A stretch of 64,000 nt of DNA, taken from NCBI RefSeq assembly GCF_000336755.1, contig NZ_AOLK01000012.1, positions 1-64,000 on the forward strand, in the 5' to 3' direction. Of the stretch, positions 1-64,000 are shown one piece after another. A program made the position numbers and the translations under genes. Source of the stretch: Haloferax elongans ATCC BAA-1513 (lineage in GTDB: Archaea; Halobacteriota; Halobacteria; Halobacteriales; Haloferacaceae). Position 1 is the first letter of the stretch; the number at the start of each line of letters is the position of its first letter. The notes below the pieces were generated by a model. That model had not been told where the DNA came from. It did not search any database and was given only the letters and a program-made list of their open reading frames with translations.

Positions 1-7
1 CCATCAG

Positions 8-26
8 AGATGTGTATAAGAGACAG
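8..26 (+). other. Tn5/Nextera mosaic-end adapter remnant
   Basis: The 19 bases AGATGTGTATAAGAGACAG are identical to the Tn5 mosaic end used in Nextera/tagmentation libraries. They sit within the first 26 bases of the window, just before genuine haloarchaeal sequence. I therefore read them as untrimmed library adapter at a contig end and not as a natural transposon end. The seven bases before it do not match the usual Nextera read primers, and I cannot identify them. Confidence 0.93.
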
Positions 27-81
27 CGGTGATAGCGACGAGACGCCTCTGGATGCAGTCCGTGAGACGAACACTCTGCAT

Positions 82-747
82 TCACTTCCCAGATTCCGAC
101 CCGGACTCCCACCGTCCCCAGTGGACGAGCTCGTCCACGTCGATGCGCTCGCGCCACCCTTCTTGCTGAAGCACTGGCTCTTCAGGGAAGCCATCCTCGG
201 GATAGCCGACGCAGAGATACGCAATCGGCTTGATGTGGTGCGGGATGTCCAGTACCTCCCGAACTTCGTGTGGGTAGAGAAATGACACCCACCCGACGCC
301 GACGCCCTCGGCCCGGGCGGCCAACCAGAGGTTCTGCACTGCGAGACATGTCGAGTACACGTCCATCTCGCGCATCGTGTTGCGTCCGAGAACGTGCGGC
401 GCGCCGCGGGTTGGGTCGCAGGTGACACAGATGTTCACCGGCGAGTCGGTGATACCCTCCAATTTCAACTGCCCGAAATCCGACTTCCGCGGCTCTCGAT
501 ACCCCTCACGAGCGGCCGAAATCGCCCGGTCTGCGATGGACGCAATCTCCGATTTCGTCTCGTCGTCCTCGACGACGACGAAGTCCCACGGCTGCGAAAA
601 TCCGACGCTCGGAGCGTGGTGCGCGGCGTCGAGAATTCGCGCCAGCGTCTCCTTGGGAATCGGGTCGCCGCTGAACCGCCTGATGTCCCGTCGCGCATAC
701 ACCGATTTGTAGACGCCAGCCCGCTCGGATGCGTCGAATCCAACCAT
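82..747 (-). CDS. bluB: 5,6-dimethylbenzimidazole synthase (BluB)
   Basis: Flavin-destructase of the nitroreductase fold that converts reduced FMN and oxygen into dimethylbenzimidazole, the lower ligand of cobalamin. The 221-residue product has the BluB-type N-terminal block (YARRDIRRF, then SVGFSQPWDF) and the later segments GRNTMREMD and GVGWVSF, which separate BluB from ordinary nitroreductases. The start was placed at the ATG at 747, because the 27 upstream residues allowed by the open frame do not look like BluB. It reads toward the contig edge and is complete, with its stop at 82. No other cobalamin gene is visible beside it. A generic nitroreductase is the alternative. Confidence 0.88.
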   Translation of the reverse strand: MVGFDASERAGVYKSVYARRDIRRFSGDPIPKETLARILDAAHHAPSVGFSQPWDFVVVEDDETKSEIASIADRAISAAREGYREPRKSDFGQLKLEGITDSPVNICVTCDPTRGAPHVLGRNTMREMDVYSTCLAVQNLWLAARAEGVGVGWVSFLYPHEVREVLDIPHHIKPIAYLCVGYPEDGFPEEPVLQQEGWRERIDVDELVHWGRWESGSESGK

Positions 748-849
748 ACTTGCTATAGAACTGTCTCGATTGCATATCGGTTCTGGTACGTTTCCTGCCT
801 CTCTCAGTACTCTCGAAAGAAGTTTCAATGAACTCTCATATTGTCGCGT

Positions 850-1008
850 ATGGACCCCGTGCTCAGGCGGAGACTAGACAGTATCGTCGCGCTACTTGCT
901 CTCATCTTCGTGGCTGTGACGTACCAGGCGGTCGGTCCGATAGGTATCCTACTGGCTCCGCTCGGGTTAGTGGGGGTACTGGTCTTCGTCTCGGTGAATT
1001 CGAACTGA
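850..1008 (+). CDS. Small two-helix membrane protein
   Basis: A 52-residue frame beginning MDPVLRRRLD. A short basic N-terminus is followed by two hydrophobic stretches (about residues 12-26 and 29-48) separated by Gly-Pro, so it probably spans the membrane twice. It is divergent from bluB, about 100 nt away, with no gene on its other side until 1133. I do not recognise a family. Support is the clean hydrophobic pattern, GC-rich codon usage like its neighbours, and the lack of any competing gene. Function unknown. Confidence 0.55.
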   Translation: MDPVLRRRLDSIVALLALIFVAVTYQAVGPIGILLAPLGLVGVLVFVSVNSN

Positions 1009-1132
1009 ACGTCGGCGACGGCAAGCGAGCACGAATAGGGCGCTGTTTTCTCCCGTCACGCCTCAGTCTCCCGATTTTCACTTTCACTCTCCTAGGATTC
1101 GATACATAACCGTTCCGGCCATTGGGGGAGGT

Positions 1133-1312
1133 ATGAGTGCGAACGCAGCAGAGACGAACACGAGCGAAGAGGGCGGCACGCGCCGAATCAACGTGACGAC
1201 TGTCCGTACCGGCCGCGTGGCCGACTTCGCGGAGACGGAACTCGGCGACGCCGCTATCGGGTTCGAGCGTCGCGGTGGCTGGACCTACCTCGTCGCAAAA
1301 GAGACGCGCTGA
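1133..1312 (+). CDS. Small conserved-type haloarchaeal protein
   Basis: A 59-residue acidic protein (MSANAAETNTSEEGG...) with a disordered, Thr/Glu-rich N-terminus and a compact second half containing RINVTTVRTGRV, GFERRGGW and TYLVAKET, suggestive of a small beta-rich domain. A GGAGGT motif lies directly before the ATG, closer than usual for a Shine-Dalgarno site. A TATA-like ATACATA lies near -28, which would instead fit a leaderless start. It ends 30 nt from the cimA stop, convergent. Function unknown. Confidence 0.6.
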   Translation: MSANAAETNTSEEGGTRRINVTTVRTGRVADFAETELGDAAIGFERRGGWTYLVAKETR

Positions 1313-1342
1313 AACGCGTCGAATCGAAGCTTCTGCAGTAGT

Positions 1343-2932
1343 CTAGTCGTCAGCCGAAGCCGCAGGTTCCGAGACACCCGGTGTCGGTGCGAGCAGGCGG
1401 TCGAGCGCATCGACCATCGCCTGCACGCTCGCGCGGGTGATGTCCGCGTGCGAGGCGGCGACAGCAACGCTGCGGTCGCCGCTTGACATCGTCACTTCGA
1501 CGGTCACGACGGCGTCTGTCCCGCCGGTAATCGCGTCGACGTGGTAGTCGTCCAACTGTGCGTCTGCGTTGGGACCGAGCGCTTTTCGGACTGCCTTGAC
1601 CGCGGCGTCGACCGGGCCGGACCCCGTGCCGGAGGCGACACGCTCGTCGCCATCGACGCGGAGTCTGACACTCGCAGTGGGTGTGCCACCGCCGGAGGCG
1701 GCCGTGAGGTCGAGGAGTTCGACCTGTCGGTCGCGTTCGCGTCCCTGTACGTCCTCGGCGAACGCGAGCAGGTCGGCGTCGGTGACGCGCTTGCCGCGGT
1801 CGCCGAGTTCCTTCACGCGCTGGACGACGGCGGCGACTTCCTCGTCGGTCGCGTCGACACCGTGTTCTTCCAGCGCCGCTTTGACACCGGCGCGTCCGGC
1901 GTGCTTGCCGAGGACGAGACGGCGCTCACGCCCAACAGTCTCCGGTGGGTACGGTTCGTACATCGCGTCGTCTTTGAGCGTGCCATCGGTGTGGATGCCA
2001 CTTTCGTGCGTAAAGGCGTTCTCGCCGACGACGGCTTTGTTCGGCGGTAAGACGACGCCCGTCGCGTGGGCGACTTTCTGTGCGAGCGCGTAGAGTTCGT
2101 CGAGTTTCACCGTCTCGACGTTATAGCAGTGGTGCAGCGCGATTGCGACCTCTTCGAGCGCGACGTTCCCGGCGCGCTCGCCGATGCCGTTGACCGTGGT
2201 GTGGACAAGGTCCGCGCCAGCGGAGAGGCTGGCGTGGACGTTCGCCATCGCGAGTCCGAGGTCGTCGTGGGTGTGCGTCGAGGTAGGTCCGAGCTCGGCG
2301 AGGCGCGAGACCACGTTGTAGGTGTGCTCGGGACTGGTGTGGCCGACCGTGTCCGCGAAACAGAAGCGGTCTGCCCCGGCGTCGTGGCTCGCCCGCGCGA
2401 CGTCTTCGAGGAAGTCCGGGTCTGCCCGCGACCCGTCCTCGCCGATGACCTCGACCCAGAGGCCGTGGTCTTTCGCGTAGGTGACGAGTTCGGTGGTCGT
2501 CTCGACGACGCCGTCGCGGGTCGTTCCGACCTTCGACTCGACGTGGCGGTCGCTCGCTGGAACAACCAGCGTGATACCGTCGACGTAGCAGTCGAGCGCG
2601 AGGTCGACGTCTCCTTTGACGCCGCGTGCGAAACTCGTGACCGTCGCGTCCAGTCCGAGCGAGGTAACGCGCTTTATCGTCTCTCGCTCGCCGGGACCGG
2701 TACAGGCGCTTCCGGCCTCGATAAACCCGACTTCGGCACGGTCGAGTGCGCGTGCGATATCTGCTTTCTCGTCCGGCGACAGCGAGATGCCCGGCGCTTG
2801 CTCGCCATCGCGGAGTGTGGTGTCCAACAGTTCGACGGAATCAGAAGTAAGGGTGTGCTCAGCAGGCTCCCCGAATAGCTCGTTCACGGTAGAATCGTAT
2901 CCTCGTGAGTCAGCGGAACCGTTGAATTTCAC
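1343..2932 (-). CDS. cimA: (R)-citramalate / 2-isopropylmalate synthase
   Basis: Condenses acetyl-CoA with pyruvate (citramalate, isoleucine route) or with 2-oxoisovalerate (leucine route). In haloarchaea this clade is usually annotated as citramalate synthase. Visible signatures are LLDTTLRDGEQ at about residues 35-45 (metal-binding Asp and catalytic Arg), HTHDDLG near 215, NGIGERAGN, and the C-terminal LeuA allosteric domain from about residue 390. Length (529) is normal for the family. The start is uncertain. GTG at 2932 is used here, but the best promoter upstream points to an ATG at 2990 in a different frame (see the leader ORF). Substrate choice cannot be settled from sequence. Confidence 0.85.
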   Translation of the reverse strand: MKFNGSADSRGYDSTVNELFGEPAEHTLTSDSVELLDTTLRDGEQAPGISLSPDEKADIARALDRAEVGFIEAGSACTGPGERETIKRVTSLGLDATVTSFARGVKGDVDLALDCYVDGITLVVPASDRHVESKVGTTRDGVVETTTELVTYAKDHGLWVEVIGEDGSRADPDFLEDVARASHDAGADRFCFADTVGHTSPEHTYNVVSRLAELGPTSTHTHDDLGLAMANVHASLSAGADLVHTTVNGIGERAGNVALEEVAIALHHCYNVETVKLDELYALAQKVAHATGVVLPPNKAVVGENAFTHESGIHTDGTLKDDAMYEPYPPETVGRERRLVLGKHAGRAGVKAALEEHGVDATDEEVAAVVQRVKELGDRGKRVTDADLLAFAEDVQGRERDRQVELLDLTAASGGGTPTASVRLRVDGDERVASGTGSGPVDAAVKAVRKALGPNADAQLDDYHVDAITGGTDAVVTVEVTMSSGDRSVAVAASHADITRASVQAMVDALDRLLAPTPGVSEPAASADD

Positions 2933-2990
2933 AGCCAGCCGTCTCGCGACGACTTACTCTATCCTCCGCCGGTGTGGTATCTCCCGACAT
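2910..2990 (-). CDS. Possible 26-codon leader ORF before cimA
   Basis: A frame starting ATG TCG GGA encodes 26 residues (MSGDTTPAEDRV...) and ends in TGA inside the 5' end of cimA, in a different frame. Its ATG lies 26-32 nt from a strong TATA box at 3019-3025, so it would be the first codon of a leaderless transcript. It has no run of Ile, Leu or Val codons, so a classic attenuator is not obvious. Alternatives are the true start of cimA disrupted by a frameshift, or plain 5' UTR. Confidence 0.35.
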   Translation of the reverse strand: MSGDTTPAEDRVSRRETAGCEIQRFR

Positions 2991-3018
2991 GGTAGTTGTA
3001 CAGATGTGTTGTCGGTTG

Positions 3019-3025
3019 TATAAAA
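3019..3025 (-). promoter_or_regulatory. TATA box of the cimA transcript
   Basis: TATAAAA on the plus strand, TTTTATA when read in the direction of cimA. It is the clearest archaeal TATA box in the 148 nt between cimA and the DUF192 gene, and it places the expected transcription start close to 2990-2995. Confidence 0.6.
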
Positions 3026-3080
3026 GAGCGGGTTCCGACAGAAATTGGTGTCACGTTTCGAAAACCGACGGCCCGAACCC

Positions 3081-3425
3081 TTATTCGACTTCGACGAGGT
3101 CGCCTTCTTCCACGTCGTCTGCCGCCCCAGCAGGAAGTTCGACGATGGTGTCGGCCATGCCGAAGCCGATGCCGGTCCACGCCGAGAGCCGTTTCTTCTT
3201 GGCGACCTCGCCACCGACGAGCCAGAGGGCGTCGATGTCGAACGGGACGAACACCATGTGGAGGCTGTGGCGGTCCACGTCGTCGAAGCGGAAGACGAGC
3301 GCGTAGTCGTCCGGAATCGTGCGGCGGAACATCAGCCCGCGCGCCTTCGTGAGGAACGAATCTGCCGTCTCGACGTCCGAGGCGAGCGTCGTGTGGTCTC
3401 CATTCCGTCGGTGGACGAGTTTCAC
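3081..3425 (-). CDS. DUF192 family protein
   Basis: A 114-residue member of the DUF192 family, a small beta-barrel of unknown biochemical role. Recognisable blocks are KARGLMFRRTIPDDYALVF, HSLHMVFVPFDIDALWL and AWTGIGFGMADTIVELPAG. The GTG at 3425 gives the product MKLVHRRNG and matches family length. The open frame continues much further upstream, but that part is shadow of genes on the other strand. No signal peptide is present, whereas bacterial members are often secreted. It lies between cimA (same strand) and a divergent HNH-like gene. Confidence 0.82.
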   Translation of the reverse strand: MKLVHRRNGDHTTLASDVETADSFLTKARGLMFRRTIPDDYALVFRFDDVDRHSLHMVFVPFDIDALWLVGGEVAKKKRLSAWTGIGFGMADTIVELPAGAADDVEEGDLVEVE

Positions 3426-3557
3426 GGCCGCGGATTCGGTGGGATTCGTGATGAAACCTCCGCCGCGACACCCCAAAACGACCCAGCGAGAGCGACGCTT
3501 CTCTGCCACTGACCCATCGAGAGCAACGTTTACCCTGCCACCGACCCGACGCCGGGT

Positions 3558-4100
3558 ATGGAGCGGACGCCGACCGGAACCCCCGTCGGAGTCGACGACC
3601 CCTACGACCACGCCGGCCGATGCGACCACCTGACTGGCGACGGTGCGTGCCGACTCGCCCGCGAGTACGCCGACCGCGACCCCAAGTTCGCACGCGAGCG
3701 CGCACGCGAGAACTACGACTGCATCGCCGCCGCGGAGGGCTGTGCCTTCCGTGACTGCCCGCACTACGCATCGACCACCTCGGGCCGCGAGTGCACTCGG
3801 TGTGGACTCGAAGAGGTTCGGATGGCGCACGACTCGACAGCCCAGCCACTCCTCGAAGAGCACCATCTCTCCTACGGGAGCGGCGCGAGTGCCTCGCACG
3901 CAGACGGTGAAGGCCCGTCTCACGAGATTACCGTCGCGCTCTGCCGGTGGTGTCACACGAAAGTCCACAAGTCTTTCGCGCGCGTTGACGACGACGCCTC
4001 GCCCGACCCGGAGGCCATCGCTGCACGTGAAGCCCGCCGAACAAAAGAGCAATCGGAGTTGGGTTTTCAGTCGGCGCGTGACCGCGCCAGCGACAGATAG
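3558..4100 (+). CDS. HNH-like zinc-cluster protein
   Basis: A 180-residue Cys/His-rich protein. The first half has several Cys pairs (CDHLTGDGAC, CAAAEGCAFRDCPHY, CTRCGLEEV). The second half reads EEHHLSY..., then CRWCHTKVHKSF, which looks like the His-containing beta-beta-alpha metal core of an HNH fold. Such proteins occur in haloarchaea as uncharacterised genes, and nuclease activity is not demonstrated. It stands alone between DUF192 (divergent) and guaAA, with no methylase, immunity gene or integrase next to it. The C-terminal 40 residues are charged and probably disordered. Confidence 0.72.
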   Translation: MERTPTGTPVGVDDPYDHAGRCDHLTGDGACRLAREYADRDPKFARERARENYDCIAAAEGCAFRDCPHYASTTSGRECTRCGLEEVRMAHDSTAQPLLEEHHLSYGSGASASHADGEGPSHEITVALCRWCHTKVHKSFARVDDDASPDPEAIAAREARRTKEQSELGFQSARDRASDR

Positions 4101-4162
4101 GAATCGGTGAATGTGCCAATTCGATGCACGGATACGCTCATCTCGGCCAGTCTTCGATTCAC

Positions 4163-4167
4163 TTTTA
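4163..4167 (+). promoter_or_regulatory. TATA-like element of guaAA
   Basis: ACTTTTACG centred about 26 nt before the guaAA ATG at 4191. The spacing is what is expected for a leaderless haloarchaeal transcript and supports the chosen start. Confidence 0.45.
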
Positions 4168-4190
4168 CGCACGGTAGTCCAACCCGGCAC

Positions 4191-4742
4191 ATGACCCGCA
4201 TCGTCGTCATCGACAACCACGGGCAGTTCACCCACCTCGAACGGCGCGCACTCCGTGACCTCGGCGTCGACACCGAACTCGTCGACAACGACACGGACCC
4301 GAACGACATCGACGCAGACGGCATCGTCCTCTCCGGCGGCCCCGACATGGACCGTATCGGTCGCAGTCCCGATTATCTCGACCTCGACGTTCCCGTCCTC
4401 GGTATCTGTCTCGGCATGCAGATTCTCGCCGAAGAACTCGGTGGCCGCGTCGGTGGCGGCGACTACGGCGGCTACGCCGACGTCGACGTAGAGATTCTCG
4501 ACGACGACGACCCACTTATCGGCTCTCTCGCACCCGAGACTCGCGTCTGGGCCAGCCACGCCGACGAAGTCAAGGAAGTCCCCGAGGGCTTCACCCACAC
4601 GGGCACGAGCGACGTGTGTACCATCGAAGCGATGAGCGACACCGAGCGCAACCTCTACGGCGTCCAGTGGCACCCCGAAGTCGCCCACACCGACGAAGGT
4701 GAGGAAGTCTTCGAGAACTTCATCGACATCTGCGAACAGTAA
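4191..4742 (+). CDS. guaAA: GMP synthase, glutamine amidotransferase subunit
   Basis: Class I glutaminase that supplies ammonia to the separate PPi-type GMP synthase subunit, as is usual in archaea where GuaA is split. The catalytic triad is visible: Cys73 in GICLGMQ, then the His and Glu in GVQWHPEV. The 183-residue length fits the stand-alone subunit. The ATG at 4191 begins MTRIVVIDNHG, the expected N-terminus; the 28 residues further upstream are not family-like. The synthetase subunit is not in this window. A 6-bp hairpin follows at 4790-4803. Confidence 0.92.
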   Translation: MTRIVVIDNHGQFTHLERRALRDLGVDTELVDNDTDPNDIDADGIVLSGGPDMDRIGRSPDYLDLDVPVLGICLGMQILAEELGGRVGGGDYGGYADVDVEILDDDDPLIGSLAPETRVWASHADEVKEVPEGFTHTGTSDVCTIEAMSDTERNLYGVQWHPEVAHTDEGEEVFENFIDICEQ

Positions 4743-4789
4743 GAAATCTGACTACTCGGTTCTGCTGACTTTCACCTGAACCCGACGCC

Positions 4790-4803
4790 GTCCGATTTCG
4801 GAC
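4790..4803. terminator. Short hairpin between guaAA and the DUF2070 gene
   Basis: GTCCGA-TT-TCGGAC is a perfect 6-bp stem with a 2-base spacer, 48 nt after the guaAA stop. There is no T-run directly behind it, so a terminator role is only a guess. Confidence 0.25.
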
Positions 4804-4874
4804 AGTGTCTCTCATCGTCGTTTCTCTGAGACAAGCCGAGACATTTACCGCCTTCCACCCTGTCTGTTCGAAAA

Positions 4875-6785
4875 ATGACCTCCACGCAGAGCGACCTCGC
4901 TGGGTTGTCGCGGTTCATCTTCCGCGCACCCAACTGGTATACGAGTCTCGGCTTCGCCCTGCTCGTCGCTGCGATGGCGGGTGTTGCGGCGTTCGACTCC
5001 GGTGACCTCGCCGGGTCGTGGCGAGGACTCTTCTTCCTCGGGCGGGACGCGTGGGAAGGAATCTTCTTCATCGGCATTCCCACCGTCGTCGCGGCGTTCG
5101 GAACTACGGGCGTCGACCGATTCGTCGGCGGAAAACTCACGCACAATCGCTCGTCGCTCCTCGCACTGGCGGGCGAAGTCATCATCGTCACGGTCGTCAC
5201 GCTGGCGGCTATCGTGTCCGTCGGGACCGGTCTCGGCCAGCGGTTCGTCTTCGACGCGCTCGTCGTGGCCCTCGCATCGGTGTTCGCCTTCCGTCTCCTC
5301 ATCATCATGGCGGTGTCGCGGTCGTCCCTGCTCATCGCCGCGGTTCCCGCGAGCATCCAGACGCTCACCGCCGCGGCGCTCCTGTTCGTCTACAGCGGGA
5401 CGCTTCGCTTCTTCGAAGTCGGCGGCCCACTCCTCGAAGCGTACCTGATGCCGTATCTCGCGCGCCCATCGCGCGCCCCGCCGGAACTCTCGGTCATCGC
5501 CCTCAGTCACTTCCAACTGCTGGTGATATCGTGTGTTATCTACGCGCTGGCCGTCTACGCGTTCCTCCGCGTCGTCGACCGACCGTGGCGTCGCAGCCTC
5601 GGCGTTTCGGTCCTCGACTTCATCCGCGGCTTCATCGGCCACGTCGCCGAGGGGACCCGCGAGTTAGAGGACTTCTTCCAACAACTCGGACAGGAGGCTA
5701 TCGTCCCTGTGACGGTCCTCTCGTTCCGGCGAGACGACGGCACCGAGAAGGCCCGATTCGTCTTGCCGATGATTCACCCCGGACCGATGGGCGAAATCGG
5801 CGGTGGGAACTTTCCCGAACGCGTTGCTCGCCGCTCAGAAGGACTGGCGTTCCCACCTCACGCGACCGCCGGACACGACTTCAACCTCGTAACCGAGCGC
5901 GAAGTCGACGTGGTGCTCGACGCCATCGACTGTGCTGCCGACGACATCGAGTACACGTCCGAAGCGACACAGAGCGTCCGCGTCGAGTCTGGTGATTCGA
6001 AGATGCTCGGGCAGTCGTTCGGCGACGACGCCGTCCTCGTCTCGACGTACGCTCCGCTTTTCGCCGACGACGTCGAGTACGCGGTCGGTCTCTCGGCGGC
6101 CGCTGAAGCCCGAACGACCGGCCTCGACGACGTGCTCTTAGTCGACGCTCACAACTGCAACAACGGACTTTCCGGTCCCGACCTCGGCCACGTCACGCCG
6201 GGCAGCAAGCGTTCGTTCGACATGATATCCGCGGCGGGACTTGCAGGCGAACGACTCACTGAGGCAAATCGAGGGTCGCTTTCGATGGGGACCGCGTGGG
6301 AGGAGACCGACTGGGTTCCCCGCGAGGGAATCGGCCCGCTCGGCATTCGCGTGGCTGTCACCCGAGTCGACGGGCAGACGACGGCCTACGTCCTCATCGA
6401 CGGCAACAACATGGAACCGGGACTCCGTGACCGTATCGTCGACGCGCTCACGACGGCCGACGGCCACGTCGACGTGGCCGAAGTGATGACGACGGACACG
6501 CATATCGTCAACACCGTCGAAGCCGAAAATCAGGTCGGCTCAGTCATCGACCAGGACGAACTCCTCGCGACCATCGAACGCCTCACCGACGCGGCGCTCG
6601 ACGACTGCGAACCGGTCACAGCGGGGATGGCTACCCGGCGCGCAGAAGTGACTATCTTCGGCAATGACCGAACCGAAACACTCGCCAGCCACGCCAACGC
6701 CGTCGTCTCCATGGGTGGGGCGCTTGCGCTGGCGGTCATCCTCGCTGCGATGGCTGTCAGTCTTCTCGTGTTCTTCCTCGCATAG
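4875..6785 (+). CDS. DUF2070 family membrane protein
   Basis: A 636-residue archaeal membrane protein of the DUF2070 family. The N-terminal ~230 residues contain about six or seven transmembrane helices. A long soluble middle region follows with the motifs MIHPGPMGEIGGGNFPER, HDFNLV and VDAHNC, whose conserved His and Asp residues look metal-binding. One final helix sits at the C-terminus (about 610-636). Function is unknown. The His/Asp pattern suggests a hydrolase-like domain anchored at the membrane, which is an inference only. A TATA-like ATTTACC lies about 30 nt before the ATG. Monocistronic by position. Confidence 0.85.
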   Translation: MTSTQSDLAGLSRFIFRAPNWYTSLGFALLVAAMAGVAAFDSGDLAGSWRGLFFLGRDAWEGIFFIGIPTVVAAFGTTGVDRFVGGKLTHNRSSLLALAGEVIIVTVVTLAAIVSVGTGLGQRFVFDALVVALASVFAFRLLIIMAVSRSSLLIAAVPASIQTLTAAALLFVYSGTLRFFEVGGPLLEAYLMPYLARPSRAPPELSVIALSHFQLLVISCVIYALAVYAFLRVVDRPWRRSLGVSVLDFIRGFIGHVAEGTRELEDFFQQLGQEAIVPVTVLSFRRDDGTEKARFVLPMIHPGPMGEIGGGNFPERVARRSEGLAFPPHATAGHDFNLVTEREVDVVLDAIDCAADDIEYTSEATQSVRVESGDSKMLGQSFGDDAVLVSTYAPLFADDVEYAVGLSAAAEARTTGLDDVLLVDAHNCNNGLSGPDLGHVTPGSKRSFDMISAAGLAGERLTEANRGSLSMGTAWEETDWVPREGIGPLGIRVAVTRVDGQTTAYVLIDGNNMEPGLRDRIVDALTTADGHVDVAEVMTTDTHIVNTVEAENQVGSVIDQDELLATIERLTDAALDDCEPVTAGMATRRAEVTIFGNDRTETLASHANAVVSMGGALALAVILAAMAVSLLVFFLA

Positions 6786-6828
6786 CCACTCGGCGAGTGA
6801 GGTGCGTGACGAAAAGCGGCCCGTCACG

Positions 6829-7035
6829 TCACTTCAGTTTGAGTGTCCGAACTTCGATAGCGCCACAACTCGGACAGACGCGTCGGTAGTCGATTCGGTT
6901 GCCTGTCGTCTTCGCGGACCACTCACCGTCTTCGTCTACGAACCCGCACTTCGAGCACTCGCGGTCGGCGTCGGTGTAGTGGTCGCGCAGTCGGTCTAAC
7001 GCTGTCGTCCCTCTCCGTGTCCGCCTGGTTGACAT
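6829..7035 (-). CDS. Small zinc-ribbon protein (HVO_0649-like)
   Basis: A 68-residue protein with two zinc knuckles, CSKCG near residue 28 and CPSCG near 55, joined by a linker with DGEWSAKTTGNRIDY. It resembles the small CPxCG-type zinc proteins common in haloarchaea; the link to the family named after HVO_0649 is from memory. The N-terminus is basic (MSTRRTRRG). It is the last gene of the minus-strand series that begins with the DUF2103 protein, but 153 nt separate it from DUF3194 and it probably has its own promoter. Role unknown; nucleic-acid or protein binding is plausible. Confidence 0.8.
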   Translation of the reverse strand: MSTRRTRRGTTALDRLRDHYTDADRECSKCGFVDEDGEWSAKTTGNRIDYRRVCPSCGAIEVRTLKLK

Positions 7036-7188
7036 GCGTTAACTTATGACATTAAGTGGTATAGGTGTACCGCCGGACACTGAAGATAGTTAATACTCAC
7101 AGCAACGTTGGACAGGCCGACGCCGTGACGGACGGAGCGCCCGCTCCGCTCAGCGGTCGGCGAGTCACGGGGGGTGCCCGCGAGAACC

Positions 7189-7443
7189 CTATTCGTCTTC
7201 AGCGGCCGCGAACAGTTCGTCCACGGCTTCCTGCGCTGTCTTGGCCGCCTCGTCGGCGACCGCGGCAGCGTTCTCGGCGTCGTCGGGTGCGTTGATGTAC
7301 ACGTCGACGTCGAGCACGCCATCTTCGAACGTCACGGTGACGTCGAAGTCTTTGACGCGGGATTGTTTGAACCGGTCGAAGATGAGGCCTTCAGCCGCCT
7401 CTGCGGCGGTTTCGACGACCTCTTCGTCGCTCGGCTGTGGCAT
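7189..7443 (-). CDS. DUF3194 family protein
   Basis: An 84-residue archaeal protein of the DUF3194 family, found next to prefoldin beta in many euryarchaea. It reads MPQPSDEEVVETAAEA, then a beta segment DFDVTVTFEDGVLDVDVYI, then an Ala-rich helix, a simple alpha-beta-alpha layout. Its ATG directly abuts the prefoldin beta stop (no gap), so the two are surely co-transcribed and probably translationally coupled. Function is not known; co-chaperone partnership is suggested only by the neighbourhood. Confidence 0.85.
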   Translation of the reverse strand: MPQPSDEEVVETAAEAAEGLIFDRFKQSRVKDFDVTVTFEDGVLDVDVYINAPDDAENAAAVADEAAKTAQEAVDELFAAAEDE

Positions 7444-7821
7444 TTACGCGCCGCCGGGGCCCATCGGGCCAGCGCCGCCGCCCTGCAGCATCTGCTGGAG
7501 TTCTTCCTGCAGACTCTCGAATTTGTCCTGCACGCGCGTCTCCTGCTTCGTGAGCTGTTCGACGCGGACTTCGAGGCTGTCGACCTTCTCTTCGAGGTCG
7601 TCTTTCGCTTCGTCGTACTCGGCTTCGACGAGGAGTTCGCCGACTTCGCGGTACATCTTCGTGTCCGCGTCGATGTCTTCGAGGGTCTCCAGTGCCGTCT
7701 TCGCCTCGTTGAGCGCAGTCTCGGAGGACTGCTTCTGCTCAGCGACGTTCTGGGCGGTTTCCTGAAGGTTCTGAAGTTCTTCGAGCTTCTCCTGCGCTTC
7801 CGGCGGCAGACTTCCCTGCAT
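7444..7821 (-). CDS. pfdB: Prefoldin subunit beta
   Basis: Beta subunit of the archaeal prefoldin hexamer (two alpha, four beta), a jellyfish-shaped holdase that passes unfolded proteins to the thermosome. The 125 residues form two long heptad-rich helices (about 5-45 and 75-110) around a short hairpin, as in the family. The C-terminus is Gly/Met-rich ([14 protein letters not shown]). It lies in the order L37Ae, rpoP, pcc1, pfdB, DUF3194, a known euryarchaeal cluster. The 43 nt before its ATG are free of other coding sequence. Confidence 0.93.
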
Positions 7822-7864
7822 ACCCGAACCGACGGGCCGCCGGCCCTAAAACACCCGCGGTCTC

Positions 7865-8134
7865 CTACGCGAGTTGGCCGCGGTCTGTCGCGGCGTCGAA
7901 AACAGTCTCTGCGGCCTCCACGAGGCGAACCCACGTGTTGACGCCGGCACGGAGGGCGACGAGGTCGTCGGCTTCGATGGTGACGACGACTGTCTTGCCC
8001 TCGCGGTGGACGCTCGCGCCCGAGCGAGCGTCGTCTATCTCGCCGACTTCGACCGCGATGCTTTGCTCGACGATGCGTGCGCGCCGCTCGTCGGGGTAGT
8101 CGAATTCGAGAGCAGCGCAATGCGCTGTGCGCAC
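7865..8134 (-). CDS. pcc1: KEOPS complex subunit Pcc1
   Basis: Dimerisation subunit of KEOPS, which with Kae1, Bud32 and Cgi121 makes t6A37 in ANN-decoding tRNAs. The 89-residue product has the short alpha/beta pattern of Pcc1, with LEFDYPDERRARIVEQSI at the front and VNTWVRLVEAAE near the end. It starts with GTG at 8134, one base after the rpoP stop, so translation is likely coupled to rpoP. The other KEOPS genes are not in the window. Confidence 0.88.
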   Translation of the reverse strand: MRTAHCAALEFDYPDERRARIVEQSIAVEVGEIDDARSGASVHREGKTVVVTIEADDLVALRAGVNTWVRLVEAAETVFDAATDRGQLA

Positions 8135-8135
8135 G

Positions 8136-8270
8136 TTACTCGACGGCGACTTCTTTCACGTTGGGGGACCGCTCCTTCAGGAGGACGCGGTGCCCACAGT
8201 ACGGACAGCGTACGCCACCGAACTCGTCCAGTTCGACGTCGCGTTTACACCGGGAACACTTGTAGCTCAT
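8136..8270 (-). CDS. rpoP: DNA-directed RNA polymerase subunit P
   Basis: A 44-residue zinc-ribbon subunit of archaeal RNA polymerase (Rpb12 homologue). The two knuckles are CSRC at residues 5-8 and [15 protein letters not shown] further on, the diagnostic tail. It begins [14 protein letters not shown]. It lies between rpl37ae (33 nt upstream) and pcc1 (1 nt downstream), a standard archaeal arrangement tying transcription, translation and tRNA modification genes into one transcript. Confidence 0.95.
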
Positions 8271-8302
8271 TGGTAGTGTGAGGAATCGAGGCTGCTGCGG
8301 CG

Positions 8303-8572
8303 TTATTCGTCCTCGCCGGTCAGCGCGGCGCGGATGGAACGACGAACCTGCTTGCCTGCGGGGGTCTCGGGGCGGTAGGAACCGCCGGTGAAGACCTCAC
8401 CGGTCTCTTCGTTCTTCCAGATGCCAGTTCCAACGCGAGTGACGTCGTCGCCGTCGACCTTGGAATTTCGCATCTCTGCTTCGATTTCCTTGACGCGGCG
8501 GCGGGCGACGCGGCCGTACCGTGCGCCAAAGCGCCCGGCACTTCCGACGGACCGTGCCTTATTCTCGGCCAT
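8303..8572 (-). CDS. rpl37ae: 50S ribosomal protein L37Ae
   Basis: Archaeal/eukaryotic large-subunit protein. The 89-residue product keeps the family core ([22 protein letters not shown], then [23 protein letters not shown] and RRSIRAAL). All four Cys of the usual zinc ribbon are missing; the segments where CPxCG and CxxC should lie read NSKVDGDD and KNEETGEV. I believe this is shared by Haloferax relatives, but I could not check. The ATG at 8572 is preferred over upstream codons that lie outside the family. First gene of the rpl37ae-rpoP-pcc1-pfdB group. Confidence 0.92.
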
Positions 8573-8680
8573 AGTACCGCCTACTACCCCAGCGGCATGG
8601 ATAAACCCTACGAGTCGAGTCGGCGATGTCGCCGCCCTGTGTGGGACGACATCGCTCGTCGTCCCTGACACGCTCGCGCG

Positions 8681-9406
8681 TTATTCGTCCTGTAACTCCG
8701 CCTCGCGGAGCGCGTCGTTCAGGTCGTCCCTGACGCGCTCGCCCGTCTCCCGGTCCATCGCGGTCGTCACGATACGGTTTTCCTGCACGCTCGACCCATC
8801 GCGGAGGAGCAAGCGAACGTTGCCGTTGTTGTCGGCGCGGGTGACCTTCGCCCGGAGCCCCGACTGCGACCCCTTTCCGCCGGCGTCGATAGGGCCGGGG
8901 ATGACCTTCTTGACGTGCGGATGTCCGGCGACGACGCCAATCGCGCGGCGACCCTTCCGGTCGCCGATAAGCGTCGTGTGACTCCCACCGAGTTTTTCGG
9001 CGGGTGGGATATCGACGACTTCCAGCGCCCGTTCGCCCCGTCTCTCGAGGACGGCAGCCACGGGGTCGTCGTCGGCGACGCGGTAGAATTCGTAGTGGAG
9101 TTGCGCCCGCGTCTCGCGAAGCGGGTCGCGCTCGCCAGCGGCGTAGACCGTCTCGGGGCGCTTTCGGCGAATCTCGTCGGCGACGAGCCCGGCGAAGTTC
9201 CGCAGTTGGACGACCTTCGTCTCGTCGCCGGACTCCGGAATCGTCGTCACGGTGGTCTCGCCGACGACGTCGTCTTCGTCGAGATACGTCAGCGTCGCTC
9301 GGTCGGCTTCGAAGACGGCGACCACGGCGTCGCAGTTGGCGGTGTTGCAGGTGAGACAGTAGTCTCCCGGTTTCGCTAACGGCGTTCCACACCGCCGACA
9401 GTGCAT
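8681..9406 (-). CDS. DUF2103 family protein with N-terminal zinc ribbon
   Basis: A 241-residue protein starting MHCRRCGTPLAKPGDYCLTC, a four-Cys zinc ribbon with a further Cys soon after. The rest is a mixed alpha/beta domain; the segment GGSHTTLIGDRKGRRAIGVVAGHPHVKKVIPGPI is the hallmark of DUF2103. The C-terminal part resembles a small beta-barrel (VRLLLRDGSSVQENRIVTT). Function unknown; the ribbon and basic patches suggest nucleic-acid contact. It lies upstream of rpl37ae on the same strand with a 108-nt gap, so a separate promoter is likely. Confidence 0.82.
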   Translation of the reverse strand: MHCRRCGTPLAKPGDYCLTCNTANCDAVVAVFEADRATLTYLDEDDVVGETTVTTIPESGDETKVVQLRNFAGLVADEIRRKRPETVYAAGERDPLRETRAQLHYEFYRVADDDPVAAVLERRGERALEVVDIPPAEKLGGSHTTLIGDRKGRRAIGVVAGHPHVKKVIPGPIDAGGKGSQSGLRAKVTRADNNGNVRLLLRDGSSVQENRIVTTAMDRETGERVRDDLNDALREAELQDE

Positions 9407-9552
9407 AAATCCCCCTCGGGCGTGCGTCTACAAAAGGTCGTTTATACATTGACCGCCCCTTCGTGTTCTGCACATCGACCGGCCCCTCATCTCTCCTCGC
9501 TCGACTGACACGGTGGCGAAAACTATTGGTTCCCCGTCCGTGAGGCACGCGT

Positions 9553-10368
9553 ATGCAGGGTCTACACCGGGGGGCTCTTCTCGCGTCTCTCCTCCCGCTC
9601 GCCTTGGTCGGTCTCGTCGGCTTGTTCGCCCTCGCCCTCGACCCCGAAGCGACGATTCGGCTCGCCACCGAACTGGCGAATCAGTTGCTGGCACTGGCAC
9701 GCGCAGTCGCCTCGTATCTCCGTCGGGCGGCTCCCATCTCGACTGGCCTGTTCGCCCTCTTCGCGTGGCTCACCGCCAGCACCTTCAGCGCGTTCTTCGT
9801 CCACCGCGACCACGGTGATACGCGCACGATGGCCGAACTCGCTTTCGCCCTCGTCGCGTCGGCGACCGTTCCGCTCGTCGCGGTCTTCGCCCGCGACCGT
9901 CCCGTGGTGGTCGTCGGAACGGGTGTCATCCTCCTCGCGGCCGCAGGAGCCGTCTTCGCAGGCCGGTCCAACACGGAAGGCGTCGTCACCGGTTCGCTGT
10001 ACGCAGTCGCCCCTATTGCAGTCGGCGGGGCTGTCGCGTACCTCTTCGTCAGCCCGTCGGTCGCACAGATTGCGACGCTCGCACTCCCGCTGGCTGTCGG
10101 CTACTCTCTCGGCGTCGCTAGCGCGCACGGCCGCCCGACTGCGGGCGCGTTCGTCTCCACGCTCGCGTTCGCCATCCCGGCGTGGACGTACTTCCCACCC
10201 GCCGCAGAGGCTTCGAGCTTCCAACTCGGGACCGTCGGATTAGCAGTCGGCTTTGCCATCGCTGCGGTCCTCTTGTCGCTCCCGTTTGCTGCCATCGGCT
10301 ACGCGACGACGCGAACGACGAAAGCAACGAAAGCGCCCCCGAACGCGTCAGCAGCGGCAGACGAATAA
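9553..10368 (+). CDS. Multi-spanning membrane protein, unknown
   Basis: A 271-residue hydrophobic protein with about seven predicted transmembrane helices (roughly residues 8-29, 58-80, 92-112, 117-135, 142-163, 170-190 and 225-250) and very few charged residues between them. The C-terminus is a short polar Thr/Lys/Ala tail. I see no transporter signature or metal motif. It is divergent from the DUF2103 gene (146 nt) and convergent with truD (16 nt). Function unknown; likely an integral protein restricted to haloarchaea. Confidence 0.75.
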   Translation: MQGLHRGALLASLLPLALVGLVGLFALALDPEATIRLATELANQLLALARAVASYLRRAAPISTGLFALFAWLTASTFSAFFVHRDHGDTRTMAELAFALVASATVPLVAVFARDRPVVVVGTGVILLAAAGAVFAGRSNTEGVVTGSLYAVAPIAVGGAVAYLFVSPSVAQIATLALPLAVGYSLGVASAHGRPTAGAFVSTLAFAIPAWTYFPPAAEASSFQLGTVGLAVGFAIAAVLLSLPFAAIGYATTRTTKATKAPPNASAAADE

Positions 10369-10384
10369 CTCGAAAAAGAGCGCC

Positions 10385-11731
10385 TCAGAGGTCGAGTGGT
10401 CCGGCCTTCAGATACTCGCGCATCACGGCCGTCGCGTACGACCCGTGTGGGAGGCCGAAGTCGAAGACCAAGCTCTCGTCTTCGACCGTCAGGTCCGTGC
10501 GGACGAGAATCGCCCGGCGCGTCCCGGTCGAACGGAAGTTCCCGGGGAGGTCGAAGTCGGCGGGTTCGAGGTCGAGGTCGTCGAGAACCTCGCGTTCGAT
10601 GTCTCCTTGCTCACCCTCGGCGAGTTCCGTCTCGGTGCCGACGAGGGGTGCCGTGACGAACGCCCGGCCGCGCTCGATGTGACGGGCCATCACGTCGACC
10701 CGGCGGCCGGTGGCCGACTGGAGACGGCTCACGTCTGGAATCTCGATTCCGTCGGGGGCGTCGCGGTCGGCGAAAGCCACAACGTCTCCCTCGATTGGTC
10801 TGTCAAAGGGGAGGCCGCGTTCGAGTCGCTCGGAGAGAATTTGATTGAAGACGTACGACTGCGCGGCGTTGACGAACAGGCGCTGGAGGTTCGATGGCAC
10901 CGATTCGAGCGCGTTGCGCCAGTCGTCGTCGGTCTCTGCGCCGTCTTCTGCGAGTCGGTGGAGCATGCCGCGCTCGTAGCCGAGATAGCCCGGAATCGCG
11001 TCGAGCGCGCGGTGCCAATCCGGGTCGGACGACGCTGCTTCCTCGTCGACGATGGCCCGGCCGTCCTGTGTCTCCTCGGGTTCGTCTTCGGTCGGGCCGC
11101 CGCAGTATGCGAGGACAGCCTCGCGCCACTCGCCGCGGACGACGTGCAGGCCGACTGTGTGGGTGATAGGCCGAATACTGCCGAATCGCTGGTGGCCGAA
11201 GTAGTTGGGGACGCCGACCATGTCGTCGCGACCGCCGAATTCGCGGAGTGAGTCGGTGATGTCCGCGACGTTCTCGGGGTGGTCTGGGTTGCGGACGCGG
11301 ATACGGAAGTGGTTGCCCGCGAGGTCGCCGAAATCGAGGGTGCGCCCGAGTCGGCCGACGACTTCGATATCCGCGTTTCGAACCTCGGGCACGTCGTCGG
11401 CGTCGCCGCCGTGGACCGTGAATAGCTGCGTCGTGACTGCGTGTTTGTCCTTCGTGCCCGCCCACGAGACGCGCTCTCTGCTGACGCCGAGTTCGTCCGA
11501 GAGGTGGCCCGCGAAGTCGTTGGTGTCCCAGCCGCGGAGGGTGACGCGGAGGACGAGATTCGGGAAGTCGCCGGTCGGTGCGTCCGCCGGGCGAATGTTC
11601 AGCGAGTCGAGTTCGACTTCTCGGACGCCGAAGTCCTCGGGTTCGACGCGGAGCACGCCGCCGATGCCGTCAGCGTCACTCACGTAGTGGTCGATACCGA
11701 CCGTCTGCTCTGTGGGGTGCGCCTCGCGCAT
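10385..11731 (-). CDS. truD: tRNA pseudouridine(13) synthase TruD
   Basis: Isomerises U13 of tRNA to pseudouridine. The catalytic Asp is residue 95 in [10 protein letters not shown], and the TruD insertion domain lies between about 190 and 330. The 448-residue length is normal for archaeal TruD. Its ATG overlaps the pth2 stop by one base (TGATG), so translation of truD is coupled to pth2. Two RNA-metabolism enzymes thus form a two-gene operon. Convergent with the membrane protein gene. Confidence 0.94.
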
Positions 11732-12069
11732 CAGTACAGAGAGAGGTCGCCAGTGACGCGGTCGATGATGTCGTCGTCGCCCGGCCCGATTGCCAGCGCC
11801 GTCACCGTGCCCGGTTCGAGTTGGGTGTGACCGGCGTCGCGGATGATAGCGTGCGGGATACCTTCGTGTTCGGCCTTCGAGGCGAGTTCGAACAGTTTCG
11901 ATTCGCCGTTCGCCTTGAGGACGACCTTCTTCTGTCCTTCACCTTTCCAGCGCTTTCGCGTCCGTGAGTCCGTGTCCTCGTAGGCAGACAGCGACGCGTG
12001 TGCGACCTGCGCGGCGAGTTTCCCCTCGCCCATGCCGATGTCGGCTCGTGCGACGATGGCCTGTTTCAT
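11731..12069 (-). CDS. pth2: Peptidyl-tRNA hydrolase Pth2
   Basis: Archaeal-type hydrolase that recycles peptidyl-tRNA. The 112 residues begin [30 protein letters not shown], the canonical Pth2 active-site stretch (Lys, Gln and His positions conserved), and end [25 protein letters not shown]. The ATG at 12069 is clear; the 33 residues upstream in frame are not part of the family. First gene of the pth2-truD operon, divergent from the Yip1-like gene. Confidence 0.95.
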
Positions 12070-12184
12070 GCGCCCTACTCCCCGCCGACGCGGTAAATGT
12101 CCTCCCATCGCTGAGCCGTGCAGACACGCTGTCTCCCACCTTCGGGTCAAAAGAATCTTACCTGACACTACCCACGTTCAGTCG

Positions 12185-12925
12185 ATGACTGGTCCCCGAA
12201 CACCCCTCCTCAAGCCGCGCGAATACTTCGCGTCGAAGACACCACCGCTCGACCTCGGCAAGGCAGTCGTCGCCGTCGCGGTCGTCACGCTCGTCCTCGC
12301 TGCCGGTATCGGCGGTATCCTCTGGACGTTCACACACCAACTCGACCAACAGATCACGGTCGACAACCCGGAACACCACCCCGAGTGGGCGTGCGAGAAG
12401 TACGAAGACGGCGGCCCGTTCGATGACATGTCTTCGCCCGAGGGATGCGACCCGGCAGTCTCCGAGCAGATTCAACGACCGCTGGGCGAACTCGTCTGGG
12501 AAGAGTTCTCGTGGGTTCCGTGGGCCACGCTGGTGCTCGTCCCACTCGTGTGGCTCGTCGAGGGTTCGATGCTTCACGTCGGAAGCTCGCTCGTCGGCGG
12601 TGAAGGCCGATTCACTGATTCGCTCGCTGTGGCCGGATGGGGGATGGTCCCGACGGTCGGTCGCATACTCGCCGTGGGGGTGTTCATCACGTACCAGTTC
12701 AGAAATCTATCGCTCCCATCGGACCCCGAAGGGGCGACTCAGGCGATTCAGGCGTCACTGAGCGGTCTCGACCTCGTCTCCGGAGCCATCATGCTCGTCG
12801 TCGTCGCGTGGGCGACGTACATTCGAACCTATGGCCTCGCCCGCGCCCGAGACCTGTCTGTGGAGAATGCAGCCGTCGTCACTGTCGGATTGTCGCTTGT
12901 TGGCCTTCTCTTCGAGTTCATGTGA
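12185..12925 (+). CDS. Yip1-like membrane protein
   Basis: A 246-residue protein. One N-terminal helix (about 28-50) is followed by an acidic extracytoplasmic loop with two Cys (CEKYEDGG..., EGCDPAV) that could form a disulphide. Four more helices from about residue 105 resemble the Yip1 domain seen in many haloarchaeal membrane proteins. Role unknown. The ATG at 12185 is preferred because the preceding in-frame residues overlap the pth2 promoter region. It sits upstream of dcd in the same direction, but a hairpin and 102 nt separate them. Confidence 0.7.
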   Translation: MTGPRTPLLKPREYFASKTPPLDLGKAVVAVAVVTLVLAAGIGGILWTFTHQLDQQITVDNPEHHPEWACEKYEDGGPFDDMSSPEGCDPAVSEQIQRPLGELVWEEFSWVPWATLVLVPLVWLVEGSMLHVGSSLVGGEGRFTDSLAVAGWGMVPTVGRILAVGVFITYQFRNLSLPSDPEGATQAIQASLSGLDLVSGAIMLVVVAWATYIRTYGLARARDLSVENAAVVTVGLSLVGLLFEFM

Positions 12926-12940
12926 CCAACAGCACCTCTC

Positions 12941-12964
12941 GACACTCGACTCGATAGTCGTGTC
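12941..12964. terminator. Hairpin after the Yip1-like gene
   Basis: CGACT-CGAT-AGTCG is extended by GACA/TGTC across a two-base bulge, starting 16 nt after the Yip1-like stop and before the dcd promoter region. It could mark the transcript end; no T-run follows. Confidence 0.3.
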
Positions 12965-13027
12965 ACATCATCTATGCCGCCGAAACGAGAGGATGGATTT
13001 ACCTACGTACGTCGCGCTCATTCGAGC

Positions 13028-13618
13028 ATGATACTCTCCGACGCCGACATCCTCGCTCGCCTTGAAGTGGGGGACCTCGTAATCGACCCGCTCGACGACA
13101 TCGACATGCAGGTCCAGCCGGCGAGTGTGGACCTCCGACTGGGGACGGAGTTCCTGGAGTTCCAGCGAACGAACATCTCGTGTATCCACCCGAACCGCGA
13201 AGACGAAGTCTCGACCTACGTCGACGAGACCTACGTCGAGGAAGGCGACGACTTCATCCTCCATCCGGGTGACTTCGTGCTCGGAACGACCAAAGAGCGC
13301 GTCGAGATTCCCGACGACCTGCTCGCGACGGTCGAAGGCCGGTCGTCGCTCGGCCGCCTCGCCATCGTCATCCACGCGACTGCCGGTATCGTCGACCCCG
13401 GCTACGAGGGACAGATTACGCTCGAACTGTCGAACCTCGGCTCCGCGCCCGTCGCGCTCACGCCAGGAATGCGCATCTCGCAACTCGTGTTCACGGAGAT
13501 GAAGTCGCCCGCCGACCGGCCCTACGGTGCTGAACGTGGGTCGAAGTATCAGGGCCAGCGCGGCCCGCAGGCGTCGCGTATCGGCTCTGACCCCGAGTTC
13601 GGAGACACGGAAAAATGA
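13028..13618 (+). CDS. dcd: dCTP deaminase
   Basis: Converts dCTP to dUTP (or, in bifunctional forms, to dUMP) for dTMP synthesis. The 196-residue product has the trimer-fold signatures [21 protein letters not shown] and [18 protein letters not shown], the last carrying the catalytic Glu. The start is ATG 13028 (MILSDADIL), as in the family; an earlier in-frame ATG at 12974 lies in the promoter zone. Its stop overlaps the next gene by four bases (ATGA), so dcd and the HTH-ThiN gene are translationally coupled. Confidence 0.93.
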
Positions 13619-14520
13619 AATTCATCGAAGAGCTCGTCGTCGACGAATTCCTCCCGACGTTCCGCGCGTTGCTCGCAGAGGACCTCCGCGACCGCGGGTT
13701 TACCCAGTCTGAGGTGGCAGACGCGCTCGGTATCAGCCAGAGCGCCGTCTCGAAGTACGCCCACGGCGAGGTCAACGTGAACGCCCGCGTCGCGGACGAC
13801 ACGCGCGTTCGCGAACTGGTCGACAGAGTCGGCGAGGGACTCGCGACCGGCGACATGACGCCCGTGCAAGCCCTGGTCGAAGCCGAGGTTCTCATCCGGC
13901 AACTCGAAGAGGCGGACCTCCTCTCTGACCTCCACGAAGAGGCGATGCCCGAACTGGCCTCGTACGACGGCTTCCACAACATCCACGACCCCGAGAGCCA
14001 CCTGCGGACGGTCGAGCAGGTTCGCTCGTCGGTTCGGCGGGGGCTTCGAAAGCTCACCAACACCTCCGGTTTCGCGGGCCTTATCCCGAACGTCGGGTCG
14101 AACCTGGTGGAGTCGCTACCGGACGCCGAGGGCATCGACGACATCGCTGGCATCCCGGGCCGCATCTTCGACGTGAAGGGACAGGCGACCGTTCCGGGCG
14201 AACCGGAGTTCGGCGTCAGCGAACACGTCGCGTCCGTGCTCCTGTCGGCCCGCGCCGCCGGTGCCGACGTGAACGCCGGTCTCAACATCGTCTACGACGC
14301 CGGTGTCGTCGAGGAACTCGAAGCCGCTGGCTACGAATGTATCGAGTTCGATGCAGACGCCCCCACGGACCCGGTTCGCGCCGTGCTCGAAGCCCGTGAC
14401 GACGACCTCCCGGAGACGTTCGTCGTCTACCAGACCGGGAGCTACGGCATCGAACCGATTACCTACGTCCTCGGCCCCGACGCACCGACTGTTGCCGACG
14501 CGGTTCGCGTGCTGCTCTGA
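13615..14520 (+). CDS. HTH-ThiN transcriptional regulator (ThiR-like)
   Basis: A 301-residue fusion. Residues ~24-50 form a helix-turn-helix ([22 protein letters not shown]). The C-terminal ~180 residues are a ThiN domain ([39 protein letters not shown]). In archaea, ThiN alone or fused to ThiD is a thiamine-phosphate synthase, while HTH-ThiN fusions act as thiamine-phosphate-sensing repressors (ThiR type). The regulator reading is preferred because of the HTH. A candidate operator lies at thi4, 2.4 kb downstream. It starts inside the dcd stop (ATGA) and is followed after 6 nt by a methyltransferase gene, forming a three-gene unit. Confidence 0.82.
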
Positions 14521-14526
14521 GGGACG

Positions 14527-15234
14527 ATGGCTCCCGACACCGCGGCCGAACAGTCTACTGACTCGAACGCCCGCTCGCCAGCGACTATCGCCCAATCGTT
14601 CTACACTCGCTGGGCACGCCTCTACGACACGCTCGCCCGCCGAGCGCCGGGTGTCGGGACCGTTCGCTCCGAGGCAGCAGACGCTCTCGACCTCTCGCCC
14701 GGCGACACGGTGGTCGAGATGGGCTGTGGAACCGGTGCGAACCTCCCGTACCTCGCCGAGCGCGTCGGCACCGACGGAACCGTCGTCGGCGTCGATTTCT
14801 CACCCGGCGTCCTCGACGTAGCTCGCGAGCGCGTGCGCGACTACCCGAACGTCCACCTCGTCCGCGCCGACGCGACCCAGCCACCTCTCGCCGACCCGGA
14901 CGCGATTCTCGCGACGTTCGTCTCGGGGATGTTCGACGACCCCGCAGCAGTCGTCTCGTCGTGGGCCGACCTCGTCGGACCGGGCGGGCGGCTCTGTCTC
15001 GTCGACCTCGCGGAGACGACGGACTCGACGTGGCGGGTGCTCAATCCAGTGTTTCGAGCACTCGTTCGTATCACTGCACCGCCCGGCACGCGGACGATGC
15101 GCGGGTCGCCGACTGCGATGCTCGATGAACGACTCGTTTCTGCGCACCGGTCGCTGGAATCTCGATGTCGGGTGACACACCGGGCGACGCACGTGTTTGG
15201 ATTCGCGCGCGTCAGGGCGGGCGTCGTCGAGTGA
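14527..15234 (+). CDS. Class I SAM-dependent methyltransferase
   Basis: A 235-residue UbiE-like methyltransferase. Motif I is VVEMGCGTGANLPYL near residues 60-74, the acidic motif II end is VVGVDFSPG, and a post-motif region DPDAILATFVSGMF follows. The first 20 residues are acidic and probably disordered. Substrate unknown; small-molecule or quinone-type methylation is common in the family. It follows the HTH-ThiN gene by 6 nt and is likely in the same transcript, but nothing in the sequence ties it to thiamine. Confidence 0.82.
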   Translation: MAPDTAAEQSTDSNARSPATIAQSFYTRWARLYDTLARRAPGVGTVRSEAADALDLSPGDTVVEMGCGTGANLPYLAERVGTDGTVVGVDFSPGVLDVARERVRDYPNVHLVRADATQPPLADPDAILATFVSGMFDDPAAVVSSWADLVGPGGRLCLVDLAETTDSTWRVLNPVFRALVRITAPPGTRTMRGSPTAMLDERLVSAHRSLESRCRVTHRATHVFGFARVRAGVVE

Positions 15235-15263
15235 GTTGCCCCGCAGTCACGCTTCGTTCGTGA

Positions 15264-15953
15264 TCACGCTTCGTTCGTGAACACGAGCATGTAGGAGTGG
15301 TCGTAGCCGTAGCCGAACGTCCCGTCCGGCGCATCGTCTCCCTCCCACGAGACGACGACTTCGCCGTCGAAGTGGAACACGTTCGAGATGCGCTCTGCGA
15401 CGTCCCACGCCAGCGGCGTCACTCGGCCTTCGTGTTTCATGTTCGCGACGTCCACGACAAGGTGCCCTTCGGGAGCTATCACGCCTTCGAGGTTGGAAAA
15501 CGCCGTCTCGATGTCGTCGAGATACGCGTCGTACGAACTCTCGCCCGCGTAGTTCTCGAAGGGGTTGCGGTCGTCGGTCTGTTCCATGAACGGCGGCGAC
15601 GTGAAACACATCTCGCAGGTGGGGACCCACGACGGGTCGAAGTCGAGGACGTCGCCCTCGCGGACGTTCGTTGGTGTCGAGAGTCGTTCGCGGATGTATG
15701 CGACACGCTCAGGTTCGTATTCGAGACCGAACGGGATTCGGTCGAGCCGCTCGGCTTCGATGAGTGTCGTTCCGTACCCTGCGAAGATGTCGATAACGGC
15801 GTCTCCGGGGTCGGTGTACGTCTGGAGAACGTGTTCCACGAGCGCGTTTGGCGTCCGAAAGTCGCTCGTGTGAGGTGGGGGCAACTCCTCGTCGTGTGCG
15901 TATTCGAACGAGAGCGCGGTTTTCATGTCAGAGGCACGTTCCGAGGCTGTCAT
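15264..15953 (-). CDS. DNA methylase-type N4/N6 methyltransferase, permuted motif order
   Basis: A 229-residue protein with the SAM-binding motif VIDIFAGYGTTLIEAERL at about residues 53-70, followed by the catalytic CFTSPPF at about 116-122. SPPF is typical of N4-cytosine DNA methylases. The order SAM motif first, catalytic motif second, is the reverse of the usual beta class. There is no target-recognition domain of normal size and no restriction gene adjacent. It may be an orphan DNA methylase or an RNA methylase. An alternative start is the Met at 15926 (MKTALSF). It is convergent with the methyltransferase gene and 55 nt downstream of thi4 on the same strand. Confidence 0.78.
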   Translation of the reverse strand: MTASERASDMKTALSFEYAHDEELPPPHTSDFRTPNALVEHVLQTYTDPGDAVIDIFAGYGTTLIEAERLDRIPFGLEYEPERVAYIRERLSTPTNVREGDVLDFDPSWVPTCEMCFTSPPFMEQTDDRNPFENYAGESSYDAYLDDIETAFSNLEGVIAPEGHLVVDVANMKHEGRVTPLAWDVAERISNVFHFDGEVVVSWEGDDAPDGTFGYGYDHSYMLVFTNEA

Positions 15954-16008
15954 GTTGAATCCCCGGGGTCCGCGCTCTCGGTTTTGGGAGACGGGTTTCG
16001 AGTGTCGG

Positions 16009-16932
16009 TTAGTCGTCGGCAGCAGCGGGGCCGCTAATGGTCACTTCGGGCGCGTCACGGCCGAGTTCGTCGAGGCAGGACTGCGCCGCCTGCTTACCGG
16101 ACAGGAGCATGGCACCGAAGGTCGGACCCATGCGCGGGAGGTGGTGAGCCGTGGCGACGGCCATACCGGAGGCGACGACGCCGGGGTGGACGACGCCCGT
16201 CTGCTCGACGATGTTGTCTTCGCTCTCGGAGACCCACATCGAGTCGTGGCCGGGCGAGTCGTGGCCGGGTGCGCCGTACTCGCCGTCGCTCGTCTTGTCC
16301 ATGCCCGTGTTGTGCTCTTTGGCGTGCTCGATACCGCTCACGTCGAGGACGCCGCGCTCGGAGAGCTTCGAGAGGACGACGGCGTCGTGGCCCGTCGCGT
16401 CGAGGACGAGGTCGGATTCGACGGCGATGGGGTCGACACAGGTGAGTTCGCGCGGGAGGGCGTGGACCGGCGTCCAGTTCATGACGATGCCGCCGACGCG
16501 GTCGTCTTCGCGGAGGACGACGTCGGTGAACTCGGTCATGTTCTGGATTTCGGCACCGGCGTCACAGGCGGCCTTGATGAGCGCGGAACAGGCGTGCGGG
16601 CCGTCTGCGACGTAGAGTCCGTCGGCCTCGTCGCTTTCTTCGTACGGAACGTCGAGTTCGTCGAGAACTTCGTGAGCGGGGCTGCGGACGGTGATCTTGT
16701 TCATCAGGAACCCCCCGAGCCAGAAGCCGCCGCCGAGGTAGTTGTTCTTCTCGACGATGGTTACGTCGACGTCGCGTTCCGCCAGTTCCTTCGCTGCGAC
16801 GAGACCCGAGGGACCGCCGCCGACGATGATAACCTCGGTGTCCGTTCGCTCGCGGAACTCCTCCATCCACGAATCGGAGATTGCGCGAGTGACCTGTGCT
16901 TCTGTCGCGTCGGTGAATCCATCGAACGACAT
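16009..16932 (-). CDS. thi4: Thiamine thiazole synthase Thi4
   Basis: Makes the ADP-thiazole precursor of thiamine from NAD, glycine and sulphur. The 307-residue product has the dinucleotide fold [17 protein letters not shown] near residues 34-50 and [13 protein letters not shown]. Cys165 (in RELTCVDP) lies at the position of the sulphur-donor Cys of the eukaryotic suicide enzyme; from memory the H. volcanii homologue also needs Cys165. Many other archaeal Thi4 carry His here and use sulphide. A palindrome touching the ATG suggests tight repression, probably by the HTH-ThiN protein encoded at 13615. Confidence 0.94.
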
Positions 16933-16959
16933 ACTACCTAGTGATATTACTTAGTAGTA
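16932..16959 (-). promoter_or_regulatory. Palindromic candidate operator of thi4
   Basis: A 28-bp imperfect palindrome with 11 of 14 base pairs matched. One arm reads TACTAC...AGT and the other ACT...GTAGTA, with a TGATATTA centre. It starts at the first base of the thi4 ATG and runs upstream, so it covers the transcription start zone of a leaderless gene, where a repressor would block initiation. The HTH-ThiN regulator is the obvious candidate ligand, by inference only. Confidence 0.6.
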
Positions 16960-17097
16960 AAACGTTTCGACACGCACACTTCTCCGTCGAGATACGGCAA
17001 AACCCCCGTAGACCCCGGTTACATCCATGTCGCCTGCCTCTTTTTGTTGGCGAGGTCCGTACGATGTGTCAATGCCTGTATCAGAGGTGGCAGTCGC

Positions 17098-18078
17098 ATG
17101 AACATGCTCTACGACGGTGAGTGGCGAACCGACGAGTTCGTCGCCAACAACGAAGACGGCGAGTTCGAGCGACAGACCACGACGTTCCGAAACTGGGTCG
17201 GCGAGGACGAGCGGTTCCCCGTCGAATCAGGTCGGTACCATCTGTACATCTGTCGCGCCTGTCCGTGGGCACACCGCACTGCGATGACGCGCGCACTCAT
17301 GGGACTCGAAGACGTCATCTCCCTCTCGCTCGTCGACCCAGTGCGCATCGACGACGGGTGGGAGTTCTCCGAGGAGAACCCCGACCCCCTCTACGGCGAG
17401 GAGTTCCTGCGCGATATCTACCTTCGTGCCGACGACGAGTTCACCGGCCGCGTCACGGTCCCAGTGCTGTGGGACAAAGAACGCGAGACCATCGTCAACA
17501 ACGAGTCGCGCGAGATAATGCGAATGCTGACGACCGCGTTTTCGGACCTCGCCACGACCGACATCGACTTGCTTCCCGAGGGGTCCGAAGACGAGGTTGA
17601 CCGCCTCATCGACGAGATTTACGAGCCAATAAACAACGGCGTCTATCGCGCCGGATTCGCGACGACGCAGGAAGCCTACGAAAACGCCGTCACCGAACTG
17701 TTCGACGCGCTGGACCACTGGGACGACGTGCTCGCAGACCAGCGATACCTCGCCGGCGACACGCTCACCGAGGCCGATATCGCGATGTTCGTGACGCTGA
17801 TTCGCTTCGACCACGTCTACCACACACACTTCAAGTGCAACAAGAAGGCCATCCACGAGTACGACAACCTCTGGAACTACACGAAGGAACTCTATCAGTT
17901 GCCCGGCGTCGAACAGACGGTCAACATGGACCACATCGTTCGCCACTACTTCGTCAGCCACGGCGACATCAACCCCAAGCGTATCTACGGGGTCGGCCCG
18001 GACCTCGATTTCACCGCGCCGCACGACCGGGACCGCCTCGACGCCGACCTCCCGCCGGCTATCGCTGCTGACGACTAA
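17098..18078 (+). CDS. Glutathionyl-hydroquinone reductase family protein (GST Xi class)
   Basis: A 326-residue homologue of YqjG/ECM4 enzymes, which remove thiol adducts from hydroquinones. The thioredoxin-like domain carries the nucleophile Cys55 in CRACPWAHR, and the all-helical C-terminal domain has GDTLTEADIAMFVTLIRFDHVYHTHFKCN, with the family's hydroquinone-site residues. Haloarchaea make gamma-glutamylcysteine and not glutathione, so the natural thiol is probably that. ATG 17098 (MNMLYDGEW) was chosen; a second ATG lies two codons later. It stands alone between thi4 (divergent) and the molybdopterin protein. Confidence 0.87.
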   Translation: MNMLYDGEWRTDEFVANNEDGEFERQTTTFRNWVGEDERFPVESGRYHLYICRACPWAHRTAMTRALMGLEDVISLSLVDPVRIDDGWEFSEENPDPLYGEEFLRDIYLRADDEFTGRVTVPVLWDKERETIVNNESREIMRMLTTAFSDLATTDIDLLPEGSEDEVDRLIDEIYEPINNGVYRAGFATTQEAYENAVTELFDALDHWDDVLADQRYLAGDTLTEADIAMFVTLIRFDHVYHTHFKCNKKAIHEYDNLWNYTKELYQLPGVEQTVNMDHIVRHYFVSHGDINPKRIYGVGPDLDFTAPHDRDRLDADLPPAIAADD

Positions 18079-18153
18079 GCACGGCACCGACTCCGTTTTC
18101 GCTTCTCTCTCCCCCGCGACGAATACTTCCGGTCTCCAGCGCTAGGTGTTCAC

Positions 18154-19227
18154 ATGGCCGGTCGAATAGCCCAGCTTCGAAATCGACTCGAACCGCCACC
18201 CCGAGCGGTGGACTGGTCGATTCTCGTACTCGTGGTGTTCGAGACGCTCTCCGGCGTCCTCAGCCTCGGCGCTGGCCATCCCGCGAACGCTCTCCTCTTC
18301 GTCACCCACGGTGTTGCTGGCCTCTCGCTCGTCGCCCTCGTCGGGTTCAAACTCTATCGCGTCCGCCACCGCGTCCTCGACTCGCGCCTCCACGACCGAA
18401 CGACGGCCATCTCTGTCCTGCTCGCCATCGTCGCGCTCGCGGCACTCGGAACCGGAATCGCGTGGGTTGCGGGCGTCGAGATTCGGGTCGGCTTCTGGAC
18501 GCTCCTCAACGTCCACATCGGCTTCGGCCTCCTCGTGATTCCGATTCTCCTCGTCCATCTCCGGTCGCGGTTTCACACGCCGAGCAGAGCCGACTTCGAG
18601 GGCCGTCGCCGGGCGCTCCAGTACGGGGCGCTCCTCGTCTTCGGTGCGGCCGCATACCGAGCGACCGAAATCGCCGGGACTGTCCAAGGGACGACACGGC
18701 GATTCACCGGGTCGCGCCCGCTCCCGGAGGGGTCTGGAAACGCCTCATTCCCGGTCACGAGTTGGGTCGCCGACGACCCGGACCCTATCGACCCGGACAG
18801 GTGGTCGCTTTCGGTCGTCGGTCTCGTTTCCGACCCACTCGAATTCGGCGTCTCCGACCTTGACCCCGACGAGACGCAGTCGGTCCTCCTCGACTGCACG
18901 AGTGGCTGGTACACAGAACAGGACTGGACTGGGATTCGCCTCGGCGACCTGCTCGATTCGGCCGGAGTCGAGGAGGCTGCCCGCTGGGTCACGATTCGGT
19001 CGGTGACGGGCTATCGGTGGTCGTTCCCCATCGCGGAAGCCCGCGAGATGCTGCTTGCGACTCGCGTCGGCGACGAACCACTCTCCCACGGCCACGGTGC
19101 ACCGCTTCGACTCGTCGCCCCGAATCGGCGCGGCTTCCAGTGGGTCAAGTGGATAGCAACAATCGAGGTGCGGCGGCGACGCGACCCGGCACAGTGGGTG
19201 GCAGTGCTGGTGAGTGGGTTTAGCTGA
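18154..19227 (+). CDS. Membrane-anchored molybdopterin oxidoreductase (sulfite-oxidase fold)
   Basis: A 357-residue fusion. Residues 1-165 hold four transmembrane helices with His at 52, 121 and 135, a pattern like a b-type cytochrome. Residues ~195-345 are a sulfite-oxidase-type molybdopterin domain with the metal-ligand Cys248 in LLDCTSGW, then PLSHGHGAPLRLVAP and KWIATIEV. No Tat signal is present; anchoring is through the N-terminal domain. YedY/MsrP pairs place the heme subunit and the Mo subunit on separate genes, whereas here both are one chain. The electron partner and substrate are unknown. Confidence 0.82.
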   Translation: MAGRIAQLRNRLEPPPRAVDWSILVLVVFETLSGVLSLGAGHPANALLFVTHGVAGLSLVALVGFKLYRVRHRVLDSRLHDRTTAISVLLAIVALAALGTGIAWVAGVEIRVGFWTLLNVHIGFGLLVIPILLVHLRSRFHTPSRADFEGRRRALQYGALLVFGAAAYRATEIAGTVQGTTRRFTGSRPLPEGSGNASFPVTSWVADDPDPIDPDRWSLSVVGLVSDPLEFGVSDLDPDETQSVLLDCTSGWYTEQDWTGIRLGDLLDSAGVEEAARWVTIRSVTGYRWSFPIAEAREMLLATRVGDEPLSHGHGAPLRLVAPNRRGFQWVKWIATIEVRRRRDPAQWVAVLVSGFS

Positions 19228-19288
19228 AGTCGCTCTGCTGAATCTCTAAATGGCCAAGTGTCAAATCAGTCACTGTCTCCCACAGAGC

Positions 19289-19972
19289 ATGAACACGACT
19301 TTCGAACTCGTTCCGTTCCACGAGGACGCTGCTGTTGCAGTCGCGCTTGGAACACTACTTATTCAGCGGGGCTCGGTTGACCCAACACCACTTGCTGAAA
19401 TTGCCCGTGAGTTCGATATAGACCCAGACCAACTGACGGTAGCTGCCATCAAACTTGGTGTGGAAGACGAGATTCTAGATGACGTGGCGGTCCCAGAAGG
19501 TGAGCAAATCAGCCAGCGGTCTCCGCCTGAATTCCTTGCCTCGAAAGGCTCAGTAACACGAGAATACGGCGGTCTGCGTGACCCTGGTCCGGGTGAGTCA
19601 ACCACGAGAACGAACGAGATGTCGTTCCAGAGTTGGCTTCTCGTCGAAGCGACAAAGTCGGCGAGGGAGACCGTCAACCAACTGTTGTCCGACCATTTCG
19701 GTGATGAAGCAGCGGTTGTGCGGGCTGGTACACAGGCCGCTATCGGAACGGCAGCGTTCCCAGAACGGATTCTGTGGGTGGCGGTCAGTTATCCTATCGA
19801 CAAAACCGACCCGAAAACGGTTCCTGCGGTTCCAAACCCGCCTTCGTTCCCGTTCGACCGTCTCGGTGAAATCCTTCCACAAACACTCAACGTACCTGTT
19901 GAACACGGGGGCGAGACGTTTCTCGTTCGGAACATCCCTGTTGTCCCGTTTCGAGAACCGCGCGAGTACTAA
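19289..19972 (+). CDS. Orphan protein, unknown function, atypical composition
   Basis: A 227-residue protein (MNTTFELVPFHEDAAVA...). The first ~65 residues look helical, with FDIDPDQLTVAAIKLG resembling a small helix-turn-helix. A Pro/Ser/Thr-rich linker follows, and then an alpha/beta C-terminal region with ILWVAVSYP and ETFLVRNIPVVPF. I do not recognise a family. Third codon positions are visibly less G/C-biased than in the neighbouring genes, which suggests recent acquisition. The ATG at 19289 fits the hydrophobic N-terminus better than the upstream ATG at 19250. Single gene, convergent with the PPS gene. Confidence 0.68.
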   Translation: MNTTFELVPFHEDAAVAVALGTLLIQRGSVDPTPLAEIAREFDIDPDQLTVAAIKLGVEDEILDDVAVPEGEQISQRSPPEFLASKGSVTREYGGLRDPGPGESTTRTNEMSFQSWLLVEATKSARETVNQLLSDHFGDEAAVVRAGTQAAIGTAAFPERILWVAVSYPIDKTDPKTVPAVPNPPSFPFDRLGEILPQTLNVPVEHGGETFLVRNIPVVPFREPREY

Positions 19973-20039
19973 CTGGCGCTTTGTCGAAATGCTCAACAGG
20001 TAATCTATCCGGCCCTCCGATTGCTATCGTTCCGAATCG

Positions 20040-20792
20040 CTACTCGCCGCCTTCGCCCGAGCGAATCGCCTGCTCGGCCGCTTCGAGCGCCTCGTCGGCG
20101 TCGAACTCGGCGACGATGGCTTCGAGTTCTTCACGGCTGGCGTCTCGGAGTTCGCGGGCGTGGGCGGTGATGTTCGGAACCGCGCGCATGATGTTGTCCA
20201 CGATGGGCACCGTCGCCACCTGTGCCGAGCGCGACATCGGGTTGAGGTCGACGACGATTTCGGTTTTGTCCATCTCGCCGAGTGCTTCCGCGCGGTCGCC
20301 GTCTTCGAGGGGGACGACGACGACGTCTGCGCTTCCGATTCCGTCGGCATCGACTTTGGCGCGCTCGTGGTCCAGCCCAGGAATGCGGCCGTCTGCGGTC
20401 AGTCCCTTCACCTGCTCGATGCCGTGTTCGTGGAGGTGGTCGGCGATGGCCTGCATTCGCTCTTCGGTCCGGTTGAAGAGGTTGACTTCCACGTCGGCAC
20501 CGACCGCTTCGGCGAGGTCGCCGATTTCCGCGGGACAGAGTGCGGCCACGTTGCCGTTGACCGAGATGACCGGGTGGTCGGCGAGAAGGAGATGCGCGGC
20601 CGCAGCACGCTCGGCGGCGTCGGCACTGGGAATCGTCTGCTCGCCGAGGAGGTAGTCGAACGCTTCGCCGCGACCCTGTGCGATGAGGCCCTGCTTGCTC
20701 GTGATGCCCTTTTCCACGCCGTCTTCGATACGATGTCGAGTGAGAAGCGACTGGTAGCGGGGGTGGCTTTCAGGAATCTCGATGTCGCTCAT
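20040..20792 (-). CDS. 4-phosphopantoate--beta-alanine ligase
   Basis: Archaeal phosphopantothenate synthetase: joins 4-phosphopantoate with beta-alanine using ATP. With pantoate kinase it replaces the bacterial PanC/CoaA route to CoA. Signatures in the 250-residue product are IPESHPRYQSLLTR at the N-terminus, VSVNGNVAAL, FNRTEER and VVDLNPMSRSAQ. It lies 74 nt downstream of the pantoate kinase gene on the same strand, and the pair is a known archaeal arrangement. The C-terminus is a charged helix. Confidence 0.92.
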   Translation of the reverse strand: MSDIEIPESHPRYQSLLTRHRIEDGVEKGITSKQGLIAQGRGEAFDYLLGEQTIPSADAAERAAAAHLLLADHPVISVNGNVAALCPAEIGDLAEAVGADVEVNLFNRTEERMQAIADHLHEHGIEQVKGLTADGRIPGLDHERAKVDADGIGSADVVVVPLEDGDRAEALGEMDKTEIVVDLNPMSRSAQVATVPIVDNIMRAVPNITAHARELRDASREELEAIVAEFDADEALEAAEQAIRSGEGGE

Positions 20793-20866
20793 TGGATAGG
20801 AGTCGTCGCCGGGGGTCTAACACGTTTTCTCATTTCCCCCACCGCGATACCGCCGGGTGCCGAGAA

Positions 20867-21706
20867 CTACTGGCTTTCCAGCGTCGCACCCGCCGGGTGC
20901 ACGCGGCAGACTTCGGGGTCGTAGCCCGCGTCGGAGAGGCCCGTTCCGATGGCGAAGACCGTCTCGCCGAGCATCGCCATGGCGGCGTCTCCGCCCGCAG
21001 CAGAGACGTCCTCGATGGCGTTCTCGACGCGGTCGGTGAGCAGCCCTGCGTCGCGGGCGAACTGCTGACACTCGGTGACGAACCGGCTCAGTGTTGGCTC
21101 ATCCCGGAGGTTTCCAAGGGCCGCCTCGCCCGCGGCCGTGAGCGCAGTCGTATCTCCCGAAAGTACGTCAGCCGTCGAGAGACCGCCGAAGGCGATGTAC
21201 TCGATTTGGGGGCGTGCCGGGATGCCATCCATCCGCCCGTGTTCCGGCGCGCCGGGTTCGACGCGAATGGGCAGTCCGCCGCGTGCCTGTGCGACCACGT
21301 CACCGAGTCCGGTTCCAGCCCGCACTTCTGCTTCGTGCGCGACGGTGACGAGGTCGTTTTCGGAGTGACCACAGTCGAAGACGGCGTTAGCTGCGAGGGC
21401 CGTTCCGAGTGCCATTCCTCCTGAGACGCCGAACCCGGCACCGAGCGGGAGTTCGCTCTCGGCCCGGACGGTGGCGGTCACGCCGAGTCGCCGAAGCACG
21501 TCCGCGACGGGCGGCATTTCGACTGTCTCACCATCGAGGGTGACGACGGATTCGGCCGCCGGTTCGACGGTCACGGTGACGCCGTGAGAGAGCGTTACCC
21601 CCGCACCACGCGACCCTGCGACTGCTGGGTCGTCGGCGGGGTGGGCGCTGAAGAAGCCGGTGATGTGACCGGGCACGAATGCCGTCGCGTCGTCGCTCAT
21701 CGTCAT
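20867..21706 (-). CDS. Pantoate kinase (GHMP family)
   Basis: Phosphorylates pantoate with ATP, the first step of the archaeal branch to 4'-phosphopantothenate. This 279-residue GHMP kinase has the ATP-binding loop LPLGAGFGVSGGMALGTA near residues 86-103 and the N-terminal FVPGHITGFF typical of PoK. A second possible start lies two codons inside (MSDDATAF at 21700). It is the first gene of the two-gene CoA unit with the phosphopantoate ligase. Upstream lies the SHOCT protein, separated by 58 nt. Confidence 0.9.
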   Translation of the reverse strand: MTMSDDATAFVPGHITGFFSAHPADDPAVAGSRGAGVTLSHGVTVTVEPAAESVVTLDGETVEMPPVADVLRRLGVTATVRAESELPLGAGFGVSGGMALGTALAANAVFDCGHSENDLVTVAHEAEVRAGTGLGDVVAQARGGLPIRVEPGAPEHGRMDGIPARPQIEYIAFGGLSTADVLSGDTTALTAAGEAALGNLRDEPTLSRFVTECQQFARDAGLLTDRVENAIEDVSAAGGDAAMAMLGETVFAIGTGLSDAGYDPEVCRVHPAGATLESQ

Positions 21707-21764
21707 CCCCTCGGCCGGGGTCGGTTAACGGTGTTGCGTTTCGTCGGTCCGAGTTCTCTCCCCG

Positions 21765-22199
21765 TCAGTTTCGGTCGAGTTCCTCGTTGGTGGCGTCTAT
21801 AGCTGTCTCTTCTCGGGTGTCGCTGGCCGTTCGCTTTCTGGCGTCGGCGACCGTCTCGGTTTCCAACAACCGTTCGACCTTGGCTTCGAACTCCGCTTCG
21901 GTGAGCTCCCCGGCTGCGTAGCGTTGCCGGAGTGTTTCGAGCGCGTCTTGCGTCTCGGACTGCTGTGGGTCTTCAGCGTCTTCCTCGTGGCGGGACTCGT
22001 ATATTTTCACGAGCGCGAGTGCTGCGGGAAGGACGCCTGCGAACCCAATCGGGAACGCCACCCAGAACCACGAGACGTCGAGCGCGAGTAGGCCGAAGCC
22101 GACGAGGAGGATAAGCCCGATGACGACGCCGGCGACTAACTCTTCGAGCGGTGAATCGTCATCGTCGAGGCTGTCGACGATTCTGCCGCGGTTGCTCAT
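21765..22199 (-). CDS. SHOCT-domain membrane protein
   Basis: A 144-residue protein. Residues 20-42 and 47-66 are two transmembrane helices. A soluble segment contains the short SHOCT motif LETLRQRYAAGELTEAEFEAKVERLLE near residues 88-114, a small domain found at the ends of many membrane proteins and thought to mediate oligomerisation. The tail is charged. Function unknown. It is upstream of pantoate kinase on the same strand, with a 58-nt gap. Confidence 0.8.
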   Translation of the reverse strand: MSNRGRIVDSLDDDDSPLEELVAGVVIGLILLVGFGLLALDVSWFWVAFPIGFAGVLPAALALVKIYESRHEEDAEDPQQSETQDALETLRQRYAAGELTEAEFEAKVERLLETETVADARKRTASDTREETAIDATNEELDRN

Positions 22200-22312
22200 C
22201 GACCCCTCCGTCGGAGACCGGACTGGTACATGGTGGTATCACTCGTCGGGAGGGTAACGACTGTTTCGCTGCTGTGGCCGCAAAAGAATGCTCCTCGTTG
22301 GTTCGTCAGGTC

Positions 22313-22327
22313 GTCGCCTACGGCGAC
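22313..22327. terminator. Hairpin in the aspS 3' region
   Basis: GTCGCC-TAC-GGCGAC is a perfect 6-bp stem. It lies about 80-95 nt past the aspS stop in the direction of aspS transcription and is the second of two hairpins there. Confidence 0.35.
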
Positions 22328-22357
22328 AGACGCTGACGGTCGCGCGGGAACTCGGTC

Positions 22358-22374
22358 GCAAATCGGAGATTTGC
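22358..22374. terminator. Hairpin just downstream of aspS
   Basis: GCAAATC-GGA-GATTTGC is a perfect 7-bp stem with a triloop, 32-48 nt past the aspS stop. The 206-nt gap 22200-22405 holds no gene, and these two hairpins are its only structure. A terminator or a dispersed short repeat are both possible. Confidence 0.4.
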
Positions 22375-22405
22375 TCCCTGCTCCCGCTCGCAGAAACGCC
22401 TTCGT

Positions 22406-23710
22406 CTAGGGACTCAGGCGTTGTCTGTCTCGCGGGAAGAGAACAGCCTCTCGGATGTTCTCCAGTCCGAGCATCGTCATGATGAGACGCTCGCCGCCGA
22501 GGCCGAAGCCTGCGTGCGGGGGCATGCCGTACTTGAACATCTTCGTGTAGTACTCGAACGCGTCGGGGTCGAGACCCTGCTGCTCGAACCCGGCGACGAG
22601 GTGTTCGAAGCGGTGTTCACGCTGGCCACCCGAGACGAGCTCCATGTTCGGGTGCATCATGTCGAAGCCCGTCGAGAGGGTGTCGTCGTCGTCGTGGTCC
22701 TTGATGTAGAACGGCTTGATTTCGCTGGGCCAGTCGGTGATGAAGTAGTGCTCGCCGACGTCCTCACCGAGCGCCTTCTCGCCTTCCGTGGGAAGGTCGT
22801 CGCCCCAGACGAGCTGCTCGTCGAGTTCGCCCGTCGCGTTGATGCGCTGGATGGCCTCTTCGTAGGTGAGACGCGGGAACTCGCCGGACGGCGCTTCGAA
22901 CTCCTCGGCGAGGCCGAGTGCTTCGAGTTCGTCCTGGCAGTTCTCTTCGACTGCCTCGTAGGCGGCCTTGACGACCGCTTCACAGACGTCCATCGCTTCG
23001 GTGTGGTCGATGAAGGCTGACTCGAAGTCGATGGAGGTCGCCTCGTTGAGGTGTCGCGGCGTGTTGTGCTCTTCGGCGCGGAAAATCGGGCCGACTTCGA
23101 AGACGCGTTCGAGACCGGAGCCGACCATCAGCTGCTTGAACAGCTGCGGCGACTGGTTCATGAACGCTTCCTGTCCGAAGTAGGTGATGGGGAAGAGTTC
23201 GGTGCCGCCTTCGGTACCCGTGGCGACGATTTTCGGCGTGTTGATCTCGGTTGCGCGGAGGTCGCGGAATTTCTCGCGAACGGCGCGCTGGACTTCGGCG
23301 CGAATCTCGAAGATTGCCTTCACCTCGTCCTTGCGGAGGTCGAGCGTCCGGTTGTCGAGACGCGTCGAGAGTTCGGCGTCGACCTTGCCGGAGGGGTCGA
23401 GCGGAAGCTGCGGGTCGGCCTCGGCGATGACGTCGAGGCTCTCAGGCGTGACTTCAACCCCCGTCGGCGCGCGCGGCTCTTCTGCGACGTCGCCGGTGAC
23501 GCTGATGACGCTCTCGCGGTGGACGCCCAGCCCCGTCTCGACGAGGTCCTCGTCCATCTCGTCTTTCTCGAACTTGACCTGAATCTTGCCCGTCGTATCG
23601 CGGAGAATCAGGAACGCGATACCGCCGAGGTCACGAATCTCGTGAACCCAGCCGGCGACGGTGACCGTGTCGCCGGGTTCGGCGTCGGCCGTGTACGTTC
23701 GGTTTCGCAT
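22406..23710 (-). CDS. aspS: Aspartate--tRNA(Asp/Asn) ligase
   Basis: Class IIb aminoacyl-tRNA synthetase of 434 residues. The N-terminal OB fold binds the anticodon; the catalytic core has [14 protein letters not shown] (motif 2) and [15 protein letters not shown] (motif 3). In the OB fold, [11 protein letters not shown] has His23 where discriminating archaeal AspRS has Trp, and Pro82 where they have Lys. These are the marks of a non-discriminating enzyme that also charges tRNA-Asn; GatB in this window would then amidate Asp-tRNA-Asn. Start is ATG 23710. Divergent from the DUF4013 gene. Confidence 0.95.
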
Positions 23711-23833
23711 ACGACGTGATTCCTGACCGTGCGCCTTAAACACGGTCGTTTCGCTCTTGCGAGTCATTTGGTACCACACTCCTCTGCCGGGACGGAGGTT
23801 TATGTACGATACCGGGACCACTCCGGCGCGAAC

Positions 23834-24568
23834 ATGGACTTCTCAGACCTCGAATCCGCGCTCGCACTCCCGCTCGCCGAGGACACGTCGCTCGACACGG
23901 CGGCCGTCGGCGTGCTCGCGACACTCGCTTCGTTCGTCACGCCCCTCGCAGGTATCGTGCTCGTCGGCTACGTCGTCCGACTGGTTCGCGCCGGGGGCCG
24001 AACTACGACTGCGCTCCCCGCGTTCGATGAGTTCGGGGGCGTGGTGGTCGATGGGGTGCGACTTTCGGGGGTCCTCGTCGCCCTGCAGCTTCCGGCGGTG
24101 GGTATCGCAGTCGCCGTCGCGAAGCTCGCCGGCGCATCGTTCGCGACGCTCGTGTACGCCGCCGAGATGCAATCACTGCACGTCGTTGGCCACTCTGTTC
24201 TCGTAGTCGTCGGACTCGTCGCGGCCGGCGGTGCCGCACTCGTCGGGACGTATTTCTCCGCCGCAGCAACAGTCGCAGTCGCGCGTGAACGGTCGCTCGT
24301 CGCGGCTGTTCCCACAACCCGCGAACTTGCCTCGGACATGTCGTTCGTCCCCGTCGTCTCGGCTGTCGCGCTGGTCGTCTTCGCCGGTCGGCTCCTCGCC
24401 GCGCTCTTCGGGGCGCTCCCGCTCGTCGGCAGCGTGCTCGCGGCTCTCGTGTCGTTCTTCGCACTCGTCGCGTCCGCGGCGCTCCTCGGACGGGGGGCCT
24501 CGAAACTCGCAGCACACGACAGCGCCTCCCGCCCAGACTCAACTGTCGATGCGGTCGGGTCGGCGTAG
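23834..24568 (+). CDS. DUF4013-type membrane protein
   Basis: A 244-residue integral membrane protein with about five to six helices. Small-residue-rich segments such as [21 protein letters not shown] and [19 protein letters not shown] are typical of the DUF4013 group found widely in haloarchaea. Function unknown. ATG 23834 ([17 protein letters not shown]) matches the usual short acidic N-terminus. It is divergent from aspS and convergent with the GGGP synthase gene 34 nt away, across a purine-rich spacer (AGAAGAGAAGAGGAGAGG). Confidence 0.75.
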
Positions 24569-24602
24569 AAGAGAAGAGGAGAGGAGGGAGACCGTTCGGT
24601 CG

Positions 24603-25328
24603 TTATTCCGCGTCGACGAGTTCCGCCGTGGCGTCTTTCGCGCCTTCGACGGTCTCACGGACGGCATCGACACCCTTGTCGTGCAGGAGGTTCCCGACGA
24701 CCACTACGTCGGCGCACTTGCCCATCTCGTAGGCCGACTCGTAGTCGTGGATGCCGCCGCCGTAGAACAGCGTCGCGTCGTCCAGTGCGTCGTGGGCTGC
24801 ACAGACCTTCTCGGGGTCGCCGTAGGTGCCCGAGTACTCCACGTAGATGATGTCCTGACCGAACATCCTCTCGGCCACGCGGGCGAAGGACGCCACGTCC
24901 TCGGCGGACTGGTCGGTGTCGGCGTCGGTGTACTCGGCCACCGACGAGTCGGGGTTCATGACGATGTACGCCTCGGTGTGGGTGCGGTCCCAGTCGAGGC
25001 CGTCTTCGATGCGGACCCACTCTTTGTGCGCGCCGGTAATCCAGAAGGAGTCACTGGCGTTGAACACCGTCGGGATGAGGTAGCCGTCCAGCGCCGGGTC
25101 GTCGATGACGACGCCGGGATTCGACGGTTCCTGATAAATCGGCACGTCGTACTTCGCCGTGGCCTCGACGACGCGCTCCATCTTCTCTTCGGTGATGTCG
25201 AGCGTGCCGCCGATTTCCAGCGCGTCGGTGCCGGTCTCGCAGACGTCTTCGAACGTTTCGCCGTCGACGAGGTCTTTGTCGGGGTCGATTTTGGTGATGT
25301 GGTCCCAGTCTTCCCAGGGATAGCTCAT
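24603..25328 (-). CDS. Geranylgeranylglyceryl phosphate synthase
   Basis: Forms the first ether bond of archaeal lipids, joining geranylgeranyl-PP to sn-glycerol-1-phosphate. This 241-residue TIM-barrel of the PcrB/GGGPS family has the phosphate-binding segments [25 protein letters not shown] and [11 protein letters not shown], and VVVVGNLLH near the C-terminus. It is a membrane-lipid housekeeping gene, cytosolic. It is convergent with the DUF4013 gene and divergent from the Mrr endonuclease gene, with 104 nt between the latter two starts. Confidence 0.93.
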
Positions 25329-25398
25329 TGGTCGGTCTATGCTTGAGGGGGCCTAAAAAGCGTGCGGAAGTGGTGGGAGACACTCGGACGAAAGTGAA

Positions 25399-25405
25399 TT
25401 TAAAA
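25399..25405 (+). promoter_or_regulatory. TATA box of the Mrr-like gene
   Basis: TTTAAAA centred about 31 nt before the ATG at 25433, consistent with a leaderless transcript. It supports that start over the longer in-frame reading beginning at 25328. Confidence 0.5.
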
Positions 25406-25432
25406 CTATCTGCTACCAAATCAGCTGTTAAG

Positions 25433-26437
25433 ATGGATACCGCCGCAGCAACGGAGTATATTCAGGATAGGACGCTGTCCCTCTCTGCGGAAGAGTTTGA
25501 ATTACTTTGCGAGTCGGTGCTCACGGAATCACTCCCTCCAGCACGATTTTCGGTGACTGCTTTCCGACAGGACGGTGGTATCGACATCGACGGGAGCGTC
25601 CAGAACTCGCTTCTCGATATCTCCCTGGGCGTTCAAGTGAAACAATACTCCCCGACGAACACAGTCGGATCGCCCGAGATTCAGCGGTTTCAGGGCGCAT
25701 TATCCGACACTGGTTGTGACACTGGCACGGTTATTACCACGAGTTCGTTTACCGACCCTGCCATCGAAAGTGCCCAACGGGCAGGGATTCATCTGGTGAA
25801 CGGCCGGTCGTTGTTTGAGTCGATGGTGGATTTGCAGGTCGGCGTTCATCGGGAAACTGAACGATTCGAGCCCAACGATACATTTTGGGAGTTGTTCGGA
25901 ACGCCGGAAGAAGATGGCTCGATACCATCAAAACAGATCCCGCTTGCAAACTCGTTCGAGACGCTTGATTCCGTGCTCGAAACTATCGGCAACACCCGGG
26001 GTACGAAAGCAGACATCGTCGCCAACGCGGACGTGTCATCTCGCCACGCGGATCTATACGCAGTCGCTGGGTGGATTCTCGGGTTCGTCCATCAAGAGTG
26101 GCCTGACGATGAGACGCACAGGCAGCGACGATGGTCACTAACTCGGAATGGTGCTCGCTACGTTGCGTATCGTGCAGCAGAGATCGACGAGGAAGCGGAA
26201 CAGCTGCTTATCGATGCGATTCGAGATACTGAGATTATCACTCGACTCACTCGCACACTCAGAGAATCTGAGTCAATCAGTCACAGCACGCTAATCGAAC
26301 GTATTGAATCGGAATCAGAATTGTCACGGAGTAGTGCGAAGCGTCGGGCGAGTTCGGTCGGCGTCTGGCTCGACCGACTGCCGGAGGTATCAGTCGAGAA
26401 CGGTCGAGAGAAGACGTACCTCTGGCAGGAACCTTAA
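25433..26437 (+). CDS. Mrr-type restriction endonuclease, orphan
   Basis: A 334-residue protein. The N-terminal ~135 residues are an Mrr catalytic domain of the PD-(D/E)XK superfamily: the Asp51 context GGIDIDG, then GVQVKQY with Gln68 and Lys70. The second half has no clear family; its last ~110 residues are helical and could hold winged-helix DNA-binding units. Mrr enzymes usually cut methylated DNA. Codon third positions are less G/C-rich than in the flanking core genes, pointing to transfer. There is no methylase or defence partner next to it. Its stop overlaps the topA stop by 4 nt, tail to tail. Confidence 0.8.
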   Translation: MDTAAATEYIQDRTLSLSAEEFELLCESVLTESLPPARFSVTAFRQDGGIDIDGSVQNSLLDISLGVQVKQYSPTNTVGSPEIQRFQGALSDTGCDTGTVITTSSFTDPAIESAQRAGIHLVNGRSLFESMVDLQVGVHRETERFEPNDTFWELFGTPEEDGSIPSKQIPLANSFETLDSVLETIGNTRGTKADIVANADVSSRHADLYAVAGWILGFVHQEWPDDETHRQRRWSLTRNGARYVAYRAAEIDEEAEQLLIDAIRDTEIITRLTRTLRESESISHSTLIERIESESELSRSSAKRRASSVGVWLDRLPEVSVENGREKTYLWQEP

Positions 26438-29001
26438 TCCGCCGCCGCCTGCCACTTCCGAACCGTATCCGCACCCACACCCTCAACGTTCGCGGCCACG
26501 TCGTCAGGCTCGGCAGCCTTCAGCGTCTTCACGTCCTCGTAGCCAGCGTCTTTCAGTTTCTCGGCGGTCTTCGCGCCGATGCCTTTGATGCTCTCTAACT
26601 CAGACCCGCCCTCGCCGTTCTGTTGGGCCTGATACTCGCGGTAGTTGCAGATGGGACAGCCGAGTTCCCACGGTTCGCGGTCGCCGTCGTAAGTGATGCG
26701 AAGCTCCGGCAGGTCGTGTTCGTCGCACGACTCGTCGGTCACTTCGATGTCGCCGCGACGGGGGAGCGGAAGCGAGTAGTCGCAGTCGGGATAGCGGGTA
26801 CAGCCGACCAGCCGAGAGCCAGAGCGGAGGCGCTTGATAGCCAGTTCGCCACCCTCTTCGGCGGTTTCACCGCCTTCGTCTTGCGACGTCTCCGACGTCG
26901 CACCCTCCCCACACTCGGGACACGAACCGATGACGAGGTCCTCTTCTTCGTCGGCCTCTTCGGCCTTACAGAGCGGGCAGCCGTGGACGAACGTCTTGCG
27001 CCCGGCGAGCATCTTGATGTGGTGGAGGTCGTGTTCGTCGCAGGTGTCCTCCATGATGAGCGGCTTGCCCGTCGAGGGAAGCGGGAGCGTGTTCGTACAG
27101 TCGGGATAGGAGTCACAGCCGATGAAGTACGACCCGCGGCGACTCTTTCGAACGACGAGGTCGCCGCCGCACTCGGGACACGGACCGACGGTCTTGTCGG
27201 CCTTCAGAGAGTCCTGCAGTTGTTTGCCGAGTTCCTCGCGGGACTCCATCAGGCCCTCGAACACGTCTTCGAGAATCTCCTTGGACTCCTCGGTCACGTC
27301 TTCGAGGCTGGCCTCGCCGCGGGCGATAGCCATCATGTCGGATTCGAGTTGCGAGGTCATCTCCTCGCTGACGATGAGTTTGGCGAAGTCCTCGGAGGCC
27401 TCCACGACGGCCCGGGCGAGACGGGTCGGACGCGGCGGGTCGCTCTCGATGTAGCCACGGTCGTAGAGCTTCTGAATCACGTCGTGGCGAGTCGCCTTCG
27501 TCCCGATACCCATCTGCTCCATCGTCTCGATGAGGCGCGACTGGCCGTAGCGACGGGGTGGTTGGGTCTGCTTGGCGTCGAGGTGGGTGTCCGAAAGCTG
27601 CAGTTCTTCGCCTTCCTCCACGTCGGGGACGAACGACTCGGTGGAGTTGAAGTACGGGTAGACTGCGTGGTAACCCGGTTCGAGGAGGCGCTTGCCGTTG
27701 GCCTTCAGGGTGCGACCGGCCGCCTCGGCGACGACGCGGAGGTGCTCCCACACGGCGTCTTCGGCGACGGTGGCGAAGAAGCGCCGAACGACGAGTTCGT
27801 ACACGTCCCACTCGTCCTCCGAGAGGTCCGATGCCGAGGGAAGTTCGCCCGTCGGGTGAATCGGCGGGTGGTCGGTCGTCTCGTTGTCGCCTTCGGTGGG
27901 TTCGATTTCTTCCTGTTCGAGAAGCGACTCGGCATCCTCCTTGAAGCGGCGGTCGCCCTCGAACGCGCCGAGTAGTTCGCGCGGGTCGAGGTCGTCCGGA
28001 TAGACGGTGTTGTCCGTCCGCGGATAGGTGATGTAACCGGCGGTGTAGAGGTCTTCTGCGATGCTCATCGCCCGCTGGGCAGAGTAGCCGATAGACCCGG
28101 CAGCGCGGATGAATTGGGTGGTGTTGAACGGCGCGGGCGGCTTGTCAGTCCGGGTACGTCGTTTGACCGCCGTGACTTCGGCCGCATCGACACTGAGGAG
28201 GTCTTCGTAGGCCGCTTGTGCGGCGTCCTCGTCCCAGATACGTTCTGCTTCGGTGCCGTCGTCGTCGAGGTAGAAGTACTGGGCTTCGAAGGACTCGGCG
28301 GCCCCGTCGGCGTCCTTCGTGAGTTTGGAGAACAGTTCCCAGTAGTCCTCGGGGTCGAACGCCTCGATTTCGCGCTCGCGGTCGACGATGAGCTTCAGGG
28401 TCGGCCCCTGCACCCGGCCGACGGAGATGAAGTCGTTACCGAGTTGGCGGGCCGAAAGCGAGAGGAAGCGCGTGAGGGCAGCCCCCCACACGAGGTCGAT
28501 AATCTGTCGCGCCTCGCCGGCAGCCGCGAGGTCGAAGTCGAGTTCGTCGGGGTTCTCGAACGCCTCGGTCACTTCGCGTTTCGTAATCGACGAGAAGCGA
28601 ACCCGGTCGACAGGCACGTCCTCGTTGACCTCGCGGACGAGTTCGTACGCCTCCTTGCCGATGAGTTCACCCTCGCGGTCGTAGTCTGTCGCGATGGTGA
28701 CGTTCCCCGCCTTACGGGCGAGGCGTCGGAGGGCGGCGACGATGTTCTCTTGTGTCGGGTGCTTTTCGACGGGGGCGCTGATGAGTTCGACCGGCTCCAC
28801 GTCGCGCCAGTCGTTGTACTCCGGCGGGAAGTCGACGCCGACGACGTGGCCAGACAGGCCGATACAGCGCTTCCCGCCCCACTTGTAGACGTTCACGCCG
28901 TTCATTCGCTCTGCGGAGGCTGTCTCGCCGCTCAAGATGTCGGCGATACGCCTCGCGGCGTTGTCCTTCTCCGTGATGATGAGGTCGGGGCCGCGACTCA
29001 T
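26434..29001 (-). CDS. topA: DNA topoisomerase I (type IA)
   Basis: Relaxes negative supercoils by single-strand passage. In this 855-residue protein the Toprim domain has IITEKDNAARRIA and TDYDREGELIG. The nucleophile is Tyr326 in GYITYPRTD. The C-terminal third has four successive zinc modules (CPECG...CDSYPDC, CDEHD...CPLC, CPECG...CTRYPDC, CDEHD...CPIC). The last ~55 residues are a helix-hairpin-helix (SIKGIGAKTAEKL), an addition found in haloarchaeal enzymes. Start is ATG 29001. It is convergent with the Mrr gene, with a 4-nt overlap of the stop codons. Confidence 0.95.
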   Translation of the reverse strand: MSRGPDLIITEKDNAARRIADILSGETASAERMNGVNVYKWGGKRCIGLSGHVVGVDFPPEYNDWRDVEPVELISAPVEKHPTQENIVAALRRLARKAGNVTIATDYDREGELIGKEAYELVREVNEDVPVDRVRFSSITKREVTEAFENPDELDFDLAAAGEARQIIDLVWGAALTRFLSLSARQLGNDFISVGRVQGPTLKLIVDREREIEAFDPEDYWELFSKLTKDADGAAESFEAQYFYLDDDGTEAERIWDEDAAQAAYEDLLSVDAAEVTAVKRRTRTDKPPAPFNTTQFIRAAGSIGYSAQRAMSIAEDLYTAGYITYPRTDNTVYPDDLDPRELLGAFEGDRRFKEDAESLLEQEEIEPTEGDNETTDHPPIHPTGELPSASDLSEDEWDVYELVVRRFFATVAEDAVWEHLRVVAEAAGRTLKANGKRLLEPGYHAVYPYFNSTESFVPDVEEGEELQLSDTHLDAKQTQPPRRYGQSRLIETMEQMGIGTKATRHDVIQKLYDRGYIESDPPRPTRLARAVVEASEDFAKLIVSEEMTSQLESDMMAIARGEASLEDVTEESKEILEDVFEGLMESREELGKQLQDSLKADKTVGPCPECGGDLVVRKSRRGSYFIGCDSYPDCTNTLPLPSTGKPLIMEDTCDEHDLHHIKMLAGRKTFVHGCPLCKAEEADEEEDLVIGSCPECGEGATSETSQDEGGETAEEGGELAIKRLRSGSRLVGCTRYPDCDYSLPLPRRGDIEVTDESCDEHDLPELRITYDGDREPWELGCPICNYREYQAQQNGEGGSELESIKGIGAKTAEKLKDAGYEDVKTLKAAEPDDVAANVEGVGADTVRKWQAAAD

Positions 29002-29133
29002 TGCCCGGCGATATGTCGGGGGAGGTTCTAAACCTTTCGTGGGCGAATTCGGCAAATAGAGGGGCCAACGCGCGCGTATGTGGGTGTACAGGCGAGGGCG
29101 CGGTACGCTCGCGCGCGAGAGGTGTAATCACGT

Positions 29134-29172
29134 CCCGAGAGTGTTCCGCACACTTCCCGAGAGCGTTCCGCA
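29134..29172. repeat. Tandem 22-bp-period repeat upstream of the MATE gene
   Basis: CCCGAGAGTGTTCCGCA at 29134-29150 and CCCGAGAGCGTTCCGCA at 29156-29172 match at 16 of 17 positions, two helical turns apart. They end 38 nt before the GTG start of the MATE gene. The 209-nt gap 29002-29210 contains no gene. Confidence 0.6.
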
Positions 29173-29210
29173 ACCCGAAGGGCTAACCCGTCTGACTCGA
29201 ACCTCCGAAC

Positions 29211-30638
29211 GTGTCGAGCGATTCACGAATAGACATGACAGACGGGGCTATCGCCCCCAAACTGTTCGCCCTGTCGTGGCCACTCGTAGCTGGAAACCTC
29301 CTGCAGACGCTCTACAATCTCGCGGACGTGTTCTGGGTCGGCCGCGTCGGCTCCGACGCTGTCGCGGCAGTCTCGCTCATGTTCCCGACGAGTTGGATGT
29401 TCGTCTCCACCGCGATGGGCATCACGGCAGCCACTATCGCACTCGTCTCACAGCACGTCGGCGCTGGCGAGGACCGGCAGGCAGACCACGTCGTCGGCCA
29501 GACCGTGCTTCTCACGCTCGCGGTCTCCGTCGCGCTCGCTATCCTCGGATACGTCTTCAGACACCCGCTTTTGAGCCTCATCGGCGCGGAGGGTGCAGTC
29601 TACACCGAGGCGTTGGCCTACATCGAAGTCATTTTCCTCTCGCTTCCGCTCACGTTCCTGTTTTTCGCCTTTCGGGCGGCGTTACAGGGCGCTGGCGACA
29701 CTAAGACTGCCATGTGGCTCATGGTCGCCTCGGCCGGGCTCAACGTCGTCATCGACCCGATTTTCATCCTCGGGTGGGGACCAATCGAGGGGATGGGAAC
29801 CCGCGGTGCGGCCGTCGCAACCCTCATCGCCCGCCTGTTCGCCACGGCTGCTGGCGTCTACATCCTCCTGCGCGGCGACTGGGGCGTCCAACTCCACCTC
29901 GCGGACCTCCGGCCCGACCCCGACCGCCTGCGAAAACTCGTCGACGTCGGCTATCCGGCCTCTCTCGACGGCTGGGCACGAAGCTTCTCAGCGGTCGTGA
30001 TGGCTGCGCTCGTCGCCCGTTTCGGCCCGATACCCACCGCAGCGTACGGCATCGGCCTGCGCCTGATGTCTGTCTCGTGGTCCGTCTCGGGAGCCGTCGG
30101 ACAGGCGACGGCGACGGGCGTCGGCCAGAACCTCGGCGCGAGAACACCCGACCGGGCGGCGTCGGTCACGTGGACTGCCACAGCGACGACGATGGGAATC
30201 CTCTTCGCAGCGGCCGGTCTCGTCGTCGCCTTCCCCGCCGAAGCGATGCGCCTGTTCATCGGCGAACAGCCGGTCATCGACGAGGGAGTCACCTTCCTCC
30301 GCATCGTCGCTCCGTCGTGGGCGTTCTTCGGCGGCGTGATGGTCATTCAGGGCGCGTTCCGCGGTGCAGGAATCACGAAAGCCGCGATGGCGTTGTCGTT
30401 CCTCTCGCGGTGGATTTTCCGCGTTCCCGTCGCGCTCGCCGTCGCATTCGCGTGGACCGTCACAGTGCCCGGAATTGGTCCCATCTCCGGCCTCGCGTGG
30501 GGCGTCGAGGGACTCTGGTGGGCCTACGTCGCTGGCGCGGTCGCCTCGTTCGCGGTTGCAGTCGTCTGGTTCCGACTCGGGACGTGGCGCGAGGGCGTCA
30601 TCGACCGTGGGGCGACGCCTGCCGCGAGCGACGACTGA
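29211..30638 (+). CDS. MATE family efflux transporter
   Basis: A 475-residue multidrug/toxin extruder with twelve predicted helices in two six-helix halves. The repeat-start segments are LFALSWPLVAGNLLQTLYNLADVFWVGRVG in the N-half and VDVGYPASLDGWARSFSAVVMAALVARFG in the C-half. It would expel organic cations using Na+ or H+, and the substrate cannot be predicted. The start is GTG 29211; an in-frame ATG at 29235 (MTDGAIAPKLF) is a good alternative. A tandem direct repeat lies just upstream and may be a regulator site. Confidence 0.9.
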   Translation: MSSDSRIDMTDGAIAPKLFALSWPLVAGNLLQTLYNLADVFWVGRVGSDAVAAVSLMFPTSWMFVSTAMGITAATIALVSQHVGAGEDRQADHVVGQTVLLTLAVSVALAILGYVFRHPLLSLIGAEGAVYTEALAYIEVIFLSLPLTFLFFAFRAALQGAGDTKTAMWLMVASAGLNVVIDPIFILGWGPIEGMGTRGAAVATLIARLFATAAGVYILLRGDWGVQLHLADLRPDPDRLRKLVDVGYPASLDGWARSFSAVVMAALVARFGPIPTAAYGIGLRLMSVSWSVSGAVGQATATGVGQNLGARTPDRAASVTWTATATTMGILFAAAGLVVAFPAEAMRLFIGEQPVIDEGVTFLRIVAPSWAFFGGVMVIQGAFRGAGITKAAMALSFLSRWIFRVPVALAVAFAWTVTVPGIGPISGLAWGVEGLWWAYVAGAVASFAVAVVWFRLGTWREGVIDRGATPAASDD

Positions 30639-30657
30639 CTTCTCACGCTCCGAGAGT

Positions 30658-30682
30658 GTGACGAAGTATCATACTTCGACAC
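30658..30682. promoter_or_regulatory. 25-bp near-perfect palindrome, candidate operator
   Basis: The arms GTGACGAAGTAT and ATACTTCGACAC flank a single central C and pair at 11 of 12 positions (one A/A mismatch). It ends 15 nt before the ATG of the small zinc protein at 30698, and its AAGTATCATA core sits at the expected TATA position for a leaderless gene. It also follows the MATE stop by 19 nt, so a terminator role cannot be excluded. Confidence 0.55.
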
Positions 30683-30697
30683 GCCGAACGTATTGGC

Positions 30698-30877
30698 ATG
30701 TCGCACACTCCAGAGTTGCCGGAGCGCTACGTCTGCGATGGCTGTCACGCAGTCTACGCTGGCACAGTGACGAGAGAAAGCGGGTCGTATCACTACAGCG
30801 CCCCCGACGAGTGCGCCGCCTGTGGGACGACCGAGTTCATCCAGTTCGAGCAGTACGTACGGCGGCGGACGCAGTAA
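30698..30877 (+). CDS. Small CxxC zinc-finger protein
   Basis: A 59-residue protein starting MSHTPELPERYVCDGCHAV. It has two knuckles, CDGC and CAACG, separated by about 22 residues with the aromatic stretch SGSYHYSAPDE, followed by a basic tail (QYVRRRTQ). It fits the large class of haloarchaeal two-knuckle small zinc proteins, most of which are uncharacterised. It lies downstream of a perfect-armed palindrome, so its expression may be tightly controlled. It is convergent with gatB, with 79 nt between stops. Confidence 0.75.
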   Translation: MSHTPELPERYVCDGCHAVYAGTVTRESGSYHYSAPDECAACGTTEFIQFEQYVRRRTQ

Positions 30878-30956
30878 TTCGACGCCCGTCCCTACGGTGG
30901 GAAACGAACCGCAGTGAGAAAGTGGCTGTAGGGTGGTGAAAACCCCGTTGCAGTCG

Positions 30957-32447
30957 TTATTCGTCTAACTTCTCGCGGAGCAACTGGTTCGCCGTGCCGG
31001 GGTCCGCAGAGCCCTGGGACTTCTGCATGACCTGTCCGACGAGGAAGTTCAGTGCGCCGCCTTCGCCGTCGTGGTAGTCGGCGACTGCGTCGGGGTTCTC
31101 GTCGATGGCTTCCTCGACGAAGCCGACGATTTCGTCGTCGTCGGCCTTGCCGAGACCTTCTTCGTCGACGATGGTGTCGGGGTCTTTCTCCTCGTCGAGC
31201 ATCTTCCGGAGGACGATTTCCTCGGCGTTCTTCGTCGTCACTTCGTCGGCGTCGACGAGTTCGACGAGGCGGGTGAACTCATCGAGGCGGTCCGACACGT
31301 CCGTGATGAGCATGTCGCGGTAGTTGAGTTCGCCGAGCAGGTTGTCGGCGACCCACGTCGCGGCGAGGCTGGCGTCGAACTCCGCGGCAACATCCTCGAA
31401 GAAGTCGGCGACTTCCTTCGTGGAGGTGAGCTTCGAGGCGGATTCCTCGTCGAGTCCGTACTCGGTCTGGAAGCGCTCGCGTCGCGCGTCGGGGAGTTCC
31501 GGAATCGGAATTTCCTCTTTCCAGTGGGCGACCTGCAGCGCCGGGAGGTCGGCCTCCTGGAAGTAGCGGTAGTCCTTTTCCTCTTCTTTCGAGCGCATCG
31601 AGACGGTGATGCCGCGGGATTCGTCCCAGTGGCGGGTCTCCTGCTCGATTGCCCGGCCGCGCTTGATGGCGTTCTTCTGGCGGGTGACCTCGTAAGCTAG
31701 CGCCTTCTCTGCGCCCTTGTGGCTGGAGATGTTCTTGACCTCGGTGCGGTTCGCCGCTTCGAGCGCCTCGTCGGAGATGTCGCCGTTGTCGTCTACTTCG
31801 TCGGCGGGGACAAGCGAGATGTTGGCGTCGATGCGGAGCGAGCCGTCGCGGGTGGCGTCGAACACGCCGAGGTATTCGAGCACCTCTTCGAGTTTGGCGA
31901 GGAACGCGCGGGTCTCCTGCGGGCTACGGAAGTCGGGTTCCGTGACGATTTCCATAAGCGGCGTCCCGGCGCGGTTGTAGTTGACCAGCGTGTAGTCGGC
32001 GGTGTCGATGCTGCCGCCTTTGTGCTGGAGGCTCCCCGGGTCCTCTTCGAGGTGGGCGCGCGTGATGCCGATATCGCGGCGCGTGCCTTCGACGGAGACT
32101 TCCAGCGTCCCGTCGGCACAGATGGGCGCGTCGTACTGGGTAATCTGGAAGTTCTTGGGCAGGTCGGGGTAGTAGTAGTTCTTCCGGTGGAACCGGGTGT
32201 CTTCGGCGATTTCGGCGTTCAGCGCCTTTCCAATCTTCACGGCCGATTCGACCGCTTTCTCGTTGAGTACCGGGAGCGCACCCGGGAGACCGAGACAGAC
32301 CGGGCACACGCGTGTGTTCGGCTCCTCGTCGTCGGCGGACTCGGTCGAACAGCCACAGAAAATCTTCGTAGCCGTCTCGAGTTGAACGTGAACCTCCAAC
32401 CCGATGACGACCGCGAGTTCGCGCTGTTCGAGCGCTTGCGCAGTCAT
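30957..32447 (-). CDS. gatB: Asp/Glu-tRNA amidotransferase subunit B
   Basis: Kinase/amidotransferase subunit of GatCAB, which converts Asp-tRNA-Asn to Asn-tRNA-Asn (archaea use GatDE for Gln). The 496-residue product has LEVHVQLETATKIFCGCS at the N-terminus with zinc Cys, CPVCLGLPG, RKNYYYPDLPKNFQITQYD, and the C-terminal YqeY/tail domain rich in Asp and Glu. GatA and GatC are not in the window. Its presence fits the non-discriminating AspRS at 22406. The start ATG 32447 lies about 30 nt after a TATA-like CTTTAG. Confidence 0.95.
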   Translation of the reverse strand: MTAQALEQRELAVVIGLEVHVQLETATKIFCGCSTESADDEEPNTRVCPVCLGLPGALPVLNEKAVESAVKIGKALNAEIAEDTRFHRKNYYYPDLPKNFQITQYDAPICADGTLEVSVEGTRRDIGITRAHLEEDPGSLQHKGGSIDTADYTLVNYNRAGTPLMEIVTEPDFRSPQETRAFLAKLEEVLEYLGVFDATRDGSLRIDANISLVPADEVDDNGDISDEALEAANRTEVKNISSHKGAEKALAYEVTRQKNAIKRGRAIEQETRHWDESRGITVSMRSKEEEKDYRYFQEADLPALQVAHWKEEIPIPELPDARRERFQTEYGLDEESASKLTSTKEVADFFEDVAAEFDASLAATWVADNLLGELNYRDMLITDVSDRLDEFTRLVELVDADEVTTKNAEEIVLRKMLDEEKDPDTIVDEEGLGKADDDEIVGFVEEAIDENPDAVADYHDGEGGALNFLVGQVMQKSQGSADPGTANQLLREKLDE

Positions 32448-32611
32448 TGGCCGCGCTTCGACGGCGGTGGGCTAAAGACTAACGGGACGGACCCGTGAGA
32501 CGGTGTCGTCACCGCCGAACCGTCACCGCCGAATCGAGTCGCCACGACCGAAAATCGGGGGCGATAACAGTTCGCACACGTATCACATTTTCGGTGATTG
32601 TCTGACGCACA

Positions 32612-32618
32612 TTTATGT
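32612..32618 (+). promoter_or_regulatory. TATA box of the coiled-coil/smc region
   Basis: TTTATGT lies 25-31 nt before the ATG at 32643 and is the only clear promoter element in this direction before the coiled-coil gene and smc. Two GTCACCGCCGAA copies (32509-32536 region) sit further upstream. Confidence 0.5.
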
Positions 32619-32642
32619 CTCCAGCGCGGCGCTACAATACGC

Positions 32643-32996
32643 ATGAGCAATCGGGTGGAGGAACTCGAATCTAAGGTTGCAGAACTACAGGCCGCGGTGA
32701 ACGGACTCACCGAAGAACTCGTCGAGACGAAAGAGCGGCTTCGACAACTCGAAGACGCAAACGACGTCGAAATTCCGACGCGCGCTGCACAGCGACGCGG
32801 CGATGCCGAGGCCCAGTCCCAGACACAGTCCCAGTCGCAGGCCCAGCCCCAGTCGGACGCCGCCGACGAGACGGAACTCGTCGACGCCGAAGCTGAGGAC
32901 GGACAGGTAGACGACGATGAAATTAAAACGGACGAAACCGAGGACAGTGACGAAGGCGAAACCGAGACCCTCGGCGACGACATCATCGTCGCGTAA
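32643..32996 (+). CDS. Small acidic coiled-coil protein
   Basis: A 117-residue protein. Residues 1-40 form a heptad-repeat coiled coil (VEELESKVAELQAAVNGL...) like a leucine zipper. Then comes a Gln/Ser-rich run (SQTQSQSQAQPQS) and a very acidic C-terminus ending GDDIIVA. I do not recognise a characterised family. It lies 83 nt upstream of smc, same strand, which suggests a role with the SMC complex, by context only. A 14-bp palindrome (33004-33017) lies in the gap and could separate the transcripts. Confidence 0.75.
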   Translation: MSNRVEELESKVAELQAAVNGLTEELVETKERLRQLEDANDVEIPTRAAQRRGDAEAQSQTQSQSQAQPQSDAADETELVDAEAEDGQVDDDEIKTDETEDSDEGETETLGDDIIVA

Positions 32997-33003
32997 CTGG
33001 GTC

Positions 33004-33017
33004 CGTCGCTAGCGACG
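33004..33017. terminator. Perfect palindrome between the coiled-coil gene and smc
   Basis: CGTCGCTAGCGACG is a perfect 14-bp palindrome, 7 nt past the coiled-coil gene stop and 62 nt before smc. It could form a small hairpin acting as terminator or processing site, or be a protein site. Confidence 0.35.
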
Positions 33018-33079
33018 AGCGTGCTTCGTGTCCATGCGGTGCGCTCGACTGCGGGTGTCGCCCGCCTGAACACCAACAC

Positions 33080-36000
33080 ATGCACATCAAGGAACTCGTC
33101 CTCGACAATTTCAAGAGCTTCGGACGACCGACTCGCATCCCCTTCTACGAGGATTTCACGGTCGTCACGGGTCCGAATGGCTCGGGCAAGTCGAACATCA
33201 TCGACGGCGTCCTCTTCGCACTCGGACTCGCTCGCACGCGGGGGATTCGCGCCGAGAAACTGACAGACCTTATCTACAACCCCGGCCACGCTGACGGGAG
33301 CGACGAGGCTGCGACGGGAACCAAAGAGGCGAGCGTCACCGTCGTCCTCGACAACTCCGACGGCGCGCTCGACCGGTCGCAGGTCGTCAACGCCGCTGGG
33401 ACCGACAACGTCGGTTCCGTCGACGAAATCACCATCAAGCGCCGGGTGAAAGAGACCTCGGACAACTACTACTCCTATTACTACCTCAACGAGCGCTCGG
33501 TCAACCTCTCCGATATTCAGGACCTCCTCGCGCAGGCTGGTATCACGCCGGAGGGCTACAACGTCGTCATGCAGGGCGACGTGACCGAGATTATCAACAT
33601 GACGCCCTACCAGCGGCGGGGCATCATCGACGAAATCGCCGGCGTCGCCGAGTTCGACGCGAAGAAGGAAGCCGCCTTCGAGGAACTCGAAGCGGTCGAA
33701 GAACGCGTCGACGAGGCCGACCTCAGAATCGAGGAAAAAGAGACGCGCCTCGACCAGCTTGCCGACGAACGAGAGACCGCGCTCGAATACAAGGGGCTTC
33801 GCGACGAGAAAGAAGAGTACGAAGGCTATCTCAAAGCCGCGGAACTCGAAGACAAGCGCGACGACCTCTCGCGGACTGAATCGCGCATCGAGTCCACCGA
33901 ATCCGACCTCGCGGACCTGCAGGCCGAACTCGACGAACGCCAAGGAAAGGTCACGCGCCTCGAAGAAGACCTCGAAGACCTGACGCGCGAAATCGAGCGC
34001 AAGGGCGAAGACGAGCAACTCCGCATCAAGTCGGAGATGGAGGAGATAAAAGGCGACATCGCGCGCCTGGAAAACGCCATCGAGGCGGCCGAAGAAAAGC
34101 GCGACGACGCCGAGGCCGAGCGACGAAAAGCGTTCGTCGACATCGACCGCAAACAGGAGAAGATAGACGACCTCGAAACCGACATCCGGGAGATAAAAGT
34201 CGAGAAGGCGTCTGTCAAGAGCGATATCCAGTCTAAGCGGGTCGAACTCTCCGAAGTTCAGGCCGAAATCGACTCCGTCGACACCGAGTTCGACGAGCTG
34301 AAATCTGAACTCACAGAGAAGAAAGAGACGCGAGAGGAGTACAAGACGGAGAAAAACGACCGTCAACGCGAGAAAGACCGTCTCCTCGACGACGCCCGTC
34401 GGCGCTCGAACCAGATTTCGGAGACGCAAGACGAAATCGAGGCCGCACACGAGCGCATTCCCGAACTGAAGGCGACGCTGTCAGACCTCCACAGCGAACT
34501 TGACACCGCCGAGAAGAACGAGGCGAAGATAGACGGCATCATCGAGGAGTTACAGGACGAAAAGGCCGAGCTACAGGACGAACTCTCGGAAGTCACGGAC
34601 GAACTCCAGTCCAAGCAGTCCGAGTACGCCCGCCTCGAAGCCCGCGCCGGGTCCGACGGCGACAACTCGTGGCCGCGCGCGGTCACGACGATTCTCAACG
34701 CCGGTCTCTCTGGCGTCCACGGCGCAGTCGGGCAACTCGGTTCTGTGGACGGCGAGTACGCGAAAGCCTGTGAGACGGCCGCCGGTGGGCGTCTCGCAAA
34801 CGTCGTCGTCGATGACGACGGGGTCGGTTCGACCTGTATCGACCACCTCAAGTCTCGGAACGCGGGTCGCGCGACGTTCCTGCCCATCACCAAGATGGAC
34901 AACCGGAGTCTCCCGCGCAAGCCGAACCATCCTGGCGTCGTCGACTTCGCCCGCAACCTCGTCGACTACGACTCGCAGTACGAGTCCATCTTCTCGTACG
35001 TCCTCGGTTCGACGCTCGTCGTCGAGGACATGCAGACTGCTCGCGCGCTGATGGGCGACTACCGGATGGTCACCCTCGATGGCGACCTCGTCGAGCGCTC
35101 CGGCGCGATGACCGGTGGGTCCGGTGGCGGCTCTCGCTACTCCTTTTCGAAGTCCGGCGAAGGCCGACTCGAACGCATCGCGAAGGAAATCACGAAACTC
35201 GAAGACTGCCGTCGCTCGCTCAACAGCGAGATTCGCGACATCGAGGGCGACCTCGAAGACGCTCGCGGCCGGAAGTCCGACGCGGCAGACCGCGTCCGAA
35301 CCATCGAGCGCGAAATCGAAGACGCCGAGGAAGACATCGAGGACGCGAAAGCGGAAATCGAGCGTCTCGAAGACCGCCTCGACGAACTCCAATCGGAACG
35401 CGAGTCGGTCGACGAGAAGATGGCTACCCTCGACGACGAAATCGCCACGTTCGACGAGCAAATCGAGGCCGTCGAAGCCGACATCGCCGACATCGAACAG
35501 CAACTCGAAGATTCGGAGATTCCGGAACTCACCGCCCGAGCCGACGACATTCGCGCCGATATCGACGACCTCGAAGACCGGATGGGCTCGCTCGACGGCC
35601 GCCTCAACGAACTCCAACTGGAGAAGCAGTACGCCGAAGAGGCGGTCGACGACCTCCACGACACGGTCGAATCTGCCCAGAACCGGAAGGCGGAGGCCAA
35701 AGAGGCAATCGAGGACGCGAAAGAAGCAATCGAAGACCGCGAAGCCGACCTCGAAGAAAAACGCGAGGCGGTCGCCGAACTCGAAGAAGAACTGGTCGAC
35801 CTCAAGGAAGACCGCAGCGAGTTACAGGATGACCTGCGCGAAGCGCGCTCTGCCCGCGACGAGAAGAAAGACCGCGTCAACGCCGTCGAATCCAAACTCG
35901 AGAGCCTGCGCTCGGCGACCGAGCGACTGGAGTGGGAAATCGACGAACTCGAAGCACAGGTCGGCGACTACGACCCCGACGAGATTCCCGACCACAGCAC

Positions 36001-36733
36001 CGTTGAGTCCGAAATCGAGCGACTCACCGAGGAGATGGAGGCGCTCGAACCAGTCAACATGCTCGCCATCGACGAGTACGACGACGTAAAGGCCGACCTC
36101 GAAGACCTCCAAGAGCGCCGCGACGTGCTGGTCGAAGAGCGCGACGCCATCCAAGAGCGTATCGAGCAGTACGAATCACAGAAGAAAGAGACGTTCATGG
36201 AGTCGTTCGACGCCATCGCCGAGAACTTCACCGACATCTTCGAGCGCCTCTCGAACGGGACGGGCCACCTCCACCTCGAAAACCCCGAAGACCCATTCGA
36301 GGAGGGCCTGACGATGAAGGCCCAACCCGGCGACAAGCCCATCCAGCGTCTCGACGCGATGTCCGGCGGCGAGAAGTCGCTGACGGCGCTCGCGTTCATC
36401 TTCGCCATCCAGCGTCACAACCCCGCACCGTTCTACGCGCTGGACGAGGTTGACGCCTTCCTCGACGCTGCCAACGCCGAGCGCGTCGGCCAGATGGTCG
36501 ACGACCTCGCTGGTGACGCCCAGTTCGTCGTCGTCTCGCACCGCTCTGCGCTCCTCGAACGCGCCGAGCGCGCCATCGGGGTGACGATGCAGGGCGACAA
36601 CGTCAGCGCCGTCACTGGCATCCAGTTCTCACCGGAGGACGAAGGAGACGGCGGTGACGACAGCGGCGACGACGCACCCGACACCGGCGACGGAACGGAC
36701 GGTCCGGAACCAGAGGTGCTGGCGAATGACTGA
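33080..36733 (+). CDS. smc: Chromosome segregation protein SMC
   Basis: ATPase of the condensin-like complex. In this 1217-residue protein the Walker A motif is GPNGSGKSN at residues 31-39. Two long coiled coils flank a hinge at roughly 520-680 (GLSGVHGAVGQLG, GRATFLPITKM). The C-terminal head has the signature LDAMSGGEKSLTALA and Walker B FYALDEVDAFLD. The last ~35 residues are a low-complexity Gly/Asp tail. The start MHIKELVLDNFKSFG is canonical. The stop overlaps scpA by 8 nt, so the kleisin is translated from the same message. Confidence 0.97.
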   Translation: MHIKELVLDNFKSFGRPTRIPFYEDFTVVTGPNGSGKSNIIDGVLFALGLARTRGIRAEKLTDLIYNPGHADGSDEAATGTKEASVTVVLDNSDGALDRSQVVNAAGTDNVGSVDEITIKRRVKETSDNYYSYYYLNERSVNLSDIQDLLAQAGITPEGYNVVMQGDVTEIINMTPYQRRGIIDEIAGVAEFDAKKEAAFEELEAVEERVDEADLRIEEKETRLDQLADERETALEYKGLRDEKEEYEGYLKAAELEDKRDDLSRTESRIESTESDLADLQAELDERQGKVTRLEEDLEDLTREIERKGEDEQLRIKSEMEEIKGDIARLENAIEAAEEKRDDAEAERRKAFVDIDRKQEKIDDLETDIREIKVEKASVKSDIQSKRVELSEVQAEIDSVDTEFDELKSELTEKKETREEYKTEKNDRQREKDRLLDDARRRSNQISETQDEIEAAHERIPELKATLSDLHSELDTAEKNEAKIDGIIEELQDEKAELQDELSEVTDELQSKQSEYARLEARAGSDGDNSWPRAVTTILNAGLSGVHGAVGQLGSVDGEYAKACETAAGGRLANVVVDDDGVGSTCIDHLKSRNAGRATFLPITKMDNRSLPRKPNHPGVVDFARNLVDYDSQYESIFSYVLGSTLVVEDMQTARALMGDYRMVTLDGDLVERSGAMTGGSGGGSRYSFSKSGEGRLERIAKEITKLEDCRRSLNSEIRDIEGDLEDARGRKSDAADRVRTIEREIEDAEEDIEDAKAEIERLEDRLDELQSERESVDEKMATLDDEIATFDEQIEAVEADIADIEQQLEDSEIPELTARADDIRADIDDLEDRMGSLDGRLNELQLEKQYAEEAVDDLHDTVESAQNRKAEAKEAIEDAKEAIEDREADLEEKREAVAELEEELVDLKEDRSELQDDLREARSARDEKKDRVNAVESKLESLRSATERLEWEIDELEAQVGDYDPDEIPDHSTVESEIERLTEEMEALEPVNMLAIDEYDDVKADLEDLQERRDVLVEERDAIQERIEQYESQKKETFMESFDAIAENFTDIFERLSNGTGHLHLENPEDPFEEGLTMKAQPGDKPIQRLDAMSGGEKSLTALAFIFAIQRHNPAPFYALDEVDAFLDAANAERVGQMVDDLAGDAQFVVVSHRSALLERAERAIGVTMQGDNVSAVTGIQFSPEDEGDGGDDSGDDAPDTGDGTDGPEPEVLAND

Positions 36734-37823
36734 CGACATTCCGTCGCTCAATCTCACCCGCGACCGCGGCGCTGGCCGCGATGGCGACGACCGCGACGCA
36801 GACTCCGCCGATGCAGACGAGCCGTTTTCGTTCGACGGGAGTGAGAGCACGAACGGGAGCGACGACGCCGAAGCGACGGCCGAAGCGACGGCCGAAGCGA
36901 CGGCCGACGCCAGCGCCGACGGCATGGACGACGTGCTCCCTGACGACGTGCAACACGGTGACGACGACGAAGTCGAACCGGTCGAACTGCTCGTCCAACT
37001 CGCCAAGGACGGCGACATCGACCCGTGGGATATCGACATCGTCGAGGTGACAGACGCCTTCCTCGACCGTCTCGACGCGATGGACCTTCGGACCACCGGG
37101 CGGGCGCTGTTCTACGCGAGCGTCCTCCTTCGGATGAAATCCGACGAACTCCTCTCGCCGGACGACCCCGAGGAAGAACAACTCGAACCGTGGGAACTCG
37201 CCATGCAGAGTGGCGACGACGACGAACGCCCACCCGACGACGGCGCACCCGGATTCGACCCCATCAGCGCGCTGGAAGCCGAGATGGACCGTCGGCTGGA
37301 ACGCAAGCACGCCCGCGGGTCGCCGGAGACGCTGGACGAACTCGTCCGCGAACTCCGCGAGGCAGAACGCGGGTCGTGGTGGAAGCGCCGCCGCGAATAC
37401 GACACCACCGAGTCGCCGCGCGGTTTTTCCCGCGGCACGCAGACGCTCGACTACCACTCCGCTGGCGACATGCGCGGTGCGGGCGAACCAACCGAAGACG
37501 ACGTGACGGGGACCGCCCACAACGAAGACATCGAGGCGGTCGTCGACGCGGTCCACGACGTGCTCTCGACGCACTACGAGAAGGGCCGCGACGAGGTTCT
37601 CTTCGCCGAGGTTCGAGACGTTGGCGACACCGTGATGACGACGTACCTCGCCTTGCTGTTTCTCGCCCACCGAAGCACCGTCTACCTGAACCAGGACGAA
37701 CTCTTCGGCGACCTTTGGATTCGGAACCCCGAGGTGTTCGACGAAGTCGAAGACGACGAAGAGTCACCCGAAGGCGAGGCTGAAGCGGACGAGGCGGCTG
37801 TCGAAGCTATCGCAGACGACTGA
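36726..37823 (+). CDS. scpA: Segregation and condensation protein ScpA
   Basis: Kleisin subunit that bridges the SMC heads. The 365-residue product starts with a ~85-residue acidic, low-complexity extension. The N-terminal kleisin domain follows (EPVELLVQLAKDGDIDPWDIDIVEVTDAFL), then a linker, and a C-terminal winged helix (RDEVLFAEVRDVGDTVMTTYLALLFLAHRS, then QDELFGDLWIR). Start ATG 36726 lies inside the smc stop region. A 12-bp unit repeated three times in the extension encodes Ala-Glu-Ala-Thr copies. No scpB follows; the next gene is convergent mtnP. Confidence 0.93.
   Translation: MTDDIPSLNLTRDRGAGRDGDDRDADSADADEPFSFDGSESTNGSDDAEATAEATAEATADASADGMDDVLPDDVQHGDDDEVEPVELLVQLAKDGDIDPWDIDIVEVTDAFLDRLDAMDLRTTGRALFYASVLLRMKSDELLSPDDPEEEQLEPWELAMQSGDDDERPPDDGAPGFDPISALEAEMDRRLERKHARGSPETLDELVRELREAERGSWWKRRREYDTTESPRGFSRGTQTLDYHSAGDMRGAGEPTEDDVTGTAHNEDIEAVVDAVHDVLSTHYEKGRDEVLFAEVRDVGDTVMTTYLALLFLAHRSTVYLNQDELFGDLWIRNPEVFDEVEDDEESPEGEAEADEAAVEAIADD
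36867..36902 (+). repeat. Three exact copies of a 12-bp unit inside scpA
   Basis: GCCGAAGCGACG occurs three times in tandem, coding for a repeated Ala-Glu-Ala-Thr in the disordered N-terminal extension of ScpA. Being a multiple of three, copy-number changes keep the frame. Confidence 0.9.
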
Positions 37824-37858
37824 AAAACGAATCTTTCGATACGAACCGGTTGCCCCAA

Positions 37859-38719
37859 TTACTCGACGTACTGGTCGATAAGCGGTGCGAGCATTTCTTT
37901 CGTTTCTTCGGGGATAGCCTCGTCGGGCGTGTTGATGGTACCTTCGAGCGCGGAGTGGCTGTCGGTCTCGTGGTCGTCTGGAATCTTGCGGATAGCCGCC
38001 TCGACGGTCTCTTTGATGGCCTCCTCGTTGGCGGCGGCGTTCTTCAGGACTTCGTCGAGCGTGACTTCGCTGTCTTCTTTCCACACGTCGTAGTCGGTGA
38101 CGCCGGTGATGGTCGCGTAGGCGATTTCAGCTTCACGAGCCAGCTTGGCTTCTGGAATCGTGGTCATGCCGATGACGTCCCAGCCCTGTTCGCGGTAGAA
38201 CTCGCTTTCGGCCTTTGTGGAGTACGATGGGCCTTCGATGCAGACGTAGGTGCCGCCTTCTTGGACCTGTGCGTCGGTCGCCTCCTCGGCGGCCTCCGCG
38301 AGGATAGAGACGAGTTCTCCGTCGTACGGCATTGCGAAGGGCTGGTGGACGACGATGCCCTCGTCGAAGAACGTAAGCGGGCGGTGTTTGGTACGGTCGT
38401 AAATCTGGTCCGGGACGACGAGCGTCTGCGGCGGGAGGTCTTCTTTGAGGCTCCCCACGGCGTTGCTGGCAAGGATGTGGGTGACGCCGAGTTTCTTCAG
38501 CGCGAAGATGTTCGCGCGGTACGGGAGCGTCGTCGGCGAGTGCTGGTGGTCGGGACCGTGACGCGGGAGGAAGACGACTTCGCGGCCGGTGTCGCCGAAC
38601 TCACCGACGATAGGCGTCGTCGAAGGCTCGCCGAACGGTGTCTCGACGGGTTCTTCGCGGGTGTTCTCGAGGGGGAGTGCTTCGTAGATTCCACTGCCGC
38701 CGATGAATCCGATTTTCAT
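37859..38719 (-). CDS. mtnP: S-methyl-5'-thioadenosine phosphorylase
   Basis: Cleaves methylthioadenosine to adenine and methylthioribose-1-phosphate, for purine and methionine salvage. The 286-residue product has GFIGGSGIYE at the start, PRHGPDHQHSPTTLPYRAN, SNAVGSLKEDLPPQ, IEGPSYSTKAE, and the base-recognition segment TDYDVW whose Asp residues select 6-aminopurines. The start is ATG 38719 (MKIGFIGG); eight further in-frame upstream codons are not family-like. It is convergent with scpA and 69 nt downstream of the AEC transporter on the same strand. Confidence 0.93.
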   Translation of the reverse strand: MKIGFIGGSGIYEALPLENTREEPVETPFGEPSTTPIVGEFGDTGREVVFLPRHGPDHQHSPTTLPYRANIFALKKLGVTHILASNAVGSLKEDLPPQTLVVPDQIYDRTKHRPLTFFDEGIVVHQPFAMPYDGELVSILAEAAEEATDAQVQEGGTYVCIEGPSYSTKAESEFYREQGWDVIGMTTIPEAKLAREAEIAYATITGVTDYDVWKEDSEVTLDEVLKNAAANEEAIKETVEAAIRKIPDDHETDSHSALEGTINTPDEAIPEETKEMLAPLIDQYVE

Positions 38720-38788
38720 ACACGAACGTGGATGACCGAGCACAAAATCGTGGCGAATCGGGGTTCGACTCGCCCGCGCCCAGCACGC

Positions 38789-39760
38789 TCAGACGACGAC
38801 GCCAGCGTCGAGGAGGAAGATGAGTACCGAGAGAAGTGGGACGCTGAGAAGCGTCGTCGCAAACACGGCCGCGGAGACGAACTCGGCGACGGGAATCGCT
38901 CCGCCGACCTCGGTGTCTCCGAACTCTGCGACGAGGATGAGCGGTGTCACCGCGGCGGGCATCGCCGATTCGAGGACGAACGTCCGGGCGACGACTGGGT
39001 CGCCGAAGCCAGCGACGAGCGCGACACCGACTGCGACGGCGGGCGCGACGACCATCTTGAGCCCCGAGACGACGCCCACTTTCGAGAGCGTCGACCCGAG
39101 GTCGGCGTCCGACAGTTGGATGCCGAGGATGAGAAGCATCACCGGAATCGCCGAATCGCCGACGAGTTTGAGCGTCTGCATGGCTGCGATGTCGGTCGGC
39201 GGGACGACGCCGAGCCACCGAGCGATGAGTGCGAGGGCAACGGCGTAAACGAGTGGGATGCGAAGGACACGACCGAGGCCGACGCGCCACGTCGCACGTC
39301 CACCGTCGTCGCTCCCACCCCGTCCGGCGATGTAGACGCCGAGCGTGTAGATGAGGACGCCCTGTACGGCGAGGTAGACGACTGCCGTCGACCGACCGGT
39401 CGCTCCGAACGCGAACGACGAGACGGGAAGGCCGTAGTTCCCGGAGTTCGGAAAGGCGGAGACGAGGACTAGCGCGCCGAGTATCGGCTCGGAGATACCG
39501 AGCAGGCGAGCGACGACGCCCGCGACGAGAATCATGACGAGGTGGTAGACGACGATACCGCCGGTGAGAGTGGCGAGCGTCTCGCTCGCGAGGTCTGTCG
39601 TCGCAAGGCTGTAGAAGACGAGTGCGGGGGCGAGAACGTACACCGTCACCGTGTTGAGCGGGTCGGGGTCGATGTCTCGCAGGCGACCCAGCGCGAACCC
39701 CACCGCGCCGATAGTGAGGATAGGGAGCAGCGCCGTCGCGAAGATAGACAGAAGCGACAC
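38789..39760 (-). CDS. AEC family (auxin efflux carrier-like) transporter
   Basis: A 323-residue membrane protein with ten predicted helices. AEC features include LPILTIGAVGFALGRL at the N-terminus, FPNSGNYGLPVSSFAFG around the broken helix, and AMPAAVTPLILVAEF in the second half. These carriers export or import small organic acids such as malate or amino acid derivatives, and no specificity is visible here. GTG 39760 was chosen as start because upstream in-frame residues are very basic and unlike the family. It is followed by mtnP in the same direction and preceded by the phosphoribosyltransferase gene. Confidence 0.85.
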   Translation of the reverse strand: MSLLSIFATALLPILTIGAVGFALGRLRDIDPDPLNTVTVYVLAPALVFYSLATTDLASETLATLTGGIVVYHLVMILVAGVVARLLGISEPILGALVLVSAFPNSGNYGLPVSSFAFGATGRSTAVVYLAVQGVLIYTLGVYIAGRGGSDDGGRATWRVGLGRVLRIPLVYAVALALIARWLGVVPPTDIAAMQTLKLVGDSAIPVMLLILGIQLSDADLGSTLSKVGVVSGLKMVVAPAVAVGVALVAGFGDPVVARTFVLESAMPAAVTPLILVAEFGDTEVGGAIPVAEFVSAAVFATTLLSVPLLSVLIFLLDAGVVV

Positions 39761-39858
39761 ACGCGTGGTGATGTGTCTCGCGCTCTCGAACGTTACGCTT
39801 CCGGCACAGTCGTAGCGAAACGTCGTACGGTACGACGTAACCCAGTTGTCCGCGTGCC

Positions 39859-40572
39859 TTAGGCTCCGACGCCGTCGTTTTCGACGAGTCGCCACGCGTC
39901 ATCACCGGTGGATTCGACGTAGCCGCGTCGCTCCATCTCGGCCATGACTTCGGGCATGCGGTCGGGTTGGGCGATTTCCATCTCGATTCGGTCGACGTCG
40001 TGGAACTCCGTGAGGTAGTGGCGGATGTCCTCCATCTCGAAGGTTTCCTCGTCGGCTTTCGCCATCACGCCCGAGACGAGGTCTATCATGTCTTCGATGA
40101 AGTTCCACGGGTAGACGACCCACGTCCACTCTTCGAGGCGCTCGCCCACGTAGTCGGGTTCGAACTCGCTCGTCTGGAGGAGTTGGAGTGTGGCCGTCCG
40201 AACCTCGCCCGCGTTGCGGTCGGTCACGTACTCGTAGGCGCGCTTGATGGACCCGCCGGTGTCGGCGATATCGTCGATGATGAGCACGTCTTTGCCTTCG
40301 ACGCTGCCCTCCGGCATCGGGTAGCGTACTTCGGGTTCGTTCGATTTCTGGGCCGTACCGACGTAGTGTTCCATCTTGAGACTCGTCAGGTCGTCGAGCC
40401 CGAGGAAGTCGCAGATACACCGGCCTGCGAACCACCCGCCCCGCGCGAGTGCGACGATGACGTCCGGTTCGAATTCGGACTCCTTGACGTCGTCAGAGAC
40501 GTCTCGGCAGAGTCCGTAGATGTACTCCCAGTTCGTGATGGTACACTTAAACTCGTCGGGGAGGCTGCCCAT
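39859..40572 (-). CDS. Phosphoribosyltransferase (Hpt/XPRT-like) with C-terminal winged-helix-like domain
   Basis: A 237-residue protein. The type I PRTase domain (about 10-150) has the PRPP motif VLIIDDIADTGGS near residues 95-107, plus IVALARGGWFAGR and WVVYPWNFIEDM, as in archaeal COG2236 purine PRTases. The last ~60 residues (ETFEMEDIRHYL, then MPEVMAEMERRGYVES, AWRLVEND) look like a winged-helix unit, so DNA or nucleotide sensing is possible. The substrate is probably a 6-oxopurine (hypoxanthine, guanine or xanthine), but this is not provable here. A strong hairpin lies about 90 nt upstream. Confidence 0.85.
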   Translation of the reverse strand: MGSLPDEFKCTITNWEYIYGLCRDVSDDVKESEFEPDVIVALARGGWFAGRCICDFLGLDDLTSLKMEHYVGTAQKSNEPEVRYPMPEGSVEGKDVLIIDDIADTGGSIKRAYEYVTDRNAGEVRTATLQLLQTSEFEPDYVGERLEEWTWVVYPWNFIEDMIDLVSGVMAKADEETFEMEDIRHYLTEFHDVDRIEMEIAQPDRMPEVMAEMERRGYVESTGDDAWRLVENDGVGA

Positions 40573-40661
40573 AACTTCCGTTCACCGTCCATACTGCGGC
40601 GCCTGACGCCCTTTAATCTGTACGACTCGGCCCAGGAGTGTGTATGATTACCAAAGGAGGC

Positions 40662-40698
40662 CAAAACAGCCGGTTAATTCGTTCCTAACCCTGTTTTG
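40662..40698. other. Long bulged hairpin in a 235-nt intergenic region
   Basis: CAAAACAG pairs with CTGTTTTG, and inside it GGTTA pairs with TAACC, leaving a 9-base loop and a two-base bulge: 13 bp in all. The gap 40573-40807 separates the divergent PRTase and small zinc-protein genes and holds no ORF I can support. A second CTGTTCTG follows immediately. It may be an operator, an RNA leader or a small RNA. Confidence 0.55.
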
Positions 40699-40807
40699 TG
40701 CTGTTCTGTTCGATATGACATTCTGGTCAGGCAGAAGCTAACCCATGTTAACAAGGAGCATAGTTATGTCTGATGGGTGAGTACGACAGGCCGTAGGTGA
40801 AAAACCG

Positions 40808-40978
40808 ATGCACACGTGCGGAAACTGTGGTGAATTCGTCTCGCGCGACTTCGTCCGCGTGTTCGGAAACGAACACAACGAAGTCGTTGGCTGCCCGGCA
40901 TGCATGAACATGCGCGAAGTGATGCAAGGAGAGGGCGCTGCCCGACGCTCTCAAGGCGTCCGCTGGACGCGGGCGTGA
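40808..40978 (+). CDS. Small zinc protein, DUF7563-like
   Basis: A 56-residue protein MHTCGNCGEFVSRDFVRVFG... with CGNC at residues 4-7 and CPAC near 29-32, a single four-Cys zinc site. The C-terminus is basic (GVRWTRA). It matches my memory of a short haloarchaeal family annotated DUF7563; the name is not verified. An inverted ACCCAT/ATGGGT pair (40741-40746 and 40773-40778) lies between the intergenic hairpin and its start. Function unknown. Confidence 0.75.
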   Translation: MHTCGNCGEFVSRDFVRVFGNEHNEVVGCPACMNMREVMQGEGAARRSQGVRWTRA

Positions 40979-41111
40979 CTGACCGGTCTCCAGTCACGAC
41001 TCCGTATCGCTCTCATCTCATTCTCACCTCGCGTCTGACTGCTGACCCGCTGGCGTCGGTTCGTCTCCGTGACCCGCTGGTTTGATACCGCGCGGGCAAG
41101 TGCGCACTTCC

Positions 41112-42011
41112 ATGGATAGCCGACGCGCCCTTCTCGTCGACGCCTTCACGACAGAACCGTTGACGGGGAATCCCGCCGGTGTCGTCCCCGACGCCGACGG
41201 CCTCGACGCGGAACAGATGCGAGCAATCGCGGCGGAACTCGGCGCGAGCGAGACGGCGTTCGTCTGTTCGTCTCCCTCGGCCGACCGCCGAATCCGATAC
41301 TTCACCCCGACACAGGAAGTCGACCTCTGCGGACACGCGACCATCGCCGCCTACGCACATCTCGCCGCGGAGCGCGCCATCGAACCGGGGACACACACGC
41401 TGGAGACGAACGTCGGCACGCTCGACGTCGAAGTCAGCGAGTTCGGCGAGGTGTGGATGACACAGGACGCACCGACCGTCCGAGAACTCGATGTCGATTA
41501 CGGTCGCCTCGGCGACGCGCTCGGTATCGACGCTGCTGCGCTCCAAGATATCGGCGCTGACATGCCCGTCGCACTCGCCTCTACCGGTCTCCCGTTCGTG
41601 ATGGTCCCGGTGAACTTTCTCGAACATCTCTCTGGTGCGTCCCCCAACCACGACGCGCTCGCAGAACTCGCCGCCGAGTACGACGCTGCCGGTGTCTACG
41701 CGTTCACCTTCGACGCCATCGACGGCGACTCGACGCTCCACGCGCGCTGTTTCGCCCCCGGTGTCGGCATCACCGAAGACCCCGCGACGGGGACCGCCAG
41801 TGGTGCCTGCGGTGCGTATCTCCGACACGTCGGTGCCTTCGACTCTATGCCGGACGAACTCCAGTTCGAACAGGGTCACTTCGTCGACCGACCCAGTCAC
41901 ATCTCGGTTCGCGTCGCAGAATCAATCGAAGTCGGCGGGCGCGCGGTGCAGTCGCTCGACGGTGAACTCGTGGTGCCGGAGTCCGAATCCGACGACATCA
42001 TCGAGGCCTGA
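41112..42011 (+). CDS. PhzF family isomerase-like protein
   Basis: A 299-residue member of the PhzF / diaminopimelate-epimerase fold family. The N-terminal half has VDAFTTEPLTGNPAGVV, ASETAFVC with the catalytic Glu, and TPTQEVDLCGHATIAA; the C-terminal half has PGVGITEDPATGTASGACGAYL. The fold has two pseudo-symmetric domains. Outside phenazine producers the substrate is unknown, and no phenazine genes are nearby. Start is ATG 41112 (MDSRRALLVDAF). It is convergent with the PAC2-type gene, 20 nt apart. Confidence 0.88.
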   Translation: MDSRRALLVDAFTTEPLTGNPAGVVPDADGLDAEQMRAIAAELGASETAFVCSSPSADRRIRYFTPTQEVDLCGHATIAAYAHLAAERAIEPGTHTLETNVGTLDVEVSEFGEVWMTQDAPTVRELDVDYGRLGDALGIDAAALQDIGADMPVALASTGLPFVMVPVNFLEHLSGASPNHDALAELAAEYDAAGVYAFTFDAIDGDSTLHARCFAPGVGITEDPATGTASGACGAYLRHVGAFDSMPDELQFEQGHFVDRPSHISVRVAESIEVGGRAVQSLDGELVVPESESDDIIEA

Positions 42012-42031
42012 GGCCTCGCCGTGTACCGCGA

Positions 42032-42796
42032 TTAGCCGATGTACCGCAGGTCGTCGTCGCTGGCGATACTCTGTTGTTGCTGCTGCATCTCCTGTATCTT
42101 TCCGGCGACTTCCTTCATCTCCTCGGCGCGGTCTTCGAGCGCCTCGAAGTCGACTTCGAAGTCGAGGAGTTGCTGCAGCACTTCGATGACGACCTGTGCG
42201 CTCTGTGGGTCGACGAGATAGCCGCTGGTCTCGCCCATCAGACACGTCGCGTCGAGACCGCGACGGCTGCCGAGACCGAGCATGAGTCCCGAAACGCCGA
42301 CGATGCCGCCCGCGGGCTCGCCGTCACGGAACTCTACGTCCGCATCTTCGAGTTCCTCGATTCGGGCGTCGTCGGCGACGGCCCCGAGAACCGAGGGTTC
42401 GTCGACGAGTTCTCCCGTCGGGACGCCACCGAGTGCGAACACTTGTTCGACGCCGAACTCCTCGGCGATGTCGAGGAAGGCGTCGGTGAGGTGGTAGTGG
42501 CCCTCGTTGGACTGCGATTGGTGGTCACCCGTGAGCAACAGCAGGTCGGGTCCGTCGCCCGGTGTCTCGACGGCGTGAATCTCGGTGTGAGTCAACTCGG
42601 CGACGCCGTCTTCGATGCTCACCTGCGGTGGGAACACGTCGGCGTAGACTCGCCGCACCAGTTGGGCCTCCTCGAACTCTTCGAGCAGGTGCTCGACGGC
42701 GAGTTTTCCGACGTTTCCGACGCCCGGAAGTCCCTCGATGAGGACCGCGTCGGAGAGGTCAGCCTCTGCGACAGCCTCGATTTCGATGTCGTCCAT
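42032..42796 (-). CDS. Proteasome assembly chaperone family protein (PAC2)
   Basis: A 254-residue PAC2-superfamily protein, recognised by SDAVLIEGLPGVGNVGKLAVEHLL, PPQVSIEDG, LLLLTGDHQSQSNEGHYHL and LMGETSGYLVDPQSA. In eukaryotes PAC2 domains help build the 20S proteasome; the archaeal members are candidates for the same job. The C-terminus is a coiled helix with a run of four Gln. It is the distal gene of the L44e-S27e-aIF2alpha-Nop10 cluster, 57 nt after Nop10. Confidence 0.88.
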   Translation of the reverse strand: MDDIEIEAVAEADLSDAVLIEGLPGVGNVGKLAVEHLLEEFEEAQLVRRVYADVFPPQVSIEDGVAELTHTEIHAVETPGDGPDLLLLTGDHQSQSNEGHYHLTDAFLDIAEEFGVEQVFALGGVPTGELVDEPSVLGAVADDARIEELEDADVEFRDGEPAGGIVGVSGLMLGLGSRRGLDATCLMGETSGYLVDPQSAQVVIEVLQQLLDFEVDFEALEDRAEEMKEVAGKIQEMQQQQQSIASDDDLRYIG

Positions 42797-42853
42797 GCAC
42801 GTAGTGCCGGACGCACTGGTTAAGAGGGCGTCGGTAGCCGACCCCGGATTCGG

Positions 42854-43075
42854 CTACTCTTCGGTCGCCTGTGAGTCGTGGGTCGCCTGCGACTCCTCGA
42901 CCGCCCGGCGCTTTCGAGCGCGACGGTACTCGCCGTAGGTGTCGTCGGGATTGTACGGAGCGGGCGCGCTGTTCTCTGTGGGTGCGCCGCACTCCGGACA
43001 CGTCTGAGAAAGTGAGTACACCGGGCGGTCGTGGCGACCGCGCCACGCGCTACACACCCGGATGTCCGATTTCAT
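42854..43075 (-). CDS. nop10: Ribosome biogenesis protein Nop10
   Basis: Small subunit of the H/ACA box RNP that guides pseudouridylation with Cbf5, Gar1 and L7Ae. In this 73-residue protein the zinc knuckle is CPECGAPT. The first knuckle is degenerate (CSAW in place of CxxC), leaving three Cys, as I recall for haloarchaeal Nop10. The linker RHDRPVYSLSQ and the helix YNPDDTYGEYRRARKRR are family-typical. The start overlaps the aIF2alpha stop by one base, so translation is coupled. Confidence 0.93.
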   Translation of the reverse strand: MKSDIRVCSAWRGRHDRPVYSLSQTCPECGAPTENSAPAPYNPDDTYGEYRRARKRRAVEESQATHDSQATEE

Positions 43076-43875
43076 TACTCTTCGTCGCCGCTGCGTTCGC
43101 GGTGGTATTCGGCGGTACCGCCGACGGCCTCGATGGCCTCACGAGCGCGTGCGACACTCGCTTCGAGTTCCGATTCGGCCGTCTTGTAGTCGGGTGCCTT
43201 CACCTTGATGCGGTACTCTGGCGCACCGACGTAGGTGACAGACAGTTCGATTTCGTCGCCGACGTCGCCGTCGCCTTCGGCGGCCTTCAGCGCCTCCTTC
43301 ACGTCGTCGACGCCGGTGCCCGAGGGCGAGCGCAGGTCGACGTAGCCGGTGACGTTGACGAAGGGAACCGAGACGTTTTGTCGTGCTGTGTCGACGACAG
43401 ATTCGAGGTCGTCGTCGTCCAGTTCGACGTCTTCGAGGACTTCGATGCCGTGAATAGCAGCCTGCTCGAACCCGTCGTAGAGCGACTCGAATTCGGCGAG
43501 CAGCGCGTTCGCGACGGTGCCGTACTCTTCGTCAGAGACGTCCTCGCCGAACGCGATGGCCATCCACTTGTCGGCCTTCTGCTCGTTTTTCCACTCCTGA
43601 ATCTTCTCTTTGCGCTGGTGCTCGTTGACGTCCTTGATGGTGAGGTCGATCTGCTGAGACCCCTCGTTGACGTCGAGGACCTTCGCGACGACCGTCTGGC
43701 CTTCTCGGACGTGGTCACGAACGTTCTTGATCCACCCGCTCGCGACTTCGCTGATGTGGGCGAGTCCGCGCTTGTCTTCGTACTCTTCGAGGTCGACGAA
43801 GACGCCGAAGTCCGTAATCTCGTCTACCTTCCCCACGACGAGTTCGCCGGAGTCAGGCCATCCGCTGTACTTCAT
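43075..43875 (-). CDS. Translation initiation factor 2 subunit alpha
   Basis: Alpha subunit of the heterotrimeric aIF2 that brings Met-tRNAi to the small subunit. The 266 residues comprise an S1/OB domain ([34 protein letters not shown]), a helical middle and a C-terminal alpha/beta domain ([18 protein letters not shown]) that contacts the gamma subunit. It lies after S27e and before nop10 (1-nt overlap). The initiator tRNA gene it serves is 4.7 kb away at 48613. Confidence 0.95.
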
Positions 43876-43893
43876 GAAGCGTCCTCCAAGAAG

Positions 43894-44088
43894 TTACGCC
43901 TCGAGCTCGGTGCTGTCTCGGCGCTCGACCGTCTCGACGACCTCGCCGTGGAACTCGGCGTTGCCGCCGGTCGGCGTGGCGAGGGTCGTCCCGCAGACGG
44001 CGCAGTTGACGACCGAAGAGGCCTTTCCGAAGATGGTCTGTTCGTTTTCGCAGTCGGTACACGCGACTTTGTAGTAGTTTCCTGCCAT
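43894..44088 (-). CDS. rps27e: 30S ribosomal protein S27e
   Basis: A 64-residue zinc-ribbon ribosomal protein. It starts MAGNYYKVACTDCENEQTIF, with knuckles CTDC and CAVCG, and the typical TLATPTGGNAEFHGEVVE tail. It starts 4 nt after the L44e stop and ends 18 nt before aIF2alpha. This order is one of the most conserved archaeal gene strings. Confidence 0.96.
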   Translation of the reverse strand: MAGNYYKVACTDCENEQTIFGKASSVVNCAVCGTTLATPTGGNAEFHGEVVETVERRDSTELEA

Positions 44089-44092
44089 CGAT

Positions 44093-44374
44093 TTACTCCT
44101 GGAATTCGAGGCGGCCTGCGCGCCATCCTTTGCGCATGTGGGCCTTGCCACAGTCCGAGCAGATGTACTTCAGGTGCGTCTTCTTCGTGGGTTTGTCTCC
44201 ACCAGGCACCTTAGAGAACTTACCGGCGTTACCGATGGTGGCCTTGCCGCGTCGCGTCTGACGGGCGTTCCACTTCATACCGGTCGGTCGGCCCTTGCGG
44301 ACCTTCTCGACTTCGTGCTCGTGGTGTGCCTTGCAGTGTGGGCAATACGTGTTGAAACGGCGTGGCATCTGCAT
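44093..44374 (-). CDS. rpl44e: 50S ribosomal protein L44e
   Basis: A 93-residue large-subunit protein near the E site. It begins [29 protein letters not shown] and ends with [20 protein letters not shown], the two zinc knuckles. The ATG at 44374 gives the usual Met-Gln-Met start; the second Met at 44368 is also possible. It is the first gene of the translation cluster. A TTTTAA element at 44410-44415 is the probable TATA box, giving a leader of only about ten bases. Confidence 0.96.
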
Positions 44375-44594
44375 AGATATCGACCTTGTGGGGGTTTTGA
44401 CGTGGCCCGTTAAAACCCGTTTGGTTCGACGCGGCCGCAAAATCCTCTTCCGTGCCCCGTTGAGCCGTGACAACGGCCCACAGTCACCCGGCTGATAGCC
44501 GACCTAGTTCGAGGCCTCAGTATGTTGGTCTTCAGTGTCGACCTCCACGCCCGAAGCCGAAGCGATTAAGCGGTGAGTGTGCCAATCCCGGCGC

Positions 44595-44855
44595 ATGAAG
44601 AAGCTCATCATCCACGGCGACCCCGGAATTCGGCGCGACGCCGTCATCAAATACGACGGCGAGGAGTACACGTGCTTCGCCATCGACCGGCAGGGCGACT
44701 GGCACGGCCCCGACCGCGTCCAGCTGTGGTGTACCATCGGCACCGAAGACGAGCGCGAGGCGTTCGAAAAGCGCGAGTTCGTCCCGCACTGGCTGGACAC
44801 CGAGGGTGTCGAAGCCGACGCCATCGAAGTCATCAAAAAGAGCGGTGCGGCCTAA
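44595..44855 (+). CDS. HAH_0734-like small haloarchaeal protein
   Basis: An 86-residue protein, MKKLIIHGDPGIRRDAVIKYDG, then YTCFAIDRQGDWHGPDRVQLWCTIG and a C-terminal helix with EADAIEVIKKSG. It matches my memory of the uncharacterised haloarchaeal family named after HAH_0734, not verified. The compact alpha/beta pattern and uniform composition mark it as a real core gene. GATTAAGC about 29 nt upstream is a likely TATA box. Divergent from rpl44e; convergent with the DUF2298 gene, with 7 nt between stops. Confidence 0.8.
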   Translation: MKKLIIHGDPGIRRDAVIKYDGEEYTCFAIDRQGDWHGPDRVQLWCTIGTEDEREAFEKREFVPHWLDTEGVEADAIEVIKKSGAA

Positions 44856-44862
44856 CCCTGTC

Positions 44863-47211
44863 TCAGGGTAACTCCGACTTTTCCACTTCGTAGACTGTCA
44901 CAGAGCCAGAGCGGTGCACCGGCGTCAACCACGGCACGTCGGTGTCGATGTCGCCGTAGCGGGCTCGTTCTCCCGGTCCGACCCACACGTACTGCACGTC
45001 GTATTTCTGGATGAACTGCGCGCGGGCCGACTCGTCGCCCACGTACATCGTGTCCACGTGTCGGACTCGCTCGTAGTACGCTTCAGGGCCACGATAGCCG
45101 ACTTCGTGGGCCCACCCGGCGACGGTCGGCACACCGGTCAGACTCGATTCGGGGTTCGCGCGCCACGCGTACATCACGTGTTCTCGTTCGTCTGTGACTG
45201 CTTCGGACCACTTCGTTCCCGGTGCCGTGAGAACGACCGTCTCCTCGTCGGCAGTTTCGTCGAGCCACGTAATCGCGGCTGCCTCCTGAGAATGCCGCCA
45301 CTCGGTGAACGCTGTCGCGTCGAGGGTCACTTCTTCTCGGGGCGAACTGGCGTGTTCACTGACTGCGAGGCCGCCGTACACCGACGTCGATGCGACGAAC
45401 AGAATGACGACGGCGACGCCCATCGCGCGGATTGCTTCTCGGCGGATGCTGAGGTTGACTTTCGGAACCGACAGGTCGCTCGCGGCGGCCGCCTCACGGA
45501 ACAGCCCTGCGAGGACGGGCCCCATGGCGACACCCCAGAGGACCCACACCTGCATGTACGTCTTGAACACCGTGTTCATCCGACCCGGACCGGCCTGCTC
45601 GTTCACGAAGACGATTTCGACGAGCATCGCCAGTCCCGCCCCGGCGACGACGAGCACCGTCGCGAACTGCGGGTCGTCGCTCGCACGGAGGAGTACCCAG
45701 CCGACGAGGACGAACGGGACGAAGAGGACGAGCGCGGCGAACGAGTGCACGGCGGCGACGACGGCCAACACGAAGACGCCCGCACCGACCGGAAGCGCCT
45801 CGCGGACACCGAGGTTTCGGACGTAGTGAAGCGCAAACGCGGCGATGAATGCACCGTGGACGAGGAGGAGCGCACCAACCCCGCTTCGCTGTGCTGGCGT
45901 GAGAATCTCGATTGTGCGCGTGCTCCCGCCGCCTGCGACGCTGCCGAGGAGGAACGGACTCGCAATCGCGACCGCGGCGACGCCAGCGAGACCGACGACT
46001 GCGGTCGTCCCGAGCACTCTCGCACCCTCGCTGCGGACTGGGTCGTCGCCGACGAGTTCGGCGAGTCGGTCGCGTCCGGGGAACAGTGTCCACGGGCGTG
46101 CGGTCGCGAACACCACCCCAAGGAAGAGCACGCCGAAGATAGACGGGAAGCTCCACGTGTCGATGACGACCTGTAGCCCGCCGAGCACAGCAGTCGCGCC
46201 GACGAGGAGGCGGCGCTCACTGATGGCGTCTTCCGGTGTTCGGAAGTACGCGAACGCGAGCGCCGCGCCGAGGAGTAAGAACGGCGTACCCATCATATGC
46301 GCGTGGAGGTCACCGTTGAGCCACGCGAAAAGCGGGAACTCGTTGATGGTCTCGGGGATGACACGGCTCGCAGTCCAGTACGAAAAGTCCGACGTGCCGG
46401 CGAGAATCTGCGAGACGGTGTAGCGCGAGCGCTCGGCGATTGCCTGTGCGATTGGTCGCTGAATCCCTTCGGGGAGGAGTCGAAGAACGAACCGACCGAC
46501 CGTGACGAGGTTGCTCGCGAACCCGACGAAGAACGCCGCGAGGATGCCGCCGAGTCGACCGTCGAGGCCGCGACTCAGCGAGATGCTGCGTCCGAGTTCG
46601 AACGCTCCGGTCACGAGGAAGCCGAAGAACCCGGCGAGCGCGAGGTTGTAGGCGAACGCAGGGTCGGTGCCCGTGAGCCACGCGAGCAGAATCGAGACGA
46701 GGTGGCCGCCGTAGTAGTAGCGAACCGATTCACCCGCGAACCACATGTCCTCGGGCGGGAGCGTCGATGACCGGGCCAGCGACTTCAGGAGGCCGAAGTC
46801 GAGGAACTTCTCACCGCCGCCAGCGTGGACTGCGGGGTCGAGCGCACGAAGGGTCACCGCGAAGAGAAACGCGATAGCGAATACGGTGGCTGCCTGCGTG
46901 AGGGCGCGTCTGTCGATGTCGATTTCAGGGGCGAGTCGAACTGTGCCGTCACGGAGAGCGTCGCGGTCGAGTCCGACCAGCGCCGAGACTACCACGAGCG
47001 TGCCGACGCCGACACCGACAGCTATCGCCGGGCTGAACGCGAGGTGGCCGACAAGGTACACTGGGAGGGTCACGACGACGAGCGACACGGGAAGCGTGAG
47101 GCCGGCACCGCGGCCGGGGAGGCGGGCGAACAGTCGGTTCGAGAGGGGAAGACCGACCGCCCAGAGGACCGCAAACACCGCCAGCCAGCGGGCCACGAGG
47201 GCGTATTCCAT
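44863..47211 (-). CDS. DUF2298 family large membrane protein
   Basis: A 782-residue protein with about 16-18 transmembrane helices, recognised as the archaeal DUF2298 (Chlor_Arch_YYY) family from features such as SVRYYYGGHLVSILLAWLTGT, FPLFAWLNGDLHAHMMGTPFLLLG and RMNTVFKTYMQVWVLWG. The fold resembles GT-C glycosyltransferases of the PMT/Alg type, with the HAHM motif near the expected active loop, so a lipid-linked sugar transferase is plausible but unproven. The C-terminal ~170 residues are soluble and extracytoplasmic. It is divergent from the GT2/GtrA pair, in line with a cell-envelope glycan role. Confidence 0.85.
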   Translation of the reverse strand: MEYALVARWLAVFAVLWAVGLPLSNRLFARLPGRGAGLTLPVSLVVVTLPVYLVGHLAFSPAIAVGVGVGTLVVVSALVGLDRDALRDGTVRLAPEIDIDRRALTQAATVFAIAFLFAVTLRALDPAVHAGGGEKFLDFGLLKSLARSSTLPPEDMWFAGESVRYYYGGHLVSILLAWLTGTDPAFAYNLALAGFFGFLVTGAFELGRSISLSRGLDGRLGGILAAFFVGFASNLVTVGRFVLRLLPEGIQRPIAQAIAERSRYTVSQILAGTSDFSYWTASRVIPETINEFPLFAWLNGDLHAHMMGTPFLLLGAALAFAYFRTPEDAISERRLLVGATAVLGGLQVVIDTWSFPSIFGVLFLGVVFATARPWTLFPGRDRLAELVGDDPVRSEGARVLGTTAVVGLAGVAAVAIASPFLLGSVAGGGSTRTIEILTPAQRSGVGALLLVHGAFIAAFALHYVRNLGVREALPVGAGVFVLAVVAAVHSFAALVLFVPFVLVGWVLLRASDDPQFATVLVVAGAGLAMLVEIVFVNEQAGPGRMNTVFKTYMQVWVLWGVAMGPVLAGLFREAAAASDLSVPKVNLSIRREAIRAMGVAVVILFVASTSVYGGLAVSEHASSPREEVTLDATAFTEWRHSQEAAAITWLDETADEETVVLTAPGTKWSEAVTDEREHVMYAWRANPESSLTGVPTVAGWAHEVGYRGPEAYYERVRHVDTMYVGDESARAQFIQKYDVQYVWVGPGERARYGDIDTDVPWLTPVHRSGSVTVYEVEKSELP

Positions 47212-47306
47212 CTGTCAGAGAAAGGTGCGTCCGGCGGTAAACGTGTTGTGGATGGTGTGCGCGCGAGAGCGGTTCGCTTTTTACCACGTTCGAAGAATGG
47301 ACGGGT

Positions 47307-48092
47307 ATGTCGCAGTCTGTCGGGGTGGTGGTCCCTGCCTATCGGCCCGACCCCGAGCGTCTCGTCCCGTACGTCCGCGCCCTCGTCGCGGAGTTCGACC
47401 CGGAAGTCGTCCGTGTCGAACTCGACGCGCCGCGAGCGGGGATACTCGACTCTCTCTCTGCCCTCCCTCCAGTCGTAGACGTGAACGCTGTCGATGCCCG
47501 GCGCGGCAAAGGTGCCGCCATCACCGCCGGATTCGAAGCGCTCGACACGGATATCCTCGCGTTCGCCGACGCCGACGGAAGTACACCCGCGGAGTCGATG
47601 GGGAACGTCGTCGCCGCCGTCCGCGAAGGCGCTGACCTCGCGGTCGGCTCGCGTCGCCATCCCCGTGCAACAGTCGCATCGCACCAGACCATTGCCCGCC
47701 GCTATCTCGGCGACGGCTTCGCGTGGCTCGCCCGTCGCTTGCTCGACGTGCCGCTGTACGACTACCAGTGCGGCGCGAAGGCGATAACCGCCGACGCGTG
47801 GGACGACGTTCGCAGCCACCTCTACGAACCCGGATTCGCGTGGGACATCGAACTCATCGCCGTCTCGGGTGCATTCGGTCACCGTGTCGCCGAGGTCCCG
47901 GTCGTCTGGGAAGACCAGCCCAACTCGACGGTCTCGCCGGTCGATACGACCATCAAGATGGCACGCGGTCTCCTCCGGTCGCGTCACCGCGCCCGGACGA
48001 TTCGCGAGGACCGCCTCCACGAGTTCATCGCCGCCCAGAACGACGAGTGTACCCTCGTCGATGAGTTCTCCGCAGAGGCCACGGATGACTAA
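47307..48092 (+). CDS. Glycosyltransferase family 2 (polyprenyl-phosphate type)
   Basis: A 261-residue GT-A fold enzyme. The nucleotide-sugar region has VGVVVPAYRPDPERL, DARRGKGAAITAGFEAL and the metal motif FADADGSTP near residues 90-98; the acceptor region has DYQCGAKAI and WDIELIAVSGAFGHRVAEVPV. Enzymes of this type charge polyprenyl or dolichyl phosphate with a hexose. It overlaps the following GtrA gene by 8 nt. The pair looks like the classic GT plus lipid-sugar translocator unit used in N-glycosylation or surface polysaccharide building. Substrate unknown. Confidence 0.9.
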   Translation: MSQSVGVVVPAYRPDPERLVPYVRALVAEFDPEVVRVELDAPRAGILDSLSALPPVVDVNAVDARRGKGAAITAGFEALDTDILAFADADGSTPAESMGNVVAAVREGADLAVGSRRHPRATVASHQTIARRYLGDGFAWLARRLLDVPLYDYQCGAKAITADAWDDVRSHLYEPGFAWDIELIAVSGAFGHRVAEVPVVWEDQPNSTVSPVDTTIKMARGLLRSRHRARTIREDRLHEFIAAQNDECTLVDEFSAEATDD

Positions 48093-48543
48093 CCGACTCT
48101 CGGCGCTCGCCTCCGGCACTCGGTTCGGGAAGTTCGCTTCCGTCGGTGTCGTCGGCGCGATGTTCGACCTCACGGTGAGCAGCATCCTCATCATCTTCTT
48201 CGGCGTCCTCGGCGAGTACGCCAAACTCGCCGGCGCGGAGGTCGCCATCGTGGTGATGTTCATCATCAACGACCGCTGGACCTTCGCGGGCGCGGGCGCA
48301 GACCACCTTATGGCGAAGGGTCGTCGCTTCCTGAAGTCGAATCTCGTCAGGAGCGGCGGCCTCGCAGTGCAGGTGCTCGTGGTTCGCGCGCTTCGGGAGG
48401 TTCCGGTGTCGATTCCGGTCTTCGGCATCGACCTCTGGCAACTCATCCCGTTGCCCATCGCCATCGCCGCGTCGATGTTTCTGAACTACGTCGCTGAGAG
48501 CCTGTTCACGTGGCGAATTGCTGCCGGTTCGAGTCAGCGGTAG
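48085..48543 (+). CDS. GtrA family membrane protein
   Basis: A 152-residue, four-helix protein of the GtrA/DPMS3 group. It opens LASGTRFGKFASVGVVGAMFDLTVSSIL and has VMFIINDRWTFAG and MFLNYVAESLFTWR, the typical helix ends. GtrA proteins are thought to flip or present polyprenyl-linked sugars. The start ATG 48085 lies inside the GT2 stop region, so the two are translationally coupled; an in-frame ATG at 48061 is a less likely start. It ends 69 nt before the initiator tRNA gene. Confidence 0.88.
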   Translation: MTNRLSALASGTRFGKFASVGVVGAMFDLTVSSILIIFFGVLGEYAKLAGAEVAIVVMFIINDRWTFAGAGADHLMAKGRRFLKSNLVRSGGLAVQVLVVRALREVPVSIPVFGIDLWQLIPLPIAIAASMFLNYVAESLFTWRIAAGSSQR

Positions 48544-48612
48544 TCACGGTGAAAATTGACACACGGCTCCCGAAACAGAAGTCTTAACAATGGATGTCGC
48601 GTTTGTTGATTC

Positions 48613-48687
48613 AGCGGGATGGGATAGCCAGGAGATTCCGCCGGGCTCATAACCCGGAGATCGGTAGTTCAAATCTACCTCCCGCTA
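48613..48687 (+). tRNA. Initiator tRNA-Met (CAU)
   Basis: Full cloverleaf without intron. The acceptor AGCGGGA pairs with TCCCGCT, the D arm starts GGAT, the anticodon arm is CCGGG-CTCATAA-CCCGG, and the T arm is GGTAG-TTCAAAT-CTACC; the discriminator is A and CCA is not encoded. The A1-U72 pair and the three G-C pairs next to the anticodon loop (GGG/CCC) mark it as the initiator and not the elongator. A TATA-like CTTAACA lies about 27 nt upstream. Its 3' end is partly repeated downstream. Confidence 0.96.
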
Positions 48688-48694
48688 TGGTTTT

Positions 48695-48750
48695 GCCGAC
48701 CTCAACTCCTGAGCACCGAGTCTCGTCTCGGTGCGACCCCTGAGGTCGGC
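48695..48750. other. Double stem-loop directly after the initiator tRNA
   Basis: The outer stem GCCGACCTCA/TGAGGTCGGC is 10 bp and perfect. It encloses an inner stem GCACCGAG/CTCGGTGC of 8 bp with a TCTCGT loop. It begins 7 nt after the tRNA 3' end, behind a TTTT run. It may be a structured trailer, a small RNA or part of an integration-site remnant. Confidence 0.7.
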
Positions 48751-48762
48751 TTCATAGCACAG

Positions 48763-48805
48763 TAGATTTGAACCGGGGAGCGTCAGCGACCGGGGTTCAA
48801 ATCTA
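48763..48805. repeat. Inverted copy of the tRNA T-arm sequence
   Basis: TAGATTTGAACC at 48763-48774 is the exact reverse complement of GGTTCAAATCTA at 48794-48805, with 19 bases between. Both are versions of the T-arm of the initiator tRNA. Confidence 0.75.
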
Positions 48806-48815
48806 TCTCCCGCTA
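48796..48815 (+). repeat. Second copy of the tRNA-Met 3' end
   Basis: TTCAAATCTATCTCCCGCTA matches the last 20 bases of the tRNA gene (48668-48687) at 19 of 20 positions, 128 nt downstream and in the same orientation. This is the form left by site-specific integration into a tRNA 3' end (attL/attR-like), but no integrase gene lies between the copies. Confidence 0.8.
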
Positions 48816-48839
48816 TTCTCCTGAAAACCACACTCCCAA

Positions 48840-48861
48840 GCAGTGCGTCTTGTCGCACTGC
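48840..48861. other. Hairpin between the second and third tRNA-tail copies
   Basis: GCAGTGCG-TCTTGT-CGCACTGC is a perfect 8-bp stem with a 6-base loop, lying between the repeats at 48796 and 48896. Confidence 0.55.
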
Positions 48862-48895
48862 GACGACGTGTTTCTCTGCGAATCGTGACGAGTAG

Positions 48896-48908
48896 CAAAT
48901 CTACCTCC
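48896..48908 (+). repeat. Third, shorter copy of the tRNA-Met T-arm end
   Basis: CAAATCTACCTCC is identical to 48670-48682 inside the tRNA. It is preceded by AGTAG, as the tRNA copy is by GGTAGTT. It lies 56 nt before the Rieske gene, just upstream of that gene's TATA-like GATTTTC. Confidence 0.6.
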
Positions 48909-48963
48909 AACACCGCCGACCGTTTCCGAAGAAGATTTTCCGCACCTTACCGACCAGATACCA

Positions 48964-49380
48964 ATGAGCGACCTCGAACGAATCTGTTCGGTCGACGACG
49001 TGCCCGCGGACACGACGTTCTTGTTCCGTGTCGCGGGCGACGACGAAGACGAGCGCGAGGCGATTCTCGTTCGCACCGACGGCGACATCCGCGGCTGGCT
49101 GAACTACTGCATGCACCTGACGCACATCAAAATCGACAAGGGCTCAGGTGCGTCGATGCGCAACGGCGAACTCATCTGCGAGAACCACGGTGCGTACTTC
49201 GAAGCCGACACGGGCTACTGCAACTACGGCCCCTGCGAGGGCGCAGTTCTCGACGACCTCGATATCACCGTCGACGGCGACCACGTCTTCCTCTCTGACG
49301 ACGACTACTCGTTCGTGGGACAGGGCGGCGTCGAGAAGGACCCGGCCGACCGCAGTTCGAGTTCGAACGTCGAATTCTGA
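48964..49380 (+). CDS. Rieske-type [2Fe-2S] protein
   Basis: A 138-residue soluble protein with one Rieske cluster site: Cys49-x-His51 in NYCMHLTH and Cys72-x2-His75 in LICENHGAYF. A further CNYGPCEG loop resembles the second half of Rieske ferredoxins. It has no transmembrane helix or Tat signal, so it is likely a cytosolic ferredoxin-like electron carrier or an oxygenase component. No oxygenase is adjacent. It is convergent with pabC, with 6 nt between the stops. Partner unknown. Confidence 0.88.
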   Translation: MSDLERICSVDDVPADTTFLFRVAGDDEDEREAILVRTDGDIRGWLNYCMHLTHIKIDKGSGASMRNGELICENHGAYFEADTGYCNYGPCEGAVLDDLDITVDGDHVFLSDDDYSFVGQGGVEKDPADRSSSSNVEF

Positions 49381-49386
49381 GGCGAC

Positions 49387-50280
49387 CTACTCTTCTGTTC
49401 CGTAGAACTGCCGTTCGACGTAGTCGTCGTAGAGCCGCGAGAGAAGCGTCGTTACCGGGCCGTCGCCGATGGTGATGCCATCGACCGTTTCGACCGGGCG
49501 GAGTTCCCACGTCGAGTTGGTGAGAAACGCTTCGTTCGCATCCCGGACTTCGTCAGGCGTGAAGCGCCGCTCTCGAATCGGAATTCCCTCCTCTCGGGCG
49601 AGGTCCAACACGACACGGCGCGTGATTCCAGGGAGGACCGGACCGTCGAGACTCGGTGTGCAGAGTGCGTCGTCAGCGACGAAAAAGAGGTTGCTCGTCG
49701 CGCCTTCAGTGACGTAGCCCTCCGAATCGAGCATGAGCGCCTCGTCGGCACCCGTGACTCGGAGTTCGGTTCGTGCGAGGATGCCGTTGAGGTAATTGTG
49801 TGTCTTCGCGCGGGCGGGCAGCGCGCGGTCAGAAATCCGACGGGTTCGGACGGTCTGGGCCGTCGCGGGGCCGTCCCAGACAGGCTCGGACCCGCGGCCG
49901 CCACGCGGTAGGGGTTCGACGATGACGACGACTCGCGGGTCTACTTCTTCGGCGGGGGTCAGGCGACCCGGCTGGCTCCCGCGCGTTATCGACAGACGGA
50001 CGTACGCGTCTTCGAGGTCGTTCGCGGCCAGCGTCTCGTCGATGCGGCTTCTGAGGTCAGCATCCGAGAGGCCGTGGTCCATACCGAGTACGTCGCAGGT
50101 CTCGGCGAGTCGGTCGGCGTGCGCTTCCCAGTGGAACACGTCGCCGCCGTAGGCGCGAAGCGTCTCGAACGCTGCGTCACCGTAGAGGAATCCACGGTCG
50201 GTGACCGGAATCGACGCCTCGTCGGCGGGAACGATGTCGCCGTCGACGTAGTAGACACGGTCTGTCTCGTCGTCGCTCAT
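49387..50280 (-). CDS. pabC: Aminodeoxychorismate lyase (class IV aminotransferase)
   Basis: PLP enzyme of fold type IV that turns 4-amino-4-deoxychorismate into p-aminobenzoate and pyruvate. In this 297-residue protein the PLP Lys is in ARAKTHNYLNGILA, with EGATSNLFFV and ITRRVVLDLA following. Branched-chain aminotransferase is the sister function. PabC is preferred because the gene overlaps pabA by four bases (ATGA), and pabA overlaps pabB in the same way. The start [14 protein letters not shown] at 50280 fits these overlaps. Confidence 0.88.
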   Translation of the reverse strand: MSDDETDRVYYVDGDIVPADEASIPVTDRGFLYGDAAFETLRAYGGDVFHWEAHADRLAETCDVLGMDHGLSDADLRSRIDETLAANDLEDAYVRLSITRGSQPGRLTPAEEVDPRVVVIVEPLPRGGRGSEPVWDGPATAQTVRTRRISDRALPARAKTHNYLNGILARTELRVTGADEALMLDSEGYVTEGATSNLFFVADDALCTPSLDGPVLPGITRRVVLDLAREEGIPIRERRFTPDEVRDANEAFLTNSTWELRPVETVDGITIGDGPVTTLLSRLYDDYVERQFYGTEE

Positions 50281-50933
50281 TGTCCATCCTCCGTGTGCGT
50301 ACGTTCTCCCCACGCTTCGGTCGCTGGACCTTCGCCCGCCGCGATAGCGACGAAGTTGCGAACGATGGCCTTGCCCGCGTCGGTCAGGATGCTCTCGGGA
50401 TGGAACTGGACGCCGACGTGGGGTTTTTCGCGGTGACGGACGCCCATGACGACCGCCCTCTCCCCGGCGTCGTGGCCGTCTTCGTCGCCCACGGTCGTTG
50501 CGGTCACGACCAGTTCGTCTGGGATGTCGTCGTGTTCGACCGCGAGCGAGTGGTAGCGACCGACTTCGATACGATCCGGGAGACCAGCGAAGACGCCTTT
50601 GCCGTCGTGTTCGACCACCGATGGCTTCCCGTGGACGACCTCGGGTGCGTGGCCGACGCGACTCCCGAGTGCGGCACACAGCGATTGATGGCCGAGGCAG
50701 ACGCCGAGGGTCGGATAGTCGAGGTCGCGGAAGACAGGAACGGAGACACCGGCCTCAGCGGGCGTTCCCGGCCCGGGCGAGACCACGATACCGTCGGGGT
50801 CGAGGTCCCGAATGTCGTCCACGGTCAGGTCGTCGTTGCGGTAGACCACCACGTCGTCGGCGAACTCGCCGACGTACTGGACGAGGTTGTAGGCGAACGA
50901 GTCGTAGTTGTCCACGACGAGGATACGCGTCAT
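50277..50933 (-). CDS. pabA: Aminodeoxychorismate/anthranilate synthase glutaminase (PabA)
   Basis: Class I glutamine amidotransferase of 218 residues that feeds ammonia to PabB. Its N-terminus is [19 protein letters not shown], the nucleophile Cys is in GVCLGHQSL, and the His/Glu pair is in GVQFHPESI. TrpG is the sister function. The position between pabB and pabC, with 4-nt overlaps on both sides, supports the p-aminobenzoate role in folate synthesis. Confidence 0.9.
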
Positions 50934-52456
50934 CGTTCTGCCCCCACGGTCAACTGCGCCTGTTCGCCGAGCGCCTCGTCGATGGCGTTCACGAGCGCCC
51001 GCGCCTTCGCGAGCGTCTCGTCGTACTCGCTGTTCGGGTCCGAATCGTGGACGATGCCCGCGCCGACGCGCAGGTGGTACTCGTCGCAGAAGCGGACGAG
51101 CGTCCGAATGATGATGTTCAACACGGCCCGGTCGTCGAAGCCGATGGCGAACATGCTTCCCGTGTAGGGTCCGCGGCGGGTTGCTTCGAGTTCGTCGATA
51201 ATCTCCATCGTCCGGGGCTTCGGCGCGCCGGTGATGGTGCCACCGGGGAAGACGGCGGCGATGGCATCGGCCAGTGAAGTTCCGTCTCGGCGGCGTCCTT
51301 CGACCAGCGAGACGAGGTGCATGACCTCAGAGTAGCGGTCGACGCGGCGGTATTCGGTCACGTCGACGGTGCCGTACTCCGACACCTTCCCGAGGTCGTT
51401 GCGTTCGAGGTCGACGAGCATTGCGTGCTCGGCGCGCTCTTTCTCGTCGGTCGTGAGGTCTGCTTCGAGTGCTGCGTCCTCCTCTGTGGTTGCTCCACGC
51501 GGGCGCGTCCCGGCGATTGGCTCCGTGACGAGCCGGTCGCCATCGACGCGGAGGAGTAGTTCGGGACTGGCACTCACGAGGTCGACGCCGCGGAGTTCGA
51601 GCAGCCCCGAGTACGGTGCGGGATTCACGCGGCGAAGTGCGGCGTAGGCATCGACCGGATGGACGGCGGCGGGTGCGACGAGTCGCTGTGAGAGGTTCGC
51701 CTGGAAGGTGTCGCCGTCGCGGATGTACTGTTTCGCGGCTCGGACGCGCTCTGCGAACTCCTCGCGCCCACAGGCGCTCTCGAACCGGGCTTCGTCGGCG
51801 ACCACGGCTGGCTCGACTGGAGCGACGTCGCCCTCGACTGCCTCGGTGGCGAATTCCGTCGCCCGTGCGAGTGCGTCGTCGTAGACGCTGTCGAGGTCGG
51901 CGTCGGGGGTGACTTGCGGGCAGCAGGTCACTCGGAGTTCGGTTCGGTCGCTCTCGTTCTCGCCTTCATCTTCATCGCCTCCACGCCGCGGTTCCTGCCA
52001 CGCAGCCACGAGGTCGTACAGTCCGAGTTGTAGGTGCGGGAGGTGGCGGTCGTCTTCGGTGTCGTCCGGGAGCGATTCGAGTTCGCGAGCCACGTCGTAC
52101 GAGAGCCAGCCGAACAGGCCGCAGGGGTACGGCACGTCGCAGTCGCCGCGAACGAGCGACTCCGACTCGACGAGTCCTTCCAGTGCGGCGAGTGTCGGCG
52201 ACTCGCCGGTTTCTGTGACGGCATCGGGGCTGACTGTGAGGCGTTCGACGGGGGAAACGCCGAAATACCCCCAGCCGGATTGGCCGCCGGTCGTCTCGTA
52301 GAAGAAGCCACCAGAACTGCGTCGCGTGCGCCGATAGGCGTCGAACGGGTCGTCGACGGTGACCCTGACTTCGACGGGGACGCGACTCCCGGCGGGAGCG
52401 CCTTCGGCAGTCGCGAGAAAGTCGTCGCGCTCGGTGACGACGGTCGGTGCGGTCAT
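50930..52456 (-). CDS. pabB: Aminodeoxychorismate synthase component I (PabB)
   Basis: Chorismate-binding enzyme of 508 residues that aminates chorismate at C4. The C-terminal domain shows [56 protein letters not shown] and [17 protein letters not shown], shared with anthranilate synthase. The N-terminal domain is divergent and acidic. Start is ATG 52456. First gene of the pabB-pabA-pabC unit. The operon context, with a PabC-type lyase, is the reason for PabB over TrpE. Upstream, on the same strand, is the acidic HhH gene. Confidence 0.9.
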
Positions 52457-52515
52457 TACTCGCACCAGTTCGTGCGTCGGGTAAACGGTTTCGTGACGTG
52501 TCAGGCGGTGCCGGG

Positions 52516-53232
52516 CTACTCGTTCGCGCGGTCAATCCAGCGCTGGACGCGCTTGGGCGACACGTCGATTTCGTCTCCGACGTCGTCAGCGTCCGCGACG
52601 GCGAGGTCAGAAACGGTCTCGATGCCGATATCGGAGAGCCGACCCGCGTAGGCCGGACCGATGCCGCGAACCGTCTCGACGGCTGGTGAGTCTTCGGACT
52701 CGTCCGCGGCGTCGGTGGTGTCTTCGGTCGCTTCGGACTCGGTCTCTTCTTCGACCGTCTCTGAGTCTGCTTCCTCTTCGGCTGTGTCGGATTCCTCTTC
52801 GTCTGCGTCAGGTTCGTCTTCGCCTTCGTCTACGTCGGACTCGACTTCTTCCTCGGCTGTGTCAGACTCGGCTTCCTCTTCGACCGCTGGCTCTGGTTCG
52901 GTTTCGTCTTCCAGCTCAGTTTCGTCTTCCGTCTCCGATTCAGATTCCGCCTCTGCGTCGGACTCTGGCTCCGCTTCTTCGATGACTTCGTCTGCTTCAG
53001 CGGCTGTCCCCTCCGTCTCAGTCTCTTCGTCTTCCTCAGCGTCGGCTGACGCCTCTTCGACTGGTTCCTTCACCGCGGCTTCCGCCTCGATATCCGGTTC
53101 GGCGCGTTCCGTTCGCGTATCTCGTTCGACTGTCACTGTCGCGTCGGTGTCACGGCCGTTTTTCGACGCGGACGACGAGTCGCCACCGAGCAGCGATTTC
53201 AGAAAGGACGAGATACTCTCGAGCAAACCCAT
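52516..53232 (-). CDS. Acidic low-complexity protein with C-terminal HhH domain
   Basis: A 238-residue protein. Residues 1-20 form an amphipathic helix ([17 protein letters not shown]). Residues ~45-180 are an almost uninterrupted run of Glu, Asp, Ser, Thr and Ala (disordered, strongly negative). The last ~55 residues are a helix-hairpin-helix fold ([35 protein letters not shown]). HhH domains bind DNA or other proteins; the polyanionic arm could mimic nucleic acid. Haloarchaea contain several such proteins of unknown role. It lies between pabB and aroE, all on the minus strand. Confidence 0.8.
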
Positions 53233-53279
53233 ATTAGTTCTCTGTATGCGGTGCCGTTATTTAAAAACCTGCGGCAGCG

Positions 53280-54119
53280 TCATGCGGTGAGACGGTCGCG
53301 GAGTGCGGCGTTCATCACTTCGACGGGAGCGTCGCGGCCGGTCCACAGTTCGAACGCCTCGACTCCCTGCAAGAGTAACATCCACGCGCCGTCGATAGTG
53401 ACTGCCCCAGCGTCGGCGGCCTCCCGGAGGAGACGCGTCTCGATAGGTGTATAGACCGCGTCGAGAACCGCGAGGTCACCGTGGAGGTATTCCGCCGGCA
53501 CGGGTGTCTCGTCGGGTGCTTCCATCCCGACACTCGTGGCGTTGACGAGAACGGTCGCGTCGCGGATGCGGTCGAGGCTGTCGAGACCCCCGCCGGTCGC
53601 ACCGGGGACGTCGTTTGCGAGGTCGACTGCTTTCGCTGCGGTTCGGTTGGCGACGTGGACCGACGAACCGGCGTCTGCGAGGGCGAACGCAGCGGCGCGA
53701 CCAGCACCTCCCGCACCGACGACGACAGCGTTCGACCCGTCGAGGTCGATGTCGTGACGCTCGAAAGCGCGCGTGACGCCCGCGGCGTCCGTGTTGTATC
53801 CTTTCGGTGTGTTATCCGTCGATGTGCTACCGTCACCTGATGCGCTGTCGCCGAAGGCGATGGTGTTGACCGCGCCGATACGGTCGGCGAGTGGGTCGGG
53901 GTCGACCAGTTCGAGAACGTCCTGTTTGAACGGAATCGTGACGTTGAGTCCGTCGATTCCGAGTGCGTCGGCACCGGCGATGGCGTCGGCGAGCGCCGAC
54001 GGTTCGGGCTCGAACGTGACGTATCGCGCATCCAGCCCCAGCGTCTCGTAGGCCGCTTCGTGCATCGGCGGTGAGAGTGAGTGGCCGACGGGATTCCCGA
54101 CCAGACCGTAGACGTGCAT
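53280..54119 (-). CDS. aroE: Shikimate dehydrogenase
   Basis: NADP-dependent reduction of dehydroshikimate to shikimate on the way to chorismate, the substrate of PabB next door. In this 279-residue protein the N-terminal domain has [18 protein letters not shown] and [15 protein letters not shown] with the catalytic Lys; the Rossmann domain has [20 protein letters not shown]. The C-terminus has [18 protein letters not shown]. Start is ATG 54119; the in-frame extension further upstream is not family-like. Same strand as the HhH gene, with 47 nt between. Confidence 0.94.
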
Positions 54120-54323
54120 ACCGAGGTGGTGTTTGGCAGACGGTTTAACTCGCCCGCCTGCGTCGGATTCCGCCGGGACTCGGCTGTTGTTCGGTGCAGC
54201 TATCAACCGGGTTGGAGCGTCGAAGCGGCTGCGCAAAATGATGGTTATTTTTAATGTGGTACATAGTGACGCTCGCCTCCTGTACCGGCGTGTTTTTGGT
54301 CTCCCGTTGGTCTACTCCCGCCT

Positions 54324-55295
54324 ATGTCGGCACTCGCAAGCTTACTTTCCTTCGATACCGCTGTCCTCGTGGCCGGTATCGTCGCACTCTACCTCGGGGC
54401 AGAGGCCCTCGTCGAGGGTGCGTCCCGGCTCGCTATCGGCCTCGGTCTTCGGGCGGCTATCGTCGGCGTGACCATCGTCGCGTTCGCGACGACGACGCCA
54501 GAACTGTTCGTCGCCGTATTGAGCGGCCTCGGCTACAGCGCTGACCTCGGACTCGGCGCTATCGTCGGCTCGAACATCGCCAACATCGGCCTCGTCTTGG
54601 GAATCTCGGCGCTCATTCAACCGATGGGCGTCTCGACGACGACGCTCCGGCGACACGTTCCGTTCATGATTGCGGCGGCGCTCGCGCTCGTCTTGCTCGG
54701 CATGGACGGACGGCTCGGCCCGCTCGACGGTGGGATTCTCCTCATCATTCTCGTCGCGTTCACTGGCTATCTCGTCTACCGGGCGCAGGCTGCCAAAGCA
54801 GACGCCATCGCAACCGAGGAGATCGACATCGAAGACGAAGACGAGGTGTCGGCGACGTTCAAAGACGTGCTCTATCTCGGCCTCGGCCTACTCCTTCTGT
54901 TCGTCGGGTCGAACTGGCTCATCCAGGGTGGGAAAGGACTGCTCGAAGCCTACGGCTTCAGTACGCGCTTTATCGGACTGACGATCCTCGCGTTCGGGAC
55001 GTCGTTGCCGGAACTCGCTGCCTCTGTGGTCAGTGCCGTCCGCGGCGAAGCCGAGTTCAGTATCGGGAACGTCGTCGGCTCGAACATCTACAACGTCGTC
55101 GCCGTCCTCGGTATCCTCGCAATCATGGTCCCCGTGTCGGTCCCTGAGAGTACCATCACTCTCGACTTCCCTGCGCTCCTCGTGTTCACGTTCGGTGTCA
55201 TCGCGATGATGCTCCGCAACCGCGACGTGTCTCGACTCGATGGTGGTATCCTCGTCGTCGGCTATCTCGTCTTCTTCTGGCTCATCCTCCCGTAA
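54324..55295 (+). CDS. Calcium/sodium antiporter (CaCA family)
   Basis: A 323-residue exchanger with ten helices in two inverted repeats, each with an alpha signature: AFATTTPELFVAVLSGLG with GSNIANIGLV in the first half, and AFGTSLPELAASVVSAVRG with GNVVGSNIYNVVAV in the second. These resemble the archaeal NCX/YrbG group that exports Ca2+ with Na+ entry. An acidic cytoplasmic loop (EEIDIEDEDEVSA) separates the halves. The first alpha motif has ATTTPEL where GTSLPEL is usual. Divergent from aroE, with a 204-nt gap containing TTATTTTTAA at 54245-54254. Confidence 0.9.
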   Translation: MSALASLLSFDTAVLVAGIVALYLGAEALVEGASRLAIGLGLRAAIVGVTIVAFATTTPELFVAVLSGLGYSADLGLGAIVGSNIANIGLVLGISALIQPMGVSTTTLRRHVPFMIAAALALVLLGMDGRLGPLDGGILLIILVAFTGYLVYRAQAAKADAIATEEIDIEDEDEVSATFKDVLYLGLGLLLLFVGSNWLIQGGKGLLEAYGFSTRFIGLTILAFGTSLPELAASVVSAVRGEAEFSIGNVVGSNIYNVVAVLGILAIMVPVSVPESTITLDFPALLVFTFGVIAMMLRNRDVSRLDGGILVVGYLVFFWLILP

Positions 55296-55394
55296 TTCGG
55301 CTGTCTTCGGCGCGGTGTTTCTCACGCCCATTCGCCTGCTCTCATCCTCGCCGTTTCCGACGCGCTTTTCGCTGGTCTCGGCGACCCTCGAAAC

Positions 55395-56714
55395 GTGATT
55401 GGAATCGTCGTCAGCCGCGCCGACAGCGCATCGGTTCACATCGGCGAGCACTTGCGAGACCTCGTGGAGTGGGAGGAAGTGACGGACGACACGCGTCCAG
55501 ACGGAGCGGGCGGTGGCCGATACTACCGCCGTGCTGGCTTCGAACTCCGCGAGTTCGACGACCTGCATATCTACCTCGACGACCCCGCCGAGGCGTTTTC
55601 TGAAACGCCCGACTTCGTTGCTGTCGTCTCGCGGCACTCTGGTGAGACCGGACCGCTTCTCACCGCACACTTCACCGGGAACTTCGGCCCTGCCGACTAC
55701 GGCGGTGAACCCGGGCGATTCGCCCGAGCCTGCCCGAACGCCCAGCGAGCCGTCGTTTCGGCCCTGCGTGACCACGCGCCTGACGGCTACGAGGTCGGCA
55801 TCGAGGCGACTCACCACGGGCCGACAGAGATGGATGTGCCCTCGATGTTCGTCGAACTCGGCAGTGGCGAAGCTGAGTGGAAGGACTCCGAGGGCGCGCG
55901 CGCCGTCGCGGCGGCCGTTCTCGACATCGACGGTGTCGACCCCGACTCCGACCGCCAACTCGTCGGGTTCGGCGGCGGCCACTACGCACCCCGGTTCGAG
56001 CGTATCCTCCGCGAGACAGACTGGTCGGTCGGCCACATCGCCGCCGACTGGCAACTGAAGGCGATGGGCGACCCCGACGAGAACCGAGACGTGCTTCGCC
56101 GCGCGTTCGACGCCTCGGCCGCAGACGTCGCACTCGTCGATGGCGACCGCGAGAACCTCGCCGACGTACTGGACGACGAAGGCTACCGCGTCGTCTCCGA
56201 GACGTGGGTTCGAGAGACGGCTGGCGTGCCACTCGAACGCGTCCACGACCTCGAATCGACGCTCGTCCGCATCGAAGACGGTCTTCGGTTCGGATCCGAC
56301 ATCGACGCTGCCGACTACGACGTCATCTCGCTCCCCGACCCGCTGTTAGCCGAAGCTCAAGGCATCGACATCGACGCTGCGCTCGATGCTGTCGCAGAGA
56401 CGACAGTCGCCTACCAGACCGTCGAAAGTGGGACGCGCGCGAGAGGTCGCGCCGCAGTCGCGGGCGACAGCTACGACGAACTCGTCGCGCGACTCTGCGA
56501 AATTCTGCGCGCGAAGTACGACTCGGTCGAGCGAGACGACGGCCGCGTCGTCGCCTCGATGACCGCGTTCGACCCTGAGGCGGCCAAAAGGCGCGGGGTG
56601 CCCGAAGGACCGGCATTCGGAAAGCTCTCGGCAGGACAGGAAATCGAGGTCGATGACGAGGTTATCTCGCCCGCGGAGGTTTCGAAGGAACGAATCGTCG
56701 ATTTCTCGGTTTGA
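55395..56714 (+). CDS. dtdA: D-aminoacyl-tRNA deacylase (DTD2 type)
   Basis: Archaeal/plant proofreading enzyme that hydrolyses D-aminoacyl-tRNA, related to plant GEK1. The 439-residue protein has the family core VVSRHSGETGPLLTAHFTGNFG, VGIEATHHGPTEMDVPSMFVELG and VGFGGGHYAPRFERI, with the metal-binding His residues. The C-terminal ~170 residues are an extension seen in haloarchaea. It begins with GTG at 55395 (MIGIVVSRADSAS). It lies upstream of ftsZ1 in the same direction, with 140 nt between. Confidence 0.92.
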   Translation: MIGIVVSRADSASVHIGEHLRDLVEWEEVTDDTRPDGAGGGRYYRRAGFELREFDDLHIYLDDPAEAFSETPDFVAVVSRHSGETGPLLTAHFTGNFGPADYGGEPGRFARACPNAQRAVVSALRDHAPDGYEVGIEATHHGPTEMDVPSMFVELGSGEAEWKDSEGARAVAAAVLDIDGVDPDSDRQLVGFGGGHYAPRFERILRETDWSVGHIAADWQLKAMGDPDENRDVLRRAFDASAADVALVDGDRENLADVLDDEGYRVVSETWVRETAGVPLERVHDLESTLVRIEDGLRFGSDIDAADYDVISLPDPLLAEAQGIDIDAALDAVAETTVAYQTVESGTRARGRAAVAGDSYDELVARLCEILRAKYDSVERDDGRVVASMTAFDPEAAKRRGVPEGPAFGKLSAGQEIEVDDEVISPAEVSKERIVDFSV

Positions 56715-56726
56715 TGCAATTTCTGC

Positions 56727-56746
56727 CCATAATCTATCCATAATCT
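56727..56746 (+). repeat. Direct repeat upstream of ftsZ1
   Basis: CCATAATCT occurs at 56727-56735 and 56738-56746, 11 bp apart (one helical turn), in the dtdA-ftsZ1 gap about 110-130 nt before the ftsZ1 ATG. It is a candidate regulator site. Confidence 0.45.
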
Positions 56747-56854
56747 TGTACAACTGGGGCGTTAACCTCCCAACCCACCGCCATGTCGTCGGACAGATGT
56801 CTGACGAAAGGGAGAAAGATAATTAGTGGTCCTCCGTAAACCGTCTCCACAAAT

Positions 56855-58045
56855 ATGGACTCTATCGTCGACGACGCAATCGATGAGGCCGAGGACATGG
56901 GGGAGGGGACGCCTGAAGTCGGCGACCCGACGGAGATTAACCGCTCTGGAACCATGACCGACGACGAACTGAAAGCTGTCCTGAAAGACCTCCAGACCAA
57001 TATCACGGTCGTCGGGTGCGGTGGTGCGGGTGGCAACACCGTCAACCGAATGCACGAAGAGGGCATCAAGGGCGCAAAGCTCGTCGCGGCTAACACAGAC
57101 GTACAGCACCTCGTGGAAATCAACGCGGACACGAAGATTCTCATGGGCGAACAGAAGACGCAGGGCCGCGGTGCCGGGTCGCTTCCGCAGGTCGGCGAAG
57201 AGGCCGCACTCGAATCCCAAGAGGAGATTTACGACGCCATCGAGGGGTCGGACATGGTGTTCGTCACGGCTGGTCTCGGCGGTGGGACCGGAACTGGTTC
57301 TGCACCTGTCGTCGCCAAGGCCGCGCGCGAATCCGGCGCACTCACCATCGCCATCGTCACCACGCCGTTTACGGCCGAGGGCGAGGTTCGGCGGACGAAC
57401 GCCGAAGCGGGGCTCGAACGCCTCCGCGACGTCTCCGACACGGTCATCGTCGTTCCGAACGACCGCCTGCTCGACGCCGTCGGGAAGCTTCCCGTTCGGC
57501 AGGCGTTCAAGGTCTCTGACGAAGTGCTCATGCGCTCGGTCAAGGGCATCACCGAACTCATCACCAAGCCCGGCTTGGTCAACCTCGACTTCGCCGACGT
57601 GAAGACCGTCATGGAACGTGGTGGCGTCGCCATGATTGGTCTCGGCGAGTCCGACTCCGAGTCCAAGGCCCAAGAGTCCGTCAAGTCTGCCCTCCGTTCG
57701 CCCCTCCTCGACGTGGACATCTCCGGCGCGAACTCCGCGCTCGTCAACGTCACCGGTGGCTCCGACATGAGCATCGAAGAGGCAGAGGGCGTCGTCGAGG
57801 AGATTTACGACCGCATCGACCCCGACGCACGCATCATCTGGGGGACGTCGGTCGACGACGAACTCGAAGGCATGATGCGAACCATGATTGTCGTCACGGG
57901 TGTCGAGTCGCCCCAGATTTACGGCGGTCGTGGTGAGGACCAACAGCAGCAACAGCAGCAACAGCAGCCTCAGCAACAACAGCAAGTACCGCAGGAACAG
58001 GTACAGCAGGGCGGCCGCCTCGAAGATATCGACTACGTCGAGTAA
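56855..58045 (+). CDS. ftsZ1: Cell division protein FtsZ1
   Basis: Tubulin-like GTPase that assembles at midcell; FtsZ1 is the early-arriving paralogue that scaffolds division in haloarchaea. The 396-residue protein has [15 protein letters not shown] near residues 52-66, the GTP-binding loop GGGTGTG at 142-148, and [11 protein letters not shown] as the T7 loop. The first ~45 residues are an acidic extension, and the C-terminus is a poly-Gln run (CAG/CAA repeats, 57941-57985) before [11 protein letters not shown]. Its partner ftsZ2 is not in the window. A TATA-like GATAATTAG lies about 33 nt upstream. Confidence 0.96.
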
Positions 58046-58120
58046 TCGAGGTCGCACGCTGTCGATAGGGTCCGTTTGGGTCCCCGCCCGCTCTTGCCCT
58101 GTCATCCCCGCGCCGTGAGT

Positions 58121-58230
58121 CGCATCGCTGTGACTCGCGCGTCACCGTCTCCATTATTCGTGCCGTCGCATGCCGTCACTTGCGCTACCGCATGGTTACT
58201 CGCGTGCCGCATGCTGTTACTCGCGCCGCC
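58121..58230 (+). repeat. Cluster of four imperfect ~20-bp repeats between ftsZ1 and secE
   Basis: Units starting CGCATCGCTGTGACTCGCGC (58121), CGCATGCCGTCACTTGCGC (58167), CGCATGGTTACTCGCGTG (58189) and CGCATGCTGTTACTCGCGCC (58208) share CGCATG followed by ACTCGCG, with spacings of 46, 22 and 19. The 255-nt gap 58046-58300 contains no gene. Confidence 0.6.
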
Positions 58231-58300
58231 GCAGACGCGCGCGTACTCTCGTCGTGGCATCAATAGATAGAAAAAGGGCGACCCCCTATGCCTCGACAAC

Positions 58301-58474
58301 ATGGACGTCAAGTACGACCTGACCAGCTACATTCGCGTGCTGAAGCTCGCGAGCACCCCGTCCTGGCAGGAGTTCTCTCAAATCGCCAAGATTGCCGGCG
58401 CCGGTATCTTCCTCATCGGCCTCGTCGGCTTCATCATCTTCGCGGTCATGAGCTTCCTCCCCGGGGGAATCTGA
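58301..58474 (+). CDS. secE: Preprotein translocase subunit SecE
   Basis: The clamp subunit of the SecYE-beta channel. In this 57-residue protein the basic/amphipathic N-terminus [20 protein letters not shown], with [12 protein letters not shown], precedes one transmembrane helix (about 32-52). It is one base away from spt5, the universal archaeal secE-spt5 pair (the bacterial secE-nusG counterpart). AATAGATAG about 32 nt upstream may be the TATA box. Confidence 0.95.
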
Positions 58475-58475
58475 G

Positions 58476-58928
58476 ATGCCAATCTTCGCCGTAAAGACGA
58501 CCGCTCGCCAAGAGCGAACGGTCGCGGACATGATTGCGACGAAGGACTTCGCGGAGATACACGCCGTGTTGGCCCCTGACTCGCTCACGAGCTACGTGAT
58601 GGTCGAAGCCGACGACGACGGCATCCTCTCTCGCGTCCTCGACGAGATTCCGCACGCTCGCGGACTGGTCGAAAGCGGCGGGATGGTCGGTACCTCCAGC
58701 ATGGCCGAAGTCGAGCACTTCCTCTCGCCGACGCCGGACGTCGAAGGGATCGCCGAGGGTGACATCGTCGAACTCATCGCCGGACCGTTCAAAGGCGAGA
58801 AGGCGCGTGTCCAGCGCATCGACGAGACGAAAGACCAGGTTACTGTCGAACTCTACGAGGCGACGGTTCCGATTCCGGTCACGGTTCGCGGGGACCAGAT
58901 TCGCGTCCTCGACTCCGAAGAGCGGTAA
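58476..58928 (+). CDS. spt5: Transcription elongation factor Spt5
   Basis: NusG/Spt5 homologue of 150 residues that closes the RNA polymerase clamp and aids elongation with Spt4. The NGN domain ([38 protein letters not shown]) is followed by a KOW domain ([23 protein letters not shown]). It starts one base after the secE stop, so the two are co-translated. Ribosomal protein genes that often follow in archaea are absent here; the next gene is convergent. Confidence 0.95.
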
Positions 58929-59019
58929 GACCGCGCCTGCGATATCTCTCTTCTCTCTTTGTGCTTTCCCCACCAGCGGCGCGTCTCGCTGTCTCGACGT
59001 TGAACAGGTACTATCTTGC

Positions 59020-59322
59020 TCAGAGCGCGCCCTGCTCGCGGAGCGTTTGGACGACGCTGTTGAGGTCTGCTTCTTCCTCGACGTCCGATTTTATCTCCTC
59101 TCGAACGCGGACCGCAGAGGAGTCTGCGTCGTAGGCGCGGACGAACTCGGCGCGGGTGTGTTCGTCGAACGCGTGACGGATGGCGAAGTAGCCGTCCGGG
59201 ACAATCGTTCCGCATACCTTGCACTCGTGGCGTGTGTGTTCCGTCGTCTGGTGGATGATGGCACCTTCGACGTCTTCGAATCGCGCATCGCACCCCTCGA
59301 TACCGCATTTCCACCGGGACAT
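59020..59322 (-). CDS. Zinc-finger protein with C2H2-like sites
   Basis: A 100-residue protein. The first part, MSRWKCGIEGCDARFEDVEGAIIHQTTEHTRH, has Cys-x4-Cys...His-x4-His, a C2H2 finger as in eukaryotic factors. A second possible finger follows (CKVCG...HAFDEH). The C-terminal 35 residues are a charged helix. The start is ATG 59322; a further in-frame ATG at 59349 is less consistent. Haloarchaea have many uncharacterised proteins of this type. Function unknown; nucleic-acid binding is plausible. Convergent with spt5, divergent from the PHP gene. Confidence 0.78.
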   Translation of the reverse strand: MSRWKCGIEGCDARFEDVEGAIIHQTTEHTRHECKVCGTIVPDGYFAIRHAFDEHTRAEFVRAYDADSSAVRVREEIKSDVEEEADLNSVVQTLREQGAL

Positions 59323-59420
59323 GTGCGACCCGACGGCCGTGGGGGACAAAATCGTTTCTTCGGGGAGCCGACGTTAGCGAAATAGCAACCACTAACTGTC
59401 GCCTGTTCAGAGATTCTCGC

Positions 59421-60185
59421 GTGACCGCGAGTACGACGACTCGGGTAGACATGCACGTGAAGATTCTTGACGAGCGAGTCGTCTCGCGTGCGAAAGCCCG
59501 CGGTATCGACGTGTTGGTTTACGCCCCGCACTTCGTCCGTCTCCCCGACATTCGCGCCCGTGCAGCCCGGTTTTCTGACGACGACCTCCTCGTCGTCCCC
59601 GGCCGTGAGGTGTTCACTGGCTCGTGGCGCGACCGCAAACACGTACTCGCAGTCGGCCTCTCCGAACCGGTCCCCGACTTCCTGACCCTCGACGGCACGA
59701 TGGCCGAGTTCGACCGACAGGGTGCTGCCGTTCTCATCCCCCACCCTGAACTGCTCAACGTGAGCCTGAGTTTGTCCGACATCGAGCAGTACCGCGACGA
59801 TATCCACGGCGTCGAGACGTACAACGCGAAGGCATTCTCGCGACAGAACCAACGAGGACGCGAAATCGCGGCCGAGACGGGACTCCCCGGATTCGCTTCG
59901 TCATATGCCCACGTCCGCTGGACGCTCGGCGAGGCGTGGACCGAGTTCGACCGGGCTATCGACTCGGAAGCCGACCTCGTCGAAGCACTTCGCGAGGGAG
60001 TCGAGCGCCGGGCGATGCGCCGCTCCGGTCTCTCGCACACTATTCGCGGTGCAGCCGAGTTCGCTCACCTCGGCTACGAGAACTCGTGGGGGAAACTCGA
60101 CCGACTTCTGCTGTCCGGGATGGAACCCACACACCCGCGACACATCGCGTACGACGGCCGGTTCGACGACGTGAGCGTCTATTAA
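59421..60185 (+). CDS. PHP-domain protein
   Basis: A 254-residue metal-dependent phosphoesterase-type protein. It reads VDMHVKILDERVVSRAKARGIDVLVYAPHFVRLPDI, then DLLVVPGREVFTG, AAVLIPHPELLN, and HGVETYNAKAFSRQNQ, with SSYAHVRWTLGEAW near residue 155. These supply the His, Asp and Glu ligands of a PHP active site. It begins with GTG at 59421. Related archaeal PHP proteins act on nucleotides or histidinol phosphate, and the substrate here is unknown. Convergent with the DUF457-like gene. Confidence 0.85.
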   Translation: MTASTTTRVDMHVKILDERVVSRAKARGIDVLVYAPHFVRLPDIRARAARFSDDDLLVVPGREVFTGSWRDRKHVLAVGLSEPVPDFLTLDGTMAEFDRQGAAVLIPHPELLNVSLSLSDIEQYRDDIHGVETYNAKAFSRQNQRGREIAAETGLPGFASSYAHVRWTLGEAWTEFDRAIDSEADLVEALREGVERRAMRRSGLSHTIRGAAEFAHLGYENSWGKLDRLLLSGMEPTHPRHIAYDGRFDDVSVY

Positions 60186-60212
60186 GAGAACTGCCCGATG
60201 TCTGTGCCTGCG

Positions 60213-60737
60213 TTAGAACGACCCGACGAGCGACGCCGTCGCCGCCGCCAGCGACACGTCGAGCGAGAACAGGTAGTAGTGGATGCCCGCGAGGACGCCG
60301 AGCTCCGCGACGGTGACGACGACAGTCACCATGTCGGCGTACTTCGAACTCGTCGCCACGCCGGTCGGTAAGTCGTACTCCTGTGGCGACAGCGGGTAGA
60401 ACAGCGCGATACCGCGCTTGGAACCGACCATGTCGAGGACGTAGTGGGTGGCGACGCCAATCCAGACGAAGTGGAGGTTGCCGAAGACGATGGGAAACGC
60501 GAGGAACGCAATCAGTACCGGAAGGTTGTGGAGCGTCTTGCGGTGCTTGCCGAAGGCGGTGTCGACGTCGGGAAAGAGCGCGCCGAGGACGACCGGAAGC
60601 GACAACTGGCCGATTTTCTGCGCGAGGAGAAACAGCGAGTCGACAGTCGGTTCGAACGACCGCGGGTCGACAGTGAGGATGACGCCGAGCCCGAGCGCCA
60701 ACAGGATGGCGTTGAGCACGTGTCCCTTCTTGTTCAT
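60213..60737 (-). CDS. Membrane-bound metal-dependent hydrolase (DUF457/YdjM-like)
   Basis: A 174-residue membrane protein with four to five helices. The metal-site residues sit in GALFPDVDTAFGKHRKTLHNLPV (Asp, His and Arg/Lys) and in VATHYVLDMVGSKRGIALFYPLS, the pattern of the YdjM/LexA-regulated hydrolase family. The N-terminus MNKKGHVLNAILLALGLG carries the first conserved His. Substrate unknown. Start is ATG 60737. It lies 84 nt downstream of cinA on the same strand. Confidence 0.85.
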   Translation of the reverse strand: MNKKGHVLNAILLALGLGVILTVDPRSFEPTVDSLFLLAQKIGQLSLPVVLGALFPDVDTAFGKHRKTLHNLPVLIAFLAFPIVFGNLHFVWIGVATHYVLDMVGSKRGIALFYPLSPQEYDLPTGVATSSKYADMVTVVVTVAELGVLAGIHYYLFSLDVSLAAATASLVGSF

Positions 60738-60821
60738 AGGCTGAAAGTGGCCGCACGTGATACAAAGGTTTCCCACGCGGTCTGCCGATGGTGTTCCGAC
60801 CGCGATGGAGACTGCTGGCTG

Positions 60822-61346
60822 TTAGTCGCCGCCGACCGATGCAACTTCTTCGGCGAGCAGTCTGAGCGCGCCGCGCGCAATCTGTTCTTTCACTTGCGTC
60901 CGCGACCCATCGTACTCGAATCGCTTGACGCGGGTGTAGGAGTCACCGGACCCCCACGGGGCGGCGTAGGCGATGCCGACGAAGACGGTCCCGACTGGCT
61001 TCCCCGGCAGACCACCTTCTGGCCCTGCGATTCCGGTCGTGGCGACGCCCCACGTCGTGTCCGCCACGTCGCGAACGCCAGCGGCCATCTCGCGGGCGAC
61101 AGCCTCGGAGACTGCCCCGTCTTCGTCGAGCGCCTCGCGTGAGACGGCCAGCTCGTGGCGCTTGGCGTCGTAGGAGTAGGTGACGAGCGAGCGGTCGAAG
61201 TAGTCGCTCGACCCCGGGACGTCCGTGAGGAGCGACCCGATGAGGCCGCCCGTACACGACTCTGCGGTGGCGACAGTGTGGCCAGCGTCGCGGAGGGCGT
61301 CGCCAACGCGCTCTTCTTCGGGCGGGTCGGATGCGAATTCGCGCAT
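60822..61346 (-). CDS. cinA: CinA family nicotinamide-nucleotide amidohydrolase
   Basis: The stand-alone C-terminal CinA domain (174 residues), which in many organisms deamidates NMN to nicotinate mononucleotide in pyridine-nucleotide recycling. Signatures are TVATAESCTGGLIGSLLTDVPGSSDYF, VTYSYDAKRHEL, ATTGIAGPEGGLPGKPVGTVF and the C-terminal ARGALRLLAEE. The N-terminal COG1058 domain of long CinA proteins is absent. Start is ATG 61346 (MREFASDPPEEERVG); upstream in-frame sequence is shadow. Divergent from the ArsA-type ATPase gene. Confidence 0.92.
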   Translation of the reverse strand: MREFASDPPEEERVGDALRDAGHTVATAESCTGGLIGSLLTDVPGSSDYFDRSLVTYSYDAKRHELAVSREALDEDGAVSEAVAREMAAGVRDVADTTWGVATTGIAGPEGGLPGKPVGTVFVGIAYAAPWGSGDSYTRVKRFEYDGSRTQVKEQIARGALRLLAEEVASVGGD

Positions 61347-61508
61347 AGGTACGCCGACGCTCGGACGGGACAAAAATCCGGCCGCTGAGGGTTCCCGGCC
61401 ATTCGACCGTCGAGGTCGTCGCGAGCACTCGACCGCCGAGGCCACCACTAGCCCGCACGGGCTTCCGAGACCGAGAAGTACACAAGTGCGGGCCGTGCAG
61501 GGTCCGAC

Positions 61509-62738
61509 ATGGATATCGACGTCGAACCGACCGAGCACCCGGACGACGACAGCGACGGCGACACCGGCGACGACGGCGGCCCTGCCGAAATCGAAGTCGA
61601 GGTCACCGACCCTGAGACGGCGACGACCGAGGGGGCGGACCTCCCGCGCGGTATCGACGCGCCCGAGTACGTCCTCTACGGTGGGAAGGGTGGTGTCGGA
61701 AAGACGACGATGGCCGCGGCGACGGCCCTCGCCAGCGCGGCCGACGGCACTGCGACGCTCGTCGTCTCGACCGACCCCGCACACTCGCTTTCGGACACGC
61801 TCGGCGTCTCGATTCCCGCGGAACCAACGCGCCTTAACGAGGACATGCCACTGTACGCGGCCGAAATCGACCCCGACTCCGTGATGGAAGGCCCGTTCGC
61901 GGACGCCGGAGCGGGAGATGTAGCGGACACGACCGACGAAACCGAGTACGATACTTCGGAGTACGACGCCGACAACCCGTTCGTCGGCAACGGAGACGGC
62001 TCGAACTCACCGTTCGGCGGGATGGGCGACGCCATGGGCGGATTCGAAGATATGCTCGGCGGCGACGGCCCGCTCGGGATGGGTGGCCCGATGCCCGGTG
62101 CCGACGAGGCGGCGGCGATGCAGCAGCTCCTCGAATATCTCGACGACCCGCGATTCGACCGCGTCGTCATCGACACCGCGCCGACCGGTCACACCCTGCG
62201 ACTGCTCGAACTGCCGGAGATAATGGACTCGATGCTCGGCCGCATCGTCCGAATGCGCGACAAGTTCTCGGGGATGATGGACAACATCAAAGGCATGTTC
62301 GGTGGCGGCCCGGACGACCCACAGGCGGGGATGGCCGACCTCGACGACCTTCGAGAGCGCATCGAGCGCCTTCGGGCCATCCTTCGGGACCCGGCGAAGA
62401 CGGACTTCCGCGTCGTCATGATTCCCGAGGAGATGAGCGTCGTCGAGTCGAACCGCCTCGTGTCGCGCCTCGATGAGTTCGGAATTCCGGTCCAGACGCT
62501 CGTCGTCAATCGCGTCATGGAACCCGTCGACGACGTGGCCGACGTGGACCCCCGATGGTTCGTCTCGCCCGACCTCGACGACTGTTCGTTCTGCCAGCGT
62601 CGCTGGGACGTCCAACAACAGGCACTTCGCTCCGCGACCGACCTGTTCCGCGGCCGCGACGTCAAACGCGTCCCGCTGCTCGCAGACCAGGTGCAAGGTG
62701 AAGACGCGCTCCGTGTCGTCGCCGCCTGTCTCGACTGA
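61509..62738 (+). CDS. ArsA/Get3-type ATPase
   Basis: A 409-residue P-loop ATPase. An acidic ~50-residue leader precedes the deviant Walker A GGKGGVGKTT at 58-67. VVIDTAPTGHTLRLLELPE follows (switch region), then FRVVMIPEEMSVVESNRL. Between residues ~160 and 200 is a Gly/Met-rich insert (GGMGDAMGGFEDMLGG), with a second one near 255-275, like the client-helix groove of Get3. CSFC near residue 360 is the dimer zinc site of Get3/TRC40. The Get3 role (tail-anchored membrane protein targeting) is favoured over arsenite efflux, since no ars genes are adjacent. Confidence 0.88.
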   Translation: MDIDVEPTEHPDDDSDGDTGDDGGPAEIEVEVTDPETATTEGADLPRGIDAPEYVLYGGKGGVGKTTMAAATALASAADGTATLVVSTDPAHSLSDTLGVSIPAEPTRLNEDMPLYAAEIDPDSVMEGPFADAGAGDVADTTDETEYDTSEYDADNPFVGNGDGSNSPFGGMGDAMGGFEDMLGGDGPLGMGGPMPGADEAAAMQQLLEYLDDPRFDRVVIDTAPTGHTLRLLELPEIMDSMLGRIVRMRDKFSGMMDNIKGMFGGGPDDPQAGMADLDDLRERIERLRAILRDPAKTDFRVVMIPEEMSVVESNRLVSRLDEFGIPVQTLVVNRVMEPVDDVADVDPRWFVSPDLDDCSFCQRRWDVQQQALRSATDLFRGRDVKRVPLLADQVQGEDALRVVAACLD

Positions 62739-62756
62739 CGGGAGAACGGAAGCCGC

Positions 62757-63599
62757 TTACACTAATTTTCGGACGAACCCGTACAGTGCGTCGCGCCACG
62801 CGTCGGGAACGAATCGACCGAGCACGCCGATTCGGGCGACTGCACCGGGTTGGTAGCGAGCGTGCGGCTTCGTCGAACTCGCGGCGTCGACGATGTCTTC
62901 TGCGACTCGTTCCGGCGGAATCGCCCCCGGTCCGCTCCCGCCAAGGGCCGCCGTGTCATCGAGGAGTTTGTAGATGGTCTCGTACGCGCCGGAGCGCTCG
63001 ATACCGTCTGACTTCTCGCCACCGTTGACCTCGGCGTCGACGCGGTCGTTGAACTTCGTCTCGACCGGGCCAGGTTGGACGAGGACGGCGTCGATGCCGT
63101 ATTCTTCAACCTCGCTGCGGAGCGCGTCGGTCATCGCTTCGAGCGCGAACTTCGACCCCGCGTAGACGCCGCTTCCCGGCAGCGAGACGCGCCCGATGAC
63201 GCTGGAGACGTTGACGATGGTCCCGTCCTCCTGTGTACGCATGTGCGGCAGCACGGCGCGTGTGAGGCGGTGTGGGCCGTAGACGTTCACGTCGAACTGG
63301 TCGTGGACCATCTCGGTCGGTACGTCCTCGATGGGACCCAACTGGCCGTAGCCAGCGTTGTTGACGAGACAGTCGAGACGACCCTGTTCGTCGATGATGC
63401 GGTCCACGACGCGGTCGACGTCCGACTGGTCTGTGACGTCGAGCGTCGCGATGGTCGCACCGCGTTCGCCCAGCGTCTCGATGTCTGCTGGGTTTCGCGC
63501 GGTGGCGTAGACCTCCCACTCCTCGTCGAGGAATTCGAGCGCGGCCGCGCGCCCGATTCCCGAGGAACAACCGGTGATGAGGACCGACTTCTGATGCAC
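62757..63599 (-). CDS. Short-chain dehydrogenase/reductase
   Basis: A 280-residue classical SDR. The cofactor loop is VLITGCSSGIGRAAALEFL, the structural NNAG is in CLVNNAGYGQLG, and the catalytic Ser-Tyr-Lys is in NVSSVIGRVS...GVYAGSKFALEAM. The C-terminal ~80 residues are longer than in the shortest SDRs and resemble the retinol-dehydrogenase-like group often seen in haloarchaea. Substrate unknown. Convergent with the ArsA-type gene (18 nt), and 62 nt downstream of the endonuclease V gene on the same strand. Confidence 0.9.
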   Translation of the reverse strand: MHQKSVLITGCSSGIGRAAALEFLDEEWEVYATARNPADIETLGERGATIATLDVTDQSDVDRVVDRIIDEQGRLDCLVNNAGYGQLGPIEDVPTEMVHDQFDVNVYGPHRLTRAVLPHMRTQEDGTIVNVSSVIGRVSLPGSGVYAGSKFALEAMTDALRSEVEEYGIDAVLVQPGPVETKFNDRVDAEVNGGEKSDGIERSGAYETIYKLLDDTAALGGSGPGAIPPERVAEDIVDAASSTKPHARYQPGAVARIGVLGRFVPDAWRDALYGFVRKLV

Positions 63600-63661
63600 G
63601 TCGGGTGGTCGAACTGTGCGCTGTTAAGTGTACGCGGTTCGCCACGAGAACATCCCCGAAC

Positions 63662-64000
63662 TCACTCGTACTGTGCTTTCACTTCGTCGGCGTAGGCGTC
63701 CGCGAGGCGCGTTGGCTCGGGGAGTTTGTAGTCGCCGCCGAGTCGTGAGACGAGGTCGACGGTCGTCTCCGGCGACAGGCGATGGCCGGGACTGACGTAC
63801 AGTGGGTTGACGATGGGCTGTGAGTCGTACTGCCGCGATTGGAACGCGTACCCGATGACGGTTTCCGGCGTGGCAGGGTGGCCACCGACCGCATCGACAG
63901 CGTCGTCGGCGCGGATTGGCGTGTTCCATCCTTTTGGGTGTCCGTCCACGTCTTCGTCGGGGGTGCCACAGAGGAGCGACTTGGCGACGCCGATGCTCGG
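63662..64000 (-). CDS. nfi: Endonuclease V, C-terminal part (cut by window end)
   Basis: The visible 112 residues are the C-terminal half of endonuclease V, which cleaves near deoxyinosine in DNA. They include SIGVAKSLLCG, the conserved GVAKS block, then GYAFQSRQ, INPLYVSPGHRLS-like VNPLYVSPGHRLSPETTVDLV, and LPEPTRLADAYADEV. The 5' end lies beyond position 64000, so the start and N-terminal catalytic Asp are not seen. It is not a broken gene as far as visible; truncation is by the window edge only. Confidence 0.9.
   Translation of the reverse strand, partial: PSIGVAKSLLCGTPDEDVDGHPKGWNTPIRADDAVDAVGGHPATPETVIGYAFQSRQYDSQPIVNPLYVSPGHRLSPETTVDLVSRLGGDYKLPEPTRLADAYADEVKAQYE

Follow-up and report, generated by a model that had tools for sequence, protein, structure and literature searches.

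Integron cassette arrays with attC sites consist of repeat-bounded units in variable order, with a site that is both palindromic and strand-asymmetric. Kink-turn and k-loop RNAs carry tandem GA/GA flush on a helix and are bound by L7Ae. In Haloferax volcanii, tRNase Z processes a tRNA-like element upstream of the 5S rRNA, and t-elements of this species are processed by tRNase Z/RNase P (PMC4326828, PMC3296008). PATEs, MITEs and small mobile repeats of haloarchaea are small, non-coding, palindromic sequences that are dispersed (PMC3119063). In addition, the authors describing H. gibbonsii noted 'partial tRNAs' beside full copies (PMC7921747).

The locus described here lies in a window of 64,000 bp, the whole stretch of Haloferax elongans DNA that was analyzed. 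A tRNA-iMet(CAT) gene, flanked by a GtrA-domain gene and a Rieske-domain gene (48964-49380), is followed by copies of its own 3' tail, which are part of two units termed trailer cassettes:

48613..48687, + strand: tRNA-iMet(CAT) gene; the copied block is its last 20 nt (48668-48687), TTCAAATCTACCTCCCGCTA
48688..48815, + strand: trailer cassette A, composed of hairpin 1 and a mimic hairpin with the tail copy at its end; conserved in Haloferax
48695..48750, + strand: hairpin 1 of cassette A; outer stem 48695-48704/48741-48750, inner stem 48713-48720/48727-48734, GA/GA-flanked
48755..48774, + strand: anti-tail (5') arm of the cassette A mimic hairpin, TAGC plus GTAGATTTGAACC, complement of the tail
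48775..48794, + strand: apical part of the cassette A mimic with the shared GGGAGCG..GCGACC (tandem GA) motif
48796..48815, + strand: tail copy (19/20), 3' arm of the cassette A mimic hairpin
48816..48908, + strand: trailer cassette B, partly decayed
48840..48861, + strand: hairpin 1 of cassette B, 8-bp stem
48892..48908, + strand: remnant of the cassette B mimic, 5'-arm GTAG joined to 13 nt of tail copy, assigned by comparison with the sister genome G004

The initial annotation had described the recurrence of the iMet tail at 48796-48815 (19/20) and 48896-48908 (13/13), a 12-bp inverted copy near 48763, the nested 10+8-bp stem-loop at 48695-48750 and the 8-bp hairpin at 48840-48861 between copies two and three, and all of these elements were recovered. 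The first copy can be extended to 48795-48816 (21/22), and the inverted tail is present in two registers, at 48762-48773 and 48763-48774. With up to three mismatches, the iMet tail 20-mer occurs three times in the 3.95-Mb genome, twice at this locus and once in a second tRNA-iMet gene on another contig. Since these were the only matches and the reversed pattern gave none in the whole genome, a chance origin of the tail copies is ruled out. The unit 48688-48815 was calculated to fold into two hairpins at -62.5 kcal/mol (z = -5.6), both strands of this cassette folding almost equally well, and for 48816-48910 a z of -2.2 was obtained. A comparison with Rfam covariance models revealed no family match for the trailers in the window and at ten cassette loci, where only the tRNA itself was recognized at gathering score. 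Elsewhere in the window, a leuA-Halobacteria leader RNA (RF03001) was identified at 2921-2973 on the minus strand with 70 bits, far above the gathering score.

In 15 Haloferax genomes, the region 3' of tRNA-iMet is built from two kinds of units, A (about 128 bp) and B (about 138 bp), which correspond in the window to 48688-48815 and to the sequence from 48816 onward. The end of every full unit consists of the tail in inverted orientation, a loop rich in GC and the tail in direct orientation. Order and number of the units vary between the genomes and include A-B, B alone, B-A and A-B-A, with the reordering taking place exactly at the tails. At the place of the third copy of the window, G004 contains a longer form, GGTAGTTTGAACTCGGGAGCGACAGCGACCTTGGTTCAAATCTCCCTCC, and the partial copy in the window is the leftover of a cassette B mimic whose anti-arm was lost. 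The array may also represent a non-coding mobile element, as had been considered in the initial annotation; units have been acquired, lost and rearranged at its tail repeats. The iMet locus is hypervariable, and small, species-variable genes are located between the array and the Rieske gene (L003-L008 and others), some of them encoding short membrane-like proteins. In several Haloferax genomes, another tRNA-iMet gene of identical sequence occupies a different conserved position (G000:C7:24249-24323, which is L024; L016-L019, L023, L030). These second loci carry their own arrays of A/B units, the second copy in the genome of the window being without a tail copy. Apparent tandem tRNA-iMet genes in G003 and G011 (L015, L020, L030) coincide with single-N scaffold joins and were taken as assembly artefacts. 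Such joins within tRNA-iMet repeats (L011, L015, L030) create false tandem tRNAs in draft assemblies.

Weak matches pointed to tRNA-Ser and tRNA-Trp loci having the same layout with their own tails, and tail copying was in fact found at a wide range of tRNA genes, always with the tail of the respective gene, which is invisible from the window alone. A tail copy was scored if at least 16 of 20 positions matched the last 20 nt of the tRNA itself within 300 bp downstream of the gene. The regions downstream of all 50 tRNA genes found in H. elongans were read, and 23 of the 45 testable genes possess an own-tail copy, whereas tails of other tRNAs were detected in these regions at the same level in 0 of 1918 cases. 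The corresponding counts were 18/40 in another Haloferax and 10/33, 12/34 and 8/33 in three further genera. Altogether, 71 of 185 tRNA genes in five haloarchaeal genomes from four genera have such a copy compared to 9 of 5744 swapped-tail controls, the tRNA sets of the other four genomes being large but incomplete samples. In non-halophilic relatives from other classes of the phylum, no own-tail copy was present at 46 tRNA genes. Among 392 haloarchaeal genomes, 72, belonging to 23 of 86 genera, contain one form of the apical sequence, GGATTTGAAYCNGGGAGCG (reversed control: 0). A search of 84,980 prokaryote species for this form combined with its partner half gave 43 stretches, every one from a haloarchaeal record, and no match was obtained in the viral contigs searched. 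41 of the 46 matches to the combined sequence are located at most 600 bp behind a tRNA gene and three more are cut off at the edge of the locus. The trailer pattern appears to be restricted to haloarchaea.

Read in the sense of the tRNA, a cassette starts with hairpin 1, which often has tandem GA/GA beside a stem and is then kink-turn-like, and continues with the mimic hairpin formed by the inverted tail, a GA/GA apex and the direct tail copy. Each unit thereby ends in an imperfect palindromic site. When tRNA and copy were aligned at the discriminator base, agreement was 79-100% at positions -20 to 0 and fell to 24% at -22 and 46% at +1; identity inside the block is conditioned by the 20-nt search, whereas the drop outside is unconditioned. 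The copied block is the sequence from the T-loop to the mature 3' end, i.e., the discriminator base. The anti-arm pairs chiefly with the T-loop and the T-stem strand, well above the control. Pairing of the acceptor strand within the mimic was no higher than in the shuffled control, which weakens the idea that the mimic is a substrate of tRNase Z. Retro-insertion of a mature tRNA was rejected as the origin of the copies, as they are not followed by CCA. The trailers of tRNA-Gly, -Arg and -Ala (L041, L048, L051) contain stacked extra palindromes carrying the acceptor 3' strand only, each around its own GC-rich hairpin. The loop GAGCGAAGCGA recurs in tRNA trailers of several genera (e.g., L039, L052), but the forward strand of the window lacks it; it contains GCGAAGC, which forms an exceptionally stable mini-hairpin in DNA.

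A duplicated tRNA 3' part is the typical signature of proviruses and plasmids integrating into tRNA genes, and the partial tRNAs of H. gibbonsii were reported in the context of such elements (PMC7921747). The initial annotation had suggested that the iMet array consists of att remnants from successive integrations, a view that did not hold when four integrated elements at other tRNA genes were inspected. In the genome of the window, an integrase-bearing element of about 12 kb at tRNA-Ala(cgc) was the only informative one among the integrases near tRNAs. Its attR repeats the last 13 nt only, and behind it lies a displaced acceptor-only cassette. Two further elements, about 9.8 kb long in G009 and about 7.8 kb in G010, occupy tRNA-Leu(tag), and their att identity begins in the anticodon loop. 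In the former genome, the cassette displaced to a position after attR keeps the old tail, while the element supplied the tRNA with a different one. In Halobellus, the attR-like tail of tRNA-Arg has a tyrosine recombinase next to it, and the cassette is again found beyond this tail. In three of the four elements the cassette is thus located outside, after attR, and none of the four has an anti-tail hairpin at its att sites. Their identity covers either the last 13 nt or the part from the anticodon loop to the 3' end, whereas cassettes extend from the T-loop to the discriminator and share one architecture. Because the att boundaries of the elements differ and the elements sit between the tRNA and the old trailer, the copies are not ordinary att scars. 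At the iMet locus of the 15 Haloferax genomes, no integrase-bearing element was seen between the copies. An origin from ordinary tRNA-integrating proviruses or plasmids is largely refuted and very improbable.

Several features of the cassettes argue for a selected structure. In 64 of 80 cassettes, the strand in tRNA sense gives the better fold of the two (p = 9e-7), and the same bias is found in tRNA genes and is missing in the flanks. Hairpin 1, which is no tail copy, has a mean folding z of -1.8 compared to -0.06 in controls. In unit A, it shows compensatory changes at four pairs and a covariation of 0.159, a value reached by none of 500 shuffles, and its non-Watson-Crick pairs, counted by hand from alignment tables, comprise 9 G-U versus 2 A-C on the sense strand. 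Among 74 hairpin-1 regions, tandem GA lying flush on a stem was found in 33 in sense and in 4 in antisense direction, with a shuffled mean of 7.5. Where the copy differs from the tRNA, the anti-arm sides with the copy by 28 to 7; this count is restricted to interior positions, since the alignment was anchored on the copy, which favours the copy and biases counts at the edges. An action of the anti-arm as antisense to the tRNA itself is disfavoured, as it follows the copy. The asymmetry of G-T versus A-C in anti-tail stems (22 vs. 15) and the depletion of T4 within cassettes relative to shuffles were non-significant. Runs of T, which are known to signal termination in Haloferax (PMC7237163), are more frequent than expected behind the copy (21 vs. 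8.5) and are also enriched behind the tRNA. Taken together, the evidence is strong for a selected structure and only moderate for an RNA, because folding of single-stranded DNA would share some of these marks.

The cassettes show a rapid turnover. Of the orthologous loci compared between two Haloferax species, 15 have a cassette in both, 11 in a single species and 9 in neither, and the trailer sequences diverge much faster than the upstream flanks. Tandem amplification is exemplified by four 87-bp units after tRNA-Leu(caa) (L096). Turnover, this amplification and the reordering precisely at tails would be expected for functionless palindromes that arose by template switching or fold-back copying at the tRNA 3' end and were then multiplied by slippage and tail recombination. 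Such neutral amplification, however, does not fit the apical sequence common to different tRNAs and genera, the compensatory changes in hairpin 1, itself no tail copy, the strand-specific GA/GA motifs and the occurrence in haloarchaea only, and we consider it unlikely. Alternatively, the trailers might be an integron-like or satellite array with the T-loop as recombination site, an attC-like hairpin of anti-tail, loop and tail, a tail that restores the tRNA and a tyrosine recombinase supplied in trans. The tail-bounded, reordered units, the palindromic and strand-asymmetric site and the identity that begins abruptly at the T-loop and stops at the tRNA 3' end agree with this proposal, but units of 87-140 bp would be very small circles, neither a gene-carrying cassette nor a dedicated recombinase was found (generic tyrosine recombinases only), and the covariation of hairpin 1 would be unneeded. 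Changes in order are explained by homologous recombination between tails, and this recombination suffices for the gain, loss and reordering of units in general; a dedicated recombinase behind the turnover is possible and none was seen. We regard an integron-like array as improbable.

The trailers are best explained as host-encoded structured 3' trailers that mimic the 3' end of their tRNA and work as RNA. We infer this function with a probability of slightly below one half (about 0.48). Among the three options of the initial annotation, a structured trailer RNA is the one best supported, namely by covariation, strand-specific folding and the GA/GA motifs. Architecture, own-tRNA specificity, class-wide distribution and sharp boundaries are established here, as are structural covariation, sense-strand bias and independence from the integrated elements examined. 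The cassette would be transcribed as a continuation of the pre-tRNA, and the copy of the T-loop-to-discriminator block would pair with its local complement over the GA/GA apex. The trailer might then function at the RNA level, most likely in the handling of the transcript's 3' end, by putative binding of L7Ae and/or tRNase Z and subsequent release of a trailer RNA of about 100-130 nt with a tRNA-like 3' end, while the tail repeats would permit duplication, deletion and reordering of units by recombination. That L7Ae or tRNase Z are the partners is a guess and rather doubtful. Against an action as RNA speak the cassette turnover between species and the near-equal strand folding of the window cassette; furthermore, T-runs directly 3' of the tRNA in some trailers could end transcripts ahead of the cassette. 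It is a tentative proposal that the trailers form a new class of self-mimicking RNAs, which putatively recruit tRNA-processing or kink-turn-binding proteins and either control tRNA maturation or are processed small RNAs. Should the trailers work as RNA, a hidden second module, so far recorded as tRNA remnants or intergenic sequence, would belong to many tRNA genes of haloarchaea, and a new layer of tRNA 3' maturation could be tested in the tractable model H. volcanii. If the action at the DNA level is true, tRNA genes harbor a gene-less cassette system. For annotation, a tail copy adjoining a tRNA is by itself no evidence of a provirus.

In the open-access literature, we found no paper that reports the inverted arm, the hairpins, the matching of each copy to its own tRNA or the extent across the class, and the architecture is provisionally regarded as undescribed. 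The t-elements come from the same genus and, like the proposed trailer RNAs, are non-coding structures that resemble part of a tRNA and adjoin a stable-RNA gene. The described one, however, lies upstream of 5S rRNA, whereas the trailers follow tRNA genes, copy the tail of that very tRNA and add anti-tail and GA/GA hairpins. Further tRNA-like elements were reportedly predicted in H. volcanii by Hoelzle et al. in 2012, with no cleavage of those tested. With kink-turn and k-loop RNAs the trailers share the sense-enriched tandem GA/GA flush on a helix, the comparison covering these pairs and the adjoining stem. Like PATEs and MITEs, they are small, non-coding, palindromic and haloarchaeal, but instead of being dispersed they sit behind tRNA genes and have tRNA-specific arms. 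As in integron arrays, the units are bounded by a recombination-sized repeat, have a palindromic, strand-asymmetric site and vary in order; they differ by being gene-less, 87-140 bp long and attached at a tRNA, with no dedicated integrase found. Partial tRNAs or att remnants (PMC7921747, PMC8371274) are similar in that a repeat of the tRNA 3' part lies downstream of the intact gene. In contrast to these, the trailers have an inverted arm, two hairpins and a fixed T-loop-to-discriminator block with no element in between, and the boundaries of real att sites are different.
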